From positions 3,946,001 through 4,010,000 of the forward strand of contig NZ_CP015612.1 of the NCBI RefSeq assembly GCF_002138415.1: a DNA stretch of 64,000 bases, in the 5' to 3' direction. This DNA is from Stenotrophomonas maltophilia (GTDB lineage: Bacteria; Pseudomonadota; Gammaproteobacteria; Xanthomonadales; Xanthomonadaceae). Each line of letters starts with the position of its first letter. Within the stretch, counting starts at the first letter, position 1. Under the pieces are notes generated by a model. It was not told the DNA's origin, made no database searches, and saw only the letters and a list, made by a program, of their open reading frames with translations. Shown one piece after another: positions 1-64,000 of the stretch. Position numbers and translations under genes: made by a program.

Positions 1-902
1 GACTTCTTGATGGCGTGGCCGCCGAACTCGTTGCGCATCGCCGACAGCAGGCGGTCGGTGAACGAATTCGATTCACGCGAACGCAGGCGTTCCAGCAGCG
101 ACAGCGTGATCACCGGCGCCGGCACGTCCAGCGCGATGGCTTCGGCGACGGTCCAGCGGCCTTCGCCGGAGTCCTCCACGTACGGCGCGATGCCATCCAG
201 CGACGGATTGCGCTTGAGGGCTTCGGTGCTCAGGTCCAGCAGCCACGAACGCACCACGCTGCCGTGGCGCCAGACTTCGGCAACCTGGGCCAGGTCCAGT
301 TCCATCTCCTGCTTGCGCTCCATCAGCGCGAAGCCTTCGGCGTAGGCCTGCATCATTCCGTACTCGATGCCGTTGTGGACCATCTTGGTGAAATGGCCGG
401 CGCCGGACGGACCTACACGTGCCCAGCCGCGATCCTCGGCCGGGGCCAGCGTGCGCAGCAGCGGTGCGATCTGCTCCACCACCGAGGCTTCGCCACCGAC
501 CATCAGGCTGTAGCCTTCCTGCAGGCCCCACACGCCACCGCTGGTGCCGCAGTCAACGTAGCCCAGGTCATCCTCGGCCAGTGCTTTCGCACGACGGATC
601 GTGTCCTGGTAGTTGGAGTTGCCGCCGTCGATGACGATGTCACCCTCGGCCAGGTGCGGGGTCAGCTGGCCCAGCGTCTGGTCGACGGTTTCGCCGGCCG
701 GCACCATCAGCCACACCACGCGCGGTACCGGCAGCGCAGCCACGGCAGCGGCCAGCGAATCAACCACTTCCAGGCCGGCCTCGGCGGCGCGCTGGCGGGC
801 GCCCTCGCCCGGGTCGTAGCCAACCACGCGGTGGCCGCCGCGGTGCAGGCGCTGGGCCATGTTGGCGCCCATGCGGCCGAGGCCGATCATTGCAATATCC
901 AT
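1..902 (-). CDS. 6-phosphogluconate dehydrogenase, short decarboxylating type (3' end cut by window)
   Basis: Oxidises and decarboxylates 6-phosphogluconate to ribulose 5-phosphate in the cytosol (oxidative pentose phosphate pathway). Reading leftwards from an ATG at 902, the protein opens with a Rossmann nucleotide-binding stretch, MDIAMIGLGRMGANMA, and has the family motif KMVHNGIEYGMMQA around residues 170-185, which carries the active-site Lys and Asn. About 300 codons are visible and no stop is reached before base 1; the short, often NAD-dependent class (YqeC/GntZ type) is about 300-330 residues, so only a few codons are probably missing. It lies just upstream of the divergent-free gap before the next minus-strand gene, with 10 bp between them. 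Assignment to the short class rests on length and N-terminal motifs; cofactor preference is inferred. Confidence 0.85.
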   Translation of the reverse strand, partial: MDIAMIGLGRMGANMAQRLHRGGHRVVGYDPGEGARQRAAEAGLEVVDSLAAAVAALPVPRVVWLMVPAGETVDQTLGQLTPHLAEGDIVIDGGNSNYQDTIRRAKALAEDDLGYVDCGTSGGVWGLQEGYSLMVGGEASVVEQIAPLLRTLAPAEDRGWARVGPSGAGHFTKMVHNGIEYGMMQAYAEGFALMERKQEMELDLAQVAEVWRHGSVVRSWLLDLSTEALKRNPSLDGIAPYVEDSGEGRWTVAEAIALDVPAPVITLSLLERLRSRESNSFTDRLLSAMRNEFGGHAIKK

Positions 903-912
903 TGTTTCACCT

Positions 913-2172
913 TCAGTTGGGGTCTAGGGTCAGGCTGCCTGGCCTGCCGGTAGCCGCGCAGTGGCGCAGCTGCGCCTCGCGCCAACGCCGGTAGAGCGTG
1001 GTATGCAGATTGTGCACCGCCAGGTCGATCGAAAACGGCGTTCGTGGGTTGCGATCAAGCAGGCGGGCGACGTGGTAGCCGATGGGACGTATACCGCGCG
1101 GGTGCACATAGATCACGAACTGCTGGTAGAACGGATCGTCCAGCAGCTGGTCCATGCGTGCCAGTGTGGCGTGGTAGCGCGGTTCCAGCCGTGCACGAAG
1201 GTCCGCATCGCGCTCGAACAGCAGGCGCTCGAAGTAGCGCTGGCCGATGCGCGGGATGTCCTGCGCGAGTTTCCATAGTTCGACATTGCGCTGGTCGTAC
1301 CAGGCCAGCCCACCGTGCATCGCCAATGCCTGGGCGGCGCCCTCGCCCACATCGACCACCACGAAGTTCTCGGCCTGGTTGCTCAGGTCGTCCAGCATGC
1401 CCTTGTCGTACACATGTTCGATGAAACCAGGCACGCCGACGAACGCCTGCCGCCCCATCGCCGAAGTGCGCACCGCCTTGCCATCGGCGAAGAAGTCGCC
1501 GGCATGTGCGCCGAGCAGGATGCTGTCGGTATCGTGCAGGGCGAGGAAGGTGCCGATCGACAGTTCATCCGCAGCGAACTCCGTATCGAACGCGGCATCA
1601 CCATACAGCTCTCGTTGCGTGGCCAGCTGCGCGACCTGACGGCCGACCCCGCATTCGGCACGCACGGCACCGCTGTAGAACGCCTGCAGCGCCTGACTGT
1701 TGCCTGCGCTGGGCACGAAGCCACGACCGAAACTGCGCGTGCGCTGCCAGCCCTGCGCGAGCGGCCCCTGCAGACCGAAGCCGATCCAACCCAGCTGCGG
1801 GCCGGAGAAGCGGAAGGTGGGGTTGGCCTGCAATGCCGAGGCTGCACGTTGCGTGGCTGCGCCCAACCGGAAGGCATAGGCACAGACCGTCGCAGAGTCA
1901 TCCATCAGCTCCTGCAGCACCGCCTGACGGGCCGCCAAGGGCATTCCGGCCGGCCACTGCACGCGCAGATCGCCCGCCGCCTGTGCTTCAGCCAGCGACG
2001 CGCGCGTGCATACCGGACCGCCGTGCACCAAGGGCGCACTGACCATGGCCTCGTCGAAGCGCCATCCCAGCCGCTGCAGCAGGCCTTGCCTGCAGTCCGG
2101 CGCCATGGCCGCGCTGCCCAGCGCAGGCGCCAGCAGCAGAGCCACGCCGATCAAACTGGCGCGCACCCTCAA
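913..2172 (-). CDS. exported protein of unknown function
   Basis: I do not recognise this 419-residue protein. It starts with a clear Sec signal peptide (MRVRASLIGVALLLAPALGS, likely cut near AMA), so it is probably periplasmic. The remainder is soluble-looking, mixed alpha/beta in composition, without membrane segments; a Cys occurs soon after the signal peptide and a second near the C-terminus. A central part rich in Gly, Asp and His (roughly residues 210-280) could hold an active site but matches no motif I know. Its start overlaps the stop of the upstream DUF2242 lipoprotein gene by 4 bp, so the two are almost certainly co-transcribed and translationally coupled. Confidence 0.6.
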   Translation of the reverse strand: MRVRASLIGVALLLAPALGSAAMAPDCRQGLLQRLGWRFDEAMVSAPLVHGGPVCTRASLAEAQAAGDLRVQWPAGMPLAARQAVLQELMDDSATVCAYAFRLGAATQRAASALQANPTFRFSGPQLGWIGFGLQGPLAQGWQRTRSFGRGFVPSAGNSQALQAFYSGAVRAECGVGRQVAQLATQRELYGDAAFDTEFAADELSIGTFLALHDTDSILLGAHAGDFFADGKAVRTSAMGRQAFVGVPGFIEHVYDKGMLDDLSNQAENFVVVDVGEGAAQALAMHGGLAWYDQRNVELWKLAQDIPRIGQRYFERLLFERDADLRARLEPRYHATLARMDQLLDDPFYQQFVIYVHPRGIRPIGYHVARLLDRNPRTPFSIDLAVHNLHTTLYRRWREAQLRHCAATGRPGSLTLDPN

Positions 2173-2759
2173 CCCTGGTCCGTGCTGGCCGGTGCAGGTT
2201 CCGGTGGTGCGGCCGGAGGTGGTGCCGGCGTGCCTGCAGCCGCCGGCAGGTACTGCTGCAGGCGCTGGAAGAAGCGCTGATAGAACCCGGCATCGGTGAC
2301 CGTGCTGCTGGCCACTTTCACCAGCGAGTCGTCATTGCTGCCGAACGGCAGCGACACCGAGCCCAGCGCGCCCACGCCGACACTGGCTGACGTGGGGCTC
2401 TTCTTCAGCGCATAGCGGTCCTGCACCGCGCTGACGAATACCAGCGTCTGGCTGCCACGCGGCGCGCAGGAAATGCGCAGCACCAGCTGCTCATGATCAT
2501 CCTCACGTGGCTGGAAGTTCTTGCTGCCTTCCACCTGCGCTTCGTCGGAGCGGGCGATGGCGTAGCCCTGGCTGAGCAGGGTGCGCCGCGCCGCTTCGCA
2601 GGCGTCGCCCGGGCGACCGTCGACCGTGCGCGAGTAGGTATCACCGGAATCGAAGGATTCGCGCAGCAACGTGCTGTCGGCGGCGCGACCACCACAGGCC
2701 GACAGAATCAGGGCGCTGCCAAGCGCCACAACAGCACTGGAAAGACGGGAGGCCCGCAT
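2169..2759 (-). CDS. DUF2242-family lipoprotein
   Basis: 196-residue lipoprotein. The N-terminus MRASRLSSAVVALGSALILS followed by the lipobox LSAC-G predicts lipidation of the Cys and anchoring in the outer membrane. The start at 2759 was chosen over an upstream in-frame codon at 2828 because it places the signal peptide at the N-terminus and is preceded by AGGAG at proper spacing. The body resembles the DUF2242 family of small lipoproteins, whose role is unknown; the last 25 residues are Pro/Ala-rich and low complexity. The stop overlaps the next gene's start (exported unknown) by 4 bp. DUF assignment is from memory of the family pattern and is tentative. Confidence 0.65.
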   Translation of the reverse strand: MRASRLSSAVVALGSALILSACGGRAADSTLLRESFDSGDTYSRTVDGRPGDACEAARRTLLSQGYAIARSDEAQVEGSKNFQPREDDHEQLVLRISCAPRGSQTLVFVSAVQDRYALKKSPTSASVGVGALGSVSLPFGSNDDSLVKVASSTVTDAGFYQRFFQRLQQYLPAAAGTPAPPPAAPPEPAPASTDQG

Positions 2760-2863
2760 GGGTACTCCTGCGAGGACAGTACCGCCAAGGGTAGTCCCGC
2801 GGCCGTGTGCGGCAGGTCGAAAGTACACCCGCCAGCCCCCGTCGTTGTGGCCTGTTCATGCCC

Positions 2864-2935
2864 CGGTAGCGCCGGGCCATGCCCGGCGGAAGCGCGCGAT
2901 CCACTTCGCTCGCCGGGCATGGCCCGGCGCTACCG
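2864..2935. repeat. pair of inverted GTAG-headed stem-loop repeats
   Basis: Two copies of a REP-like unit (GGTAGCGCCGGGCCATGCCC and its inverse) face each other at about 2865-2887 and 2910-2935, each a near-perfect stem-loop with the GTAG head typical of SMAG repeats. Confidence 0.75.
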
Positions 2936-2949
2936 TGAACGAGGTCCCC

Positions 2950-2981
2950 AGACAGAAAGGGGCCGGCAATGCCGGCCCCTC
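2950..2981 (-). terminator. likely terminator of prc
   Basis: On the minus strand a GC-rich hairpin (AGGGGCCGGC / GCCGGCCCCT, 2958-2980) is followed by TTTCTGT, 25 bp beyond the prc stop codon. Confidence 0.55.
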
Positions 2982-3004
2982 GGAGATCACATGGCGTCGC
3001 CGGC

Positions 3005-5182
3005 TCAGTCCGCCCAGCGACCGGCACCAGTGGACTGCGGCAGCACCTGGGCCGACAGCGGGCGGTCGTTGGCCAGCAGGTTCACGGCGTCGGCCAGGAT
3101 CGAGGCCGACTCGCGCAGCAGGGGGTCCGGACGCTTCTCGGCGGCCTTCTCGCGCGCGGCATCCTTGACGATGTCACGCTCGTTGCCGGTCAGGCCGTCA
3201 TCGCTGCTGTCATCGGCCAGCGGGTCCAGGGCCAGGCCCAGTTCCTTCCGCTGCACCTGACGCTCCTTGCGCTGGGTGTCCTGGCGCTCACGCTCAGCGC
3301 GGCGGGTGGCCTCGTTGAGCGAGATGTACTTCTTCGCGGCCTCGGTGCGGAACTGCTGCACGTCCTCGTTCCACCACTGGAACTCCTTGTCAGTGGCGAT
3401 GCGGGTGTCGTGGCGGGTTTCCAGTTTCGGCAGCAGCGGCGCGAAGTTGCCGTACTGGGTGTGAGGCACGGCAGCGATGCGGGTCCACGGCAGCGCGTTG
3501 TCGTAGGTACTCTCGCCGAACTCGGTGGCATCGACACTGGCCGGGAAGGCCAGGTCCGGCACCACACCCTTGTGCTGGGTGCTGCTGCCGCTGATGCGGA
3601 AGAACTGGGCAATGGTCAGCTTGACCTGGCCGAAGCGCTGGGTCTCGCCGCTCGGCCAACGGTCGAGGTCGACGATGTTCTGCACGGTGCCCTTGCCGAA
3701 GCTGGTCTCACCGATCACCAGGCCACGACCATAGTCCTGGATGGCACCGGCGAAGATCTCCGAGGCCGAGGCCGAACCGCGGTTGATCAGCACTGCCAGC
3801 GGGCCATCCCACGCCACGCCCTGGTTGCGGTCGCTGTTGACGGTGACACGGCCACCGGACTCACGCACCTGCACCACCGGACCCTGCTCGATGAACAGGC
3901 CGGTCAGTTCGATGGCTTCATCCAGCGAGCCACCACCGTTGTTGCGCAGGTCCAGCACCACGCCGTCCAGCTTGTCGTTCTTGAAACCGGCCAGCAGCTT
4001 GGCCACGTCGCGGGTGGCCGAGGCATAGTCGGCGGCATTGCGGCGACGGCCCTCGAAGTCCTGGTAGAAGGTCGGCAGCTTGATCACGCCGATCTTCCGT
4101 GCCGGCTCGCCGTTGGCGGCCGGAATGGTCATGGTCTCGCCCTTGGCGGCCTGTTCGGCCAGGCGCACCTTCTGGCGGGTGAGCACCAGGGAGTGATGCT
4201 TGCCGTCGGCACCTTCGGCGGCCGGAATGAATTCCAGCTTGACCTGGGTGTCCTTGGCGCCACGGATCTTGGCCACGACATCGTCGATGCGCCAGCCGAT
4301 CACGTCCTCGACCAGGCCGGACTTGCCCTGGCCAACGCCGACGATACGGTCACCCGGCTTCAACGTGCCGTCCACCGCGGCCGGACCACCGGCGATGATC
4401 TCGCGGATCACCACTACGTCGTCCTGGCGCTGCAGCTGCGCGCCGATGCCTTCCAGCGACAGCGACATCGCCTGGTTGAAGTTCTCGGCGGTGCGCGGGG
4501 TGAAGTAATCGGTGTGCGGATCAACCGCGCTGGTGTACGAGTTCATGAAGAACTGGAAGACGTCTTCGCCCTTCAGTTCGTTGACCGACTTCTCCAGCGT
4601 CGCGTAACGCTTGTCCAGCGTCTTGCGGATGTCGTCCGGCTTCTTGCCGGCCAGCTTCAGGCGCAGCCAATCGTTCTTCACCGACTTGCGCCACAGCTCG
4701 TCCAGCTCGGCACTGCTGGCCGCCCACGGCACCTTCTTGCGGTCGTATTCGAAGCGCTCGTCGGTGGTGAAGTCCGGCTCCTGCTTGAGCAGCTTGCGCG
4801 CATAGGCCACGCGCTCGCCGACGCGCTGCTTGTAGACCGCGAACACCTGGAACGCCGGCTCCAGCTCGCCGCCACGGATGGCCGAGGAAATGTTGGCTTC
4901 GAACGGTGCGAAGCGCGCCACGTCGGCCTGGGTGAAGTACTGCTTGCCGCCGTCCAGCGTCTCCAGGTAACGCTTGAACACGTCCTTGGACGTGGCCTCG
5001 TCCAGCGCGCGCGGGCGGTAGGCGTAACGGCTGTCGGACAGCAGGCCGTACACCAGTTTGGAGGTGGTCACCTGATCGGCGGTGGCCGCCGCGGGCAACG
5101 CGGGCGAGTCGGCCTTGGCCGCCAGCGCCAGCGGCGCGACCAGCGCCAGGGCCATCAGGAATGCGGGGGCTTTGAATTTCAT
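3005..5182 (-). CDS. prc: tail-specific (carboxy-terminal) protease Prc, S41A
   Basis: Periplasmic serine protease that degrades proteins from nonpolar C-termini and processes cell-wall related targets. 725 residues, against about 680 in E. coli Prc. Signal peptide MKFKAPAFLMALALVAPLAL; alpha-helical N-terminal part (about 30-230); PDZ domain (about 235-330) containing LKPGDRIVGVGQGK; S41 catalytic core with RGSASASEIF and GETSFGKGTVQ, placing the Ser-Lys dyad at Ser472 and Lys497 (25 residues apart, as in E. coli S452/K477). A charged C-terminal extension (DUF3340-like, about 600-725) follows. The start at 5182 was chosen because it places the signal peptide first; in-frame sequence upstream to 5437 covers intergenic repeats. 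It is a single gene, flanked by repeats. Confidence 0.95.
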   Translation of the reverse strand: MKFKAPAFLMALALVAPLALAAKADSPALPAAATADQVTTSKLVYGLLSDSRYAYRPRALDEATSKDVFKRYLETLDGGKQYFTQADVARFAPFEANISSAIRGGELEPAFQVFAVYKQRVGERVAYARKLLKQEPDFTTDERFEYDRKKVPWAASSAELDELWRKSVKNDWLRLKLAGKKPDDIRKTLDKRYATLEKSVNELKGEDVFQFFMNSYTSAVDPHTDYFTPRTAENFNQAMSLSLEGIGAQLQRQDDVVVIREIIAGGPAAVDGTLKPGDRIVGVGQGKSGLVEDVIGWRIDDVVAKIRGAKDTQVKLEFIPAAEGADGKHHSLVLTRQKVRLAEQAAKGETMTIPAANGEPARKIGVIKLPTFYQDFEGRRRNAADYASATRDVAKLLAGFKNDKLDGVVLDLRNNGGGSLDEAIELTGLFIEQGPVVQVRESGGRVTVNSDRNQGVAWDGPLAVLINRGSASASEIFAGAIQDYGRGLVIGETSFGKGTVQNIVDLDRWPSGETQRFGQVKLTIAQFFRISGSSTQHKGVVPDLAFPASVDATEFGESTYDNALPWTRIAAVPHTQYGNFAPLLPKLETRHDTRIATDKEFQWWNEDVQQFRTEAAKKYISLNEATRRAERERQDTQRKERQVQRKELGLALDPLADDSSDDGLTGNERDIVKDAAREKAAEKRPDPLLRESASILADAVNLLANDRPLSAQVLPQSTGAGRWAD

Positions 5183-5332
5183 TGACGTGCTCGAAGGCGC
5201 CTTGCCAAGGGGGAGACTGCGGGGTGTTAAGACACCACGACAGTGCCGAAAGTTGCCGGGTTTGTCACCCGGCCGCGCTCGGTGGAAAACCAGCCTAGCG
5301 GGGCCGGTGTAGCAAATTGTGAATGCAGGCAA

Positions 5333-5436
5333 AGGCGTGCGGGCCAACGGTCCGCACCCACCATGCTGGTGGTGGCATTCATTGGCAGCGCCGGGCCGTG
5401 CTTGGCAAAGGCGTGCGGACCAACGGTCCGCACCCA
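5333..5436. repeat. two direct copies of a GTGCGGxCCAACGGTCCGCAC stem-loop
   Basis: Copies at about 5337-5359 and 5411-5434, between prc and the lipoate operon. Each is a palindrome of the form GTGCGGACC-AAC-GGTCCGCAC; they belong to the same head-to-tail stem-loop class as other repeats in the window. Confidence 0.75.
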
Positions 5437-5438
5437 CC

Positions 5439-6449
5439 TCAGGAGACGCCCGCGCCCTTGGCTTGGACGTCGGCGTGGTACGACGAGCGCACCATCGGGC
5501 CGGACGCCACGTGGCTGAAGCCCAGTTCGTAGCCGTACTCTTCCAGCGCCTTGTAGTCCTCGGGGGTCCAGTACTTCAGCACCGGGTGGTGGTGCGCGGT
5601 CGGCTGCAGGTACTGGCCGATGGTGATCATGTCCACGTCATGCGCGCGCAGGTCGCGCATGGTGGCCTTGATCTGTTCGAACTCTTCGCCCAGGCCCAGC
5701 ATGATGCCGCTCTTGGTCGGCACCTCCGGGTGCTGCGCCTTGAAGTTCTTCAGCAGGTTCAGCGACCACTGGTAGTCCGCACCCGGACGCACGTTGCGGT
5801 ACAGGTCCGGCACGGTTTCGATGTTGTGGTTGAACACATCCGGCGGGTTCTGCGCCAGGATCTCCAGCGCGCGCTCCATGCGGCCCTTGCCGCGGAAGTC
5901 CGGGGTCAGCACTTCGATGCGGGTACCCGGCGACTTCGCGCGGATGGCGCTGATGCAGTCGACGAAGTGCTGGGCACCGCCGTCGCGCAGGTCATCGCGG
6001 TCGACGCTGGTCACCACCACGTACTTCAGACCCATGTCGGCCACGGTCTGGCCGAGGCTGGCCGGTTCGTTGGCATCCGGCGGCTTCGGGCGGCCGTGGG
6101 CCACGTCGCAGAACGAGCAGCGGCGGGTGCAGACCTCGCCGAGGATCATGAAGGTAGCGGTGCCATGGCCGAAGCACTCGTGGATGTTCGGGCAGCTGGC
6201 TTCCTCGCACACGGTCACCAGACGGTTCTCGCGCAGCTTGGCCTTCAGGTTCTGCACGGCATTGCCCGAGGGAATGCGCACGCGGATCCAGGACGGCTTG
6301 CGCAGCACCGGCGCATCGGCGAACTGCACCGGCGAACGGTTGATCTTGTCACCGCCCAGCTGCTTGACCCCGGCCTGCAACGGCGCGGCGGACGGAGAGT
6401 CGCCCTGCACGATCTGCAGGGGAATGGAACGGGCGGTGGTTTCAGTCAT
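5439..6449 (-). CDS. lipA: lipoyl synthase
   Basis: Radical-SAM enzyme that inserts two sulfur atoms into protein-bound octanoyl groups, giving the lipoyl cofactor of the 2-oxoacid dehydrogenases and the glycine cleavage system. 336 residues. All six cluster ligands are visible: auxiliary [4Fe-4S] site [12 protein letters not shown] (Cys81, Cys86, Cys92) and radical-SAM site CTRRCSFC (Cys107, Cys111, Cys114). The conserved C-terminal RSSYHA motif, whose Ser ligates the auxiliary cluster, is also present. It is the last gene of ybeD-lipB-lipA, 18 bp after lipB. About 60 N-terminal residues precede the conserved core, common in xanthomonads. Confidence 0.98.
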
Positions 6450-6467
6450 GGCAGTTCCGGGGGGCGG

Positions 6468-7178
6468 TCAGGCGGCCGCAGAAAGATCAGGCGGTTCGGG
6501 CGTGTGCTGCAGCAGCAGGCCGAACTGGCGGGCCAGGTGGTCCAGCAGCACCGGCTTGACGGCATTCATCCCGGAGGGGCCGCCCAAGTCTACCACCGAG
6601 GTCACCCGCAACCCCTGATAGCCACAGGGGTTGATACGGTGAAAGGGTTCCAGGTCCATGGCCACGTTGAAGGCCAGGCCATGGAAGGTGCAGCCGCGTC
6701 GCACACGGATGCCGAGTGCGGCGATCTTGGCGCCACCGACGTAGACGCCCGGGGCGCCCTCGCGGCGTTCGGCGCCGATGTTCCACTCGGCCAGGGTGTC
6801 GATGATGGCCTGCTCGATGCGGCACACGTAGTCGCGCACGCCGATGCCCAGCCGTGGCAGGCGCAGCAATGGATAGACCACGATCTGGCCGGGGCCGTGA
6901 TAGGTCACCTGGCCGCCGCGGTCCACGTGCAGCACCGGGATCTCGCCCGGCGCCAGCACGTGCTCGTCCTTGCCGGCCTGGCCCAGGGTGAACACCGGGT
7001 CGTGCTCGACCACCCACAGCTCGTCGGCATCGGCATCGCTGCGCTGGTCGGTGAAGCGCTGCATGGCGCGCCACACCGGCTCGTAAGCCTGACGGCCGAG
7101 GTCGCGGACCAGGGCCGGACGCGGCGCGCGGTCCTCGGGGGCGGCTTCGGCCGGGCAGTTGTCGGCTACAGCGTCCAC
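6468..7178 (-). CDS. lipB: octanoyltransferase LipB
   Basis: Transfers octanoate from acyl carrier protein to lipoyl domains, supplying the substrate of LipA. 236 residues. Family signature [12 protein letters not shown] at 87-98; catalytic Lys151 (GGAKIAALG) and Cys185 (RINPCGYQG), 34 residues apart as in E. coli (K135/C169). The start overlaps the end of the upstream ybeD-like gene by 13 bp, which implies translational coupling. The first 20 residues are Ala/Glu/Pro-rich and less conserved, so an internal start is possible. Confidence 0.97.
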
Positions 7179-7444
7179 TTCACTTCCGGGTGGTCACGCA
7201 GTGCCTGGTGCGCCAGGTCGTACTGTTCGCGGCTCTCGGCCTTGAACACGATGCGGACGGACACGTACTTGCCGTTGGACGAATGCTTCCAGCTGATGCG
7301 TTCATTGACGACATCAATGCCGGCAGCCAGCAGCAGGCGGGGAAGCTCATGCTCCAGGCCGCGGTTGGCCGGGCCCATGGCGCTGAGCTCGAACTGGCCG
7401 GGGAACTGGAAGCCGTGGTCGGGGTTGTCGGACTTGATTTCCAT
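7166..7444 (-). CDS. ybeD: YbeD-like DUF493 protein
   Basis: Small (92 residues) ACT-like fold protein of the UPF0250/YbeD family, always next to lipB in gammaproteobacteria; a regulatory role in lipoate metabolism has been suggested but not shown. Start [16 protein letters not shown] at 7444 gives the usual family length (E. coli 87 residues). It is the promoter-proximal gene of the lipoate operon and its stop overlaps lipB. Confidence 0.88.
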
Positions 7445-7613
7445 GGACCCATTATCGGGCCGCAGGGCAACAAACCCAAGAGTATTCATCAAAGTCAAAA
7501 GCAGCATCGGCGAGCCGCTGCGTTGCAGCCCGCCCCTGCACTTGACGGAGCCGGCCCTTGCAGGCCGGTCCGGCAGGCGACGCGTGCCGGCACGGAACCG
7601 GCACGCGGGCGGC

Positions 7614-8606
7614 TTACTTGGCCGTTTCCATCAGGGTGGAATTGACCCAGCCCTTGTTGCCCATTTCGTCTTCCACTTCCCACATGGTGCCTTCCTTGAC
7701 GCCGGTGGGGTACAGCAGCATGCCCGGCTCCAGCGAGCGCACCGGCGCGCCGGTGCCCTTGGCATTGGCCAGCAGGCGGCCGGCCTTGAGCATGGTCACA
7801 GCCTGGCCGGCGTTGGCCGCCGAGGCATTGGCCGGCAGGCCACCCAGCTCGGCCACCATGTTGGTGTAGGCCTGCAGGTAAGCCAGGGTGATCACCTGGC
7901 CGATTTCGGTATTGGCATAGCCACCGACGCCCATCGCGCCGATGCCGCCACCGCCGAACAGGCCGCCACCGGCGCCCCAGCCCAGATCGGTCTTCTTGGA
8001 GTTGCCCTCGACGATGGCCACCTGCTCGGAAGAGCGTACGTCGGTCAGGGTCAGGGTCACATCCGCGGTCTTGCTGCGGAAGTTCAGGCCGCCGACCACC
8101 GCGCCGGCCTTGCCGCCGATCAGGCCGCCCAGCAGGCCGCCAATGGCGTTGCCGCTGGCATTGCTGTTCTGCGAGATCAGGTCCGGCACCAGCACGTAGT
8201 CGGCGGCGCGGATCTGGCCCTTGCCGATGTTGGAACGGCCACGCAGCTGGCCTTCGCTGGCCAGCGCGCGCTCGGCCTGGGCCGCGGCCATGCCGACGCC
8301 ACGGTCCACCAGCGTGAAGCACTTGGATTTGTTGACGAAGACCTTGATGAGCTTCGAAGGCGCCGGCAACTGCTGGCCGGTCCACCAGTTCACCACGTCT
8401 TCCGGCTCGATCACCGAGATGGAACCCAGCGGCTTGGTGCAGACCGGAATCTCGGCCTGGCCCTTCTTGCTCTGCTCCTGGGCCGAGGTGCGGCTGTTGG
8501 CGAAGCTGTCGCGCAGACCCGCCGACGCCGGGGCACTGACGGCCACCAGACCGGCACCCAACAGCGCGCAGGCCAGCACATGGGCGAGCGAATTCGATTT
8601 GTTCAT
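7614..8606 (-). CDS. CsgG/HfaB-like exported protein with C-terminal SH3-like domain
   Basis: 330 residues. Signal peptide MNKSNSLAHVLACALLGAGL ending near ASA. The middle (about 55-235) resembles the CsgG/HfaB surface-structure family: the segment KCFTLVDRGVGMAAAQAERA followed by ADYVLVPDLISQ and, after a glycine-rich stretch with repeated GGL motifs, VTLTLTDVRSSEQVAIVEGN. The last 60 residues (GMLLYPTGVKEGTMWEVEDE) look like a bacterial SH3 domain. No lipobox Cys is present, unlike true CsgG, so a curli-type lipoprotein pore is doubtful. Start 8606 is preferred to 8615 because of the better signal peptide and the GGAT spacing. Function is unknown; family placement is moderate. Confidence 0.65.
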   Translation of the reverse strand: MNKSNSLAHVLACALLGAGLVAVSAPASAGLRDSFANSRTSAQEQSKKGQAEIPVCTKPLGSISVIEPEDVVNWWTGQQLPAPSKLIKVFVNKSKCFTLVDRGVGMAAAQAERALASEGQLRGRSNIGKGQIRAADYVLVPDLISQNSNASGNAIGGLLGGLIGGKAGAVVGGLNFRSKTADVTLTLTDVRSSEQVAIVEGNSKKTDLGWGAGGGLFGGGGIGAMGVGGYANTEIGQVITLAYLQAYTNMVAELGGLPANASAANAGQAVTMLKAGRLLANAKGTGAPVRSLEPGMLLYPTGVKEGTMWEVEDEMGNKGWVNSTLMETAK

Positions 8607-8947
8607 ATGAGTCATCCAGCACTTCGCCGACGGCGAAGCACAATCCATGGGTTGAGAAAGGGTCTGGGACCTGAATCCTTTGGCGACGCCCCCCCAGGCG
8701 TCGGCGCAGAGAATAGGGCATGGAAGGCCCCAACCACAACCGCAGCTGACTGGAAATGCTGATGCCGACACGCTTGGTCCGATCCGGCCACCTCAGCGCC
8801 GGGTAATCCCGACCCGCCTCACGTATCACATTGTGTCAGGTGGACAATGTTGTTTTCGGAACAGACAAGTGACTGCCGTGTAGTCGTTTCAACCGCCGCC
8901 TGGGGGTACCGTGTCGCGGCATAAAACGACAAAAGAATCCGCCCCCC
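8607..8947. other. divergent intergenic region
   Basis: 341 bp between the minus-strand CsgG-like gene and the plus-strand LpxR-like gene. It must hold both promoters. The part at about 8820-8880 is the most AT-rich, with TTGTTTTC and TTGTG stretches, but I could not define a convincing -35/-10 pair. No repeat or small gene is apparent. Confidence 0.4.
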
Positions 8948-10021
8948 ATGAGTCCCCCTTCCCAACGCCGCCTCACGGCCCTCGGGCTGTCCGGCCTGCT
9001 CGCTGCCGCCCTCCCGCTTGCCGCCCAGGCCGCCGAACAATGTGGCCCGGACGCAATGCGCGACCACCCGCCGCAGATCAACTTCCGCGTCGACAACGAC
9101 CTGTTCGGTGGCCGCCACCAGGACCAGGGCTATACCAACGGTGCACTGTTGACGCTGGTCTCGCCCAATCTGGTCGATTACACCGACGACCCCTGCCTGC
9201 CACGCATGGCGCGCTGGGTGAACCAGTATCTGGAAGGGCTGCATCCAGGTAAGTTCGAACAGCAGAACATGATCTTCAGCATCGGCCAGGGCATCTTCAC
9301 CCCGACCGATTTCAGCCGCAGGGACCTGATCGAGGACGACCGCCCTTACGCCGGCGTACTGATCGCAAACTTCGGTTTCAATGCGCGCAGCGGCGACCGT
9401 CTGCAGACCACCCAGCTGACGCTGGGCGTGGTTGGCCCGTGGGCACAGGGCAAGCAGATGCAGAATGCCGTGCACGAAGTGCTGGGCGACGAGAAATTCA
9501 AGGGCTGGGACAACCAGCTGCACAACGAGCCGCTGTTCATGCTGACCCACGAGCGCATGCGCCGCTGGCCGGCCGATGCCAGCGTCAATGCCGGCGGCTG
9601 GGGCTGGGATGCGATCAGCCACTACGGTGGTGCGATCGGCAACCTGGAAACCAAGGCCAATGCCGGTGGCGAAGTACGTTTCGGCTGGAAGCTGCCCGAT
9701 GATTTCGGCAGCACGCCGTTGCGTCCGGCCGGTGAGAACACGGCGCCGACCCGCGGCGGTCGCCCCAATGGCTGGTCATGGCACATGTTCGTGACCACCG
9801 ACGCGGCGTGGGTGATCCGCGACATCACTCTGGACGGCAACACGTTCCGCAGCAGCCACAGCGTGGACAAACGCCACGTGGTGGCACAGGGCGGCTACGG
9901 CATGGCGCTGATGTACGGCCGCTGGAAGTTCGCGGTGGCGCGCTACCACAGCACCCGCGAGTTCTACGGCCAGCGCGAAGCCCCGGTATTCGGCAGCTTC
10001 ACCATCAGCCGCTCGCTGTAA
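8948..10021 (+). CDS. LpxR-family lipid A deacylase (DUF2219)
   Basis: Outer-membrane beta-barrel hydrolase that removes the 3'-linked acyloxyacyl group from lipid A in characterised members, modulating endotoxicity and polymyxin response. 357 residues. Signal peptide MSPPSQRRLTALGLSGLLAA cut near AQA. The mature N-terminus has the family signature FRVDNDLFGGRHQDQGYTNG, containing the active-site Asn-Asp and the downstream Tyr-Thr-Asn-Gly; alternating hydrophobic strands and a terminal aromatic/hydrophobic strand (SFTISRSL) fit a 12-stranded barrel. Stand-alone gene closed by a strong terminator. The activity on Stenotrophomonas lipid A is inferred. Confidence 0.85.
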   Translation: MSPPSQRRLTALGLSGLLAAALPLAAQAAEQCGPDAMRDHPPQINFRVDNDLFGGRHQDQGYTNGALLTLVSPNLVDYTDDPCLPRMARWVNQYLEGLHPGKFEQQNMIFSIGQGIFTPTDFSRRDLIEDDRPYAGVLIANFGFNARSGDRLQTTQLTLGVVGPWAQGKQMQNAVHEVLGDEKFKGWDNQLHNEPLFMLTHERMRRWPADASVNAGGWGWDAISHYGGAIGNLETKANAGGEVRFGWKLPDDFGSTPLRPAGENTAPTRGGRPNGWSWHMFVTTDAAWVIRDITLDGNTFRSSHSVDKRHVVAQGGYGMALMYGRWKFAVARYHSTREFYGQREAPVFGSFTISRSL

Positions 10022-10047
10022 GGTAGGTGCCGACCGTTGGTCGGCAC
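10022..10047. repeat. GTAG-headed stem-loop (GGTGCCGACCGTTGGTCGGCAC)
   Basis: Single palindromic repeat immediately after the LpxR-like stop codon, same design as the unit at 57731. Confidence 0.7.
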
Positions 10048-10060
10048 ACCGATTCCAACG

Positions 10061-10087
10061 AAAAAGGCCGGCTTTCGCCGGCCTTTT
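10061..10087. terminator. bidirectional rho-independent terminator
   Basis: AAAAAGGCCGGC-TTTC-GCCGGCCTTTT: a perfect stem flanked by A and T runs, so it works for the plus-strand lpxR-like gene and the convergent minus-strand dacC-like gene. Confidence 0.85.
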
Positions 10088-10110
10088 CCTTCACCACGCG
10101 GTTGCGTGGA

Positions 10111-11331
10111 TCATTCCGATTCCCACCACATCCAGAAGCTGTCCCACAGGCGCTTGAAGAAGCCAGCCTGTTCGACGGCGGCCACAGCCACCAGCGGTGC
10201 CTCGGCGATGACCTTGCCATCCAGGGTGACCTTCACGGTACCGATCTGCTGGCCGGCGGTGAACGGTGCTTCCAGGGTCTTGGGCACGTCGATGCTCGGC
10301 TTCAGGTCGTTGTAGCGGCCGCGCGGCACGCTCACCAGCATCGGCTGGGCCACGCCCAGCTGCACCTTGTCGGTGGTGCCCTTCCAGACCTTGTGCTCGG
10401 CCACGGCCTTGCCCGGCTCATACAGGCGGTGGGTCTCGAAGAAGCGGAAGCCCCAGTTCAGCAGGGCCAGGCTGTCATCGGCACGCTGCTTTTCCGACGC
10501 ACCGCCCAGCACCACGGCGATCAGGCGCTGGTCGCCACGCTGTGCCGAGCTCATCAGGCAGTAGCCGGCTTCGGAGGTGTGACCGGTCTTGATGCCGTCC
10601 ACGCTACCATCGCGCCACAGCAGCAGGTTGCGATTCGGCTGCTTGATGTTGCCGACCTGGAATTCCTTGATCTTGTTGTACGCGTAGGTTTCCGGGTAAT
10701 CGCGCACCATCGCGCGGCCCAGCAGTGCCAGATCGTAGGCAGTGCTGTGGTGACCCTGCGCGGTCAGGCCGTGGGCGTTGACGAAGTGCGAGTCCTTCAT
10801 CCCGATCTTGGCGGCGTAGCTGTTCATCAGCGACGCAAAGGCTTCTTCGCTGCCAGCCACGTGCTCGGCCAGGGCGATCGCGGCGTCATTGCCGGACTGG
10901 ATCGCCATGCCCTTTTCCATGTCTTCCAGGCGTGCGGTCTGGTTGACCGGGAAGCCGCTGTAGCTGCCGTCGGTGCCGGCGCCACCTTCGCGCCAGGCGC
11001 GCTCGCTCATCATCACCTGGTCATCCGCACGGACCTTGCCGTTCTTGACCTCGGCGGCGATCACGTAGGACGTCATCACCTTGGTGATGCTGGCCGGGGC
11101 CAACTGCTCGTGGACGTTCTCGCCAGCCAGCACCTGGCCGGTGGCGTAATCCATCAGGACCCAGGCTTTGGACACGCTCGGCGCCGGGGCCGGCGGAGTG
11201 GCAACGGTAGCCGGGGCAGCAGCGGCGGCGGCAGGCGCCGGCGTGGCCGGAGTCGGCAGCGGCGTCTGGGCGGAAGCCAGGCCGACCACCAGGGTGGCGG
11301 CCAGGGCGGTGGCGGCGGAACGGAAATTCAT
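10111..11331 (-). CDS. dacC: D-alanyl-D-alanine carboxypeptidase (PBP5/6 family)
   Basis: Removes the terminal D-Ala of peptidoglycan pentapeptides, limiting cross-linking. 406 residues. Signal peptide (1-21) and a 30-residue Ala/Pro-rich linker precede the S11 penicilloyl serine transferase domain with SITK (Ser81, Lys84), SGN (146-148) and KTG (248-250). The C-terminal PBP5-like domain (about 300-380) ends in an amphipathic helix, FFKRLWDSFWMWWES, that anchors the enzyme to the periplasmic face of the inner membrane. The Ala/Pro linker before the catalytic domain is not found in E. coli DacA. It is followed downstream by a terminator and lies in the same orientation as rlpA and mltB, but 100 bp separate it from rlpA. 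Confidence 0.93.
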   Translation of the reverse strand: MNFRSAATALAATLVVGLASAQTPLPTPATPAPAAAAAAPATVATPPAPAPSVSKAWVLMDYATGQVLAGENVHEQLAPASITKVMTSYVIAAEVKNGKVRADDQVMMSERAWREGGAGTDGSYSGFPVNQTARLEDMEKGMAIQSGNDAAIALAEHVAGSEEAFASLMNSYAAKIGMKDSHFVNAHGLTAQGHHSTAYDLALLGRAMVRDYPETYAYNKIKEFQVGNIKQPNRNLLLWRDGSVDGIKTGHTSEAGYCLMSSAQRGDQRLIAVVLGGASEKQRADDSLALLNWGFRFFETHRLYEPGKAVAEHKVWKGTTDKVQLGVAQPMLVSVPRGRYNDLKPSIDVPKTLEAPFTAGQQIGTVKVTLDGKVIAEAPLVAVAAVEQAGFFKRLWDSFWMWWESE

Positions 11332-11431
11332 TGGACAGCAGGCTCCAGGGGACGGCCGGGAATGGAGGGTGGAACGTAGCGGCCATTGTAAGGCCGGGGC
11401 AACATGGGCCGGCAGCACCGGCCCGGGTGGA

Positions 11432-12706
11432 TCAATCCTTGACGATCTGCGGCGAACCCAGGCCCAGACCGGCGATGCGGCCGACAAGTTCCGCGGCACT
11501 GGCATGGTCGCTGGCGGGAACGCGCAGGCGGAACAGGGTGCGGCCACCGGCGGCGATATCGCTGATGGTCGCGCCGACGATACCGGCGGCATTGAGCTGG
11601 CCCATTGCGCGGTTGGCGTTGTCGCGGTTTGAGAAGCTGGCGACCTGCACCATCACCGCGCCCACCACCTGCTGCGACAGGCTGGGGGAGGCCGGTGTGG
11701 TGCGGACCGGTGCCGGCGCAACGGCGCGCGGCGTGGTGCTGGCAACGACCGCCGGAGCCGGCGCGTATGCGGTGCTGCGCGCCGGCGGTGCACTCGGCGG
11801 CAGGCTGCTGACCGCCACGTCCGGCACGGTGCTGGCCACGCCCTGGGTGGTGGCCGGCTGGCCACGCGCCGGCATGCCATCGGCCGGCAGACCCTTGACC
11901 AGGCGATCGATGTCGCTGTCGGCGGCAGCACGTGCGGTCGGTGCCGGGCGCGCACTGGCTACAGCGCTGGCGGCGGCCGCTTCCGCAGCACGTCGTTCAC
12001 GGCGCGACGGCTTCTGCGCCATCAGGTTGCTTTCGCCCGGCTGCAGCGCACGCACTTCGACGTTGCCGGTGCCGCGCTGGGTGATGCCCAGGCGCACGGC
12101 GGCGGCATAACTGAGATCGACCACGCGGCCGTCGTGGAACGGGCCACGGTCATTGACGCGCACGATCACCGATTCGCCGTTGTCCAGATTGGTCACGCGG
12201 GCGAAGCTGGGCAGCGGCAGCGTCTTGTGCGCAGCGGTGAACTGGTACATGTCGTAGACCTCGCGGTTGGAGGTCAAGCGGCCGTGGAACTTGGCGCCGT
12301 AGTACGACGCAGTGCCGCGTTCGACATAGTTGCGGGTGTCGTCGAGCACCTTGTACGACTTGCCCAGCACCACGTACGGGGTCTTGTTGCCGATCGCCGA
12401 GCGCTCTTCCGCGGTCACTTCCGGTTCGGGGATGCAGGCCACGTTCGGAATGTAGTCCGGGGTGCTGTCGCGCACGCCCGGCTTGTACAGGCCACCGGCG
12501 GTGTAGTTGCCGCGGGTGCTCAGGTCTTCCTTGGCCGCCGCATACGGCGAGCCTTCCGGGCAATGTGCCGGGCGCGAACCACGGCCCTGCACCAGCGTGC
12601 CACTGGACTTGCCACCATGGCCGGCCGTGGCCGGCTTCTTCGGCGCGCTGCTGCAGGCAGCCAGCGCGAGGACAATCAAGCCTGGGACCAGCCATCTGAT
12701 GTTCAT
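11432..12706 (-). CDS. rlpA: septal-ring lytic transglycosylase RlpA lipoprotein
   Basis: Outer-membrane lipoprotein that cleaves glycan strands lacking stem peptides at the division septum. 424 residues. Lipobox LALAAC with Cys18; double-psi beta-barrel (about 128-215) containing the diagnostic GTASYYGAKFHGRLTSN and VRVNDRGPFHDGR; a long Ala/Pro/Thr linker (about 230-340); and a C-terminal SPOR domain (about 345-424, VMVQVASFSNRDNANRAM) that binds denuded septal peptidoglycan. Its start overlaps the mltB stop by 4 bp, so two lytic enzymes are co-transcribed. Catalytic activity is shown in Pseudomonas but not in E. coli RlpA, so activity here is inferred. Confidence 0.93.
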   Translation of the reverse strand: MNIRWLVPGLIVLALAACSSAPKKPATAGHGGKSSGTLVQGRGSRPAHCPEGSPYAAAKEDLSTRGNYTAGGLYKPGVRDSTPDYIPNVACIPEPEVTAEERSAIGNKTPYVVLGKSYKVLDDTRNYVERGTASYYGAKFHGRLTSNREVYDMYQFTAAHKTLPLPSFARVTNLDNGESVIVRVNDRGPFHDGRVVDLSYAAAVRLGITQRGTGNVEVRALQPGESNLMAQKPSRRERRAAEAAAASAVASARPAPTARAAADSDIDRLVKGLPADGMPARGQPATTQGVASTVPDVAVSSLPPSAPPARSTAYAPAPAVVASTTPRAVAPAPVRTTPASPSLSQQVVGAVMVQVASFSNRDNANRAMGQLNAAGIVGATISDIAAGGRTLFRLRVPASDHASAAELVGRIAGLGLGSPQIVKD

Positions 12707-13848
12707 GCCGGGGGCAGCTCCTGTCCGGCGATGGCCTGGGACAACTGGAACACGGCCATCGCGTACATCTTCGAGAGGTTGTAGCGGGTGATCGCGTAGT
12801 AGTTCTGGAAGCCCAGCCAGTACTGCTTGCCGGTGCTGCCTTCAAGCGTGATCGGGGTGGCGGTGGCGCCCGGCTGCACCGGCGCGCTCGGCTGGTAGCC
12901 GCGCTGCGCCAGGTCGGCCATCGACCAGGTCGGCATCCATTCGGTCGGATTGAACTCCTCGCGGCCCGGCGCCAGCGTGGCCGGCACGGCCACCTGGCCA
13001 CCCCGCACCCAGCCGCCCTTCTTCACGAAGTAGTTGGCGATGGACGAGAACACATCGTCGTAGCTGGTAAACAGGTCGCGGCGGCCATCACCATTTCCGT
13101 CCACGGCGTAATCGAGATAGCTGGACGGCATGAACTGGCCCATGCCCATCGCGCCGGCATAGCTGCCCTTGAGTGTGGTGATGTCCAGGTTTTCTTCGCG
13201 GCCCAGCTCGAACAGCTTGGCCAGCTCATCGCGGAAGAACAGCTCGCGGCGCACTTCGCGTTCCAGCTTGGCCGGGTCGCCGCTACGCGGGTAATAGAAC
13301 GCCAGCGTGTACAGCGCATCGAGCACGCGATGGCTGCCCGCATTCTTGCCGTAACTGGTTTCCACGCCAATGATCGCCACGATCACTTCGGCCGGCACGC
13401 CGGTGCGCTGCTGCACGCGATCCAGTTCGGCACGGTGCTGGGCCAGAAACGCGCGGCCACCATCGATGCGCGCCTTGCTGATGAACATCGGCCGGTATTC
13501 GTTCCACGGCTTGACCCGCTCGGCCGGGCGCGACATCGCGGCGATGATCGGCTGGCGCACCTGCGCCTGGTCGAGCACGCTGCTGATCTGCTCCGGCTTC
13601 AGGCCATAGCGCTTGGCGGTATCGGCAATGAAGCGGGCCCGCGCGACGTCGAACGGTACCGGGGTCAGATCGACCGGCGGCGCGGTGGCAGCGGCGGCTT
13701 CGGGCGCGGCCTCGGCCGGGCCATGAGCCTTGGCGGCGGGTTGGCGCGGCGTACTGCTGGCCTGGGGCGAAGACGGTGGGGACTTCGGCTGGGTCGCGCA
13801 GGCGACCAGGCCGAGGGTAAGCATGCAGGCCAGAGTGCGTCGAATCAT
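12703..13848 (-). CDS. mltB: membrane-bound lytic murein transglycosylase B
   Basis: Cleaves the beta-1,4 MurNAc-GlcNAc bond with formation of anhydro-MurNAc. 381 residues. Lipobox LGLVAC (Cys17) marks an outer-membrane lipoprotein; a 45-residue Pro/Ala linker follows. The SLT-fold domain carries GVETSYGKNAG with the catalytic Glu at about 163, then GSYAGAMGMGQFMPSSY and an EF-hand-like DGNGDGRRDLF calcium loop, all diagnostic of MltB. Promoter-proximal gene of the mltB-rlpA pair. Confidence 0.95.
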   Translation of the reverse strand: MIRRTLACMLTLGLVACATQPKSPPSSPQASSTPRQPAAKAHGPAEAAPEAAAATAPPVDLTPVPFDVARARFIADTAKRYGLKPEQISSVLDQAQVRQPIIAAMSRPAERVKPWNEYRPMFISKARIDGGRAFLAQHRAELDRVQQRTGVPAEVIVAIIGVETSYGKNAGSHRVLDALYTLAFYYPRSGDPAKLEREVRRELFFRDELAKLFELGREENLDITTLKGSYAGAMGMGQFMPSSYLDYAVDGNGDGRRDLFTSYDDVFSSIANYFVKKGGWVRGGQVAVPATLAPGREEFNPTEWMPTWSMADLAQRGYQPSAPVQPGATATPITLEGSTGKQYWLGFQNYYAITRYNLSKMYAMAVFQLSQAIAGQELPPA

Positions 13849-14310
13849 CGTCGCAGGTTAGCAGGTCATGGATGAATTAAAACCCCTAACACCATGAATC
13901 ACAACGATTTGCCCGCGTTCAGCGGGAAATGTGAAGACGTCGTGATCACCCTTCCCCATTCAGATAGAGGTTGCCGGTTGCGTCCCCATCCCCGCAGACG
14001 CAACCGGCGACCGGATCCGGTCGGTACCTGCGCGGCTGCCGCTCCCCAGTGGCAGTTCCCCGCGCTCCCTGTACCCGTTGGATCAGTACTGCTTCCCGCC
14101 CGACGCCCCCTCGCGCTGCAACGATTGACGGCGCGCCGTGCCGAACGGGCCGCCATTGTGCAGGCCGATTACGACAAGTCCATTGATCAAGATCAACGCG
14201 CTGTAAAAGTGTGACCCAGCTAACGCTTTTTACGGACTTTGGTCAGCGGGCGTGCTGCCGTGCATCGTCGTGAGAACGCTTCCACAACGGGCGTTGCGCA
14301 GAGTCAGGAA
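13849..14310. other. non-coding stretch upstream of mltB
   Basis: Holds the mltB promoter region (AT-richer bases 13860-13910) and a stem-loop, CCGGTTGCGTC...GACGCAACCGG, at about 13975-14010. I found no open frame with plausible codon use or a ribosome site in either direction. Confidence 0.45.
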
Positions 14311-14987
14311 GTTTCCAGCCAACGGCGCAGCCCCTCGTGGGTGGGGTGTGTTGCGAAAAGCAGAAGCCGCGGCTGGGCCGGTCGGGTTGGGTACGCGGGG
14401 GACGCCGTGAATCCGTCCCTGGAGGCTTGGCAGCCGTATCCATGCGGCTGACACCCCCGCATACCCAACCCGACCGCCCTCTGACAGATTTCGGTGGTCT
14501 GCCACCCACGGAGAAGAAAGAGAAGATCACAAGCGGGTCGCGCGCTGCGCTTGCTCGAGAGCCGAGCATGGCTATGCCGGTCGTCCTGACCGGCACCCTT
14601 CGGGCCGTCGCCGTGGGCGACGTTGGCAGCGGCTCCTGCCGCTGCCTTCGGCTCTACACAAAGCAAGGAAGCGACCCGCCAGGCCGCTTTTGCTTTTGAT
14701 CTTCTTTTTTCTTCTCCGTGGGTGGACGCGCACGGAACCTGTCCGTGGCCGGGTAGATGGGCTGCGCAGGGGCGTGAGCCGCATGGGCCCGAGGCATGCC
14801 TCGGGCGGGTTGGGCAGGACGCCCAACCCTGGCCTTGCCGCGCGTGCAGGACTGCGCGCAAGAGCAAGCGGCGACCGAGCTTACATGGACGTACTTGCAG
14901 CGTCCCCTGCGCAGCCCATCTACCCGGCCCCACCCATGAACTGCTTTGCGCGACCACCCACGAGGGGCTGCGCCGTTGGCTGGAAAC
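14311..14987. repeat. 677-bp island of nested inverted repeats
   Basis: Bounded by perfect 34-bp inverted repeats (14311-14344 and 14954-14987, GTTTCCAGCCAACGGCGCAG...). Inside lie three further long pairs: about 14381-14402/14454-14474 (21 bp, one mismatch), 14502-14528/14698-14725 (27 bp, near perfect) and 14748-14772/14904-14928 (25 bp, perfect). Small hairpins occur too, e.g. GCCCGAGGCATGCCTCGGGC at about 14790-14809. Open frames here are short, lack start signals and run through the repeats, so I call no gene. The right arm ends 1 bp from the stop codon of the neighbouring rodA-like gene. A cluster of MITE-like or REP-derived elements is the best guess. Confidence 0.8.
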
Positions 14988-14988
14988 C

Positions 14989-16068
14989 CTATCCCCCGTG
15001 CACGGGCCGGTGCCCACGCACCGCCATCACCAGTCCGATGCCGGCCAGCAACGAGACCGCCGATGTCCCGCCATAGCTGATCAACGGCATCGGAATGCCC
15101 ACCACCGGCAGCAGGCCGGAAATCATTCCGCCGTTCACCAGCACGTAGACGAAGAACGCCAGCCCCAGGCTGCCAGCCAGCAACCGTGCATGCGTGTCGC
15201 GCGCGTGCACTGCGATCCACAGGCAGCGCCCGACCACGAACAGATACAGCGCGAACAGCGTCGCCACACCGATCCAGCCGAATTCCTCGGCCAGCACCGA
15301 AAACGCGAAGTCGGTCGTGTACTCGGGCAGGAAATCCAGTGTGGCCTGGGTGCCCTGCCCCCAGCCGCGCCCCTGCCAGCCACCAGAACCGATCGCGATG
15401 CGCGACTGCAGGATGTTCCAGCCGGTGCCAAGCGGGTCTGCTGCCGGGTCGAGGAAGGTCAGTACACGATCCTTCTGGTACTGCCGCAACAGGCCGAACC
15501 ACGCCAGTGGTGCGGCCACCGCCAGCCCTGCCGCACCCGTCGCCACCCAGCCCCAGTGCAGGCCTGCCAGCAACAACGCGAACACGCCACTGGCAGTGAC
15601 CAAGGTGGCGGTGCCGAGGTTGGGCTGCATCAGGATCAGCACGGCGGGAACGCCGATCAGCACTGCGGCCGTCAGCACCGTGCGCGGTGACGGTGGCAGC
15701 GGTTGCCGGTGCAGGTACCAGGCCATCATCAACGGCAGGCTGAGCTTGAGCAGCTCGGAGGGCTGCAGGTAGAAGACGCCGAGGTTGAGCCAGCGCTGCC
15801 CGTACTTGCCGGTGCCGATCACATACACCGCCATCAGCGGCAGCATCGACAATGCATACAACGCAGGCGTCCAAGCGCGCAGGCGCAGCAGGGAGACCCG
15901 CGACAGCAACCACATCGCCGCCAGACCACCGGCAAAGCGCGCCGCCTGCCCGGCCACTGGTCCGGACACGCTGTGCAGCACCGCCAGACCGGCGGCCATC
16001 AGGATCAACAGCGCGACCAGCAACGGCAGATCGATCGTGCGCACCGCCTCACGGCAGCCGCCAAGCAT
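14989..16068 (-). CDS. RodA/SEDS glycosyltransferase paralogue
   Basis: SEDS-family integral membrane protein, probably a peptidoglycan glycosyltransferase partnering with a class B PBP. 359 residues from ATG 16068; an ATG at 16137 would add 23 residues but lies against a repeat with no ribosome site. About ten membrane segments; the essential-Asp loop (YTTDFAFSVLAEEFGW) and the family signature NGGMISGLLPVVGIPMPLIS are intact. Strongly similar in protein and DNA to rodA at 17467, so the two are tandem duplicates separated by an IS110 element. It ends in VHGG, two residues short of its twin, and its TAG stop sits against the inverted-repeat island, suggesting the extreme 3' end was replaced. 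Whether it is expressed is unclear, as it is now isolated from the mre operon promoter. Confidence 0.85.
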   Translation of the reverse strand: MLGGCREAVRTIDLPLLVALLILMAAGLAVLHSVSGPVAGQAARFAGGLAAMWLLSRVSLLRLRAWTPALYALSMLPLMAVYVIGTGKYGQRWLNLGVFYLQPSELLKLSLPLMMAWYLHRQPLPPSPRTVLTAAVLIGVPAVLILMQPNLGTATLVTASGVFALLLAGLHWGWVATGAAGLAVAAPLAWFGLLRQYQKDRVLTFLDPAADPLGTGWNILQSRIAIGSGGWQGRGWGQGTQATLDFLPEYTTDFAFSVLAEEFGWIGVATLFALYLFVVGRCLWIAVHARDTHARLLAGSLGLAFFVYVLVNGGMISGLLPVVGIPMPLISYGGTSAVSLLAGIGLVMAVRGHRPVHGG

Positions 16069-16138
16069 TCGTTTCCATTCCACGCGGGCCACGGTAGCAA
16101 CGGGCGCTTGCGTGAAGCTGTCAGGCTGCTTCTGCATT

Positions 16139-16204
16139 TGTAGAGCCGAGCCATGCTCGACTGCCTTTCGTACAGTGTATGCAGGCCCTGAGCCGAGCAT
16201 GGCT
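16139..16204. repeat. GTAGAGCCGAGC-type palindromic repeat, left part (split by the IS110 element)
   Basis: TGTAGAGCCGAGCCATGCTC starts at 16139 and an inverted half-unit, AGCCGAGCATGGCT, ends at 16204. The missing remainder, CGGCTCTACAG, is found at 17405-17415 on the far side of the IS element. Rejoined, the sequence AGCCGAGCATGG-CT-CGGCTCTACAG equals the intact unit at 55875-55899. Confidence 0.85.
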
Positions 16205-16424
16205 TGTATGTTCCTTCCGGCTCCTACGAGGTATGTAGGAGCCAGGGTGGAGGGACCGTCAACATGATATCTGCGGGTAGCAGCCGACAGACGAGCCGAG
16301 CGATCCCCATCCCGCACCTTAACGTCGATAAAGGATCTAGCGGCCTTTGAGGACCGCCGATGTAGGCAAGCCAACGTGGTGCGGTACCACCCCAGCCCCT
16401 CAACAATAGCTGGGAGTTGTGCAG
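16205..16424 (+). ncRNA. candidate IS110 bridge RNA leader
   Basis: Leader of the IS110 element. Two consecutive loops can be drawn. Second loop: AGGATCT at 16332-16338 equals the element's right end (AGGATCT, 17398-17404), then a hairpin GCGGCC/GGaCCGC (16340-16357), then GTAGGCAAG (16362-16370), which pairs with 8 of 9 bases (G-T wobbles counted) of the left end CTTGTATGT. This is the layout of a donor-binding loop (left guide, stem, right guide). First loop: a hairpin near 16271-16286 followed by GAGCCGAG at 16293-16300, exactly complementary to the right target CTCGGCTC. The left target guide is not convincing (ACATG at 16262-16266 only). Limits of the transcript are not determined; covariance and RNA evidence are lacking. 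Confidence 0.6.
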
Positions 16425-17387
16425 ATGTCAGATCGTCACGCTGTCGGTATCGATACCGATTCAAGGACCCTGGTGGTGGCGTGCCACGGCACCAAGGGCA
16501 GCATCCGAATCGCCAATTCAGCCTCGGCCATCAACAAATGGCTGTCCAGCCTGCCCGCGAAGTCCCGTATTGGCGTTGAGGCAACCAACCGCTACCACGA
16601 GCTTGTGGTTCACGCTGCCCAGAAGGCCGATCACGCCGTCTTCGTGCTCAATCCTCGCGATATCAAGCACTACGCCAAGGGCGTGGCCTGCCGCGGCAAG
16701 ACCGACTCCGGCGATGCCCAGGTCATTGCGCGCTACATCGCCAAAGAGGCCGACAATCTGCACGAGCATGTCGCTCGCTCGCCCGAGCAGGAGCGGCTGC
16801 ACGTGCTGCTCCAGCAACGTGACAGTCTGGTCCGGAGCAAGGCGAAGTTGAATCTCTCTCTGGGCGCGGGGGCGTCGGAGTCCGCCCTCTTTGGGCGCAT
16901 TTTCAGTAGCCTGAAAGAGGCCATTGCCATGCTGGACCAGCAGATTCAGCAGCTGTGTCGCAGCGGCCAACAGCGCGACCTGTACCGGCGGATCATGACC
17001 ATCCCCGGGATCGGGCCGACGGTGGCTGCCTTCGTCACCCATCACATCACCCGCTGGCCGCTGGCCAACTCCGACGCTTGGATCGCCTGCACCGGTCTGG
17101 ATCCGCGACCCAACGAGTCCGGCGCACGGATCGGCCGACGCCGATTGTCCAAACGAGGCAATGCCAGCCTGCGCCAGATCCTCTACATGGCCGCCATGGG
17201 CCTGACCCGATCCAAAGGCGGCAAGCCTCTCTACCTCGCCATCCGCGAGCGCGGACACAGCAGCACCGCCAGCTTCAACATCCTGGCCAGAAAGCTGGCC
17301 AAGATCGCCTGGGGCGTCTTCAAGAGCGGCAAGGATTTCGATCCCGCCATGCTGAAGGTGGGTCAAACCTGCTTCCAGCAGGCTTGA
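16425..17387 (+). CDS. IS110-family DEDD recombinase (transposase)
   Basis: 320 residues. N-terminal RuvC-like DEDD domain: VGIDTDSRTLVVAC (first Asp), GVEATNRYH (Glu), then KTDSGDAQVIARY with the paired acidic residues; C-terminal Transposase_20 domain with IPGIGPTVAAFVTHHI and a Ser-containing segment, SKRGNASLRQILYMAAMG, where IS110 enzymes carry the catalytic Ser. Coiled-coil-like region (about 105-175) between them. Start ATG 16425 was chosen because GGGAG lies 8 bp upstream; a GTG at 16419 is too close to it. The frame is intact, so the element could be active. Such enzymes recombine donor and target DNA guided by the element-encoded bridge RNA. Confidence 0.95.
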   Translation: MSDRHAVGIDTDSRTLVVACHGTKGSIRIANSASAINKWLSSLPAKSRIGVEATNRYHELVVHAAQKADHAVFVLNPRDIKHYAKGVACRGKTDSGDAQVIARYIAKEADNLHEHVARSPEQERLHVLLQQRDSLVRSKAKLNLSLGAGASESALFGRIFSSLKEAIAMLDQQIQQLCRSGQQRDLYRRIMTIPGIGPTVAAFVTHHITRWPLANSDAWIACTGLDPRPNESGARIGRRRLSKRGNASLRQILYMAAMGLTRSKGGKPLYLAIRERGHSSTASFNILARKLAKIAWGVFKSGKDFDPAMLKVGQTCFQQA

Positions 17388-17404
17388 CCGCGAACATAGG
17401 ATCT

Positions 17405-17415
17405 CGGCTCTACAG
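17405..17415. repeat. right remnant of the repeat split by the IS110 element
   Basis: CGGCTCTACAG, completing the palindromic unit whose left part ends at 16204. Confidence 0.75.
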
Positions 17416-17466
17416 GAAGCGGGAGCAGTCGCGCTGGCTCGGCGCTACGGACGAGCGCAACCGGTG

Positions 17467-18579
17467 CTACCCGTAGCCGCCGTGTACTGGATTGTGGCTG
17501 CGTACCGCCATCACCAAGCCGAAGCCGGCCAGCAGTGACACCGCCGACGTACCGCCGTAGCTGATCAGCGGCATCGGCACGCCCACCACCGGCAGCAGGC
17601 CCGAAATCATCCCGCCGTTCACCAGGACATAGACGAAGAACGCCAGGCCGGTAGCGCCGGCCAGCAGGCGCGAATAGGAATCGCGCGACTGGCTGGCAAT
17701 CCACAGGCAGCGCCCGATCACCACCAGATACAGCGCCAGCACGGTGGCCACGCCGATCCAGCCGAATTCCTCGCTCAGCACCGAGAACGCGAAGTCGGTG
17801 GTCTGCTCGGGAATGAAGTTCAGGTGCGACTGCGAGCCCTCGCCCCAGCCCTTGCCATCGAAGCCGCCGGAGCCGATCGCGATCTTCGACTGGATGATGT
17901 TCCAGCCGGCACCCAGCGCATCCATCTCCGGGTCCAGGAACATCATGATGCGGTCCTTCTGGTACGGCCGCAGCAGCCAGAACCAGGCCACCGGTGCGAC
18001 CGCGGTCACGCCGCCTACGCCCAGGCCAACCCACCACCACGGCAGGCCGGCCAGCAGCAGCACGAACACGCCACTGGCGGCGATCAGCACACCGGTACCG
18101 AAGTCGGGCTGCAACATCACCAGACCGGTTGGCACGCCGATGATGACCAGGGCCACGAGCACGGTGTTGAAACGCGGCGGCAGCGGCATCTTGTGCAGGT
18201 ACCAGGCCACCATCATCGGCAGGCTGACCTTCAGCAGTTCGGCCGGCTGCAGGTAGAAGAACTTCAGGTCCAGCCACTGCCGCCCGTATTTGCCGGTGCC
18301 GAGCACGAATACCGCCAGCAACGGAATCATCGAGATCGCGTAGATCATCGGCGTGGCCGAACGGATGCGCAGGATCGGCACCCGCGAGATACCCCACAGC
18401 GCGGCCATGCCCACCGCGAATCGCGCGCCCTGGGCCATCACCAGACCATCGCCACCGGCGCTCTTCAAGGTGGCCAGACCGATCACCATCAACGCGCCCA
18501 GCGCCAGGCACAACACCCAGTCCAGCGTGCTGAAGAAGCGGCGCAGCATGTCGCCGGCCCAGCGCAGGAATACTTTCAT
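17467..18579 (-). CDS. rodA: rod-shape-determining peptidoglycan glycosyltransferase RodA
   Basis: SEDS polymerase of the elongasome; polymerises lipid II into glycan strands for lateral wall growth with PBP2 as its transpeptidase partner. 370 residues, ten membrane segments. The functional-Asp loop QTTDFAFSVLSEEFGW and the signature NGGMISGLLPVVGVPMPLIS are present. Start 18579 overlaps the mrdA stop by 4 bp. This copy retains the operon position and is the likely principal RodA; the paralogue is 1.4 kb downstream beyond the IS110 element. Confidence 0.96.
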   Translation of the reverse strand: MKVFLRWAGDMLRRFFSTLDWVLCLALGALMVIGLATLKSAGGDGLVMAQGARFAVGMAALWGISRVPILRIRSATPMIYAISMIPLLAVFVLGTGKYGRQWLDLKFFYLQPAELLKVSLPMMVAWYLHKMPLPPRFNTVLVALVIIGVPTGLVMLQPDFGTGVLIAASGVFVLLLAGLPWWWVGLGVGGVTAVAPVAWFWLLRPYQKDRIMMFLDPEMDALGAGWNIIQSKIAIGSGGFDGKGWGEGSQSHLNFIPEQTTDFAFSVLSEEFGWIGVATVLALYLVVIGRCLWIASQSRDSYSRLLAGATGLAFFVYVLVNGGMISGLLPVVGVPMPLISYGGTSAVSLLAGFGLVMAVRSHNPVHGGYG

Positions 18580-20651
18580 CGCGCGGGCTCCGCGGCGGTC
18601 GGGCGTGGTGTGACCGGCAGTGCGGCGGCAGCCGGCGTACCCGGCTGTGGTGCAGGTACCGGTTCCGGCGCGGGCACGCCGACCAGCACCGGATGTTCAC
18701 CCAGCTGCGCCGCGGCGAGGTCGCCCGCCTGACGCGCCCCCACGTCTTCGTTGTCGAACGCGGTGGCGCCGATGGCGGTGGTACCGCGCTCGCTGTCCAG
18801 CGGCTGCATGCCTTCAGGCATCTTGCCCAGCAGATAGGCGTCGAACACCTTGCGTGCGATCGGCGCGGCGGCCGCACCGCCGTAACCACCACCTTCCACC
18901 GCGATCGCCAGCGCGATCACCGGCTGGTCGACCGGCGCGAAGCCGACGAACAGCGCGCGGTGGCGCAGGTGCATCGGCAGACTCTTCGGGTTCACTGCAG
19001 CGGTGCCCTTGCGGCTGACGACCTGCGCGGTACCGGTCTTGCCAGCCATCGTGTACGGCGCGCCGGCCGCCATTCGCGCAGCGCTGCCGCCTGGCAGCAT
19101 GGTGGCCATCATGCCTTCGCGCACCGCCTGCAGATTGTTCGGGTTCGGGCTGACCGGCTTGCTCTCGCCCGGGTCGGTCGCCATCCAGTCATGGTCGAAC
19201 CCCGCACGCTGCTGGATCACCAGATGGGGCGTGCGCAGCTGCCCGTTGGCCAGCCCACTGACGCCCCGCGCCAGCTGCAGCGGAGTGACCTTCCAGTCGC
19301 CCTGGCCGATGCTGATGTTGACCGTGTCGCCGGGGTACCACGCTTCCTTGCGACTCTTCCGCTTGTAGGCCGGCGAAGGCAGGATGCCGCCGATCTCGCC
19401 GGTCAGGTCGATCCCGGTCGGCTGGCCGAAGCCGTAGTACTCCATGTAATGGTCGAAGCGCTCGATGCCCAGGTCCAGCGCCAGCTTGTAGTAGTAGGTG
19501 TTGACCGACTGCGCGATGGATTTGCGCAGGTCGGTCCAGCCATGGCCGCCGCGGTGCGAGTCACCCCAGCCACGCGAGGTGCCGGGCAGGTAGAACATGC
19601 CGGTGGACAACACCTTGTCTTCCGGGCGGCGTACACCCGAATCCAGGCCGGCCAGGCCGATCAGTGGCTTCAGCGTGGAACCGGGCGCGACGCCACCGAG
19701 CACCAGGCGGTTGAACTGCGGCCGCGACGGGTTGTCGTTCAGCGCCTTGAAGTCGGCATGGGAAATACCGTTGACGAACAGGTTGGGGTCGTAGGACGGC
19801 AGGCTGACCATCGCCAGCACTTCGCCGGTACGCGGGTCCATCGCCACCGCCGAGCCTTCCTGGTCGCCGAAGGCGGCCACCATGGCGCGCTGCAGGTCGG
19901 CGTCGATCGACAACCGCAGATCGGCGCCGGACTGCGCGGCAACGCGGCCGATGGTACGGATCGCACGGCCCTGCACGTTGGTCTCGACCTGCTCGTAGCC
20001 GACCTTGCCGCGCAGCTGCTGCTCGTAATAGCGCTCCAGGCCGGACTTGCCGATATGGGTCAGCGCGGCATTGCCTTCGCCGAGAATCTCCAGGTCCTTG
20101 TCATCGACGCGGCCGACGTAGCCGATGATGTGCGCGAACAGGTCGCCGTAGGGATAGCGCCGGGTCAGGTAAGGCTCCAGCTCGACGCCGGGGAAGCGCC
20201 AGCGATCAACCGCGAAGCGCGCCATCTCCTCGTCGCTCATGCGCAGCTTCAGCGTGACCGGCAGGAACTTGCGGCGCGCCTTGCGCGACTTGTTGAACGC
20301 CTCCAGCTCTTCCGGGCTGATGCTGATGATCTTGGCCAGCCCTTCCAGGGTGGCGTCCATGTCCTTGACCTTGTCCGGGGTCACGTCCAGGCGGAAGGCC
20401 GGCACGTTCTCGGCCAGCAGGCGGCCGTTGCGGTCGTAGATCATGCCGCGCCCGGGCACCACCGGCCGCGGCTTGATGCGGTTGGCTTCCGAGCGCGTGG
20501 CGTAGACGTCGTGGTCCAGCACCTGCAGCTTGAAGTACCAGCCGCCCAGCCCCAGCAGGCAGACCAGCACGCCCATGAAACCCAGCGCCGCGCGGCGGCG
20601 GAACTGTTCGGCTTCGGCGTGCGGATTCTTGACCTGGCGACGCGGGATCAT
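18576..20651 (-). CDS. mrdA: penicillin-binding protein 2 (elongasome transpeptidase)
   Basis: Class B PBP, inner-membrane transpeptidase for cell elongation. 691 residues, against 633 in E. coli; one N-terminal membrane helix (about 25-42), pedestal domain with RGMIYDRNGRLLAEN, transpeptidase domain with PGSTLKP (Ser325, Lys328) and KTGTAQV. The extra length is mostly a C-terminal Pro/Ala/Glu-rich tail (last 65 residues, PVPAPQPGTPAAAALPV), low complexity and probably disordered in the periplasm. It is preceded by mreD (3 bp gap) and overlaps rodA. Confidence 0.96.
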   Translation of the reverse strand: MIPRRQVKNPHAEAEQFRRRAALGFMGVLVCLLGLGGWYFKLQVLDHDVYATRSEANRIKPRPVVPGRGMIYDRNGRLLAENVPAFRLDVTPDKVKDMDATLEGLAKIISISPEELEAFNKSRKARRKFLPVTLKLRMSDEEMARFAVDRWRFPGVELEPYLTRRYPYGDLFAHIIGYVGRVDDKDLEILGEGNAALTHIGKSGLERYYEQQLRGKVGYEQVETNVQGRAIRTIGRVAAQSGADLRLSIDADLQRAMVAAFGDQEGSAVAMDPRTGEVLAMVSLPSYDPNLFVNGISHADFKALNDNPSRPQFNRLVLGGVAPGSTLKPLIGLAGLDSGVRRPEDKVLSTGMFYLPGTSRGWGDSHRGGHGWTDLRKSIAQSVNTYYYKLALDLGIERFDHYMEYYGFGQPTGIDLTGEIGGILPSPAYKRKSRKEAWYPGDTVNISIGQGDWKVTPLQLARGVSGLANGQLRTPHLVIQQRAGFDHDWMATDPGESKPVSPNPNNLQAVREGMMATMLPGGSAARMAAGAPYTMAGKTGTAQVVSRKGTAAVNPKSLPMHLRHRALFVGFAPVDQPVIALAIAVEGGGYGGAAAAPIARKVFDAYLLGKMPEGMQPLDSERGTTAIGATAFDNEDVGARQAGDLAAAQLGEHPVLVGVPAPEPVPAPQPGTPAAAALPVTPRPTAAEPAR

Positions 20652-20654
20652 GAC

Positions 20655-21140
20655 TCAGCGCCCGCGCTTGCCGAAGCGCACCGCATCCAGCAGCACGAAC
20701 ACCAGCGGCCACAGGCCCATGCCCAGCAGCGGTGCCCACCAGTACGACCACGGCAGGGTGGGTTCACCCACCAGGATGTGCACCAGCGCGCTGACGATGC
20801 GGTCGTTGAACAGCAGGCCGCCGATGGCCAGCATCTGCTGCGACATCGGGAAGAAACGGATGCGGGCACGGAAGCGCTGCAGGATGAAGGCCAGCATCAC
20901 CAGCCGCAGCGCCTGTTCGCCCAGCACGCCGCCGTACAGCAGGTCGGCGACCACGCCGCTGGCGAAGGCGATGCCCAGGCCGACGCGCTCGGGGGCCTCG
21001 ATGACCCAGTACGCCAGCACCAGCGCCAGCCAGTACGGGCGCAGCGGCTGCAGCAGCGCCGGCAACGGCAGCAGGCCCAGCAGCAGCGCCACCACCAGGC
21101 TGGCCGGCAACACCCACGGGTTGTCGCGCAGGCGGCTCAT
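20655..21140 (-). CDS. mreD: rod-shape-determining protein MreD
   Basis: 161-residue inner-membrane protein with about five hydrophobic segments, including LPASLVVALLLGLLPLPALL and the Arg-containing loop FRARIRFFPMSQQM seen in the family. Part of the MreBCD-PBP2-RodA elongation complex. The start overlaps the mreC stop by 4 bp and the stop lies 3 bp from mrdA. MreD sequences are poorly conserved; size, topology and position decide the call. Confidence 0.9.
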   Translation of the reverse strand: MSRLRDNPWVLPASLVVALLLGLLPLPALLQPLRPYWLALVLAYWVIEAPERVGLGIAFASGVVADLLYGGVLGEQALRLVMLAFILQRFRARIRFFPMSQQMLAIGGLLFNDRIVSALVHILVGEPTLPWSYWWAPLLGMGLWPLVFVLLDAVRFGKRGR

Positions 21141-22342
21141 CGCTGGGCCTCCGGCTGCGGCTGGGTGGGTTGCGGTTGCCGGCCAGCGGCCGGCACTACC
21201 CGGGCCGACCCAGCATCGGGTGGAGAGCCCCCTTGTTGTTCAAGGGGGCGCGCCGAAGGCGGGGGGGCAAGGGAGGATGCGGGGGCAGCATTCCTCGTCA
21301 CAGACGAGGATTGCTGCCGGCCAGCGGCCGGCACTACCGGAGCAGCAGGATCAAGGGAGGATGCGGGGACAACCGTCGGCGTCGCAGACGGAGCCGGTGA
21401 CCGGCCCACGGCCGGTGCAGGCATTGCCGGCGCGGCAGCGGCGCTGGCCGGGCCGCCCGGCGCGGTGGCTTCCAGTTGCAGGCGCAGTTCCGGCGGAATC
21501 CGGATCGCCGCGCCCGGGCGCAGCAGCAGCACGTCGCGGCCGCGGTCGAGCTGGGCCGCGGGCTTCAGTTCGCCGACCAGGAAGGCATGGGTGTCGTCCG
21601 GGCGCAAGCCGGTGATGGTGCCGACCGGGAAGCCGGCCGGGAAGCGCCCGCCGAGGCCGGAGGTGACGATCTCATCGCCCACTTCCACGCCGGCGCTGAG
21701 CGGGATGTCGCGCAGCTCCAGCTTGTCGCCGCGGCCGTAGACGATCAGGCGCACGCCGTTGCGGGCCACGGTGACCGGCACTGCGTGGTCGGGGTCGGTC
21801 AGCAGCAGCACGGTGGAAGTGCCGCCGGTGACGCTGATCACCTGCCCCATCAAGCCGCCGGCGTCGATCACCGCCTGGCCGACATGCACACCCTCGCGGC
21901 TGCCGGCATCAAGCACCAGCCGCTGCTTCACCGGGTCCAGGTCGATGTCCAGGATCGGCGCCAGCTGCACGTCCAGGCCACTGCGCTCGGCCACATTCAG
22001 CAGTTCGCGCAGCTGGGCGTTGTCCAGCGCAGCGGTCTGCAGGCGGGTCAGGCGCGCGTTGGCCAGCAGCAACTGGTTGCGCAGCTCACGGTTCTCGTTG
22101 ACCAGCTGGCCGTGGCTGGCCGCCGAGTCCTTGACCTGGTTGCCGAGCTTGCCCGGCAGCCCTGCCAGTGCCCATACCGGCTGCACCAGGCTGTTGGCCT
22201 GCCCGCGCAGCTGCGCGAGCCAGCCGGCCTGGTCGTCAAGCACGATCAGAGTGATGGCCAGTGCGAGATAAGCCAGCAGACGCAGCGGGCTGGCGGCATC
22301 ACCGGATCGGGAAGCAACGGGAGGTCCGGCGTAGGGCGGCAC
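21137..22342 (-). CDS. mreC: rod-shape-determining protein MreC with repeat-derived C-terminal tail
   Basis: Bitopic periplasmic scaffold linking MreB filaments to PBP2/RodA. 401 residues from a GTG start. One N-terminal membrane helix (about 21-38), coiled coil (about 65-110, ENRELRNQLLLANARLTRLQ), then the double beta-barrel core (to about residue 270) with PVTVARNGVRLIVYGRG and GRFPAGFPVGTI. From about residue 300 the protein becomes a Pro/Ala/Ser tail that includes VVPAAGRQ twice: each copy is the translation of a SMAG stem-loop (21177-21199 and 21314-21337), and the stretch between, PSARPLEQQGGSPPDA, translates another repeat also found outside genes at 24763-24814. The core is normal, so function is expected to be retained. 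Confidence 0.93.
   Translation of the reverse strand: MPPYAGPPVASRSGDAASPLRLLAYLALAITLIVLDDQAGWLAQLRGQANSLVQPVWALAGLPGKLGNQVKDSAASHGQLVNENRELRNQLLLANARLTRLQTAALDNAQLRELLNVAERSGLDVQLAPILDIDLDPVKQRLVLDAGSREGVHVGQAVIDAGGLMGQVISVTGGTSTVLLLTDPDHAVPVTVARNGVRLIVYGRGDKLELRDIPLSAGVEVGDEIVTSGLGGRFPAGFPVGTITGLRPDDTHAFLVGELKPAAQLDRGRDVLLLRPGAAIRIPPELRLQLEATAPGGPASAAAAPAMPAPAVGRSPAPSATPTVVPASSLDPAAPVVPAAGRQQSSSVTRNAAPASSLAPPPSARPLEQQGGSPPDAGSARVVPAAGRQPQPTQPQPEAQR
21177..21337. repeat. two SMAG repeats and one long extragenic-type repeat embedded in mreC
   Basis: TGCCGGCCAGCGGCCGGCAC at 21177-21199 and again at 21314-21337. Between them (about 21213-21259) is a copy, in reverse orientation, of the intergenic repeat GCGCCCCCTTGAACAACAAG... 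of 24763-24814. All remain in frame with mreC. Confidence 0.85.
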
Positions 22343-22463
22343 GGCAACGATTCAACTGGCAGAAGGCGGAAGGGAAACACGCGGGCGCCCCGCCGGTGCC
22401 GGCCCACCCTCGTGGTGGGCCGCACCCCGGAGGGGCGCTGCGGGCGCAGGCAGCCGGGACGGC

Positions 22464-23621
<1,158 letters not shown>

Positions 23622-23793
23622 CTAGCTGAACCCGCGTCTTCACAGGCTTTCGGCCTGATCGGGTCTCACCCGGTTCTGGCCCTGAGCGGCACCAGCGGGT
23701 AACCTTTGCGCCGTCGGGCGCCCAAGGGCGCCGTTTGCTTGCCCGCTGAACCGGGCCGGCCCACCCCAAAATTCACCGCATAGGCTTACATCG

Positions 23794-24732
23794 ATGTCCG
23801 CTCTGATCTGTGGTTCTCTTGCCTTCGACACCATCATGGTGTTCCCGGACCAGTTCAAGAATCACATCCTGCCGGACAAGGTGCACATCCTGAACGTGTC
23901 CTTCCTGGTGCCGCGCATGCGCCGCGAGTTCGGCGGCTGCGCCGGCAACATCGCCTACAACCTGCACCTGCTGGGCGGCCAGCCGATCCCGATGGGCACC
24001 GTGGGTTCGGACTTCGGTCCGTACCGCGAATACTTCGACGGCCTGGGCATCGACCTGTCGCGCGTGCGCGTGATTGATGAGCTGTTCACCCCGCAGGCGT
24101 TCATCACCACCGACCACGACAACAACCAGATCACCGCCTTCCACCCGGGCGCGATGATGCGCTCCTACGAGAACCACGTGCGTGGCGTACCGGGCGTGAC
24201 CCTGGGCCTGGTCGGCCCGGACGGCCGCGAAGGCATGATCCAGAACGCGCAGGAATTCCACGAAGACGGCATTCCGTTCATCTTCGACCCGGGCCAGGCC
24301 ATGCCGCTGTTCAACGGCCCGGAACTGCGCGCGTTCATCGAGCAGGCCGACTACGTGGTGGTCAACGACTACGAGTCGAACCTGCTGCAGGAACGCACCG
24401 GTTGGGACGAGAAGGAGATCGTCAGCCGGGTCAAGGCCTACATCACCACCCGTGGCCCGAAGGGCGCGGTCATCCACACCCCGGAAAAGAGCTACGACAT
24501 CCCGCCGGCGCACGAGCGCCGCGTGGTCGACCCGACCGGCTGTGGCGACGCGTTCCGTGCGGGCCTGATCTACGGCATCCAGAAGGGCTACGACTGGCTG
24601 ACCATCGGCCGCATGGGCAATCTGATGGGCGCGCTGAAGGTCGAGCACCCGGGCACGCAGAACCAGCGTTTCACCTTCGATGAGTTCAACGAGCAGTTCA
24701 AGCAGCAATTTGGCTACGCGCTTAGCGCGTAA
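23794..24732 (+). CDS. PfkB-family carbohydrate/adenosine kinase
   Basis: 312-residue ribokinase-fold kinase. N-terminal GG motif region FGGCAGNIAYNLHLLGG and C-terminal DPTGCGDAFRAGL with the catalytic Asp and anion hole. The lid and length match bacterial adenosine-kinase-like PfkB proteins common in xanthomonads; substrate (adenosine or another nucleoside/sugar) cannot be fixed from sequence. Stand-alone gene, divergent from mreB; the downstream region is repeat-filled. Confidence 0.85.
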   Translation: MSALICGSLAFDTIMVFPDQFKNHILPDKVHILNVSFLVPRMRREFGGCAGNIAYNLHLLGGQPIPMGTVGSDFGPYREYFDGLGIDLSRVRVIDELFTPQAFITTDHDNNQITAFHPGAMMRSYENHVRGVPGVTLGLVGPDGREGMIQNAQEFHEDGIPFIFDPGQAMPLFNGPELRAFIEQADYVVVNDYESNLLQERTGWDEKEIVSRVKAYITTRGPKGAVIHTPEKSYDIPPAHERRVVDPTGCGDAFRAGLIYGIQKGYDWLTIGRMGNLMGALKVEHPGTQNQRFTFDEFNEQFKQQFGYALSA

Positions 24733-24762
24733 CCAAATTGCCCGCGCATCCCACCTTATCCC

Positions 24763-24913
24763 CGCGCCTTCGGCGCGCCCCCTTGAACAACAAGGGGGCT
24801 CTCCACCCGATGCGCTGCTGGGAATGCTGTTGGTAGGTGTCGACCTTGGTCGACACGCTGTGCCCTGGTAGGTGTCGACCTTGGTCGACACTGCCGGCCA
24901 GCGGCCGGCACTA
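24763..24913. repeat. repeat cluster between the PfkB kinase and HAD genes
   Basis: In order: a long stem-loop repeat at 24763-24814 (same as inside mreC), two GTAGGTGTCGACCTTGGTCGACAC units at about 24833-24856 and 24867-24890, and a SMAG unit TGCCGGCCAGCGGCCGGCAC at 24892-24914 whose GTAG supplies the stop codon of the convergent HAD gene. Confidence 0.85.
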
Positions 24914-25534
24914 CCCCCTGCGCTGCCAGGCCGCCAACAGTGCACGGCAATCGGCGAAATGCCAGTCGGCACTGCCTGGCCACGGGTTCTCCGGCAGGTT
25001 GACCAGCACGGTATGGGCGCCCGCGGCGCGCCCGCACTCCAGGTCATAGGCGTGGTCTCCGACCATCACCGCCTCCGCAGCCCCGATTCCCCAGCGTCGA
25101 AGATGCTGCTGCAGGCCATCCGGCGACGGCTTGGGCACCGCTTCATCGCGGCCGATGATGTCGGCATCGTCGAACAGTTCCCCGACCCCGATCGCGTCCA
25201 GGGTCAGCTTCGCCAGCGCATGATCGTTGCGGGTCAGGATGCCCAGCCGGCAGCCCGCCGCCGACAGCGCGCGCAGCAGCTTCACCGCACCCGGCGCCGG
25301 CAGCGCCTCCTCGGCCAGCGCGCGCTCGTGATCCAACAGCCACTCGCGCTTGGCCTGCGCCGGCGCATCCGGCAGCGCTGCGATATGGTCGAGGATGTCT
25401 TCCTCCGCGGCGATCTGCAGCGCGCGGCGGATCGCGGCGAAGTCATGCACGGCCACCGTCAGTGTGCCGTCCATGTCGAACACCCAGTGCCGGATCGCGG
25501 ACAGCGCGTGCACTGCGCTGCCCGCCGCAACCAT
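24911..25534 (-). CDS. HAD-superfamily phosphatase
   Basis: 207 residues. HAD motif I VFDMDGTLT near the N-terminus (nucleophile Asp and acid Asp), motif II LGILTRND, motif III Lys in EAVPKPSPDGL and motif IV VMVGDHAYDLECG; a helical cap lies between I and II, as in phosphoglycolate phosphatase-like enzymes. The substrate is unknown. The start overlaps the stop of the upstream lipoprotein gene (TGATG), indicating coupling. The stop codon TAG is part of the GTAG head of a SMAG repeat, so the last residues (QRRG) may be a product of the repeat insertion. Confidence 0.85.
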   Translation of the reverse strand: MVAAGSAVHALSAIRHWVFDMDGTLTVAVHDFAAIRRALQIAAEEDILDHIAALPDAPAQAKREWLLDHERALAEEALPAPGAVKLLRALSAAGCRLGILTRNDHALAKLTLDAIGVGELFDDADIIGRDEAVPKPSPDGLQQHLRRWGIGAAEAVMVGDHAYDLECGRAAGAHTVLVNLPENPWPGSADWHFADCRALLAAWQRRG

Positions 25535-26265
25535 CACTTCCACCACTGCGGCATGCGGCTGGCGTCGACACCACCGGTTTCGAACACGGCGGTACGCGTG
25601 CCGCCGGCCTTGACCGGGAACTCGATGCTGATCGACTTGCCCTTGCGCGCCAGCTTCCACAGCGCCTTCTGGTCGGTGATGAACAGGGCGATGGCTTCAT
25701 CGGTCTTCGGCCGCCAGGCGGCCATGGAAATCGGCTTGCCGTTGTCCACGGTCACCTTCACCGTGCACTGCGGGCAGCGGAAATCGCCGGCCTGCAGCAC
25801 CAGGTAGGCATGCCGCTTCCATTCCGGATGATCGCGGAACACCAGCTGCACCGTCTTGGCGCCGCTGCCATCCACGTCCACCCGTTCCTTGCTGTAGATC
25901 TGGGCCGAAACCTGGTTGCCCTTGCTGCCCACCGGAATCTGGTTGTACTGCCACAGCGCCTGCATGCGGCGCAGGTCACGCGCGGCGTCGCCCTTGGCCT
26001 TGACCTCGTCGAAGCCGGCGGCGATGCGCTCGGCAGCGGCGGTGTCCTTGTACTGGTCCAGCAGCGACGCACCATGCAGGCGCGCGCGTTCCCAGTCCTG
26101 CGCGGCCACGGCCATGTCGTACTGCTTGGCGACGTCTTCGGCCTTGGCCTCCTTCTGCGCCTGCACGGCAGCCGCGGCGGCTTCCTGCGCCTTGCGCTCT
26201 TCCTCGGGGTTGCTGCAGGCAGCCAGGGCCAGCGTACAGGCGGTGAGCAGGATCAGTCGTTTCAT
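25534..26265 (-). CDS. lipoprotein of unknown function
   Basis: 243 residues. Signal peptide with lipobox LALAAC (Cys17), then a highly charged Ala/Glu/Lys coiled-coil segment (residues about 20-55), and a globular domain with a CPQC pair (FRCPQCTVKV) that might bind metal or form a disulfide. I do not recognise the family. It is translationally coupled to the HAD phosphatase downstream and follows the M1 aminopeptidase gene after a terminator. Confidence 0.7.
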   Translation of the reverse strand: MKRLILLTACTLALAACSNPEEERKAQEAAAAAVQAQKEAKAEDVAKQYDMAVAAQDWERARLHGASLLDQYKDTAAAERIAAGFDEVKAKGDAARDLRRMQALWQYNQIPVGSKGNQVSAQIYSKERVDVDGSGAKTVQLVFRDHPEWKRHAYLVLQAGDFRCPQCTVKVTVDNGKPISMAAWRPKTDEAIALFITDQKALWKLARKGKSISIEFPVKAGGTRTAVFETGGVDASRMPQWWK

Positions 26266-26294
26266 GGCGGAGGTCCTTCGTGTTTTCGCATATC

Positions 26295-26354
26295 TGTAGA
26301 GTCGAGCTTGCTCGACTGCTGTTGAAGAGCCAGTCGAGCAAGCTCGACTCTACA
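26295..26354. repeat. TGTAGAGTCGAGC palindromic repeat
   Basis: Two inverted arms, TGTAGAGTCGAGCTTGCTCG and its complement, separated by a short loop; a variant of the repeat hit by the IS110 element. Confidence 0.8.
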
Positions 26355-26387
26355 AAAAAAGCGCCGGGGGATGCCCGGCGCGTTTTC
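26354..26387 (-). terminator. rho-independent terminator of the M1 aminopeptidase gene
   Basis: On the minus strand, the GCGCCGGGCATCCCCCGGCGC hairpin (26361-26381) is followed by seven T residues. Confidence 0.85.
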
Positions 26388-28316
26388 TTACTTGGCTTCG
26401 GCCTTGGCCAGCATGTCCTGCACCGAGGCGGTGGTGATCGGGTGGTAGCCCGGCTTGGCCTTCTCGAAGGCCTGCTTGGCCAGCTCCAGACCCTTCGGCG
26501 TCTTCACCAGTTCGGCATAGATCGGCAGGATCAGCTTGCGACGGCCGACGCGCTCGATGAACGTGGCTGCGCCTTCATTGGCCTGCTCGTAGCCACTGCG
26601 GATCGCCAGCGGATACCAGCGCATGGCGATCTCGCCATTCGGGGTGCCGGTGAAGTGGAACGCCTTGTCCAGCGTGGCCAGCTTGTCCAGCGGCTGGGTC
26701 GCACCCAGGCCGTCGATGAAGCGCACCCACTCCTGCGTGCTCCAGTCGGCGATAACCTGGCTGCTCGGCACGGTGCCGGCGCTGGCAAAGGCGATGCGCG
26801 CGGTATCGACGCTGCTGAAGTTGCGCGACTGCGCCTTGGCCGCGAACGCCGGGATGCCCGGCTCGTCCAGCCATGCCTTCAGTTCGGCTTCGGTCACTGC
26901 CGACGGATTCTTCGGCAGCAGGTTCTTCTTCATGTACTCGACGAACTGGTCGGTGTTCGCGCTCTGGAACGCGTGGTCATCGAACCAGCCGCGCAGGAAC
27001 GGATCGAAGGTCTCGCGGCCGAAGCGCTGTTCCAGGAATTCCAGGAACCACGAGCCCTTGACGTAGGCCACCTGGCTGAGGGCTTCGTCGGGGTCACGCT
27101 CGTTCAGCGGCGGCAGCGCCAGCGCCTGGTCGGCCGGGCTCATGTCCTTCACTTCGGCCAGCAGGTCGGTCTGGTCGATCTGCTTCTCCATCTCGGCCAT
27201 CTCCTTGCCGTACAGGGCTTCGGTGATGCGGCCCTGGACGTAGGTGGTGAAGCCTTCATTGAGCCAGATGTCCTTCCAGCTGGCGTTGGTCACCAGGTTG
27301 CCCGACCAGCTGTGCGCCAGTTCGTGTGCAACCAGCGAGACCAGCGACTTGTCACCGACGATCACGGTCGGGGTGGCGAAGGTCAGGCGCGGGTTCTCCA
27401 TGCCGCCAAACGGGAACGACGGCGGCAACACCAGCATGTCGTAGCGGCCCCAGCGGTATTCGCCGTACAGCTTCTCGGCGGCACCGATCATCTTCTCGGT
27501 GTCTTCGAACTCCTTGGCGGCCTTGTTGACCATGGTCGGCTCGGCCCAGACGCCGGAGCGGCCGGAGATCGGTTCGAACACCAGGTCACCGGCGGCGATG
27601 GCCAGCAGGTACGACGGAATCGGCTGCGGCATCTTGAAGGTGTAGTCACCGTCACGCGCGGCCTTCGGATCGTTGTCGGCGCTCATCAGCACCATCACGT
27701 CCGGGCGCGAGACCACGTGCGCGCTGTAGGTGAAGCGCACGCTCGGGGTGTCCTGCAGCGGCACCCAGGAACGGGCGTGGATGGCCTGCGACTGACTGAA
27801 CATGAAGGGCAGCTTCTTGCCTTCGGTCATCGACGGCGCCAGCCACTGCAGGCCCGAGGCGGTCGGTGCGGTGTGGTAGGTCACTTCGACCTTGGCCGGC
27901 TGTTCCGGGGCCTCGATGGTCAGCTTGCTGCCGAACACCTTGTCGACCGGGGCCAGTTCAAACTTCAGCGCACTGCGCGCGCCATCGGCACCGACGGCCT
28001 CGACCTTGGACACGGTCAGCTCGCGGGTGTCGAGCACCAGCTGCTTGGCGTCCTTCTGCTTCCATTCCAGGGTGTAGGTGGCGGTGCCGCCGATCTGCTT
28101 CTGGTCGAAGTCCAGCTTCAGATCCAGCGCGATGTCCTTGATGACGACCTTGTCCGGCTCGGCGTACGAGCTTTCGTCGTGGCTGCGGTTCTCGGCGTTC
28201 ACGGGGGCGGCGGGGGCCTTTGCGGCAGTCGGGGCGGCGGCGGGCGCGGCCGCCTCCTGGGAGCAGCCGGCGGCCAGGGCCACGGCCAGCGGAAGGAGCA
28301 TCAGCGGATTACGCAT
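26388..28316 (-). CDS. M1-family zinc aminopeptidase (lipoprotein)
   Basis: Removes N-terminal residues from peptides; related to aminopeptidase N and leukotriene A4 hydrolase. 642 residues. Lipobox-like N-terminus MRNPLMLLPLAVALAAGCSQ predicts export and lipidation at Cys18. The zinc site is complete: HELAH (His331, His335, catalytic Glu332) plus NEGFTTYV (Glu354), with the substrate-binding GGMENP upstream. The C-terminal helical LTA4H-like domain follows. Single gene with its own terminator. Confidence 0.93.
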   Translation of the reverse strand: MRNPLMLLPLAVALAAGCSQEAAAPAAAPTAAKAPAAPVNAENRSHDESSYAEPDKVVIKDIALDLKLDFDQKQIGGTATYTLEWKQKDAKQLVLDTRELTVSKVEAVGADGARSALKFELAPVDKVFGSKLTIEAPEQPAKVEVTYHTAPTASGLQWLAPSMTEGKKLPFMFSQSQAIHARSWVPLQDTPSVRFTYSAHVVSRPDVMVLMSADNDPKAARDGDYTFKMPQPIPSYLLAIAAGDLVFEPISGRSGVWAEPTMVNKAAKEFEDTEKMIGAAEKLYGEYRWGRYDMLVLPPSFPFGGMENPRLTFATPTVIVGDKSLVSLVAHELAHSWSGNLVTNASWKDIWLNEGFTTYVQGRITEALYGKEMAEMEKQIDQTDLLAEVKDMSPADQALALPPLNERDPDEALSQVAYVKGSWFLEFLEQRFGRETFDPFLRGWFDDHAFQSANTDQFVEYMKKNLLPKNPSAVTEAELKAWLDEPGIPAFAAKAQSRNFSSVDTARIAFASAGTVPSSQVIADWSTQEWVRFIDGLGATQPLDKLATLDKAFHFTGTPNGEIAMRWYPLAIRSGYEQANEGAATFIERVGRRKLILPIYAELVKTPKGLELAKQAFEKAKPGYHPITTASVQDMLAKAEAK

Positions 28317-28423
28317 GAATCGGGACCGTTACGGGGATCAAACCCCAATGGTACCTCCCTCCGGCCCCGCAGGCGTTGCGCGGTGCGGGGTAATGGCGGC
28401 CGGGCCGATCCTGCGCCTCCGGC

Positions 28424-28562
28424 GCATGCCAACCAAGGTTGGCATCCACAGGTAGGTGCCAACCTTGGTTGGCACGGATGTGTCAGCGCCCGGTGCAAGC
28501 GTGTGCCAACCAAGGTTGGCACCTACCAGAACAGGTAGCGCCGGGCCATGCCCGGCGGCCCC
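28424..28562. repeat. cluster of four GTAG-type stem-loops
   Basis: Three units of GTGCCAACC-AAGGTTGGCAC at about 28426-28445, 28452-28475 and 28502-28526, in alternating orientation, and one GGTAGCGCCGGGCCATGCCC at 28533-28560. They fill the gap between ubiE and the aminopeptidase gene; no gene is seen there. Confidence 0.85.
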
Positions 28563-28569
28563 ACACGCT

Positions 28570-29331
28570 TTACAGCTTGTAGCCGGAGTGGATCGAAACG
28601 ATGCCGCCGGTCAGGTTCTTGTAGTGGCAGCGCTCGAAACCGGCCTGCCCCATCATCGCCTTCAGTTCATCCTGCGGCGGGTGCTTGCGGATGCTCTCGG
28701 CCAGGTACTGGTAGCTGTCCGAATCGTTGGCGAACAGCTTGCCCAGCTTGGGCAGGATCTTGAACGAGTGGAAGTCGTAGATCGGCTTGAACCAGTCGGC
28801 GGTGACTTCGGAGAACTCCAGCACGCGGGCCTGTCCGCCCACCTTCAGCACGCGGTACATCTCGCGCAGGCCAGCGTCCTTGTCGGTCACGTTGCGCAGG
28901 CCGAAGGCGATGGTGACCAGGTCGAAGCTGTTGTCCGGAAACGGCAGGGCTTCGGCGTTGCACTGCACGTAGTCCAGGCCGAGCACCAGGCCGCGGTTGG
29001 TCAGGCGGTCGCGGCCGACCGACAGCATGCCGGCGTTGATGTCGCCCAGCACCACCGAGCCCTCGGCGCCGACGCGCTCCTTCAGCAGGGCGGCGATGTC
29101 GCCGGTGCCGCCCGCCAGGTCGAGCACGCGGTCGCCCGGCTTCACCTGCGCGGTCGCCACGTAGTAGCGCTTCCACGCCCGGTGCACGCCCAGGCTCATC
29201 AGGTCGTTCATCAGGTCGTAGTTGCGCGCGACCGAGGTGAACACCTGGCCGACCAGCTTTTGCTTGTCCTTGGCGGCGACGTCGCGGAACCCGAAATGGG
29301 TGGTACCGGCTTTGTAGGGGGATTCGCTCAT
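28570..29331 (-). CDS. ubiE: ubiquinone/menaquinone biosynthesis C-methyltransferase UbiE
   Basis: SAM-dependent methyltransferase that C-methylates 2-polyprenyl-6-methoxybenzoquinol (ubiquinone) or demethylmenaquinol. 253 residues, the usual size. SAM motif I VLDLAGGTGDIAAL, family signatures YDLMNDLMSLGVHRAWK and RVLKVGGQARVLEFSEV are present, and the C-terminus GGIVSIHSGYKL is canonical. Start 29331 (MSESPYK) fits the family. Confidence 0.97.
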   Translation of the reverse strand: MSESPYKAGTTHFGFRDVAAKDKQKLVGQVFTSVARNYDLMNDLMSLGVHRAWKRYYVATAQVKPGDRVLDLAGGTGDIAALLKERVGAEGSVVLGDINAGMLSVGRDRLTNRGLVLGLDYVQCNAEALPFPDNSFDLVTIAFGLRNVTDKDAGLREMYRVLKVGGQARVLEFSEVTADWFKPIYDFHSFKILPKLGKLFANDSDSYQYLAESIRKHPPQDELKAMMGQAGFERCHYKNLTGGIVSIHSGYKL

Positions 29332-29411
29332 GGCCCCGATTATCGCACCGCCGGGGGCCAGCGGCACCCCCTGCCCGTATCATGGCGGGCCACGACTTAC
29401 CGGAGCCCCGC

Positions 29412-29864
29412 ATGATCACCACGCCCGACTACCAGGCCCTGCTGCAGACCGCCATCGCCGAAGCCCGCCAGGGCCTGGCCGAAGGCGGCGTGCCGATCGG
29501 CGCGGCGCTGTACCACAACGACGGCCGCCTGCTCGGCTGCGGCCATAACCGCCGCGTGCAGGAAGGCGACCCCTCTGTCCATGGCGAAACCGATGCGTTC
29601 CGCAAGGCCGGCCGCCAGCGCCGTTACCAGGACACGATCATGGTCACCACCCTGGCACCGTGCTGGTACTGCTCGGGCCTGGTGCGCCAGTTCAACATCG
29701 GCACCGTGGTGGTGGGCGAATCGCGCACCTTCCAGGGCGGCATCGACTGGTTGCGGGAAAACGGCGTCAACGTGATCGACCTGGACAGCCAGGAATGCGT
29801 GGACCTGCTGGGCGGCTTCATTGCGCAGCACCCGGAGATCTGGAACGAAGACATCGGTGAATGA
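29412..29864 (+). CDS. cytosine-deaminase-like nucleoside/nucleobase deaminase
   Basis: 150 residues, cytidine deaminase superfamily. Zinc motifs: HGE (His57, Glu59) and PCWYC (Cys84, Cys87), with TTLAPCWYCSG. The pattern, the VVVGESRTFQGG segment and the acidic C-terminus IWNEDIGE resemble fungal FCY1-type cytosine deaminase (whose chain also ends in a similar EDIGE), more than bacterial TadA or guanine deaminase. Hydrolytic deamination of cytosine to uracil is therefore the best guess. It is divergent from ubiE, with 80 bp between starts. Confidence 0.8.
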   Translation: MITTPDYQALLQTAIAEARQGLAEGGVPIGAALYHNDGRLLGCGHNRRVQEGDPSVHGETDAFRKAGRQRRYQDTIMVTTLAPCWYCSGLVRQFNIGTVVVGESRTFQGGIDWLRENGVNVIDLDSQECVDLLGGFIAQHPEIWNEDIGE

Positions 29865-29904
29865 TCACCACGCAGTGTCCTGTTGAACCCATTTAATGAA
29901 CGCT

Positions 29905-29940
29905 TCAGCGCCGGCACGCCCTAGTGCCGGCAGCGTTTGC
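29905..29940 (+). terminator. hairpin downstream of the deaminase gene
   Basis: GCGCCGGCACGCCCTAGTGCCGGCAGCG forms a strong stem about 45 bp after the stop, followed by TTTG only, so a weak terminator at best. Confidence 0.4.
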
Positions 29941-30062
29941 GGCCATTGCCGTGAACCCGTGCACAGTCAGCTGCGCAACGTGCACACGCTGCGATAACAC
30001 CCCGCCCGGCTGCCGCGCCTAGGGTGGGGTTACCGGGACTTCTTTCCCCGGCGGAGCCAGCC

Positions 30063-30323
30063 ATGTGCGCGCACGCCGTACGACCTACGCCTGACCCGAT
30101 CCTCGACGCCATCCGCAAGCGCCTGCAGCAGCAGTACGCGCTGCACCAGCGTGGCGCACTGTTCTGGACTGCCTACCAGGGCCTGCAGCTGGAGCTGGTG
30201 CGCGGCCACCCGCTCGACCATGAGCGCCTGTGCAATGCGATGGCCGACATCGCCGAAGATCTCGGTGCCGTCGAGCGTGCGCAGTTGATCGGACATGCCA
30301 ACGCCAGCTCCACATCGCGCTGA
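30063..30323 (+). CDS. small hypothetical protein
   Basis: 86 residues (MCAHAVRPTPDPILDAIRKR), mainly helical, no membrane segment or signal. GGCGGAG lies about 8 bp upstream of the ATG, and codon use is like the neighbours. No family recognised. It is followed by another small protein gene on the same strand. Confidence 0.6.
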   Translation: MCAHAVRPTPDPILDAIRKRLQQQYALHQRGALFWTAYQGLQLELVRGHPLDHERLCNAMADIAEDLGAVERAQLIGHANASSTSR

Positions 30324-30398
30324 CGCGGCATGCACCGCCACATACGCCACACTCCGATGAACCCCCACTCCCTTTCCACTCAACCGAACTGGATTGTC

Positions 30399-30734
30399 AT
30401 GCACGCTGAAGTCCCCACCATTCCTCCGGTCATCAACGTTGACGCCGAGCTGGATCACTGGCGCCGCCAACATGCCGAAGGCGCACTGCCGCACAACTCG
30501 TTCGGCTCGTACGTGCCGTGGATCAAGTTTGCCTGCGATTCGCTGATCACCCAGCCGCGCGCCAGCGAGGCCGAACGTGACGAGATGTTCCAGACCCAGT
30601 ACGCCCTGCAGATCATGCCGCGACTGAGCGAAGCACAGGCCCGCGAGTTCGTCGACCGTTGCTGGCAGCACGTCTACCAGAGCAGTCCGGTACGCAGCCT
30701 GCAGGCACCGCGCCTGCAGCGCATGCGCGCCTGA
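30399..30734 (+). CDS. small hypothetical protein
   Basis: 111 residues from ATG 30399 (MHAEVPTIPPVINVDAELDH); in-frame ATGs at 30357 and 30330 would add 14 or 23 residues, and none has a good ribosome site. Soluble, rich in aromatic and charged residues, with a pattern of a helical domain (LDHWRRQHAEGALPHNSFGS). I do not recognise it; it looks like a conserved xanthomonad cytosolic protein. Confidence 0.55.
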   Translation: MHAEVPTIPPVINVDAELDHWRRQHAEGALPHNSFGSYVPWIKFACDSLITQPRASEAERDEMFQTQYALQIMPRLSEAQAREFVDRCWQHVYQSSPVRSLQAPRLQRMRA

Positions 30735-30801
30735 CCGCCGCTGCACGGCGCCTGCACGGGCCACTGCCGATCATCCTCGTCACCTGAGTGGGACGACGAC
30801 G

Positions 30802-31224
30802 ATGAAAGCACGCAACCTGTTCAATACGATCGCCAAGAAGGCCGCGGCCGCCACCGGCTCGCCGTGGACCTTCCTGGCCGCAGTAGCGATCGTGGTGATC
30901 TGGGGCATCAGTGGCCCGGTGTTCGGTTTCAACGACACCTGGCAGCTGGTGATCAACACCGGCACCACCATCATCACCTTCCTGATGGTGTTCCTGATCC
31001 AGCACACGCAGAACGCGGATACCGCCGCAATGCAGATCAAGCTGGACGAGCTGATCCGCGCGACGGCCGAAGCCAACAACGAACTGTTGGATCTGGAAGA
31101 ACTGGACGAGGAACGGCTGGAAGAGATCCGGCGCGAGTACGAGCAGATGGCGCGCGAAGCCGGCGACGCGCTGGCGCGCGTGCGCGCCTGCCATGTGGCG
31201 CGGCGCGACGATGAAGCGGTGTAG
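30802..31224 (+). CDS. low-affinity iron permease family protein
   Basis: 140 residues. Two membrane segments (about 22-42, FLAAVAIVVIWGISGPVFGF, and 47-66, VINTGTTIITFLMVFLIQHT) followed by a cytosolic acidic coiled coil (LDEERLEEIRREYEQMAREA). The signature NTGTTIITFLMVFLIQHTQN is that of bacterial FET4/low-affinity iron permease homologues. These are much shorter than fungal Fet4, and transport has not been shown, so the family name should not be taken as function. Confidence 0.8.
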   Translation: MKARNLFNTIAKKAAAATGSPWTFLAAVAIVVIWGISGPVFGFNDTWQLVINTGTTIITFLMVFLIQHTQNADTAAMQIKLDELIRATAEANNELLDLEELDEERLEEIRREYEQMAREAGDALARVRACHVARRDDEAV

Positions 31225-31241
31225 CGGGCCCCGGAATGACA

Positions 31242-31356
31242 CTGCCGGCCAGCGGCCGGCACTACCATCGATCTCCAGGCAGGTGCCAACCTTGGTTGGC
31301 ACAGGGCCAGCCGCCTGCGCTGACGCATCCGTGCCAACCAAGGTTGGCACCTACCA
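31242..31356. repeat. SMAG repeat followed by two GTGCCAACCTTGG units
   Basis: SMAG unit at 31242-31266; inverted pair of GGTGCCAACCTTGGTTGGCA at about 31281-31302 and 31331-31356. They lie between convergent genes (iron permease, smeF). Confidence 0.85.
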
Positions 31357-31366
31357 GAAGCGCTGC

Positions 31367-32752
31367 TTACCCGCGCTCGTGCCAGCCGCCGCCCAGCACC
31401 TTGTACAGGGTGATGCGGTTGGCCTGCTGCGCCAGCTGCGCCTGCAGCTGGGTCTGCTGCGCGTTGTAGGCGGTACGCCGCGCATCAAGCAGGGTCACGA
31501 AGCTGTCAAGGCCTGCGTCGTAGCGGGCCTGCGACAGGCGGTTGGCCTGTTCGGCCGCGTCCACCAGGCGCTGCTGTGAACTCACCTGCTCGTCCAGGCT
31601 GACATTCAATGCCAGCGCATCGGCGGTTTCGCGAAAGCCCACCTGGATCGACTTCTCGTACTGCGCCAGTGCGATATCACGATCAGCGTTGGCGATGGCC
31701 AAGTTGGCGCGCAGCTTGCCGCCCTGGAAGATCGGCAGGGTGATCTTCGGCAGGAAACTCCATACACGGGTGCCACTGTCGAACAGGTTGGACAGTTCGT
31801 TCGAACCACTGCCGATGCTGCCGGTCAGCGAGATGCTCGGGAAGAACGCTGCGCGTGCCGCACCGATGTTGGCGTTTGCGGCCAGCAGCTGGTGTTCGGC
31901 GGCCATGATGTCCGGGCGCTGCAGCAGCACGTCGCTGGGCAGGCCGGCCGGCGGCGGTGCCAGCGCCAGCAGCTCCGGTTCGATGCTGTCCGGCAGCAGC
32001 GCCGGATCCAGCTGACCACCGGCCAGCAGCGCCAGTGCGTTGCGGTCCTGCGCCAGCTGGCCACGCAGGCGTGCAGCATCGGTACGTGCGGTCTCGACCA
32101 GGGTACGGGTCTGGGTCAGCTCCAGCGCCGAACTGCCACCACGCTCGTGGCGGGCCTCGGCCAGGCGCAGCGAATCCTCGTAGGTCTTCAGCGTGGCATC
32201 GGCGATCTTCAGCCGCTGCGCATCAGCCCCGTAGGTCAGCCACGCCGTGGCAGTCTCGGCCACCAGGCTCAGCTGCGCATTGCGACGGTTGGCGGCTACG
32301 GCGAAGTATTGCTGCAGGGCGGCCTCGCTGAGATTGCGCACGCGGCCGAACAGGTCCAGCTCGAACTCGGCCACGCCAACACCGGCGGTGAACTGCTCGG
32401 TGACGCCGGCGTCAGTACCACGGCGATCCATCTGGCCGGTAACGGCCACGCCCGGCAGGCGATCGGCGCGCTGCACGCGGTACTGGCCACGCGCACGTTC
32501 AACATTGAGCACCGCCACACGCAGGTCGCGGTTGTTCTGCAGGGACTGGTCGATCACCTGCTGCAGGCGCGCATCGGTGAAGAAGTCGCGCCAGCCGACG
32601 GCGGCGACATCGGCCACCTCGCCCTGCGCGGCCTCGGCCGGCCACTGCGCCGGAATGGCCGGAGCGACAGCGGTGTCCTTCGGCACCAGGGTGGAGCAGC
32701 CGGCCAGCGCGAGCGCGGCGGCAATGGAAAGGAACAGGGATGCACTTTTCAT
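31367..32752 (-). CDS. smeF: outer-membrane efflux channel SmeF
   Basis: TolC/OprM-type outer-membrane factor of the SmeDEF RND multidrug pump. 461 residues. Lipobox LALAGC (Cys19) for outer-membrane anchoring, and two outer-membrane efflux repeats (about 60-245 and 265-455) with long periplasmic helices, e.g. RDLRVAVLNVERARGQYRV. Last gene of smeD-smeE-smeF; 71 bp, including a SMAG repeat, separate it from smeE, which may allow differential mRNA decay. Exports fluoroquinolones, tetracyclines, chloramphenicol and others in S. maltophilia. Confidence 0.95.
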   Translation of the reverse strand: MKSASLFLSIAAALALAGCSTLVPKDTAVAPAIPAQWPAEAAQGEVADVAAVGWRDFFTDARLQQVIDQSLQNNRDLRVAVLNVERARGQYRVQRADRLPGVAVTGQMDRRGTDAGVTEQFTAGVGVAEFELDLFGRVRNLSEAALQQYFAVAANRRNAQLSLVAETATAWLTYGADAQRLKIADATLKTYEDSLRLAEARHERGGSSALELTQTRTLVETARTDAARLRGQLAQDRNALALLAGGQLDPALLPDSIEPELLALAPPPAGLPSDVLLQRPDIMAAEHQLLAANANIGAARAAFFPSISLTGSIGSGSNELSNLFDSGTRVWSFLPKITLPIFQGGKLRANLAIANADRDIALAQYEKSIQVGFRETADALALNVSLDEQVSSQQRLVDAAEQANRLSQARYDAGLDSFVTLLDARRTAYNAQQTQLQAQLAQQANRITLYKVLGGGWHERG

Positions 32753-32790
32753 GGGATGACTTCCATCGGTACTGCCGGATGGCAGGAGGG

Positions 32791-32816
32791 AGTGCCGGCC
32801 AGCGGCCGGCACTACC
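32791..32816. repeat. SMAG repeat between smeE and smeF
   Basis: AGTGCCGGCCAGCGGCCGGC followed by ACTACC: GTAG-headed stem-loop within the efflux operon. Confidence 0.9.
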
Positions 32817-32823
32817 GTTTCGC

Positions 32824-35800
32824 TTACGTGGAGGATTTGCGCTTGAACACGCGCTGCACCACCACGAAGAACAGCGGCACGAAGAACACGCCGAGCACGG
32901 TGCCGACGATCATGCCGCCGAGCACGCCGGTGCCGATCGCCTGCTTGGCACCGGAACCCGCACCGGTGGAGATCGCCAGCGGTACCACGCCCATGCCGAA
33001 GGCCAGCGAGGTCATCACGATCGGGCGCAAGCGGTCGCGCACGGCATGCATGATCGATTCGATCAGGCCTGCGCCCTTCTCCAGGTTCTCCTTGGCGAAC
33101 TCGACGATCAGGATCGCGTTCTTGCTGGTCAGGCCCACCGTGGTCAGCATCGCCACCTGGAAGTAGATGTCGCGTTCCAGGCCCTTGAAGGTGTTGGCCA
33201 GCACCGCGCCGAGGATACCCAGCGGGGCCGCCAGCAGCACCGCGGTCGGTACGCTCCAGCTTTCATACATCGCGGCCAGGCACAGGAACACGATCATCAG
33301 CGACAGCGTGTACAGCAGCGGCGTCTGCGAGCCGGCCTGACGTTCCTGGTAGGACATCGCCGTCCACTCGATGCCGAAGCCCGCCGGCAGCTGCTTGGCC
33401 AGCTGTTCGATCTCGGCCATGGCATCACCGGACGCGACACCCGGGGCCGGTTCGCCCTGGATTTCCATCGCCGACACACCGTTGTAGCGCTCAAGACGCG
33501 GCGAACCGTAGTCCCAGTGCTTGGTGGCGAACGCGCTGAACGGCACCATCTCGCCCTTGTCGTTCTTCACGGACCACAGATCGAAGTCCTCCGGCACCAT
33601 GCGGAACGGCTGGTCGGCCTGCACGAACACACGCTTGACGCGGCCACGATCGACGAAGTCGTCGATGTACGAGCTACCCCATGCAGCGGCCAGCGTACCG
33701 TTGATCTGGTCGATCGACAGCCCCAGCGAGGTCGCCTTGGCTGCATCGATGTCGATGCGGAACTGCGGCGTGTCTTCCTGGCCGTTCGGGCGCACGTTGG
33801 CCAGCTTCTTGCTGCCGGCGGCGAGACCCAGCAGCTGGTTGCGCGCGGCCACCAGGGCCTCGTGGCCCTGGCCGCTGTTGTCCTTCAGGAAGAAGGTGTA
33901 GCCCGACGCGGTACCCAGTTCCGGAATGGCCGGCGGCGGGAAGGCGAAGATGAAGGCATCCTTGATCTGGCCCAGTGCCGCCATCGCGCGACCGGTGATC
34001 GGCATCACGCCATTGTCGGCGTCACGCTCGCTCCAGTCCTTGAGCTTGACGAATGCCATGCCCGCGTTCTGGCCCATACCGGCGAAGCTGAAGCCCTGCA
34101 CCGAGAACACCGAGTCCACCGCATCCTTCTCGTTCTGCAGGAAGTGGTTTTCCAGTGCCGCGATCGATTCCAGCGTACGTTCCTGGGTGGCACCGACCGG
34201 CGCCTGCACCAGCGCCATCAGCACGCCCTGGTCTTCGTTGGGCAGGAACGAGCTGGGCAGGCGCACGAACAGCACGCCCATCAGCACGAACAGTGCCGCC
34301 ACGATGCCCATGAAGCGCCACGGACGGTGGATGATGCCGCGCACACCGCGCTGGTAGCTTTCGCTGGTGCGGTCGAAGCCGCGGTTGAAACCATTGAAGA
34401 AACGACCGGACCAGCCCTTGTGTGCGACGTGGTGCTCACCCTTCTTCAGGGGCTTGAGCATGGTCGCGCACAGCGCCGGGGTCAGCACGATCGCGACCAG
34501 CACCGACAGCGCCATCGCCGAAACGATCGTGGCCGAGAACTGGCGGTAGATCACGCCGGTGGAACCGCTCATGAAGGCCATCGGCACGAACACCGCCGAC
34601 AGCACCAGGCCGATACCCACCAGCGCGCCGGTGATCTGGCCCATCGACTTGCGGGTGGCCTCAAGCGGCGACAGTCCTTCCTCGGACATGATGCGCTCGA
34701 CGTTCTCCACCACCACGATGGCATCGTCCACCAGCAGGCCGATCGCCAGCACCATCGCGAACATGGTCAGCATGTTCACCGAGAAGCCCAGCATCGCCAG
34801 CACGCCGAAGGTACCCAGCAGCACCACCGGCACGGCGATGGTCGGGATCAGGGTGGCGCGGAAGTTCTGCAGGAACAGGTACATCACCACGAACACCAGC
34901 ACGATCGCTTCGATCAGGGTCTGCACCACGCCCTTGATCGACACGCGCACGAACGGGGTGGTGTCGTACGGTATCTCGGCCTTCAGGCCGGCCGGGAAGA
35001 AGCTCTTCATGTCCTGCAGCGCGGCGTCCACGCCGGCGGCGGTATCCAGCGCGTTGGCGCCGGTGGCCAGGGTGACCGCCAGGCCGCTGGCCGGCTGGCC
35101 GTTGTAGCGGGTGACGAAGTCGTACGATTCCGCACCCAGCTCGACGCGGGCGACATCACCCAGGCGCAGCTCGGCACCGTCCTGCGCACCGCGCACGATG
35201 ATGTTGCGGAACTGTTCCGGAGTCTGCAGGCGCGACTGCGCGTTGATCGTGGCGTTGAGCTGCTGGCCCTTCACCGACGGCGCACCGCCGAGCTGGCCGA
35301 TGGCCACCTGGGCGTTCTGTGCCTTGACTGCTGCGGTCACTTCCGCAACCGACAGGCCATAGGTATGCAGCTTGTTCGGGTCAAGCCAGATGCGCATGGC
35401 GTACTTGCCACCGAACACCTGGATGTTGCCCACGCCCGGCACGCGGCTCAGACGGTCGACGACATTGGAACCGACGTAGTCGGCGATGTCGTTGGCGTCC
35501 ATGCTGCCGTTCTCGGACACGAACGCAATGACGTTCAGGAAGCCCGAGCTGGACTTGGCCACGTTGATGCCCTGCCGCTGCACTTCCTGCGGCAGCAGCG
35601 GCATGGCCAGCTGCAGCTTGTTCTGCACCTGCACCTGGGCGATGTCCGGGTTGGTGCCGCTCTCGAAGGTCAGGGTGATGGTGGCCTGGCCGTTGGACGA
35701 GCTGTTGGAGGAGAAATAGATCAGGCCATCAAGGCCCTTCATGTTCTGCTCGATGATCTGCGTCACCGAGTCCTCGACCACCTTGGCCGATGCACCCGGG

Positions 35801-35946
35801 TAGGTGGCGCTGATTTCCACCGCCGGCGGTGCGACGTTGGGGTACATCGAGACCGGCAGCTTGAACAGGGCCAGGCCGCCGGCGAGCATGATGATGATGG
35901 CGATCACCCATGCAAAGATGGGTCGATCGATGAAAAAGCGTGCCAT
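32824..35946 (-). CDS. smeE: RND multidrug efflux transporter SmeE
   Basis: Proton-driven inner-membrane pump of SmeDEF, HAE1 family (AcrB-like). 1040 residues, twelve membrane helices. N-terminus [22 protein letters not shown]4 proton-relay Asp pair in [20 protein letters not shown]; conserved porter-domain motifs ([35 protein letters not shown] near the end). Start 35946 gives the canonical N-terminus, 13 bp after the smeD stop. Intact, with no frameshift. Confidence 0.97.
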
Positions 35947-35959
35947 GGGGGTTCTCCGC

Positions 35960-37144
35960 TTACTTCGCGTCGCCGGCCGGAGCGGCAGGCTGGGCGGCCG
36001 CTGCCGGCTTGGCCGGCGCAGCGCCCTTCTCGGTGGCCTTGACCGGCATGCCGGGGCCGATCTTCTGCAGGCCTTCGACAATGACCTTGTCGCCGGCCTT
36101 CAGACCGTCCTCGACCAGCCACTTGTCGCCAACCGTGCGGCTGACCTTGACCGGGCGCACTTCGACCTTGTTGTCCTTGTCGACCACCATCGCGGAGGTG
36201 TCACCCTTCGGATCGCGGGCGATGCCGGCCATCGGTACCAGCACCGCATCGCTGCGCACGCCGCCGCCGATCACCGCGCGCACGTACATGCCCGGCATCA
36301 GCAGACCGTCCGGGTTGTCCACCTTCACGCGCAGACCAAAGCTGCCGGTGGCCGGATCGACGCTGACTTCAGAGAACTCCAGCGTGCCCTTGTGCTCGAA
36401 GGTGCTACCGTCTTCCATCAGGATGCTGACCGGCAGGGTCTGGTTGTCCTGCAGGCGGCCGGCGGCCAGTTCGCGGCGCAGCTGCAGCAGCTCGGCCGAG
36501 GACTGGGTCAGGTCGACATAGATCGGGTCCAGCTGCTGCACGGTGGCCAGTGCATTGGCCTGGCCGGCGCTGACCAGCGCACCCTGGGTGACGCTGGACT
36601 TGCCGATGCGGCCGCTGATCGGCGCGGTGATGCGGGCGTAGCCGAGGGTGACGTTGGCCGCATCCAGCGAGGCCTTGGCGGCGCCGACGTCGGCCTCGGC
36701 CTGCTTCTGCGCAGCCACGGCGTTTTCCAGGTCCTGCTGGCTGACCGCGTCCACCTTGGCCAACTCGGTGATGCGCTTGGCGCTCAGACGGGCGGCATTG
36801 GCAGTGGCTTCGGCGCGGGCCAGCTGGGCGCGGGCGTTGTTGGCCTGGGCGCGGTAGCTGGCGTCGTCGAGCTGGTACAGCGGCTCGCCGGCCTTGACCA
36901 TGCCACCTTCAGTGAACAGGCGCTTGGCGACGATGCCATTGACCTGCGGGCGCACTTCGGCAACCAGGAAGGCATTGGTACGGCCCGGCAGTTCGCGGGT
37001 CAGGCCCACGGTTTCGGACTTCAGCGTGACCACAGTGACGTCACCCGGGCCCTGTTCGGGGGCCTGGGGTTGGCCGCCGCAGGCAGCCACGGTCGCGGCG
37101 ATTGCCAGCGACAGTGCAAAGGGTCGGATTCGGCTCAGCAACAT
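35960..37144 (-). CDS. smeD: membrane fusion protein SmeD
   Basis: Periplasmic adaptor of SmeDEF linking pump and channel. 394 residues. Lipobox ATVAAC (Cys22); barrel-sandwich (biotinyl-lipoyl-like) domain with [20 protein letters not shown]; alpha-hairpin (about 95-165, Ala-rich); beta-barrel with [12 protein letters not shown] Pro/Ala tail of 30 residues ends the protein. First gene of the operon, divergent from smeT; the 225-bp gap holds the operator. Confidence 0.96.
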
Positions 37145-37289
37145 GACGGAAGGACTCTTGGAGGAAGGAATCTCAGAAGGCACTGATACGACGACTCTCC
37201 CCGTGTTCCGGCGAAAGCCCCGCAGATCGCGCCCACCCGGGTGGAGTGGGAGCCGGACGGGCCTGCCACGCACACGACGGGAATGATGG

Positions 37290-37345
37290 GTGCGAAATAT
37301 ACATACATGCTTGTTTGTTTGTAAACCGGTACAATTCAGCCACGT
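37290..37345. promoter_or_regulatory. smeT-smeD divergent promoter and SmeT operator
   Basis: The most AT-rich stretch of the region: ACATACATGCTTGTTTGTTT at 37301-37320, an imperfect palindrome (ACATACA..TTGTTTGT) of about 28 bp including flanks. S. maltophilia SmeT is known to bind a roughly 28-bp pseudopalindrome here, overlapping the divergent promoters so that it represses both smeDEF and itself. The identification is by position and AT-rich symmetry. Confidence 0.8.
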
Positions 37346-37369
37346 TTCACCCGCACTCGTACCCTACCC

Positions 37370-38029
37370 ATGGCCCGCAAGACCAAAGAGGACACCCAGG
37401 CAACCCGGGAAGGCATCCTTGACGCCGCCGAAGCCTGCTTCCATGAACACGGCGTGGCCCGTACCACGCTGGAGATGATCGGCGCCCGCGCCGGCTATAC
37501 CCGTGGCGCGGTGTACTGGCACTTCAAGAACAAGAGCGAGGTGCTGGCCGCGATCGTCGAACGGGTGCACTTGCCCTTCATGCAGGAACTGGAGCGCACC
37601 TCCACCGACCAGCGCGACACCCCGGTGCACGACCTGCGCGCGGTGATGATCCACTCGTTCATCGAGCTGTCCGAGGACGAGCGCCTGCGCAAGACCATGG
37701 AGATCATGCTGCGCAGCGACGCCTCGGCCGATACCAAGGTGCTGACCGAAATGCAGCAGGCCGGTTTCCGCGATGCGCTGGACCGGATGGAGCGCGCCCT
37801 GCGCCGTGCCCAGGACCTGGGCCAGCTGCGCGAAGGCGCCGACCCGAAGATCGCCGCGCGCATGCTGCATGCCACCGTGCTGGGCGTGCTGCACGGCGCG
37901 ATGGTCGAACCGGAACTGATGGACCTCAAGCGCGACGGCATGCTCGCGCTGGACATGACCCTGGCCGCCTACGTGAAGGATGGCGTGTTCGTGCCCGGAA
38001 CGGTGCCCGAGCCGCTGCCGGAAGCATGA
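37370..38029 (+). CDS. smeT: TetR-family repressor of smeDEF, SmeT
   Basis: 219 residues, the published SmeT length. N-terminal TetR helix-turn-helix (about 14-60) with TTLEMIGARAGYTRGAVYWH; C-terminal ligand-binding domain with triclosan/biocide pocket in the known structure. The frame is complete with no premature stop, so the wild-type repressed state is likely, although point mutations that inactivate SmeT cannot be judged by eye. The stop overlaps the following MepB-family gene by 4 bp (ATGA), so the two share a transcript. Confidence 0.97.
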   Translation: MARKTKEDTQATREGILDAAEACFHEHGVARTTLEMIGARAGYTRGAVYWHFKNKSEVLAAIVERVHLPFMQELERTSTDQRDTPVHDLRAVMIHSFIELSEDERLRKTMEIMLRSDASADTKVLTEMQQAGFRDALDRMERALRRAQDLGQLREGADPKIAARMLHATVLGVLHGAMVEPELMDLKRDGMLALDMTLAAYVKDGVFVPGTVPEPLPEA

Positions 38030-38535
38030 GCGGCATTGCTGCCGCCACTGCGGCACTGCACGATCTCTACCTGCCCGTAGGGCTGCAGTTGACCGGACCG
38101 ATCGTGGCGGAAGCGGAAAGCGCAGAGTACGGTGCCTGCCGCTTTGCCCTTGAGGGTCACAGCATCGTGTTCCGCGTCGCGAAGATCACCCCCACCAAGA
38201 CCGGCCAGTTCGTAACCCTGTGGAAGCGCCCCGCCCCCGGTTCTGATATCGCGCCATTGGATGCAGCCGATGCTGTGCACTTCGCGGTGATCGCGGTCTT
38301 CGACGGAACACAGCGCGGGCAGTTCATCTTCAGTCGTGACCTGCTGATCGAGCGCGGCGTGATGTCGCGCGATGGCGAGGGCGGAAAGCGCGCCCTCCGT
38401 GTCTATCCGCCGTGGAGCACGCCGACCGCAAAGGACGCGATCCGGACCCGGCAGTGGCAGCTTCGTTGCTTCCTGCCCACCGGTGCCGATGTCTCCGCCT
38501 CCGCCGGTGATCGATTACGCTCACTGTTGGGTTGA
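38026..38535 (+). CDS. MepB-family protein
   Basis: 169 residues, cytosolic. The segments KITPTKTGQFVTLWKR, GQFIFSRDLLIERGVMS and GKRALRVYPPW are the conserved core of the MepB family, named after the third gene of the Staphylococcus aureus mepRAB efflux operon. Its biochemical function is unknown. Here it overlaps the efflux repressor gene smeT by 4 bp, so it should be derepressed together with the SmeDEF pump. It has no signal peptide or membrane segment. Confidence 0.85.
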   Translation: MSGIAAATAALHDLYLPVGLQLTGPIVAEAESAEYGACRFALEGHSIVFRVAKITPTKTGQFVTLWKRPAPGSDIAPLDAADAVHFAVIAVFDGTQRGQFIFSRDLLIERGVMSRDGEGGKRALRVYPPWSTPTAKDAIRTRQWQLRCFLPTGADVSASAGDRLRSLLG

Positions 38536-38570
38536 ACCCGGCGGACCTTCCCTTTTCTGGACGCATCGTG

Positions 38571-39563
38571 ATGATCCTGGACAACGTGGTGTGGGGCTTC
38601 ATCGGCTGTGGCAGCGTCACCGAGAAGAAGAGCGGGCCGGCCCTGGCCAACACGCCGGGCTCACGGGTGGCCGCGGTCATGCGCCGCAATGCGGCGTTGG
38701 CCGAGGATTATGCGCGGCGCCATGCGATTCCCCGCTGGTACGCGGACGCCGATGCACTCATCGCCGACCCGGAAGTGAACGCGATCTACGTTGCGACGCC
38801 GCCCTCCACGCACATGCAGTACGCATTGCAGGCGATTGCCGCGGGCAAGCCGGTCTACATCGAAAAGCCGATGGCCATGGACCACGGCGAGTGCCAGCGC
38901 ATCATTGAAGCCAGCGCCCGCAGCGGCGTGCCGGTGTTCGTCGCCTACTACCGCCGCGCCCTGCCCCGCTTCGCACAGGTGAAGCAGTTGCTGGACAGCG
39001 GCGCGATCGGCACACCGCGCAGCGTGCGCGCGACCCTGCATCGGCCGCATTCGGTGAATGCCGCATCGCCGGACTTCTGGCGGACCAACCCGGCGATCGC
39101 CGGCGGTGGGCTGTTCGTCGATCTGGGCTCGCATACCCTGGACCTGCTCGACCATCTATTGGGGCCGCTGAGCGATGTGCGTGGCCTGGCCAGTTCGTTG
39201 ACCGGCGCCTACGCCGCCGAGGACAGCGTCTCGATGTGCTTCCGCACCGGAATGGGCGCGCATGGCATCGCGCAGTGGAGCTTCTGCGCCTTTCGCCGTC
39301 AGGATGAGATCGAAATCACCGGCGACCGCGGGCAGCTGCGCTTTGCCACCTTCGAGGATGTTCCAGTGGTACTGGAAACCGAAGCCGGTATGCAGACGTT
39401 CGATATCCCGAACCCGCCATCGATCCAGCAGCCGTTGATCGCTACCCTGGTGGATGAGTTGCGTGGCAGAGGCCACTCGCCGTCGAACGGCGTCAGCGCC
39501 GCCCGCACCAGCGCGGTGATCGACCAAGTGCTGAAGGCCTACCGCACGCGGCAATCGCACTGA
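38571..39563 (+). CDS. Gfo/Idh/MocA-family oxidoreductase
   Basis: 330 residues. N-terminal Rossmann fold with WGFIGCGSVTEKKSGPAL; the EKPMAMDHGECQRI motif containing the catalytic-region Lys-Pro; C-terminal alpha/beta domain (PDFWRTNPAIAGGGLFVDLG with the conserved Gly-Gly/Asp). Probably oxidises or reduces a sugar or cyclitol with NAD(P); substrate unknown. Start ATG 38571 is preferred; a TTG at 38532 overlapping the mepB stop would add 13 residues. Followed by a clear terminator. Confidence 0.85.
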   Translation: MILDNVVWGFIGCGSVTEKKSGPALANTPGSRVAAVMRRNAALAEDYARRHAIPRWYADADALIADPEVNAIYVATPPSTHMQYALQAIAAGKPVYIEKPMAMDHGECQRIIEASARSGVPVFVAYYRRALPRFAQVKQLLDSGAIGTPRSVRATLHRPHSVNAASPDFWRTNPAIAGGGLFVDLGSHTLDLLDHLLGPLSDVRGLASSLTGAYAAEDSVSMCFRTGMGAHGIAQWSFCAFRRQDEIEITGDRGQLRFATFEDVPVVLETEAGMQTFDIPNPPSIQQPLIATLVDELRGRGHSPSNGVSAARTSAVIDQVLKAYRTRQSH

Positions 39564-39571
39564 CCACCAAC

Positions 39572-39599
39572 AAAAAGGCCGCCTTGCGGCGGCCTTTTC
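39572..39599. terminator. bidirectional rho-independent terminator
   Basis: AAAAAGGCCGCC-TTGC-GGCGGCCTTTT, 8 bp after the oxidoreductase stop; it also faces the convergent hslU. Confidence 0.88.
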
Positions 39600-39612
39600 T
39601 GTTGCAGCGGGT

Positions 39613-39649
39613 GGGTCAGAGCCCTCGCCACGGCGAGGGATCCGACCCC
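39613..39649. repeat. GGGTCAGAGCCC palindromic repeat
   Basis: GGGTCAGAGCCCTCGCC and its near-complement GGCGAGGGATCCGACCCC form a hairpin between the terminator and hslU. Same family as 47531-47568 and 54832-54893. Confidence 0.75.
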
Positions 39650-39657
39650 AACGGGCA

Positions 39658-41031
39658 TTACAGGATGTAGCGGCTCAGGTCCGGATCCTGCACCAGCTCA
39701 CCCAGGTGCGCATCGACATAAGCACTGTCGATGGCCAGGGTCTCGCCGTCGCGGTCCGGTGCCTCGTAGCTGAGCGAATCCAGCAGGCGCTCCAGCACCG
39801 TATGCAGGCGACGGGCACCGATGTTCTCCTGCCGCTCGTTCACCTGGAAGGCGATCTCGGCCAGACGATCGATGGCATCGGCAGTGAAGCTGACCTTGAC
39901 GCCCTCGGTGGCCAGCAGCGCTTCGTACTGCTTGGTCAGCGCGGCCTTCGGCTCGGTCAGGATGCGCACGAAATCACCCTTGCTCAGCGCACCCAGTTCA
40001 ACGCGGATCGGGAAACGACCCTGCAGCTCCGGAATCAGATCGCTGGGCTTGGCCAGGTGGAACGCACCGGAGGCGATGAACAGGATGTGGTCGGTCTTGA
40101 TCGTGCCGTACTTGGTGGACACGTTGGAGCCTTCCACCAGCGGCAACAGGTCGCGCTGCACGCCTTCGCGCGACACGTCGCCACCACCCACATTGTCGCC
40201 ACGCTTGGCAACCTTGTCGATCTCGTCGATGAAGACGATGCCGTGCTGCTCGCAGGCCTCGATTGCCGCCGTGCGGATGTCGTCTTCGTTGACCAGCTTG
40301 CCGGCCTCTTCCTCGATCAGCAGCGGACGCGCGGCCTTGATGGTCAGCGTGCGCTTGTGCGCCTTGGCGCCGCCGCCGAGGTTGGCGAACATCGACTTCA
40401 GCTGCTGGCCCATTTCCTCCATTCCCGGCGGGGTCATGATGTCCATGCTGACGTTGGCGGCCAGATCGAGCTCGATCTCGCGCTCGTCCAGCTCGCCATT
40501 GCGCAGCATCTTGCGGAACTTGATGCGGGTCTCGTTGTCCTGCGCCGACGGCTCGTTGCGGGCCACTTCCGGATCGAAACCGATGCCACCACTGCGGCGC
40601 GGCAGCAGCGCATCGAGGATGCGGTCTTCGGCGCGCTCTTCGGCCTGGGTACGCACGCGCACCTTGGCCTGTTCGCGATAGAGCTTCACTGCGGTATCGG
40701 CCAGGTCACGGATGATCTGCTCGACGTCCTTGCCGACGTAGCCGACTTCGGTGAAGCGGGTGGCTTCAACCTTCACGAACGGCGCGTTGGCGAGCGTGGC
40801 CAGGCGACGCGCGATCTCGGTCTTGCCGACGCCGGTCGGGCCGATCATCAGGATGTTCTTCGGCATCACTTCATTGCGCAGCTCCGGCACCAGCTGCATG
40901 CGGCGCCAGCGGTTGCGCAGGGCGATGGCCACAGCGCGCTTGGCGTCGTGCTGGCCCACGATATGCCGGTCCAGTTCCTGCACGATCTCGCGCGGGGTCA
41001 TGGTGGCGGAGGAAACTTCGATCTTCGACAT
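39658..41031 (-). CDS. hslU: ATP-dependent protease ATPase subunit HslU
   Basis: AAA+ unfoldase (ClpY) that feeds substrates to the HslV peptidase. 457 residues. Walker A GPTGVGKT (64-71), Walker [14 protein letters not shown], sensor/Arg finger region [12 protein letters not shown], and the intermediate I-domain (about 110-240). The extreme C-terminus DLSRYIL is the tail that inserts into HslV and activates it. Start 41031 ([17 protein letters not shown]). Second gene of hslVU, separated from hslV by 103 bp containing two SMAG repeats, an unusually large gap for this pair. Confidence 0.97.
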
Positions 41032-41055
41032 GGATGTGCTCACGAATTCAGTGTC

Positions 41056-41130
41056 GGTAGTGCCGGCCGCTGGCCGGCAACCAGGCACGCGTGCGGGGGA
41101 TCATGAGGTTGCCAGCCAGCGGCTGGCACG
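41056..41130. repeat. two SMAG repeats between hslV and hslU
   Basis: GGTAGTGCCGGCCGCTGGCC at 41056-41082 and a divergent inverse copy, GTTGCCAGCCAGCGGCTGGC, at about 41108-41130. Confidence 0.85.
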
Positions 41131-41134
41131 GCCC

Positions 41135-41686
41135 TCACAGCTCCTCGACCACCACGTTGCGGTTGGTGTAGATGCAGATGTCGCCGGCGATGCCGATCGC
41201 TTCACTGGCGATGGTGCGCGCATCCAGTTCGGTATGCGCCATCAGCGCGCGGGCGGCCGACAGTGCATAGGAACCGCCGGAACCGATGGCGATGATGCCG
41301 TCCTCCGGCTCGATCACATCACCGGTGCCGCTGATGATCAGCGAGGTTTCCTTGTCGGCCACTGCCAGCAGGGCCTCGAGCTTGCCCAGGCGGCGCTCGG
41401 TGCGCCAATCCTTGGCCAGCTCCACGGCGGCGCGCTGCAGCTGGCCGTGCTTTTCCAGCTTGGCCTCGAACAGCTCGAACAGGGTGAAGGCATCGGCGGC
41501 TGCACCGGCGAAGCCGGCCAGCACCTGGCCGTCACGGCCAAGGCGGCGCACCTTGCGCGCATTGCCCTTCATCACGGTGTGGCCCAGCGTGACCTGGCCG
41601 TCGCCGGCAATGGCCACGTGCTCGCCGCGACGGACGCAGACGATGGTGGTGGCGTGGAAAACGTTGGGATTCTGACTGGGGTCCAT
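41135..41686 (-). CDS. hslV: ATP-dependent protease peptidase subunit HslV
   Basis: Threonine protease (ClpQ) forming a double hexamer capped by HslU. 183 residues. The catalytic Thr-Thr ([20 protein letters not shown]) is at 13-14, preceded by a 12-residue leader, [12 protein letters not shown], that must be removed; in E. coli only Met precedes it. The Ser/Gly-rich [16 protein letters not shown] segment is typical. A similar leader is usual in xanthomonad HslV. Confidence 0.97.
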
Positions 41687-41753
41687 GCGGCCTCCGATAG
41701 CTGTTCACGGGACATGGGGACAGCGCCGGGTGCGATCAAGCCTGTGCGGATGG

Positions 41754-41869
41754 CTGCCGTTCAGCGCTTGGTGGCGCCCCATGGGAAGAGGGCGCCCTTT
41801 TAACGAGCGCATCGCAATGCGCGCGGACCCCGCCGCCCGAACGTGGAACGCCTGCCGTTCAGCGCTTGG
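41754..41869. repeat. 18-bp direct repeat (CTGCCGTTCAGCGCTTGG)
   Basis: Copies at 41754-41771 and 41852-41869; the second contains the stop codon of the DUF3079 gene. It suggests a small duplication. The rest of the gap to hslV holds nothing recognisable. Confidence 0.6.
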
Positions 41870-42059
41870 CCTGCGATGGCCGGTCCGGATTGGGCTCGAT
41901 GCCCCAGGCGAGGTACCAGTCTTCACCCTGCGTCTCGATCGGATGCTGGGTGCGGCCGGAGCCATTGCCGCAGGCCAGCGCGTCAGCCGCGCAGTAGCGG
42001 TCGCAGCCCCAGCAGATGCGCTCGGGATGCTTGGGGTGCAGCGGAATGGGCTTCGCCAT
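41859..42059 (-). CDS. DUF3079 small protein
   Basis: 66 residues, MAKPIPLHPKHPERICWGCD. The four Cys pattern CWGCDRYC...ACGNG suggests a zinc or iron site. It matches the DUF3079 family of short bacterial proteins of unknown role. Independent of its neighbours, 78 bp from xerC on the same strand. Confidence 0.8.
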   Translation of the reverse strand: MAKPIPLHPKHPERICWGCDRYCAADALACGNGSGRTQHPIETQGEDWYLAWGIEPNPDRPSQAKR

Positions 42060-42137
42060 GGCAGGCGGTTTCCTCGTGGCCTGCGGCCAAGATGCGCCGG
42101 TAGCGGCCGCCCTGCCCTGATCCAGATCAAGGGCGGT

Positions 42138-43028
42138 CTATTCAGCCGTGTCGTCCTTGCTGCGGCGCTTCGCACGTGGATGCGCGGCGTCGTAGACCTT
42201 GGCCAGGTGCTGGAAATCGAGGTGGGTGTAGATCTGGGTGGTGGCGATGTCGGCATGGCCAAGCAGTTCCTGCACACCGCGCAGGTCGCCGGACGATTCC
42301 AGGATGTGGCTGGCGAAGCTGTGCCGCAGCATGTGCGGGTGCACGTGCTTGAACAGCCCCTGGCGCTGCGCCAGCTGGCGGATGCGGATCTGCACCGCAC
42401 GCTGGCTGATAGGCCCGTTGCGGCCGGGAAATACCGGCGAGGCCGGTCCACCGCCACTTTCCGTGCGCCACGCCTGCAGTGCTTCGCGCGCCGGCCGGCC
42501 GAACGGCACGCGGCGCTGGCGGTTGCCCTTGCCCAGCACGTTGACCAGGCCGCTGTCGAAATCCAGGTCACGCCAGGTCAGCGCGCAGACTTCGCTCAGG
42601 CGCAGGCCGGAGGAATAGAACAGTTCCAGCAGCGCCCGGTCACGGCGGCCGAGCTCGCCTTCCGGTTCCAGCTCGACCAGCTGCACGGCTTCGTCGGCGT
42701 CAAGCACCTGCGGCAATCGGCGCGGCGCACGCGGCGCCTTCAGCGTCGCAGCCGGACTGATCTCGATGCGCCCGTGCTTGAGCAGCCAGGCATAGAAGCT
42801 GCGGCAGGCGGACAAGCGGCGCTGCAGGCTCTTGGCCGACAGGCCGCGGCGGTGCTCATCGGCAACGAACTGGCGCACCGCGTCAGCATCAAGCGCCTCC
42901 ACCGCTACACCACGTGGCTCGGCCCAGACCGACAGCGCGTCCAGGTCGCGGCGGTAGGCGTCGAGCGTATGTGCCGACATCCGCCGCTCTACCTGCAGAT
43001 GCTGCAGGAAGGCCTGTACCGCGCTCAT
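42138..43028 (-). CDS. xerC: tyrosine recombinase XerC
   Basis: Resolves chromosome dimers at dif with XerD. 296 residues. SAM-like N-terminal domain (1-85) and catalytic domain with all active-site residues: Arg143 (SSGLRLSEV), Lys167 (LGKGNRQR), His232-x-x-Arg235 (HMLRHSFAS), His258 (LGHADI) and Tyr267 (TQIYTH). The neighbouring DUF484 and dapF genes are the classic gammaproteobacterial context, dapF-DUF484-xerC, favouring XerC over XerD. Confidence 0.95.
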
Positions 43029-43041
43029 CGTCGTGTCCTGC

Positions 43042-43716
43042 TCAGCCCGGGAAGCGCTTCAGGCCGGTGGCCAACGCATCGCCCATCATGCGCAGGAACA
43101 GCGTGCCCATGCCCGGGTAGAAGCGGTTCGGGTCGTGGCTGCCGACCGCAATCAGGCCCACGCCCGGCAACGGCAGCAGCGCGGTGGTCTGCACTTCTTC
43201 GCTGCGCACGCCGTACAGCACGGCATTCTTTTCCGGCTGCAGGCGGCCGCAGATCGGCTCGCCGTCCTTCAGGCAGTCGCGGAACGGGCCCAGCTGCGGA
43301 TCGTCCGCAGCGATCACCTGCAGCCAGTCGGCCTGTTCCAGCCCGGCCACCGGCGCGTGCACCACCAACCGCACCAGGTCACCGGCGAAGTCTTCCTGCA
43401 GCGAGGCGGCCATCGCACGCAGGGTGTCGGCGGCGTTGTCCTGCTTCATCAGTGCCAGAGTCAGCTGGTGCGTGCGCACCGCCAAGCGTTCATTGACCTG
43501 GGCGGTCGCGCCCAGATCGGCCAACCGTCGTGCCAGCTCGCGGTTCTTCTCGCGCAGCACTTCCAGCTGGTAGCTGGCCAGCGACGCGGTCGGGCCGTCG
43601 TCGCGCGGCACCACCAGGGTCAGGGCCAGGTCCGGGAACTGCTTGAGGAAGCCGGGATGACGCCGCAACCAGGCAGCGACTTCATGGGCCCCGAGCTTGT
43701 CGACGGTTTCGGTCAT
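43042..43716 (-). CDS. DUF484 family protein (GAF-like)
   Basis: 224 residues. N-terminal helical segment ([20 protein letters not shown]), coiled coil ([20 protein letters not shown]) and a GAF-like C-terminal domain. Always placed between dapF and xerC in gammaproteobacteria; function unknown. Its start overlaps dapF by 4 bp; xerC follows after 13 bp. Confidence 0.9.
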
Positions 43717-44564
43717 GCGATCCACTCCCCTTCGAAGACGAATGCGGTCGGGCCGGCCATCACCACCGGCTGGCCATCGCCCGGCCACTGGATGCGCAGG
43801 TCCCCCCCGGGCAGGCTGATGCGCGCGTCGCGCTGCAGGCGGCCACGCTGCATCAGGGTCACCGCCGCGGCACAGGCACCACTGCCACAGGCCAGGGTTT
43901 CACCGACGCCGCGCTCGAACACGCGCAGGCGCGCATGCGCCGGGCTCATCACCTGGGCAAAACCCACATTCACCGAGCGCGGGAACGAGGCATGCTGCTG
44001 CAGCAGCGAACCAACGCGCTCGACCGGTGCTGCATCGATCAGGCCCACTTCGATCACCGCATGCGGATTGCCCATCGACACCGCGGCGAAGCGTACGCTC
44101 TCGCCCTGCAGCGGCAGCAGGTACTCCTCGCGTGCGTGGGCGAAGCCCACCAGCGGCACGTTGACCGGCTCGAACGCAGGCACGCCCATCGTCACCGCAA
44201 ACTGCCCCTCGCCCAGTACCTTCACTTCGTGGCTGGCCAGCGGGCTGTCGATGACGAATGCATCGCCCTGCGCGCTGCCCTCGCGCACCAGCCAGGCCGC
44301 GATGCAGCGCGCGCCATTGCCGCACTGTTCGGAATTGGAACCGTCGGCATTCCAGATGCGGTACGAGGCCGCCGAGCCTTCCGCACGTGGCGCCTCGATG
44401 GTCAGGATCTGATCGCAGCCGACGCCGGTGTGGCGGTCGGCCAGGCGCGCGGCCAGTTCAGGCGTGGGCGGCGCAGTGCCGTCACGCAGGTCGATCACTA
44501 CGAAATCATTGCCCGCGCCGTGCATCTTGCTGAAGCGCAGGGCCTTGGAACCGGCCTTACTCAT
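43713..44564 (-). CDS. dapF: diaminopimelate epimerase
   Basis: Cofactor-independent racemase converting LL- to meso-diaminopimelate for lysine and peptidoglycan. 283 residues in two pseudo-symmetric halves. The two catalytic Cys are visible: Cys81 ([11 protein letters not shown]) and Cys226 ([12 protein letters not shown]). N-terminus [15 protein letters not shown] is diagnostic. Starts 8 bp inside lptM's 3' end; overlaps DUF484. Confidence 0.97.
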
Positions 44565-44829
44565 TCCCGCTGCCCGCCTTCTTCGCTGGCGCGGGTGCCG
44601 GCGGGGTGGTCGGTGCAGCCGAATCCACGGTCGTGGCCGGGGTAGCGGTTTCCTGGGTCTGCGCCGGGGTCGCTTCGGTAGCGGGCTCGGCAACCGGTTC
44701 AACCGTTTCTTCCACCGGCACCGGCTTCTGCGGCAGCACCAGCGGGCCCTTGTTGCCGCAGGCGGCGAGGAACAGCAGCGAGGCCGCTGCCAGCGGAATC
44801 AGGATGGCGTTTCGATGGGGGATCTTCAT
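44557..44829 (-). CDS. lptM: LPS translocon maturation chaperone LptM (YifL-like lipoprotein)
   Basis: 90-residue outer-membrane lipoprotein. Lipobox LFLAAC (Cys24) followed by [12 protein letters not shown], the conserved LptM core that mimics LPS binding to LptD and promotes its disulfide maturation in E. coli. The remainder is a Thr/Ala/Pro/Glu low-complexity tail, longer than in E. coli. It is the first gene of lptM-dapF-DUF484-xerC. Confidence 0.87.
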
Positions 44830-44878
44830 ACCCCGAGTATAGCCATTGGCGGCTGAGCGGTTGGTGCAGGGAACCGGG

Positions 44879-44903
44879 GTGCCGGCCAGCGGCCGGCACT
44901 ACC
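44879..44903. repeat. SMAG repeat
   Basis: GTGCCGGCCAGCGGCCGGCA with CTACC; its GTAG (minus strand) supplies the stop codon of the DUF454 gene. Confidence 0.9.
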
Positions 44904-45324
44904 GCTCCGGTGGCGGCAGTGGCCGCGTCCACAGCCAGATCGCCACCACGGTCATGCTGCCGATCGAGAACCACTTCACCCAGGCAATCGGCACGCACCA
45001 CAGCATGATGCCGGCGCACACCGCCATGGTGATCGTGGCCATCCACTTGCCGTAGCGGCTGACGGCGCCGTGCGCCTGCCAGTTGGCGATGGCGGGGCCG
45101 AAGCGCGGGTGCTGCAGCAGCCAGTTGTGCAGGCGCTCGGAGCCACGCGAGGCAGCCCAGGCCGAAATCAGGATGAATACGGTGGTCGGCAGGCCCGGCA
45201 CGAAGATGCCGACGATGCCGGTGCCGAGGCTGACATACGCCAACAGCCACCATGCCCAGCGGAAACGCACCACGCGCGGTGGCGTGGCGCTATCGCGCGG
45301 TGCGGATGGTTCGGGCAGGCTCAT
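44899..45324 (-). CDS. DUF454/YbaN-family inner-membrane protein
   Basis: 141 residues with three to four hydrophobic segments; LGTGIVGIFVPGLPTTVFIL and the NWLLQHPRFGPAIANW motif are the signatures of DUF454 (E. coli YbaN). Function unknown. Its TAG stop lies in the GTAG head of a SMAG repeat; the last coding residues (PLPPPER) immediately abut the repeat. Confidence 0.88.
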   Translation of the reverse strand: MSLPEPSAPRDSATPPRVVRFRWAWWLLAYVSLGTGIVGIFVPGLPTTVFILISAWAASRGSERLHNWLLQHPRFGPAIANWQAHGAVSRYGKWMATITMAVCAGIMLWCVPIAWVKWFSIGSMTVVAIWLWTRPLPPPER

Positions 45325-45378
45325 GACCGCAAGGATACCGGTTCGGGGTGCCAGGCAACGCCCGCCACCCCTGCACCA

Positions 45379-47490
45379 TTACGGCTGGGCGATGCCCAGC
45401 TGCTGCAGCACGAACGCGTACGACTCGGACAGCTCGCGGTAGCGCTGGAAGCGCCCCGACTTGCCGCCGTGGCCGGCTTCCATGTTGGTGCGGAACAGGA
45501 TCGGGTAGTGGCCGGTGTTGTCGTCACGCAGCTTGGCCACCCACTTGGCAGGTTCCCAGTACTGCACCTGCGAATCCCACAGGCCGGTGCCCACGAACAG
45601 CGCCGGGTAGGCCTGTTTCCTGACGTTGTCGTAGGGCGAGTAGGACAGCATGTAGTCGTAGTACGGCTTCTGCTCCGGATTGCCCCACTCGTCGTACTCG
45701 TTGGTGGTCAGTGGGATGGTCGGATCGAGCATGGTGGTGACCACGTCGACGAACGGCACCTGCGCCACCATCACCCGGTAATCCTGCGGCGCCTGGTTGG
45801 CCACCGCGCCCATCAGCAGGCCACCTGCGCTGCCGCCGGACGCGGCCACGCGATCCTTCGCCGCCCAGCCCTGCGCCACCAGGCCACGGGTGACGTCGAC
45901 GAAGTCATTGAAGGTGTTCTGCTTGTGCAGCAGCTTGCCGTTTTCGTACCAGTCGCGGCCCATTTCCTGGCCACCGCGGATGTGGGCGATGGCATACACC
46001 ACGCCACGGTCGAGCAGGCTCACCGCGGTCTGGTTGAAGTACGGATCCATCGACATGCCATAGCTGCCATAGGCGTACTGGAACAGCGCGCCCTTGCCAT
46101 CCTTCTGGTAGCCCTTGCGGTAGACCAGCGACACCGGCACCTTCACGCCATCGCGCGCGGTGATCCAGACGCGGTCGGTTTCGTACTTCGACGCGTCATA
46201 GCCGATCACCGGCTGCACCTTCAGCTGGCGGCGCTCACCGGTAGCAGTGTTCAGTTCGAACACGGTGGTCGGGGTGGTCATCGAGGTATAGACGTAGCGC
46301 AACCACGGCGTATCGGCCTCGGTGTTGTCGCCCAGGCCCATCGAATAGGCCGGCTCGTCGGCCTTCACGTAGTCGCTGCGGCCATCCTTGAACAGCAGGC
46401 GGATGCGCTCCAGGCCCTGGGAACGTTCGGCAATGGCGGTGTAGTCATCGAAAAGTTCGAAGCCTTCGATGAACACCGCATCGTCGTGCGCGATCCAGTC
46501 CTTCCATTGCGCACGCGAGGTCGCATCGGTCGGTGCGGTGACCAGCTTGAAGTTCTTCGCACCGTCGTTGGTGCGGATCACCCAGCGACCATCGTAGTGG
46601 TCAGCGTCGTACTCGACATCGCGCTGGCGCGGCGCCAATACGGTGAAGGTGGTCGGGTCGCTGGCCGGCGCGTAGCGCTCTTCCGAGGACACGGTGCTGT
46701 GCACGCCGATGGTGATGAAGCGATCGTCGCGGGTGCGGCCGATGCCCATGTAGAAGCTGTCGTCCTTCTCTTCGTAGACGACGGTGTCGGTACTGGCCGG
46801 GGTGCCCAGCACGTGCTTCTTAACGCGCACGGTCAGCAGCGTTTCCGGATCGTTCTCGACATACAGCACGGTGCGGTTGTCGTCGGCCCAGACCAGGTCG
46901 CCGGAGCTGCCGGTGATCACATCGGGCAGCACCTTGCCGGTGGCCAGGTCCTTGAAGCGGATCGTGTACTGGCGGCGGCCCACATCATCATCGGCCCAGG
47001 CCAGCAGCTGGTTGTCCTGGCTGACCTCCATCGAGCCGACGCTGAAGTAGCCCTTGCCGGCGGCCATGGCGTTGACGTCCAGCAGGATCTCTTCGGCCGC
47101 GTCCATACTGCCCTTGCGGCGCGCGTGGATCGGGTAGTCCTGGCCGGTCTCGAAGCGGCTGTAGTACCAGTAGCCGCGCTCACGCGCCGGCACGCTGGAA
47201 TCGTCCTGCTTGGTGCGGCCGACGATCTCCTTGTACAGGGTGTCTTCCAGCGGCTTCAGCGGTGCCAGCAGCTGGTCGGCGTAGGCATTCTCGGCCTGCA
47301 GGTAGGCCAGCATGTCCTTGTTCTCGCGCTTGTCGTCGCGCAGCCAGTAGTAGTCATCGTTACGGGTCGCGCCGAACGGCGCCTTGACCACATGCGGGTG
47401 CTTGGCGGCATCCGGCGGAACAGGCGGCGTGGCGGCGGTAGCGGTCGTGGTCATCAGGCTCGCAAGCAACAGGCAGAGAGTGGATTTCAT
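45379..47490 (-). CDS. ptrB: oligopeptidase B, S9A family, with signal peptide
   Basis: Serine peptidase cleaving after basic residues in oligopeptides. 703 residues. Seven-bladed propeller (about 80-420), then alpha/beta-hydrolase catalytic domain: GGSAGGLLMGAVAN (catalytic Ser554), PLTTNEYDEWGNP, and the His in NMEAGHGGKSGRF. Unlike E. coli PtrB, it begins with a signal peptide, MKSTLCLLLASLMTTTATAA, so it is probably periplasmic. Start 47490 chosen for the signal peptide; an in-frame ATG lies 24 bp upstream. Confidence 0.92.
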   Translation of the reverse strand: MKSTLCLLLASLMTTTATAATPPVPPDAAKHPHVVKAPFGATRNDDYYWLRDDKRENKDMLAYLQAENAYADQLLAPLKPLEDTLYKEIVGRTKQDDSSVPARERGYWYYSRFETGQDYPIHARRKGSMDAAEEILLDVNAMAAGKGYFSVGSMEVSQDNQLLAWADDDVGRRQYTIRFKDLATGKVLPDVITGSSGDLVWADDNRTVLYVENDPETLLTVRVKKHVLGTPASTDTVVYEEKDDSFYMGIGRTRDDRFITIGVHSTVSSEERYAPASDPTTFTVLAPRQRDVEYDADHYDGRWVIRTNDGAKNFKLVTAPTDATSRAQWKDWIAHDDAVFIEGFELFDDYTAIAERSQGLERIRLLFKDGRSDYVKADEPAYSMGLGDNTEADTPWLRYVYTSMTTPTTVFELNTATGERRQLKVQPVIGYDASKYETDRVWITARDGVKVPVSLVYRKGYQKDGKGALFQYAYGSYGMSMDPYFNQTAVSLLDRGVVYAIAHIRGGQEMGRDWYENGKLLHKQNTFNDFVDVTRGLVAQGWAAKDRVAASGGSAGGLLMGAVANQAPQDYRVMVAQVPFVDVVTTMLDPTIPLTTNEYDEWGNPEQKPYYDYMLSYSPYDNVRKQAYPALFVGTGLWDSQVQYWEPAKWVAKLRDDNTGHYPILFRTNMEAGHGGKSGRFQRYRELSESYAFVLQQLGIAQP

Positions 47491-47530
47491 GAGATAAGGC
47501 TCCAGGCGCATCAATGCAATGGTCTTCGGC

Positions 47531-47568
47531 GGGGTCAGATCCCTTTTCCCGACAAGGGATCTGACCCC
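47531..47568. repeat. GGGGTCAGATCCC palindrome
   Basis: GGGGTCAGATCCCTT and AAGGGATCTGACCCC flank an 8-bp loop, between ptrB and the divergent aminotransferase gene. Confidence 0.85.
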
Positions 47569-47633
47569 AATCCCGGCAATGCGGCAACCCTGCGGATCGT
47601 CATGGGTCGTGCCGGCCGGCGTACCATGGGCAC

Positions 47634-48821
47634 ATGAGTACCCTGCCCCACACGCCGGGCTACAGCCGGCGCAGCCATGAAATTGCCCCGTTCCACGTGA
47701 TGTCCCTGCTGGCCCGCGCGCAGGCGCTGGAGCAGGCCGGCCACGATGTGATCCATCTGGAGATCGGTGAGCCGGACTTCACCACGGCCGAACCGGTCGT
47801 GCGTGCCGGCCAGGCTGCATTGGCCGCCGGCCATACCCGCTACACCGCTGCCCGTGGCCTGCCGGCCCTGCGCCAGGCGATCAGCGGGTTCTATCGCAGC
47901 CACTACGGGCTGGACATCGACCCCGAACGCATCCTGGTCACCCCCGGCGGCTCCGGCGCGCTGCTGCTGGCCAGCAGCCTGCTGGTCGATCCCGGTCGCC
48001 ACTGGCTGCTGGCCGACCCCGGTTATCCATGCAACCGCCATTTCCTGCGCCTGGTGGAAGGCGGCGCACAGCTGGTGCCGGTCGGGCCGGACACTGCCTA
48101 TCAATTGACCCCGTCGCTGGTGGAACAGCACTGGAATGCCGACAGCGTGGGCGCACTGGTTGCATCGCCGGCCAACCCGACCGGTACCGTGCTCTCCGCC
48201 GACGAGCTGGCCGCCCTGTCGCAGACCCTGCACGCGCGCGGCGGTCACCTGGTGGTGGACGAGATCTACCACGGCCTGACCTACGGCCTGGATGCACCCA
48301 GCGTGCTGCAGGTGGATGACAGCGCGTTCGTGCTGAACAGCTTCTCCAAATACTTCGGCATGACCGGTTGGCGGCTGGGCTGGCTGGTGGCACCGCCAGC
48401 AGCCGTGCCGGACCTGGAGAAGCTGGCCCAGAACCTGTACATCAGCGCGTCGAGCATCGCCCAGCATGCCGCACTGGCCTGTTTCAGCGAGGAGTCGATG
48501 GCAATCTTCGAGCAGCGTCGAGAAGTCTTCCGGCAGCGCCGCGACTTCCTGTTGCCGGCATTGCGTGAACTGGGCTTCCGCATCGAAGTCGAGCCGCAGG
48601 GCGCGTTCTACCTGTACGCCGATGTCAGCGCATTCACCGATGACGCGCAGGCGTTCTGCACCCACTTCCTGGAAACCGAGCACGTGGCGTTCACCCCGGG
48701 GCTGGATTTCGGTTTCCATCGCGCCAACCAGCATGTGCGCCTGGCCTATACCCAGGAAGTGCCGCGGCTGCAGGAGGCGGTGGCGCGGATCGCGCGCGGG
48801 TTGAAGCGCTGGGGCACCTGA
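47634..48821 (+). CDS. class I/II pyridoxal-phosphate aminotransferase
   Basis: 395 residues, fold type I. PLP Lys239 in NSFSKYFGMTGWRLGW; VDEIYHGLTYG contains the pyridine-N-binding Asp and Tyr; ASPANPTGTVLSADEL and the C-terminal carboxylate-binding Arg region HVRLAYTQ are present. Resembles aspartate/aromatic aminotransferase-like enzymes (class Igamma); the amino donor cannot be fixed. Ends just before a strong terminator; divergent from ptrB. Confidence 0.88.
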   Translation: MSTLPHTPGYSRRSHEIAPFHVMSLLARAQALEQAGHDVIHLEIGEPDFTTAEPVVRAGQAALAAGHTRYTAARGLPALRQAISGFYRSHYGLDIDPERILVTPGGSGALLLASSLLVDPGRHWLLADPGYPCNRHFLRLVEGGAQLVPVGPDTAYQLTPSLVEQHWNADSVGALVASPANPTGTVLSADELAALSQTLHARGGHLVVDEIYHGLTYGLDAPSVLQVDDSAFVLNSFSKYFGMTGWRLGWLVAPPAAVPDLEKLAQNLYISASSIAQHAALACFSEESMAIFEQRREVFRQRRDFLLPALRELGFRIEVEPQGAFYLYADVSAFTDDAQAFCTHFLETEHVAFTPGLDFGFHRANQHVRLAYTQEVPRLQEAVARIARGLKRWGT

Positions 48822-48873
48822 TCGCCCGGCGCGAACGGCATACACGCATGGCGTGGATACGTGGGACCCAACG

Positions 48874-48902
48874 AAAAACGCCGCCCGAGGGCGGCGTTTT
48901 TC
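48874..48902. terminator. bidirectional rho-independent terminator
   Basis: AAAAACGCCGCCC-GA-GGGCGGCGTTTTT between convergent aminotransferase and S9 peptidase genes. Confidence 0.9.
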
Positions 48903-48908
48903 ACTCCA

Positions 48909-51005
48909 TCACTTGCCGCCCAACCGCTCCCACAGGAAGCTGTAGGCCAGCGCCGACATGTGCGCGGCCTGCGCGTTGTTGGCTGCACCGCCGTGGCCAC
49001 CTTCGATGTTCTCGTAGTAGGTCACGTCCTTGCCGGCGTCGATCATCTTCGCCGCCATCTTGCGGGCATGGCCCGGATGCACGCGGTCATCGCGGGTGGA
49101 GGTGGTGAACAGCACCGGCGGGTAGTTCTTCTTCGCGTCGAACAGGTGGTACGGCGAGAAGGTCTTGATGAAGTCCCAGTCGCTGGTGTCCGGGTTGCCG
49201 TACTCGGCCATCCACGAAGCACCGGCCAACAGGTGGCTGTAGCGCTTCATGTCCAGCAGCGGCACCTGCACCACCACTGCACCGAACAGCTCCGGGTACT
49301 GGGTCAGCATGTTGCCGGTCAGCAGGCCACCGTTGCTGCCACCTTGGACGCCCAGGTGCTTGGCACTGGTGATCTTGCGCTTGACCAGATCGCGCGCCAC
49401 CGCAGCCATGTCTTCATAGGCCTTGTGACGGTTCTGCTTCAGCGCGGCCTGGTGCCAGCGCGGGCCGTACTCACCACCACCACGGATGTTGGCGACCACG
49501 TACACACCGCCTTTCTCCAGCCAGGCGCGGCCCATGCCACCTGAGTAATTCGGGGTCAGCGAGATCTCGAAGCCACCATAGCCGTACAGCAGGGTCGGGT
49601 TGGAGCCGTCCAGCTTCATCGCCTTGTCGTGCACCACGAAGTACGGCACGCGGGTGCCATCCTTGCTGGTGGCGAAGTGCTGCTCGATCACCTTGCCCTT
49701 GGCATCGAAGAAGGCCGGCATGGTCTTCAACGTTTCCGGCGCCTGGCCGATCTCGGCCAGAGCCAGCGTGGTCGGGGTCAGGTAGTCGGTGGCGGTCAGC
49801 CACACCGCATCGCTGTCGTTGCTGTCCACTGCGCCCACCGCCAGCGTGCCAAAGGCCGGCGCGCCGACGAAGCGGCTGGTCTGCCAGCCATCGGCGCCCG
49901 GGGTCAGAACCGACAGGCGGTTCTTGACGTCATCCAGCACGTTCAGCACCAGGTGGCTCTTGGTCCAGGTGGCGCCGGCCAGCGAGGTGGTCGCGGTCGG
50001 GGTGAACAGCACCTCGAAGTCGCGCTTGCCGGCCAGGAAGTCGTCCAGCTTCGTCGCCAGCAGCGAACCGGACGCGTAGGTCTTGCCGCCCACGGTCCAC
50101 GGATCGCGCAGTTCCAGGGTCAGCCACTGCTTGTGCAGGCCCTTCTCGGCCGAATTCGGCGCGTCGATCTTGGTCAGCGTGCCATCGTCGCCACGCAGGT
50201 AGAGCTCGTTGTTGTAGAACGCCAGCGTGCGGCTGACCAGGTTGCGCTCGAAGCCCGGGGTGTCATCGTGCATCGCCGCGATGTACATGTCTTCCGGCTT
50301 GCCTTCGTACACCACGGTGGCCGAGGTCATCGGCGTGCCGCGCTTCCACAGCTTGGCCACGCGCGGGTAGCCGGAGGTGGTCATCGAGCCCGCACCGAAG
50401 TCGGTGTAGACGAACACGGTGTCGCGGTCGACCCAGTTGAGGCCGCCCTTGGACTCGGGACGGAAGAAGCCGTCCTTGATCCAGGTCTTGTTGGCCAGGT
50501 CGAACTCACGGGTGACGTCGGCGTCGGCGCCGCCGCGCGACAGCGCGATCAGGCAGCGGCTGTAGTCCGGGCGCAGGCAATCGGCGCCATGCCAGACCCA
50601 GTTCTCACCCTCGGCCTTGTTCAGCGCATCCAGGTCGAGCACGGTTTCCCACTGCGGCGAGGCCTTGCGGTACTCGGCCAGGGTGGTGCGCCGCCACAGG
50701 CCGCGCTCGTGCTGCTGGTCCTTCCAGAAGTTGTAGTAGTAGTCGCCGATCTTCTGCACGCCGGGGATCTTGGCATCGGAGTCGAGCACCTCGCGGATGC
50801 TGGTCTCCATCTGCTTGAAGGCCGGGGTCTGCGCCAGGCGCGCCTCGGACTTGGCGTTCTGTTCCTTGACCCAGGTCAGCGGCTTGTCGCCGGTGACGTC
50901 TTCGAGCCAGGCGTAGCGATCGGTGTCTTCAGCGGCCACGGCGGTCCCCACCGAGGCAGCGGTCATCATGCCGGCCAGCAGGCAGGCGGAAGCGAGTCGA
51001 GACAT
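48909..51005 (-). CDS. prolyl oligopeptidase family serine peptidase (S9A), exported
   Basis: 698 residues. Signal peptide MSRLASACLLAGMMTAASVG cut near AVA. N-terminal propeller begins at RYAWLEDVTGDKPLTWVKEQ; catalytic domain shows GGFEISLTPNYSGG, NIRGGGEYGPRWHQAALKQN and GGSNGGLLTGNMLTQYPELF with Ser557; TRDDRVHPGHARKM (Asp) and EGGHGGAANN (His) complete the triad. Cleaves prolyl-containing oligopeptides in related enzymes. Second S9 peptidase within 6 kb; the two are only distantly alike. Confidence 0.92.
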   Translation of the reverse strand: MSRLASACLLAGMMTAASVGTAVAAEDTDRYAWLEDVTGDKPLTWVKEQNAKSEARLAQTPAFKQMETSIREVLDSDAKIPGVQKIGDYYYNFWKDQQHERGLWRRTTLAEYRKASPQWETVLDLDALNKAEGENWVWHGADCLRPDYSRCLIALSRGGADADVTREFDLANKTWIKDGFFRPESKGGLNWVDRDTVFVYTDFGAGSMTTSGYPRVAKLWKRGTPMTSATVVYEGKPEDMYIAAMHDDTPGFERNLVSRTLAFYNNELYLRGDDGTLTKIDAPNSAEKGLHKQWLTLELRDPWTVGGKTYASGSLLATKLDDFLAGKRDFEVLFTPTATTSLAGATWTKSHLVLNVLDDVKNRLSVLTPGADGWQTSRFVGAPAFGTLAVGAVDSNDSDAVWLTATDYLTPTTLALAEIGQAPETLKTMPAFFDAKGKVIEQHFATSKDGTRVPYFVVHDKAMKLDGSNPTLLYGYGGFEISLTPNYSGGMGRAWLEKGGVYVVANIRGGGEYGPRWHQAALKQNRHKAYEDMAAVARDLVKRKITSAKHLGVQGGSNGGLLTGNMLTQYPELFGAVVVQVPLLDMKRYSHLLAGASWMAEYGNPDTSDWDFIKTFSPYHLFDAKKNYPPVLFTTSTRDDRVHPGHARKMAAKMIDAGKDVTYYENIEGGHGGAANNAQAAHMSALAYSFLWERLGGK

Positions 51006-51074
51006 TGCAGCTCCAGGCAGTCATAAGCCGTGGAACGCTAGCACGGAATGTCGCGGCCGCCCCCGTGTCGAAGG

Positions 51075-51401
51075 TCAGGCCGTGGCCGCGGGGCTGCGCC
51101 GGCTTCGGGTCGCGCCGCCGGCGCGACGACGAGCCTGTCCACCGGTACGCCGGGCCAGCCGCAGCCACGACAGTCCAGGCAGCGGGAAGCGCAGCAGCGC
51201 CCACCAGGCCACCAGTGGCATGCCGACCAGCCACATCGGCAGCCAGCCCAGCCAGGCGTTGCTGCCGCGCGCGGCTGGCCAGACCAGCACCAGTGCCACA
51301 CCGGCCAGCGCCACCTGTCGCACGCTGCGCAGCAGGCGTGGATCGGCGCGTTCAATGATGACGCGTTCAGTTGCAGGGCGTCGGACGGAACGTGCATTCA
51401 T
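51075..51401 (-). CDS. small inner-membrane protein, unknown
   Basis: 108 residues, two hydrophobic segments (VALAGVALVLVWPA and WLPMWLVGMPLVAWWALLRF), preceded by an Arg-rich cytosolic N-terminus and followed by an Arg/Ala-rich tail. Start ATG 51401 (MNARSVRRPATERV). Not recognised; codon use matches neighbours, but homologue evidence is needed. Confidence 0.5.
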   Translation of the reverse strand: MNARSVRRPATERVIIERADPRLLRSVRQVALAGVALVLVWPAARGSNAWLGWLPMWLVGMPLVAWWALLRFPLPGLSWLRLARRTGGQARRRAGGATRSRRSPAATA

Positions 51402-51528
51402 GGGGCTTCTCCGGTGGACAATGCAACACAGCATGGGCAACCCCCTTCTCACAGGTTGCGACACCATTGACGGATCGCGTGCACACAGTCGACCATGCGC
51501 GTGCAAGCCCACTGGAGCCCGCTCCCGC

Positions 51529-52131
51529 ATGACTTCGATCCGCCCGCTCTGCGCCGTGCTGCTGGCCCTGTCCCTGGCGGGCCCCGCCGTGGCCGCCAGT
51601 GAGCCGTCGTCGCCCCGTACCAGCGCCTCTGGTGCGGCTGCCCTGGACGCACCGATCGACCTGAAGCGCTTCATGGGCACCTGGTATGTGATCGGCCGCG
51701 TGCCGAACTTCATCGAACGTGGCCATGTCGCCAGCGTCAACGAGTACGAGTTGCGCGACGCGCACAAGGTCGGCATCACCTACCGCTACCGTGATGGCTT
51801 CGGCGAACCGCTGCAGGAAGTGCGCGCGCGCGCCAGCGTCGATCCGGACAGCGGCAACCACGGCTGGCGCACCTGGTTCTACCGCGTGGTGCCCACCCAT
51901 TCGCGGGTACTGGAAGTGGCCCCGGACTATTCGTGGGCGCTGATCGGCTATCCCGGCCGTGAAATGGCCTGGATCTTCTCGCGTACGCCGGACATGGATA
52001 AAGCCCTGTACAAGGAGCTCGCAGAGCGACTGCGCGACGAGTACGGCGTGAATACCGACAAGCTCAAGCGCGTGCCGCAGCACCCGGAGCAGGTCGGCAA
52101 GCTGGGCTACGAAGTGCCGAACGTGCGTTGA
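51529..52131 (+). CDS. lipocalin-family protein (Blc-like)
   Basis: 200 residues, periplasmic or outer-membrane associated lipid-binding beta-barrel. Signal peptide MTSIRPLCAVLLALSLAGPA. Lipocalin signature DLKRFMGTWYVIGRVPNFIE (G-x-W), then VNEYELRDAHKVGITYRYRD and the final helix region; overall it resembles bacterial lipocalin Blc. Unlike E. coli Blc it has no lipobox Cys, so it is probably soluble. Single gene; the 127-bp gap upstream contains its promoter. Confidence 0.9.
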   Translation: MTSIRPLCAVLLALSLAGPAVAASEPSSPRTSASGAAALDAPIDLKRFMGTWYVIGRVPNFIERGHVASVNEYELRDAHKVGITYRYRDGFGEPLQEVRARASVDPDSGNHGWRTWFYRVVPTHSRVLEVAPDYSWALIGYPGREMAWIFSRTPDMDKALYKELAERLRDEYGVNTDKLKRVPQHPEQVGKLGYEVPNVR

Positions 52132-52171
52132 CTGGAGTGTGGCCGCGGACCTCGGTCCGTGCGCCCCGAAT

Positions 52172-52471
52172 TCACGCTGCCCGCGGCTGCACCCGTCGCT
52201 CGATCTCGCTGCGCGTTGGCAATGTCTTGAGGTCGTAGGCCGCCTGCATCGCAAGCCAGGACGCGGCATCCCCACCAAAATGTCGCGCCAGCCGTGCCGC
52301 GGTATCGGCCGAAATACTGCGCTCCCCGTGCACGATGGCGTGCAGCCGTGTTGCGGGAACATCCAAGGCCCTTGCCAGCGCGTTCACGCTCAACGCCAGA
52401 GGCATCAGGAACTCTTCGCGCAGGATCTCGCCAGGATGGATGGCGCGCATGCCGTTGTGGGGACGCTTCAT
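52172..52471 (-). CDS. higA: HigA-type antitoxin (XRE family)
   Basis: 99 residues. N-terminal MKRPHNGMRAIHPGEILREE and the helix-turn-helix NALARALDVPATRLHAIVHG are typical of HigA (VapI-like) antitoxins. It follows the toxin gene by 10 bp, the reversed toxin-antitoxin order of higBA. The C-terminus, RSEIERRVQPRAA, is likely disordered. Binds the toxin and, with it, the operon operator. Confidence 0.9.
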   Translation of the reverse strand: MKRPHNGMRAIHPGEILREEFLMPLALSVNALARALDVPATRLHAIVHGERSISADTAARLARHFGGDAASWLAMQAAYDLKTLPTRSEIERRVQPRAA

Positions 52472-52481
52472 GGCGGGCACC

Positions 52482-52760
52482 TCAGTGATAGTCAACAATT
52501 TCCACGGCATCGGCGCCGTTGTCGGTCCAGGTAAAGCAGAGCCGCCACTGATCGTTGATCCGAAGGCTGTACTGCCCTTTCCGGTCACCTGACAGCGCTT
52601 CGAGCCGGTTTCCGGGCGGGCTGCGCAGGAATGCCAACGTCTGTGCCGAGTCGAGCAGTTGGAGTTTGCGCTCGGCAGCCCGCCGGATCGAAAGCCAGGC
52701 ACGTGGACAGGTTCCTTCAAACAGGGCACGGGTCTGCTTGCAGCGGAATGAACGGATCAT
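52482..52760 (-). CDS. higB: HigB-type mRNA interferase toxin (RelE superfamily)
   Basis: 92 residues. [40 protein letters not shown], and the [12 protein letters not shown] and VEIVDYH strands are the full HigB fold, including the Arg and aromatic residues of the ribosome-dependent RNase. First gene of higBA. Start 52760 rather than the longer frame at 52796, which runs through the operator palindrome. Confidence 0.9.
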
Positions 52761-52761
52761 T

Positions 52762-52790
52762 CCGTAAAACGTATTACGTTGAACGGAACA
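52762..52790. promoter_or_regulatory. higBA autoregulatory operator
   Basis: Immediately upstream of higB, on the minus strand: TTCCGTT...ACGGAA arms around AACGT-AAT-ACGTT, two nested palindromes. Its position over the start of an HTH-controlled operon makes it the likely HigA/HigBA binding site. Confidence 0.6.
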
Positions 52791-52906
52791 TACCAAGGAA
52801 CGGGGTGTGCTGCCAGTCCCAGTCTGGCGATATTGATTCCTGATGGGTGTGGCGGCTTCCAGAGCCTGGCGCTATGACAGGCACACTGTCGAAGTTCTGC
52901 AGGCTC

Positions 52907-52972
52907 TGCCGGCCAGCGGCCGGCACTACCGTTTCCAGGCGATGAGGTAGAGCCGGCCGCTGGCCGGTTACC
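52907..52972. repeat. two SMAG repeats downstream of metI
   Basis: TGCCGGCCAGCGGCCGGCAC at 52907-52930 and the inverted GTAGAGCCGGCCGCTGGCCG at about 52946-52972. Confidence 0.85.
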
Positions 52973-53008
52973 ACGATCATGCCGGGCATGGCACGGCGGA
53001 CGAACCGA

Positions 53009-53698
53009 TTATTTGCGGCTGTAATGCGCGACCAGGCGGTCGCCGAGCATCTGCAGCAGCTGCACAAGGACCAGCAGCAGGACCACGGTGACCAGGGCCA
53101 CGTCGGTGTGCGAGCGCTGGTAGCCGTCGCGGAAGGCCAGGTCGCCGAGGCCACCGGAACCGATCGCACCGCCCATCGCGGTGAAGCCGATCAGCGCCAC
53201 GGTAGTGACCGTTGCGCCAGCGATCAGGCCCGGACGCGCCTCCGGCAGCAGCACGCGGGTGACCAGCTGCCAGGTGGTGGCACCCATCGCCTGGGTCGCT
53301 TCGATCACGCCACGGTCCACTTCGCGCAATGCGGTTTCGACCAGGCGCGCGTAGAACGGCGCGGCACCGATCACCAACGGCACGATCGCACCGCGTACAC
53401 CCAGCGACGTCCCCATCAGGAACAGCGTGACCGGGATCAGCACGATCATCAGGATGATGAAAGGCACCGAGCGCAGCAGGTTCACCACCAGCGCCAGCAC
53501 GCCGTAGGCGAACGGCCGGCGCTTCATCTGCGGCGCGCCGAACAGGTACAGCAGCACGCCCAGGGGCAGGCCGATGGCCAGAGTCAGCGGCAGCGAACCG
53601 AGCAGCATCAGCAGGGTGTCGATGGTGGCCTGGCCGATGTCGGCCCACTTGCCCGCATCCAGGTGGCGGAAGAAGCCGCCGGCAGTGGCGATGATCAT
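53009..53698 (-). CDS. metI: methionine ABC transporter permease MetI
   Basis: 229-residue inner-membrane permease, five membrane helices. ABC permease signature [24 protein letters not shown] loop: [20 protein letters not shown], and the family segment [20 protein letters not shown]. Imports D/L-methionine with MetN. Starts inside metN's end (4-bp overlap). No metQ substrate-binding gene follows; the next genes are higBA. Confidence 0.93.
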
Positions 53699-54702
53699 CG
53701 ACGCAGTTCCTCAACGTGCACGCCGGCGGCCACGAACGCGGCCTGCGCGGCGGACTGGTCACCGCCCACCAGGGCGACCACCAGCTGGCCATACGGGGTG
53801 TCCTTGATCCGGTCGATACGGCCGGACAGGATGTTGTAGTCGACCCCGGTCTCCCGCGCGACACTGCCGAGCAGGGGCTCGTAGGTGTCTCCACCGAGGA
53901 AGGTCAGCCGCACGATGCGGCCACCGACGGCATCGAAGTCACGATGCAGCGCGCCTTCGTCCACGTGCTCCGATTCGCTCACGAAACGGCGCGTGGTCGG
54001 GTGCTGAGGATGCAGGAACACCCGGGTGACCGGCCCGGTCTCGACCATCTGGCCGGCATCGAGCACGGCGACACGGTCACAGACGCGGCGGATCACGTCC
54101 ATCTCATGGGTGATCAGCACGATCGTCAGGCCGAGCTCTCGATTGATCTTCGACAGCAGCGACAGTACCGAGGCGGTGGTCTGCGGATCCAGCGCACTGG
54201 TGGCCTCGTCGCACAGCAGGATCTGCGGGCGTGTCGCCAGCGCGCGGGCGATGCCGACGCGCTGCTTCTGGCCACCGGACAGCTGTGCGGGGTACTTCTG
54301 CGCATGCGCCTCCAGGCCCACGGTCTGCAGCAGCTCGGCCACGCGCGCGTCGATCTCCGCCTTCGGCGTGCCGGCCAGCTCCAGCGGGAAGGCGACGTTG
54401 CCGGCCACCGTGCGCGACGACAGCAGGTTGAAGTGCTGGAAGATCATGCCGATGCGCCGGCGCAGCGCGCGCAGGCCGTCCGCGTCCAGTGCGGTGACAT
54501 CCTCGCCACCGATCAGCAAACGGCCGCCGCTGGGTTCTTCCAGGCGGTTGATCATGCGGATCAGGGTCGATTTGCCGGCACCGGAATGGCCGATGATGCC
54601 GAATACCTCACCGGCCTCGATGGTCAGGTCCAGCGGTTGCAGCGCGCTGACTGCGCGGCCGGCAACGGCATAGGATTTGTGCAGGCGCTGGAACTCGATC
54701 AC
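53695..54702 (-). CDS. metN: methionine ABC transporter ATP-binding protein MetN
   Basis: 335 residues. Walker [10 protein letters not shown] (38-46), signature LSGGQKQR, Walker [15 protein letters not shown]-loop ITHEM. C-terminal NIL (ACT-like) domain (about 255-335) that binds methionine and causes trans-inhibition. Energises uptake through MetI. Promoter-proximal gene of metNI. Confidence 0.95.
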
Positions 54703-54831
54703 GGGCGTGGCTCACCGGCTGGGTGACGGAAGGGGGCGTGCAGCCTACCAGCGCAGGCGGTCGCGCGCCCGCGCCATGGGCCAGAATGTTATTCCTTTTG
54801 GTTCTAAGGCGCCCACGCCGGCGCATTGGCT

Positions 54832-54893
54832 GGGGTCAGAGCCCCTGCGGGGATCCGACCCCGGGGTCGGATCCCCGCAGGGGCTCTGACCCC
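54832..54893. repeat. 62-bp perfect palindrome
   Basis: 31-bp arms, GGGGTCAGAGCCCCTGCGGG..., meet with no loop at 54862/54863. Lies between the metN start and the DMT transporter stop (both minus strand). It could act as a terminator for read-through or a cruciform; it has no T run. Confidence 0.95.
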
Positions 54894-54912
54894 ATTCCCC
54901 GGCCCAACCGAC

Positions 54913-55809
54913 TCAGGGATGGTCCAGCGGCTTCGGCGGCTCCTGCCGGTTCACCCGCTCACGATGCAGCAGGTACAGGCCCGAGGCGACGATGATCGCC
55001 GCACCCACCCAGGTATAGCTGTCCGGCAACTGGCCCCAGAAGGCCAGATCCCAGCCGATCACCCAGACCAGGCCGCTGTACTCCAGCGGCGCGATCATCG
55101 AGGCCTCGCCCAGCTGGAAGGCCTTGGTCAGGGCGATCTGACCGAGCGCCCCGGCCAGACCCATGCCGGCGATAAGCGGTGCGTGTGCCAGCCGCAGCGG
55201 TACCCAGCCGGGCATGGCCAGCAGGCCGGCGCCGATGGCCATGATCACCAGGAACCAGACCACCATCGACTGCGACGTATCGGTGCGGGTCAGCAGGCTG
55301 ACCGTGATCGCCGCCACGGCATAGGCCGTTGCCGCCGCCAGCACCATCAGGCCGGGCACCGAAATGAAGCCGTCCACACCCGGCCGCAGCACCACCAGCA
55401 CGCCCACCAGGCCGATGCCGATGGCGACCCAGCGCCGCGGCCCGACGCGCTCGCCCAGCAACGGCACCGACAGCGCGGCGATCAGCAGTGGGGCAACAAA
55501 ATAGATGGTGTAGGCGGTGGATAGCGGCAGATCGCGCAGGGCGAACACGAAGCAGCCGATCATCGCCATGCCCAGCCCGCCACGCAGCAGGTGCAGGCCC
55601 CAGCGGCGCGGGATCAGCGAGCGCGGGCCGGCGCTGACCAGCACCCAGACCAGCACGAACGGCAACGAGGCCGCGCCACGCAGGAAAGTCACTTCCAGCG
55701 TGGGATAGCTGGCCGACAGCTGCTTCATGCCGGCGTCCATCAGCGAGAAACAGGCCACCGCAGCGACCATCCAGGCCACCGCGCGCGAAGGGGAGCGTTG
55801 CAGGTTCAT
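54913..55809 (-). CDS. EamA/DMT-family transporter
   Basis: 298 residues with ten membrane helices in two EamA repeats (about 10-145 and 155-285); typical Gly-containing helices, e.g. LLRGGLGMAMIGCFVFALRD and ALGQIALTKAFQLGEASMIA. Drug/metabolite exporter superfamily; substrate (amino acid, metabolite) unknown. It has a short positively charged N-terminus. Single gene between repeats. Confidence 0.88.
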   Translation of the reverse strand: MNLQRSPSRAVAWMVAAVACFSLMDAGMKQLSASYPTLEVTFLRGAASLPFVLVWVLVSAGPRSLIPRRWGLHLLRGGLGMAMIGCFVFALRDLPLSTAYTIYFVAPLLIAALSVPLLGERVGPRRWVAIGIGLVGVLVVLRPGVDGFISVPGLMVLAAATAYAVAAITVSLLTRTDTSQSMVVWFLVIMAIGAGLLAMPGWVPLRLAHAPLIAGMGLAGALGQIALTKAFQLGEASMIAPLEYSGLVWVIGWDLAFWGQLPDSYTWVGAAIIVASGLYLLHRERVNRQEPPKPLDHP

Positions 55810-55836
55810 GGCTCATTATCGCCGACCGCACCGGAT

Positions 55837-55932
55837 TGTAGAGTCCAGCCATGCTCGACTGCTCTTCACAAAGCAGCCGAGCATGGCTCGGCTCTACAGA
55901 AGGGCGGGAGTCGAGCATGGCTCGACTCTACA
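55837..55932. repeat. cluster of three GTAGAGCCGAGC palindromic units, including an intact IS110-type target
   Basis: Units at 55837-55859, 55875-55899 and 55911-55932. The middle one, AGCCGAGCATGG-CT-CGGCTCTACAG, equals the rejoined flanks of the IS110 element exactly. Confidence 0.88.
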
Positions 55933-55995
55933 GAACGCGGGCATGCGGGCCGGCGCGATAGAATGAGCGCTACTGAATTCTGCGGAGCACCGCCC

Positions 55996-56478
55996 ATGCC
56001 TTCCTTCGACGTCGTGTCCGAAGTCGACACCCACGAGCTGACCAACGCCATCGACCAGGCCAACCGCGAACTGGCCACCCGCTTCGACTTCAAGGGCGTG
56101 GACGCCAAGTTCGAGCGAGATGGCGATGTCATCAACCAGACGGCGCCGACCGAGTTCCAGCTCAAGCAGATGAACGACATCCTGCGTGCCCGCCTGGCCG
56201 CGCGCGGCATCGACGTGCTCAGCCTGGAGTTCGGCGACATCGAGACCAACCTGGCCCAGGCCCGGCAGAAGATCACCGTCAAGCAGGGCATCGAGCAGAA
56301 GATTGCCAAGAAGATCGCGGCGGCACTGAAGGACGCCAAGCTGAAGGTGGAAAGCCAGATCAACGGCGACAAGCTGCGCGTGCAGGGCAAGAAGCGCGAC
56401 GACCTGCAGGACGCCATTGCCGTACTCAAGGCCGGCAAGTTCGAGCTGCCGCTGCAGTTCAACAACTTCCGCGACTGA
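55996..56478 (+). CDS. YajQ-family cyclic di-GMP-binding protein
   Basis: 160 residues. MPSFDVVSEVDTHELTNAID and the KKIAAALKDAKLKVESQING, LQFNNFRD segments define YajQ/UPF0234. The Xanthomonas and Stenotrophomonas orthologues bind cyclic di-GMP and control virulence and biofilm genes through a LysR-type partner. Start 55996. Single gene preceded by repeats. Confidence 0.94.
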   Translation: MPSFDVVSEVDTHELTNAIDQANRELATRFDFKGVDAKFERDGDVINQTAPTEFQLKQMNDILRARLAARGIDVLSLEFGDIETNLAQARQKITVKQGIEQKIAKKIAAALKDAKLKVESQINGDKLRVQGKKRDDLQDAIAVLKAGKFELPLQFNNFRD

Positions 56479-56513
56479 GGCATCCGCCGGGCCATGCCCG
56501 GTGGACTACGCGG

Positions 56514-57611
56514 TCAATCGCGCAGCAGCTTGTACAGCGTGGTGCGCGAGATACCCAGCTGGCGTGCGGCCAGACTGAGATTGCCGTCTGCGGCCTGTAC
56601 CGCACGGCGTGCCGCCTCGCGCTGCTGTTCACGCAGCTGCGGCGCACCCGGGTTTGTCGGCGCACTCTGCTGCGCGCCGCGCCGCAATGCACCTCGCGGT
56701 GCCTGCAGATGCTGCAGGTAGACCGCGCTGCCCTCGCCCAGCCGGACCCGATGCGCTGCGCCCGGTTGCAGCAGGCGACGCCGTTGCGCCGCACTGGCGC
56801 CAGCAAACAGCGCCTCAAGATCCAGCAGCGGCAATGGCCCCCGCCGTGGCAGGCCCAGCAGGCGCCGTGCAACACGGTTGGCTGCACGCAGCTGGCCATC
56901 CTCCTGCACCGCCAGCAGTCCCTGCAGCGGTGACGCCAGCCAGCGCGGATCATGTTGCACGGCGAGCAGGTGCACGTCGGTGAGGCTGTGGAACAAGCGA
57001 TTTTCGCTGGCCAGCGCAGCCTGCCGGAAATAGCCCTGCAGCAGGGCGGGATCGCGCTCGCCAAGACCGGTGATATCGATCACCCCGCAGACCCGACCGT
57101 CGAGGTCGTGCAGTGGCTCGCTCAGGCAGAACACCGGCGCGAACCGCTGCAGGTAATGTTCATTGCCGCGCACCAGTGCCGGCACATCGTCGGCCAGACT
57201 GACCGCTGGCGCGGTGGTGCCGATCTCCGTCTCGCCCAGCTGTCGCCCGACCTGGATCGGCCGCAGCAAGGGAGCATCTTCCAGGCCATGGGCCTGCTGC
57301 GCGATCACCATGCCGTCGCGGTTGGCGCAGAACATCGTCCAGCCACGCCCACCGAAGGCCGCCCACAGCTGTTCCAGCTCCGGCTTCGCGCAGCGCGCCA
57401 GGCGTCGGTCATCGGGATGGGACAGATGGCGGCCATCGCCCAGCAGCGGCCGATAGTCCGGCTCCTGCCCCGGCTGCAGGCCCGCCGCGCGCGAACGCAG
57501 CCATGACTGCTGCAGCGGCAGCGGCAACACGTCCAATGAGCGCGCATCGCCCTCGGCGAAAGCGGCACGTGCCGCCACCAGTTGTTGCTGCCCGACTGTC
57601 GTGGCCATCAT
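56514..57611 (-). CDS. AcoR-like regulator: GAF and Fis-type HTH, without AAA+ domain
   Basis: 365 residues. N-terminal GAF/PAS-like sensor region similar to AcoR (YRPLLGDGRHLSHPDDRRLA; GWTMFCANRDGMVIAQQAHG; GETEIGTTAPAVSLADDVPA), then a PAS-like stretch (QGLLAVQEDGQLRAANRVAR) and a C-terminal Fis helix-turn-helix (GNLSLAARQLGISRTTLYKL). The central sigma-54 AAA+ domain (Walker A, GAFTGA loop) of AcoR is entirely absent; therefore it cannot activate sigma-54 promoters by the usual mechanism. It adjoins dehydrogenases for an alcohol and an aldehyde, the probable targets. Start 57611 (MMATTVGQQQ). Confidence 0.85.
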   Translation of the reverse strand: MMATTVGQQQLVAARAAFAEGDARSLDVLPLPLQQSWLRSRAAGLQPGQEPDYRPLLGDGRHLSHPDDRRLARCAKPELEQLWAAFGGRGWTMFCANRDGMVIAQQAHGLEDAPLLRPIQVGRQLGETEIGTTAPAVSLADDVPALVRGNEHYLQRFAPVFCLSEPLHDLDGRVCGVIDITGLGERDPALLQGYFRQAALASENRLFHSLTDVHLLAVQHDPRWLASPLQGLLAVQEDGQLRAANRVARRLLGLPRRGPLPLLDLEALFAGASAAQRRRLLQPGAAHRVRLGEGSAVYLQHLQAPRGALRRGAQQSAPTNPGAPQLREQQREAARRAVQAADGNLSLAARQLGISRTTLYKLLRD

Positions 57612-57691
57612 GGACGCAGCGTACACCCGTCGGCGGCAACGCCCCGTTACGTTCCGACAACGGAATGTTCCCGCCAGCGGTTCAAACAAGC

Positions 57692-57753
57692 GGTCAGAGC
57701 CGTTTTACTTTGGAGAACGGCTCCGACCCCGTGCCGACCAACGGTCGGCACCC
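57692..57753. repeat. GTCAGAGCC hairpin and GTGCCGACC stem-loop
   Basis: GGTCAGAGCCGTTTT...GGAGAACGGCTCCGACC at about 57692-57729 and GTGCCGACCAACGGTCGGCA at 57731-57752. Nothing else coding is seen between 57612 and 57869. Confidence 0.75.
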
Positions 57754-57869
57754 AGCAACAGCAACCGGACCCACCCCGCCAACCTCAGGAATCCAGCTTC
57801 TGCTGTTGCTCTGGCGGTTGCCATTGCTTCGGCGGGTGCAGGGCTCGGCCCTGCAAACCCACCCCACCC

Positions 57870-58997
57870 TTACGCCGCGATGCGCAGGACCGGCTTGAGC
57901 GTGATTCCCTTCGTGCTGTCTTCAGCCGCCTGGTTGATCTGTTCCAACGGATAGAACTTCACCAGCTTGTCGAACGGAAAGCGCCCCTGCTGGAACAGGG
58001 TCACCAGCTGCGGAATGAACACCTGCGGCACGCTGTCACCCTCGACGATGCCGCGGATGCTGCGACCACCCAGCAGCAGGTTGTTCACATCGAAACTGGC
58101 GGTGGTGCCCAGCTTCGGCGCACCGACCACGCCCATCATGCCCAGCCCACCCAGCGCCTCGATGCCCGCGGACAACACGTCCGGACGGCCGGTCGATTCC
58201 AGCGCGAAGTCAGCACCACCACCGGTGATCGCGCGCACCGCCTCGATCACATCAGTCTCCCGGCTGTTGACCACGTGGGTGGCTCCGAGCTCCAGCGCAA
58301 GCTGCAGGCGCGAAGGCACCACGTCGATGGCGATGATGGTGGTGGCGCCGGCCACCTTGGCCGCCATCACTGCACTCAGGCCCACCGCACCGGCACCATA
58401 GCTTGCAAAGCTGCTGCCGGACCGCACCTGCAGCGAGTTGAGCACCGCACCGGCACCGGTCTGGATGCCGCACCCCAGCGGGCCCAGCAATTCCAGTGGT
58501 GCGTCATCAGGCACCTTGATCGCGTTGATCTCGCGGGCCAGCGCGTAGGTGGCAAACGAGGACTGGGCGAAGAAGTGATCGTGCAGCGGATGGCCCTGCG
58601 CATCGGTGATGGCGGTATGGCCGTGGCCATCGTCGCCGCCGAAGTTGAGCCCGAAGAAATCCCTGCAATAGGCACCGTGTCCGCCCCGGCAGGGATTGCA
58701 GTGACCGCAGGCGCCGTAGGTCAGTACCACGTGATCCCCCGCCTTGAGGTCGCGCACGTTCGGGCCAACCGCTTCGACGATGCCCGCACCCTCATGGCCG
58801 AGCACCGCCGGCAGCGGCACTGGATAGTACTGATCGCGCACGATCAGGTCGGTGTGGCACAGGCCGGTGGCCACCACCTTCACCAGCACCTCGTCGTCCT
58901 GCGGGCCGCGCAGCGTCGCCTGCTCGATGACGAAGGGCTGCTCCTTGCCGCGTACCACGGCGGCGGTGATCTCACGCGTTGCGTTGTTGTCGTTCAT
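57870..58997 (-). CDS. zinc-dependent alcohol dehydrogenase, aryl/benzyl-alcohol type
   Basis: 375 residues, medium-chain dehydrogenase. Catalytic zinc: Cys47, His68 and a third Cys in LGPLGCGIQTGAG; structural zinc: Cys97, Cys100, Cys103, Cys111. Cofactor fold GAGAVGLSAVMAAKVAGATT. The segment DFFGLNFGG and the overall pattern match XylB-like aryl-alcohol dehydrogenases, which oxidise benzyl alcohols to benzaldehydes. GGAG lies 9 bp upstream of ATG 58997. 17 bp after the aldehyde dehydrogenase gene: one operon. Confidence 0.87.
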   Translation of the reverse strand: MNDNNATREITAAVVRGKEQPFVIEQATLRGPQDDEVLVKVVATGLCHTDLIVRDQYYPVPLPAVLGHEGAGIVEAVGPNVRDLKAGDHVVLTYGACGHCNPCRGGHGAYCRDFFGLNFGGDDGHGHTAITDAQGHPLHDHFFAQSSFATYALAREINAIKVPDDAPLELLGPLGCGIQTGAGAVLNSLQVRSGSSFASYGAGAVGLSAVMAAKVAGATTIIAIDVVPSRLQLALELGATHVVNSRETDVIEAVRAITGGGADFALESTGRPDVLSAGIEALGGLGMMGVVGAPKLGTTASFDVNNLLLGGRSIRGIVEGDSVPQVFIPQLVTLFQQGRFPFDKLVKFYPLEQINQAAEDSTKGITLKPVLRIAA

Positions 58998-59014
58998 CGT
59001 GATGGCTCCTTCGA

Positions 59015-60481
59015 TCAGATCGGGTAAGCGGGCGCTTCGCCCTTGACGGTCAACCACTGCCACTGGGTGAACTCCTCGCCGTTGGCGGGGCCACCGATGC
59101 TGGTGCCGTTGCCGGATGCACCGACGCCGCCGAAGGGATTGATCACTTCGTCGTTCACCGTCTGGTCGTTGATGTGCAGCAGGCCGGTGCGCAGGCGCTC
59201 GCCGATCTTCAGCGCGCGGCCGACGTTGCTGGACACGATCGCCATCGACAGCCCGTACTCGCTGTCGTTGGCCAGGCGCACGGCTTCGTCGTCATCGTCG
59301 AACGGCACCACCACCGCCACCGGCGCGAAGATTTCCTCGCTGAAGGCCGGATTGTCGGCCGCAACATTGCCGAGCACGGTGGGTGCGAAGAACAGGTCCC
59401 GATGCGTGCCTCCCGCTTCCAGCGTGGCACCGGCCTGCACGGCCTGCTCGACCACGCGTACGGCATGGTCGCGCTGGCCGGCATTGATCAGCGGGCCGAT
59501 CGCCACGTCCTCACGTGCCGGGTCGCCCACCTTCAGCGCGTTGGCCTTGGCCACCAGTTTCTGCAGGAACGTGTCGTGGATCTTCCGGTGCACCAGCACG
59601 CGGCCGGTCGCCATGCAGATCTGGCCCTGGTGCAGGTAGACGCCCCACGCGGTGTTGGCCACTGCCAGGTCCAGGTCTGCATCATCAAGGATGATCAACG
59701 AATTCTTGCCGCCCAGTTCCAGCGAGACCTTCTTCAGATGCCTGCCGGCCGCCTCTCCGACCTTGCGGCCAGCGGCGGTGGAACCGGTGAACTGGATCAT
59801 CGCCACGTGCGGGTCACTGGTCAGTGCGGCCCCAGCCGCGCCATCGCCGGGCAGCACGTGCAGCACGCCTGCCGGCAGGCCCGCCTGCTCGAACAAGCGT
59901 GCGATCACCGCGCCGCCACATACCGCCGTACGCGGGTCCGGCTTGAGGACCACGGCGTTGCCCAGCGCAATCGCCGGGGCCACCGCGCGCATCGCCAGGT
60001 AGAGCGGGAAATTGAACGGCGAGATGACCCCGACCACGCCCAGCGGGCGGCGCCGCGCCAGGTTCAGCTTGCCCGGTTCGGATGGCAGAATCTCACCCGT
60101 GCTGCGCGACGGCAGCGCCGCAGCTTCATGCAGTGCCTTGATGGTCACCTTGGCTTCGAAGCCGGCCTTCAGGCGGGTCGAACCGCTTTCGCGCACCAGC
60201 CACTCGACCAGGGTGTCGATGTTTTCTTCGGCCAGACGCGCAGTTTTGCGCAGCACGTCGGCACGCTGTTCATAGGGCGCCGCCGCCCACGCCTGCTGGG
60301 CCTGCGCGGCGGCGGCGGACGAACGCGCGACCTGCGCCGGGTCGGCCAGGCCGATCTCGCCGAGCTGCTGGCCGGTGGCCGGTTCAATCACCGGGTGCCG
60401 TTGTGGGGCAGCCTGCCAGTGGCCATCAAAGAAGGCGCCGGCCCAGAGGGCGTCCGGCAGCCACGGGGAAGATGCAGTCAT
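59015..60481 (-). CDS. benzaldehyde-dehydrogenase-type aldehyde dehydrogenase
   Basis: 488 residues. ALDH catalytic set: Asn156 (SPFNFP), Glu255 (SLELGGKN), Cys289 (GQICMATG). Glycine motif FTGSTAAGRKVG. Similar to XylC/benzaldehyde and vanillin-type dehydrogenases. It would oxidise the product of the co-transcribed alcohol dehydrogenase to the acid. First gene of the pair; start 60481, preceded by an AGGAGG-like site (CAGGAGGACACCC). Confidence 0.87.
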   Translation of the reverse strand: MTASSPWLPDALWAGAFFDGHWQAAPQRHPVIEPATGQQLGEIGLADPAQVARSSAAAAQAQQAWAAAPYEQRADVLRKTARLAEENIDTLVEWLVRESGSTRLKAGFEAKVTIKALHEAAALPSRSTGEILPSEPGKLNLARRRPLGVVGVISPFNFPLYLAMRAVAPAIALGNAVVLKPDPRTAVCGGAVIARLFEQAGLPAGVLHVLPGDGAAGAALTSDPHVAMIQFTGSTAAGRKVGEAAGRHLKKVSLELGGKNSLIILDDADLDLAVANTAWGVYLHQGQICMATGRVLVHRKIHDTFLQKLVAKANALKVGDPAREDVAIGPLINAGQRDHAVRVVEQAVQAGATLEAGGTHRDLFFAPTVLGNVAADNPAFSEEIFAPVAVVVPFDDDDEAVRLANDSEYGLSMAIVSSNVGRALKIGERLRTGLLHINDQTVNDEVINPFGGVGASGNGTSIGGPANGEEFTQWQWLTVKGEAPAYPI

Positions 60482-60594
60482 GGGTGTCCTCCTGTGTCGT
60501 GCATCCATTCCACGCCCGTCGCCCCGGGCTGGCAATCGGCCATCCATCGGTAGCGCGCAACGGATTGAATCGTCAGGGATTTCCAGCTTCGCCA

Positions 60595-60620
60595 CTGTCC
60601 AGTTCCTGCACAGTGGACAG
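60595..60620. promoter_or_regulatory. inverted repeat upstream of the aldehyde dehydrogenase operon
   Basis: CTGTCCA and TGGACAG, 12 bp apart, in the divergent region between the dehydrogenase operon and the DUF1415 gene. A possible operator for the neighbouring Fis-type regulator; no other evidence. Confidence 0.35.
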
Positions 60621-60674
60621 CGCAGCACCGGCACACTGCCTACAATGGCGGCCCCGCCAGCCGACGTGCCCGCC

Positions 60675-61241
60675 ATGACCGATTCCCACCTGCCCACCGA
60701 TGACCCGATCGCCGCCACCCGCCTGTGGCTGGAGCGCATCGTCATCGGCCTGAACCTGTGCCCGTTCGCCAAGGCGGTGTACGTGAAGGACCAGGTCCGC
60801 ATCGTGCTCAGCGATGCGACCACGCCGGAAGCGCTGGTTGAACAGCTGGCCGAGGAGCTGGTGCTGCTGCGCGATACCCCGGCCGAGCAGATCGACACCA
60901 CGCTGATCGTGCATCCGCAGGTGCTGACCGATTTCCTCGACTACAACGATTTCCTCGACAACGCCGACGCGGCCATCGAAGCGCTGGACCTGCAGGGCAT
61001 CCTGCAGGTGGCCAGCTTCCATCCGGACTACCAGTTCGATGGCGTGGCCGCAGACGATGCCAGCAACTACACCAACCGCGCGCCCTTCCCCACCCTGCAC
61101 CTGCTGCGCGAAGACAGCGTGGCGCGCGCGGTGGATGTCTATCCGGACCCGGACGTGATCGTCGAGCGCAACATCCAGACCCTGGACCGCATCGGTGTGG
61201 ACGGCTGGCACCGTCGCCTGCGCGGCGAAGACCTGACGTGA
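60675..61241 (+). CDS. DUF1415 family protein
   Basis: 188 residues, cytosolic. LERIVIGLNLCPFAKAVYVK contains the conserved Cys; SFHPDYQFDGVAADDASNYT and NRAPFPTLHLLRED are the DUF1415 signatures. Function unknown. The stop overlaps the start of the SDR gene by 4 bp, so they form an operon. Confidence 0.9.
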   Translation: MTDSHLPTDDPIAATRLWLERIVIGLNLCPFAKAVYVKDQVRIVLSDATTPEALVEQLAEELVLLRDTPAEQIDTTLIVHPQVLTDFLDYNDFLDNADAAIEALDLQGILQVASFHPDYQFDGVAADDASNYTNRAPFPTLHLLREDSVARAVDVYPDPDVIVERNIQTLDRIGVDGWHRRLRGEDLT

Positions 61242-62041
61242 GCACGGTGCCGCCGATTGCCGCATGGCCGGCCGCGCCGCTGTCGGGCAAGGTCGTGCTG
61301 GTCACCGGCGGTGCCAACGGCATCGGCCGCGGTATTGCCCAGGCCGTACTTGGTGCCGGTGGACGCGTGCTGATCGGCGATCTGGACGTCGAAGCCGGCC
61401 AGGCCTGTCTGGACGAATGGCAGCGCGGTGAGGATGCCGCGTTCCAGCGCCTGGACATCACCGACGAAGCCAGCGTGCGCGACTTCATCGCCGTGGCCCA
61501 GCAGCGTTTCGGCCGCATCGACGGGCTGGTCAACAACGCGGGGATCGCCGGCCCGCACGGCACGCTGCTGCAGGACATGGACTGGGACGAGTGGCAGCGC
61601 CGGCTGTCCTCGCTGCACGGCGCCTTCCTGTGCAGCAAGCACGCGCTGCCAGCGCTGACCGCCAGCACTGCGGGCGCGATCATCAACATCGCCTCCACCC
61701 GCGCCTGGCAATCCGAAGCGCACAGCGAGGCCTATGCAGCGGCCAAGGGCGGGCTGGTGGCCTTCACCCATGCGCTGGCGATCAGCAGCGGCCCGGCGGT
61801 GCGGGTGAACAGCATCAGTCCCGGCTGGATCGGCACCACTGCGTGGCGGGCACCCTCACGGCGCCATGCGCCGGAATACTCGACCATCGACCACGCACAG
61901 CATCCGGTCGGCCGGGTCGGCCGCCCCGAAGACATCGGTGCACTGGCGGTGTACCTGCTGTCGTCGCTGTCCGGTTTCACCACCGGCCAGGACTTCATCG
62001 TGGACGGCGGCATGACCCGGAAGATGATCTACGCCGAATAG
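61238..62041 (+). CDS. short-chain dehydrogenase/reductase
   Basis: 267 residues, classical SDR. Cofactor motif VTGGANGIGRGIAQAVL, NNAG, catalytic Ser in INIASTRAWQ and Tyr/Lys in EAYAAAKGGLVAF. C-terminal SGFTTGQDFIVDGGMTRKM. The Asp in IGDLDVEAG favours NAD over NADP. Substrate unknown. Second gene of the DUF1415 operon. Confidence 0.9.
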   Translation: MSTVPPIAAWPAAPLSGKVVLVTGGANGIGRGIAQAVLGAGGRVLIGDLDVEAGQACLDEWQRGEDAAFQRLDITDEASVRDFIAVAQQRFGRIDGLVNNAGIAGPHGTLLQDMDWDEWQRRLSSLHGAFLCSKHALPALTASTAGAIINIASTRAWQSEAHSEAYAAAKGGLVAFTHALAISSGPAVRVNSISPGWIGTTAWRAPSRRHAPEYSTIDHAQHPVGRVGRPEDIGALAVYLLSSLSGFTTGQDFIVDGGMTRKMIYAE

Positions 62042-62044
62042 AAA

Positions 62045-62070
62045 AAGGTGCCAACCAAGGTTGGCACCCA
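62045..62070. repeat. GGTGCCAACCAAGGTTGGCA stem-loop
   Basis: Single unit at the junction of the convergent SDR and oligopeptidase genes. Preceded by AAAAA, it may also end transcription. Confidence 0.75.
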
Positions 62071-62080
62071 CCACAACGGT

Positions 62081-64000
62081 TTACGCCATGCCCGAGTGGC
62101 GCAGCAGCGCATCGATCTGCGGTGCGCGGCCTCGGAAGGCCCTGAAGTTCTCCGCCGCCGGACGGCTGCCACCACGCGACAGGATCTCATCACGGAAGCG
62201 TGCACCGGTTTCAGCCAGTGCCTGCGGTGCTTCCTCGAAGGCGGCGTAGGCATCGGCGCTCAGCACCTCGGCCCACTTGTAGCTGTAGTAACCGGCCGCG
62301 TAACCGCCGGCGAAGATGTGGCTGAACTGGTGCGGGAAGCGGTTCCAGACCGGCGGGTGGTTCACCGCCACTTCCGCGCGCACGCGATCGAGCAGTGCCA
62401 GAACGCTGTCCTGCGCCGGCTCGAACTGGCTGTGCAGCAGCATGTCGAACAGACCGAACTCCAGCTGGCGAACGGTGGCCATGCCGCTATGGAAGTTGCG
62501 TGCGGCCAGCATGCGCTCGTACAGCGCGCGCGGCAGCGGCTCACCCGTTTCCACATGCGCGGTCATGCCCTGCAAGTGGTCCCATTCCCAGCAGAAGTTC
62601 TCCATGAACTGGCTGGGCAGCTCCACCGCGTCCCATTCGACGCCGTTGATGCCGGCCACGCCCAGTTCGCCGATGCGGGTCAGCAGCTGATGCAGGCCGT
62701 GGCCCATTTCATGGAACAGGGTGGTCACTTCATTGTGGCTGAAGGTCGCCGGCTTGCCATTGGCACCACGGCCGAAGTTGCACACCAGGTAGACCAGCGG
62801 CGTCTGCACGCTGCCGTCGGCACGCTCGCGACGGTTGCGGCAATCATCCATCCACGCGCCACCGCGCTTGCCTTCGCGCGCATACAGATCCAGGTAGAAC
62901 TGGCCAACCAGCGCGCCCTGCGCATCGACCAGCCGGAAGAAGCGCACGTCCTCGTGCCAGACCGGAGCGCTGTCTTCCTGCACGCGCAGGCCGTACAGCT
63001 GTTCGATCACCGAGAACAGGCCACCCAGCACCTTCGGCTCGGTGAAATACTGCTTCACTTCCTGCTCGGAATAGCTGTAGCGCGCCTGCTTGAGGCGGTC
63101 GGCCGCGAATGCCAGGTCCCAGGCCTGCAGGCTGTCGATGCCGAGCTGTTCGCGTGCGAACTGCTCCAGCTCGGCGCGATCCCTGGCGGCGAACGGCTTG
63201 GCGCGCGCGGCCAGGTCACGCAGGAAACCGAGCACTTCGCCCGGGTCCTGCGCCATCTTGGTCGCCACCGAGTAATCACCATACGAACCGAAGCCGAGCA
63301 GCGCGGCCAGTTCCGCGCGCAGGGCCAGGATGCGGTCGATGTTGCCGCTGTTGTCCAGCGCGTCGTCGCCAAACTCGGACGCACGCTGTGCACTGGCGCG
63401 ATACAGGATCTCGCGCAGGTCGCGGTCCTCGCCCCAGGTCTGCACCGGCAGGTAGCACGGCATCTGCAGGGTCAGTTTCCAGCCGGCCTTGCCGTCCTTC
63501 TGTGCTGCGACATGCGCAGCGGCCTTCACATCCTCCGGCAGGCCCTTCAGTCGCGCTTCGTCCTCGATGATCAGCGACCACGCGTCGGTGGCATCGAGCA
63601 CGTTCTGCGAGAACTTCGCCGACAGCGCCGACAGTTCTTCCTTGATCGCAGCAAAGCGCTGCTGCGCCTCTGGCGCCAGCTCGGCACCCCCCAGGCGGAA
63701 ATCGCGCAGGGTGTTGTCCAGCACCTTGCGCCGGGCCTCGTCGAAGCGTGCCGCCTCGGCGCTGGTGGCCAGTGCCTGGTACTGCCGGTACAACGCCAGG
63801 TTCTGGCTGAGCGCGCTGGCGAAGCGGGTCACCCGCGGCAGGTTGCTGTTGTAGGCCTCACGCAGTTCCGGGGTGTTGACCACGCCCTGCAGGTGGCCGA
63901 CCAGGCCCCAGGCGCGCCACAGCCGCTCGGTGGCATCGTCCAGCGGGGCAACGAAGGTCTCCCAGCGCACCGGCTGCACCTGCTCGGCCGCGCTGACGGC
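62081..64000 (-). CDS. prlC: oligopeptidase A, M3 family (N-terminus outside the window)
   Basis: Cytosolic zinc metallopeptidase degrading oligopeptides and cleaved signal peptides. 640 codons are visible and the frame stays open to base 64000; about 40 N-terminal residues (E. coli OpdA 680) lie beyond. A GTG at 63979 is internal, not the start: upstream codons continue the family sequence (AVSAAEQVQPVRWE). Zinc motif TTLFHEMGHGLHQLLT; the third ligand Glu follows in NGVEWDAVELPSQFMENF. Convergent with the SDR gene. Confidence 0.94.
   Translation of the reverse strand, partial: AVSAAEQVQPVRWETFVAPLDDATERLWRAWGLVGHLQGVVNTPELREAYNSNLPRVTRFASALSQNLALYRQYQALATSAEAARFDEARRKVLDNTLRDFRLGGAELAPEAQQRFAAIKEELSALSAKFSQNVLDATDAWSLIIEDEARLKGLPEDVKAAAHVAAQKDGKAGWKLTLQMPCYLPVQTWGEDRDLREILYRASAQRASEFGDDALDNSGNIDRILALRAELAALLGFGSYGDYSVATKMAQDPGEVLGFLRDLAARAKPFAARDRAELEQFAREQLGIDSLQAWDLAFAADRLKQARYSYSEQEVKQYFTEPKVLGGLFSVIEQLYGLRVQEDSAPVWHEDVRFFRLVDAQGALVGQFYLDLYAREGKRGGAWMDDCRNRRERADGSVQTPLVYLVCNFGRGANGKPATFSHNEVTTLFHEMGHGLHQLLTRIGELGVAGINGVEWDAVELPSQFMENFCWEWDHLQGMTAHVETGEPLPRALYERMLAARNFHSGMATVRQLEFGLFDMLLHSQFEPAQDSVLALLDRVRAEVAVNHPPVWNRFPHQFSHIFAGGYAAGYYSYKWAEVLSADAYAAFEEAPQALAETGARFRDEILSRGGSRPAAENFRAFRGRAPQIDALLRHSGMA

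Follow-up and report, generated by a model that had tools for sequence, protein, structure and literature searches.

The window, by which we mean the whole 64-kb stretch of Stenotrophomonas maltophilia DNA that was analysed, carries an IS110-group insertion element at 16205 to 17404 (features lie on the forward strand unless stated otherwise). The element is 1200 bp long counting one CT core, and three identical copies of it occupy three sites in the 4.67-Mb genome, all within the same type of palindrome, ..GCCGAGCATGG(G)-CT-[element]-CT-CGGCTCTAC.. The dinucleotide CT flanks both sides of all three copies, as a 2-bp core with no longer target duplication. In the window the left half of the target lies at 16190 to 16204 (GAGCCGAGCATGG plus the core CT at 16203 to 16204) and the right half at 17403 to 17413 (the core CT plus CGGCTCTAC). 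Compared with the Smal1 REP, for which PMC2817692 gives TGTAGAGCCGAGCCCATGCTCGGCT, the target palindrome is a Smal1-type REP interrupted at its CT core. At the syntenic place in a relative, locus L174 of genome G046, the element is absent and two uninterrupted REPs are found, each with a single CT.

Two minus-strand genes, at about 14989 to 16137 and 17467 to 18579, surround the element and are presumably RodA/FtsW-like. They share 80% DNA identity over one matched 217-bp stretch, and the pair is apparently a tandem duplication.

The recombinase gene (16425 to 17387) starts at an ATG at 16425 or a GTG at 16419, leaving a non-coding leader of 220 or 214 bp, respectively. Its product, of 320-322 amino acids, has the domains DEDD_Tnp_IS110 (PF01548) and Transposase_20 (PF02371). 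Among 11 recombinase proteins E53, D95, D98 and S233 are invariant and D11 is nearly invariant, the catalytic roles of these residues being taken from PMC11208158; the recombinase of IS621 (8wt6) is matched by profile A2 at E 4.9e-46. With a predicted RuvC-type DEDD domain, a Transposase_20 domain with its putative catalytic serine, an upstream leader and a 2-bp core, the element falls into the IS621-like group of the IS110 family. The IS1111 family is marked by subterminal inverted repeats and by a downstream non-coding region; the long non-coding region here is upstream, which speaks somewhat against membership of IS1111.

Relatives and conservation of the leader

Counting the element's own genome, the protein has a relative at E 1e-40 in 8 of 91 Stenotrophomonas genomes, the leader in 12 and the right end in 11. 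Wider draws gave 3 matching genomes of 395 from the family at E 1e-50, all Stenotrophomonas (five candidates scored per genome), 16 of 370 from the class at E 1e-25, 3 of the 20 genomes around G809 at E 1e-40, and 3 of 397 from the phylum at E 1e-60 (again five scored per genome), of which one was new. The best 120 of 915 matches of a protein search included a 277-member cluster at 89% identity that is named S. maltophilia IS110 family transposase. A plasmid DNA search gave no match, a pattern scan of viral contigs found nothing, and the relatives from plasmid and phage protein searches were all below 60% identity among the matches listed. Inoviruses and Thermus phages (records among H61-H78) carry IS110-like transposases with about 27-30% identity to the element's protein.

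Several copies are irregular. In two G067 copies (L089, L090) the leader spans only about 130 bp and the right end about 120 bp, a third one there (L012) is interrupted by a run of N, and L025 in G025 has a second partial leader in a rearranged locus and was retained in the counts; these are either real rearrangements or assembly gaps. L066 in G038 is a remnant left end, in which the start TGTATGTTCCT is doubled and the second half of the leader is unrelated; its left guide ACGAGCAUGG matches the flank CGAGCATGG across 9 nt.

The leaders were compared in an alignment (A1) of 16 sequences whose recombinases are 31-92% identical to that of the window, and they align throughout their length. Left out of the alignments were the distant IS110 loci L043-L047, L050, L053-L055, L131 and L132, as well as the remnant L066. 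RNAalifold returned 33 pairs, 18 of them with compensatory change on both sides. In this consensus fold 91.9% of the cells were paired, against 77.1% after shuffling and at most 41.5% after sliding, and the covariation score was 0.451, against 0.193 and at most 0.114, although the structure came from the scored sequences themselves and the comparison with slid versions is biased in its favour. Pairs changed on both sides make up 6 of 8 in the 5' stem-loop of the RNA (helix 1, 16219 to 16243), 5 of 6 in the hairpin between the two target guides (helix 5, 16271 to 16290) and 3 of 7 in the hairpin between the donor guides (helix 7, 16340 to 16357), the last of which had been proposed in the original prediction and is now backed by compensatory changes. 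An outer donor stem suggested by the sequence (16312-16318 with 16378-16384) was absent from the RNAalifold result and was not counted. Conservation was used in place of single-sequence folding, since the latter is only mildly ahead of shuffled leaders (z -1.93).

A covariance model (R1) was built from ten leaders, none from Stenotrophomonas. Scoring the leader with such a model had been named as a check in the original prediction, and R1 matched it from end to end of the model at 16240 to 16391 with 71.9 bits and E 7.4e-12 (its E-values are rough). This was the sole match in the 64-kb window at E up to 10. R1 also finds L138, a locus absent from the model, and gave no match at E 1 on nine loci of other IS110 groups (L043, L044, L046, L047, L053-L055, L131, L132). 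No Rfam family reached its gathering score within the window. Judged by alignment and model, the leader shares ancestry, in both sequence and structure, with IS110 leaders outside the genus.

Guide segments, insertion sites and the circle junction

Each 8-mer of the aligned leaders was compared, in both senses, with the insertion sites of 13 lineages (A1 minus the near-identical G079, G015 and G008), giving 426 tests per side, and scores were set against 3,000 permutations of the sites, which take no account of shared ancestry. On the right side the best position, antisense to the site, was GAGCCGAG at 16293 to 16300, with 91 of 104 bases paired (next 69), z 4.5 (next 3.85) and none of the 3,000 permutations as good. 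On the left side it was ACAUGAUA at 16262 to 16269, in the same sense as the site, with 82 of 104 (next position 70), z 5.1 (next 3.6) and again none of 3,000. One further left-target position and four further right-target positions, with raw pairing of 47-64, also beat all permutations, which indicates that kinship inflates the scores; the two target guides are singled out by ranking first on both raw pairing and z. That GAGCCGAG is exactly complementary to the site's right half, CTCGGCTC (17403 to 17410), had been recognised beforehand; the octamer occurs in 0.7% of 5,000 shuffled leaders, and the scan picks the same place. The left target guide had been described beforehand as poorly matched; it is now placed at 16262 to 16269 and is indeed loose in the REP-targeting group. 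A register in which the left guide has its core at the CU of 16271-16272 was rejected, as it mismatches, by inspection, the sites of relatives.

The guides were also tested directly, the right one in 15 lineages (G013 and G992 added) and the left one in 14, G992 lying at a contig end with no left flank; G681 and G583 are near copies. Where a lineage has several sites, the best-pairing site was scored, and the permutations were treated likewise. For the right guide 113 bases were paired in 15 lineages against 79.5 expected, which none of 100,000 permutations equalled, and with one lineage per distinct right guide (10) one of 100,000 did. For the left guide across nine non-REP lineages the figures were 21 of 100,000 over 9 nt and 201 of 100,000 over 7 nt. 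The scan of all positions is the fairer test, since the register of the direct test was picked after the data had been seen. Right guides and sites that go together include GUAGGAG with CTCCTAC, GUGGGAG with CTCCCAC, CGAUGAG with CTCATCG and GUCUGAG with CTCAGAC, and GUUCUGAG pairs with CTCGGAAT through two wobbles; the exception is G486a, whose right guide has an internal mismatch and pairs at 6 of 8. Two copies within one genome carry the left guides UUCCCUGGC and UUCCUUGGC, which match TTCCCTGGC and TTCCTTGGC. Covariation of guides and sites across relatives, whose absence was to have counted against the original prediction, is found for both target guides. By these comparisons the putative target guides track the insertion sites, strongly for the right guide and, for the left guide, strongly only across lineages.

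Within the REP-targeting group the right guide differs by one base between two sets of elements. Window-type and G013 leaders read GAGCCGAG, and those of G025 and G067 read GAGUCGAG. All 26 right flanks of seven window-type genomes and G013 are CTCGGCT, and all 19 of G025 and G067 are CTCGACT; guide and flank were paired by genome, on different contigs, for G046 (7), G013 (9) and two G079 flanks, two of the three G079 copies having their left and right ends on different contigs. Seven more right flanks without a read guide, six of G034 (right guide unread) and one of G015, are CTCGACT. Both types are present in G015, each adjoining its own arm. Insertions lie in CTCGACT in 12 of 12 cases in G025 and 7 of 7 in G067, though both arms occur there: CTCGGCT makes up 27 of 100 listed tail-side sites in G025 and 17 of 50 in G067, counted by eye. 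The joint chance of these two results is about 0.001 given the site shares among the sites listed. The eighth base also points to the right guide. There the head side of the REP offers C, a partner for the guide's G, and the tail side offers G; of 51 distinct insertions, 45 use the head side (P 9e-9 against 1:1), the common flank of G008 and G078 being counted once. In three genomes head and tail sites are comparable in number (206 vs 250, 136 vs 151 and 106 vs 159), though the tail pattern admits either type of arm and the head pattern a single type.

The left guide is looser. One and the same window-type left guide goes with both ATGG and ATGGG loops, matching 6 of 9 and 2 of 9 bases in a fixed register, and the G013 left guide matches 2-3 of 9. 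The left loops found with the G025 guide are AAG (4), ATGG (5), CATG (2) and CAG (1), and the 100 listed G025 sites contain 36 AAG and 41 ATGG by eye, so that insertion use is about background. The G067 guide GCAAGC goes with AAG loops in 7 of 7 cases, against 32 of 50 listed sites (by eye; P about 0.04), a preference that lends weak support to a function of the left guide. Left guides end in C-A-U before the hairpin in 7 of 14 lineages and in U-U in five, and that of the window ends in U-A-U. A target that differs while the guide does not had been named as evidence against guiding. Such a case does occur left of the core, where a single guide is found with loops that vary in length; to the right, among the 45 Stenotrophomonas right flanks with a read guide, none was seen over the 7 nt counted from the core. 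In the REP-targeting subgroup the 8-nt right guide thus appears to make most of the choice, and the left guide appears to tolerate varied loop length.

The second half of the leader matches the element's own ends. The left donor guide, AAGGAUCU at 16331 to 16338, is in the same sense as the right end AGGAT-CT, which it matches as the best position of the leader (91 of 104). The repetition of the right end (17398 to 17404) by AGGATCT at 16332 to 16338, previously pointed out, is above chance, since this heptamer occurs in 0.84% of 5,000 shuffled leaders; it is also present at eight other places on the forward strand of the 64-kb window. Different right ends (AGGAT, AGAAT and AGAAC types) go with correspondingly different left donor guides, but this covariation rests on few changes because the ends hardly vary, and the left end TGTATG is invariant in the 16 leaders. 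The right donor half (16203 to 16209) consists of the core CT and the left end TGTAT, seven letters identical to the right donor of IS621 (PMC11208158). The putative right donor guide, GUAGGCAAG at 16362 to 16370, sits where that of IS621 does and places GCAAG opposite CTTGT, GCAAG being conserved in 15 of the 16 leaders. The original prediction had counted 8 of 9 pairs between GTAGGCAAG at 16362 to 16370 and the left end, and this count holds (5 Watson-Crick, 3 wobble). Its evidential value does not: 78% of shuffled leaders contain a 9-mer with at least 8 of 9 bases paired to the left end, and four further 9-mers of the leader itself reach 8 or 9 of 9. The ungapped scan of all positions did not recover the right donor guide either. 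Contiguous pairing was therefore rejected as evidence, and the assignment of this guide, whose pairing is at chance, rests on homology to IS621.

When the ends are joined, they give TTGACC-17 nt-TATGTT. The -35-like TTGACC (17384 to 17389, 5 of 6 consensus bases) overlaps the stop codon of the recombinase and is promoter-like in the circular form only; the -10-like TATGTT (16207 to 16212, 4 of 6) completes the putative junction promoter. The junction -35 matches the consensus at 5 of 6 or better in 9 of 14 elements, some of them near copies, against 0.5% of shuffled ends, and 13 integrated copies with enough flank have 0-3 matches at the -35. A promoter at the circle junction was reported for IS621 (PMC11208160), and the joined ends here have the sequence match expected of a rebuilt promoter.

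The own genome also contains a second IS110 element, 1224 bp long, in three copies (L053, L054 and L055; contig C1 at about 639217, 2699722 and 15861), with 28% protein identity to the first. Like the window element it targets a REP, has a CT core and carries four guide-like segments in the same order (CTCGGCTCT, AAAGTAGA, ACGGTATCT and CACAAG). Unlike it, the second element goes into the base of the REP arm that the window element uses (..CTCGGCT-CT / CT-ACA) and has a 9-nt left guide, CTCGGCTCT, and a short right guide, GUAG. One REP family serves two elements of the same genome with bridge-RNA-like leaders.

Proposed mechanism and its alternatives

Very probably the leader specifies an IS621-type bridge RNA, likely to act through an excision circle. 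Element limits, insertion site, covariation of guides with sites, conserved structure and the promoter-like junction are established by comparison of sequences; transcription, recombinase binding and strand exchange we infer from IS621, and the mechanism would be that of IS621. The recombinase would excise the element as a circle, whose joined ends would build the promoter TTGACC-17-TATGTT that is missing from the integrated copy, and for this reason the circle is proposed as the main source of the RNA. The bridge RNA would then bind the recombinase. Its first loop would pair with both strands of a Smal1-type REP, the bottom strand being read by the left guide (16262-16269) and the top strand by the right guide (16293-16300). 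The second loop would pair with the joined ends of the element through the left (16331-16338) and right (16362-16370) donor guides, so that strands could be exchanged at the shared CT. A bridge RNA with a target guide set for a Stenotrophomonas palindromic repeat was the reading of the original prediction, and leader homology and guide-site covariation both support it. The window leader can be annotated as a putative bridge-RNA gene with fair confidence.

REPs are structured DNA, and it was suggested in 2006 that some transposases might recognise them as regulators do palindromic sites (PMC1525189). The protein alone might accordingly read the REP hairpin, the matches in the leader being coincidence or REP debris, but guides also follow sites that are not Smal1 (CTCCTAC, CTCCCAC, CTCATCG, CTCGGAAT, CTCAGAC) and keep the same leader positions within a conserved RNA fold, and we consider this explanation highly improbable. 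An RNA that guides target choice alone, with the protein reading the ends as in seekRNA-type action, would agree with the chance-level pairing of the right donor guide, and the near-invariant ends leave the donor guides little variation to show; it is nevertheless unlikely in view of the conserved second loop with its own hairpin and of a left donor guide that outscores all other leader positions and varies in step with the right end.

A sub-case of the bridge-RNA reading, whose probability overlaps with it, holds that only the right target guide works, the left one being a relic among the REP-targeting elements. Tolerance of loop length and the background-like use of AAG and ATGG in G025 speak for it, but the left guide covaries across the nine non-REP lineages (21 and 201 of 100,000) and GCAAGC in G067 goes with AAG loops in 7 of 7 cases against 32 of 50 listed sites, so that we find a relic left guide rather doubtful. 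Within the bridge-RNA reading, targeting led by the right guide is plausible, though somewhat less likely than not: its 8 nt would fix the insertion point in one arm of the hairpin repeat, the left guide would accept loops of differing length out of register, and, as REP alleles and right guides differ by matching single bases, REP families and the elements that parasitise them may track each other.

Relation to known systems and significance

Insertion of IS110 elements into REPs (PMC1525189), bridge RNA (PMC11208160, PMC11208158) and seekRNA (PMC11187229) are already known. As described in PMC11208160 and PMC11208158, IS621 shares with the window element a recombinase with DEDD and serine residues, a leader RNA (here predicted) with a 5' stem-loop and two loops, the order of the left target, right target, left donor and right donor guides with their senses, the CT core, a REP target, the circle-junction promoter and the right donor CTTGTAT (dC8 to dT14, PMC11208158). 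The two differ in that the target is a Stenotrophomonas Smal1 REP here and an E. coli REP for IS621, the right target guide has 8 nt here against 4 (extended 7) in IS621, and the left target guide is looser here. The C-A-U end of the left guide in 7 of 14 lineages resembles the donor loop of IS621 (C130, linker A131-U132) and not its target loop (PMC11208158).

In the seekRNAs of IS1111/IS110 elements a non-coding region likewise matches both target strands, and natural re-direction through a change of guide was described for ISEc11/ISXne4 (PMC11187229). Unlike these, the leader here has a second loop, for the donor, with a match to the end of the element, in keeping with the bridge model. ISPpu9, ISPpu10 and ISPa11 are also IS110 elements inside REPs, with 2-bp direct repeats reported for ISPpu9 and ISPpu10, but their hosts and REPs differ from those of the window element (PMC1525189). 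ISStma4, ISStma6 and ISStma7 are named IS110 elements of S. maltophilia (PMC13296070), and the window element, taken in the original prediction as undescribed, might be one of them. Among open-licence papers, searches for bridge RNA or for REP or palindromic IS110 insertion in Stenotrophomonas returned no title on this element.

The value of the element lies in its clean natural switch of guide and target together with the apparent bias towards the right guide. Related elements that differ by one matching base are guide-target pairs made by nature, suited to testing the rules of bridge RNA, and two of them (G025, G067) live in genomes holding both target alleles. A bridge system may owe most of its specificity to the right guide, and this would bear on the use of such RNAs as tools.
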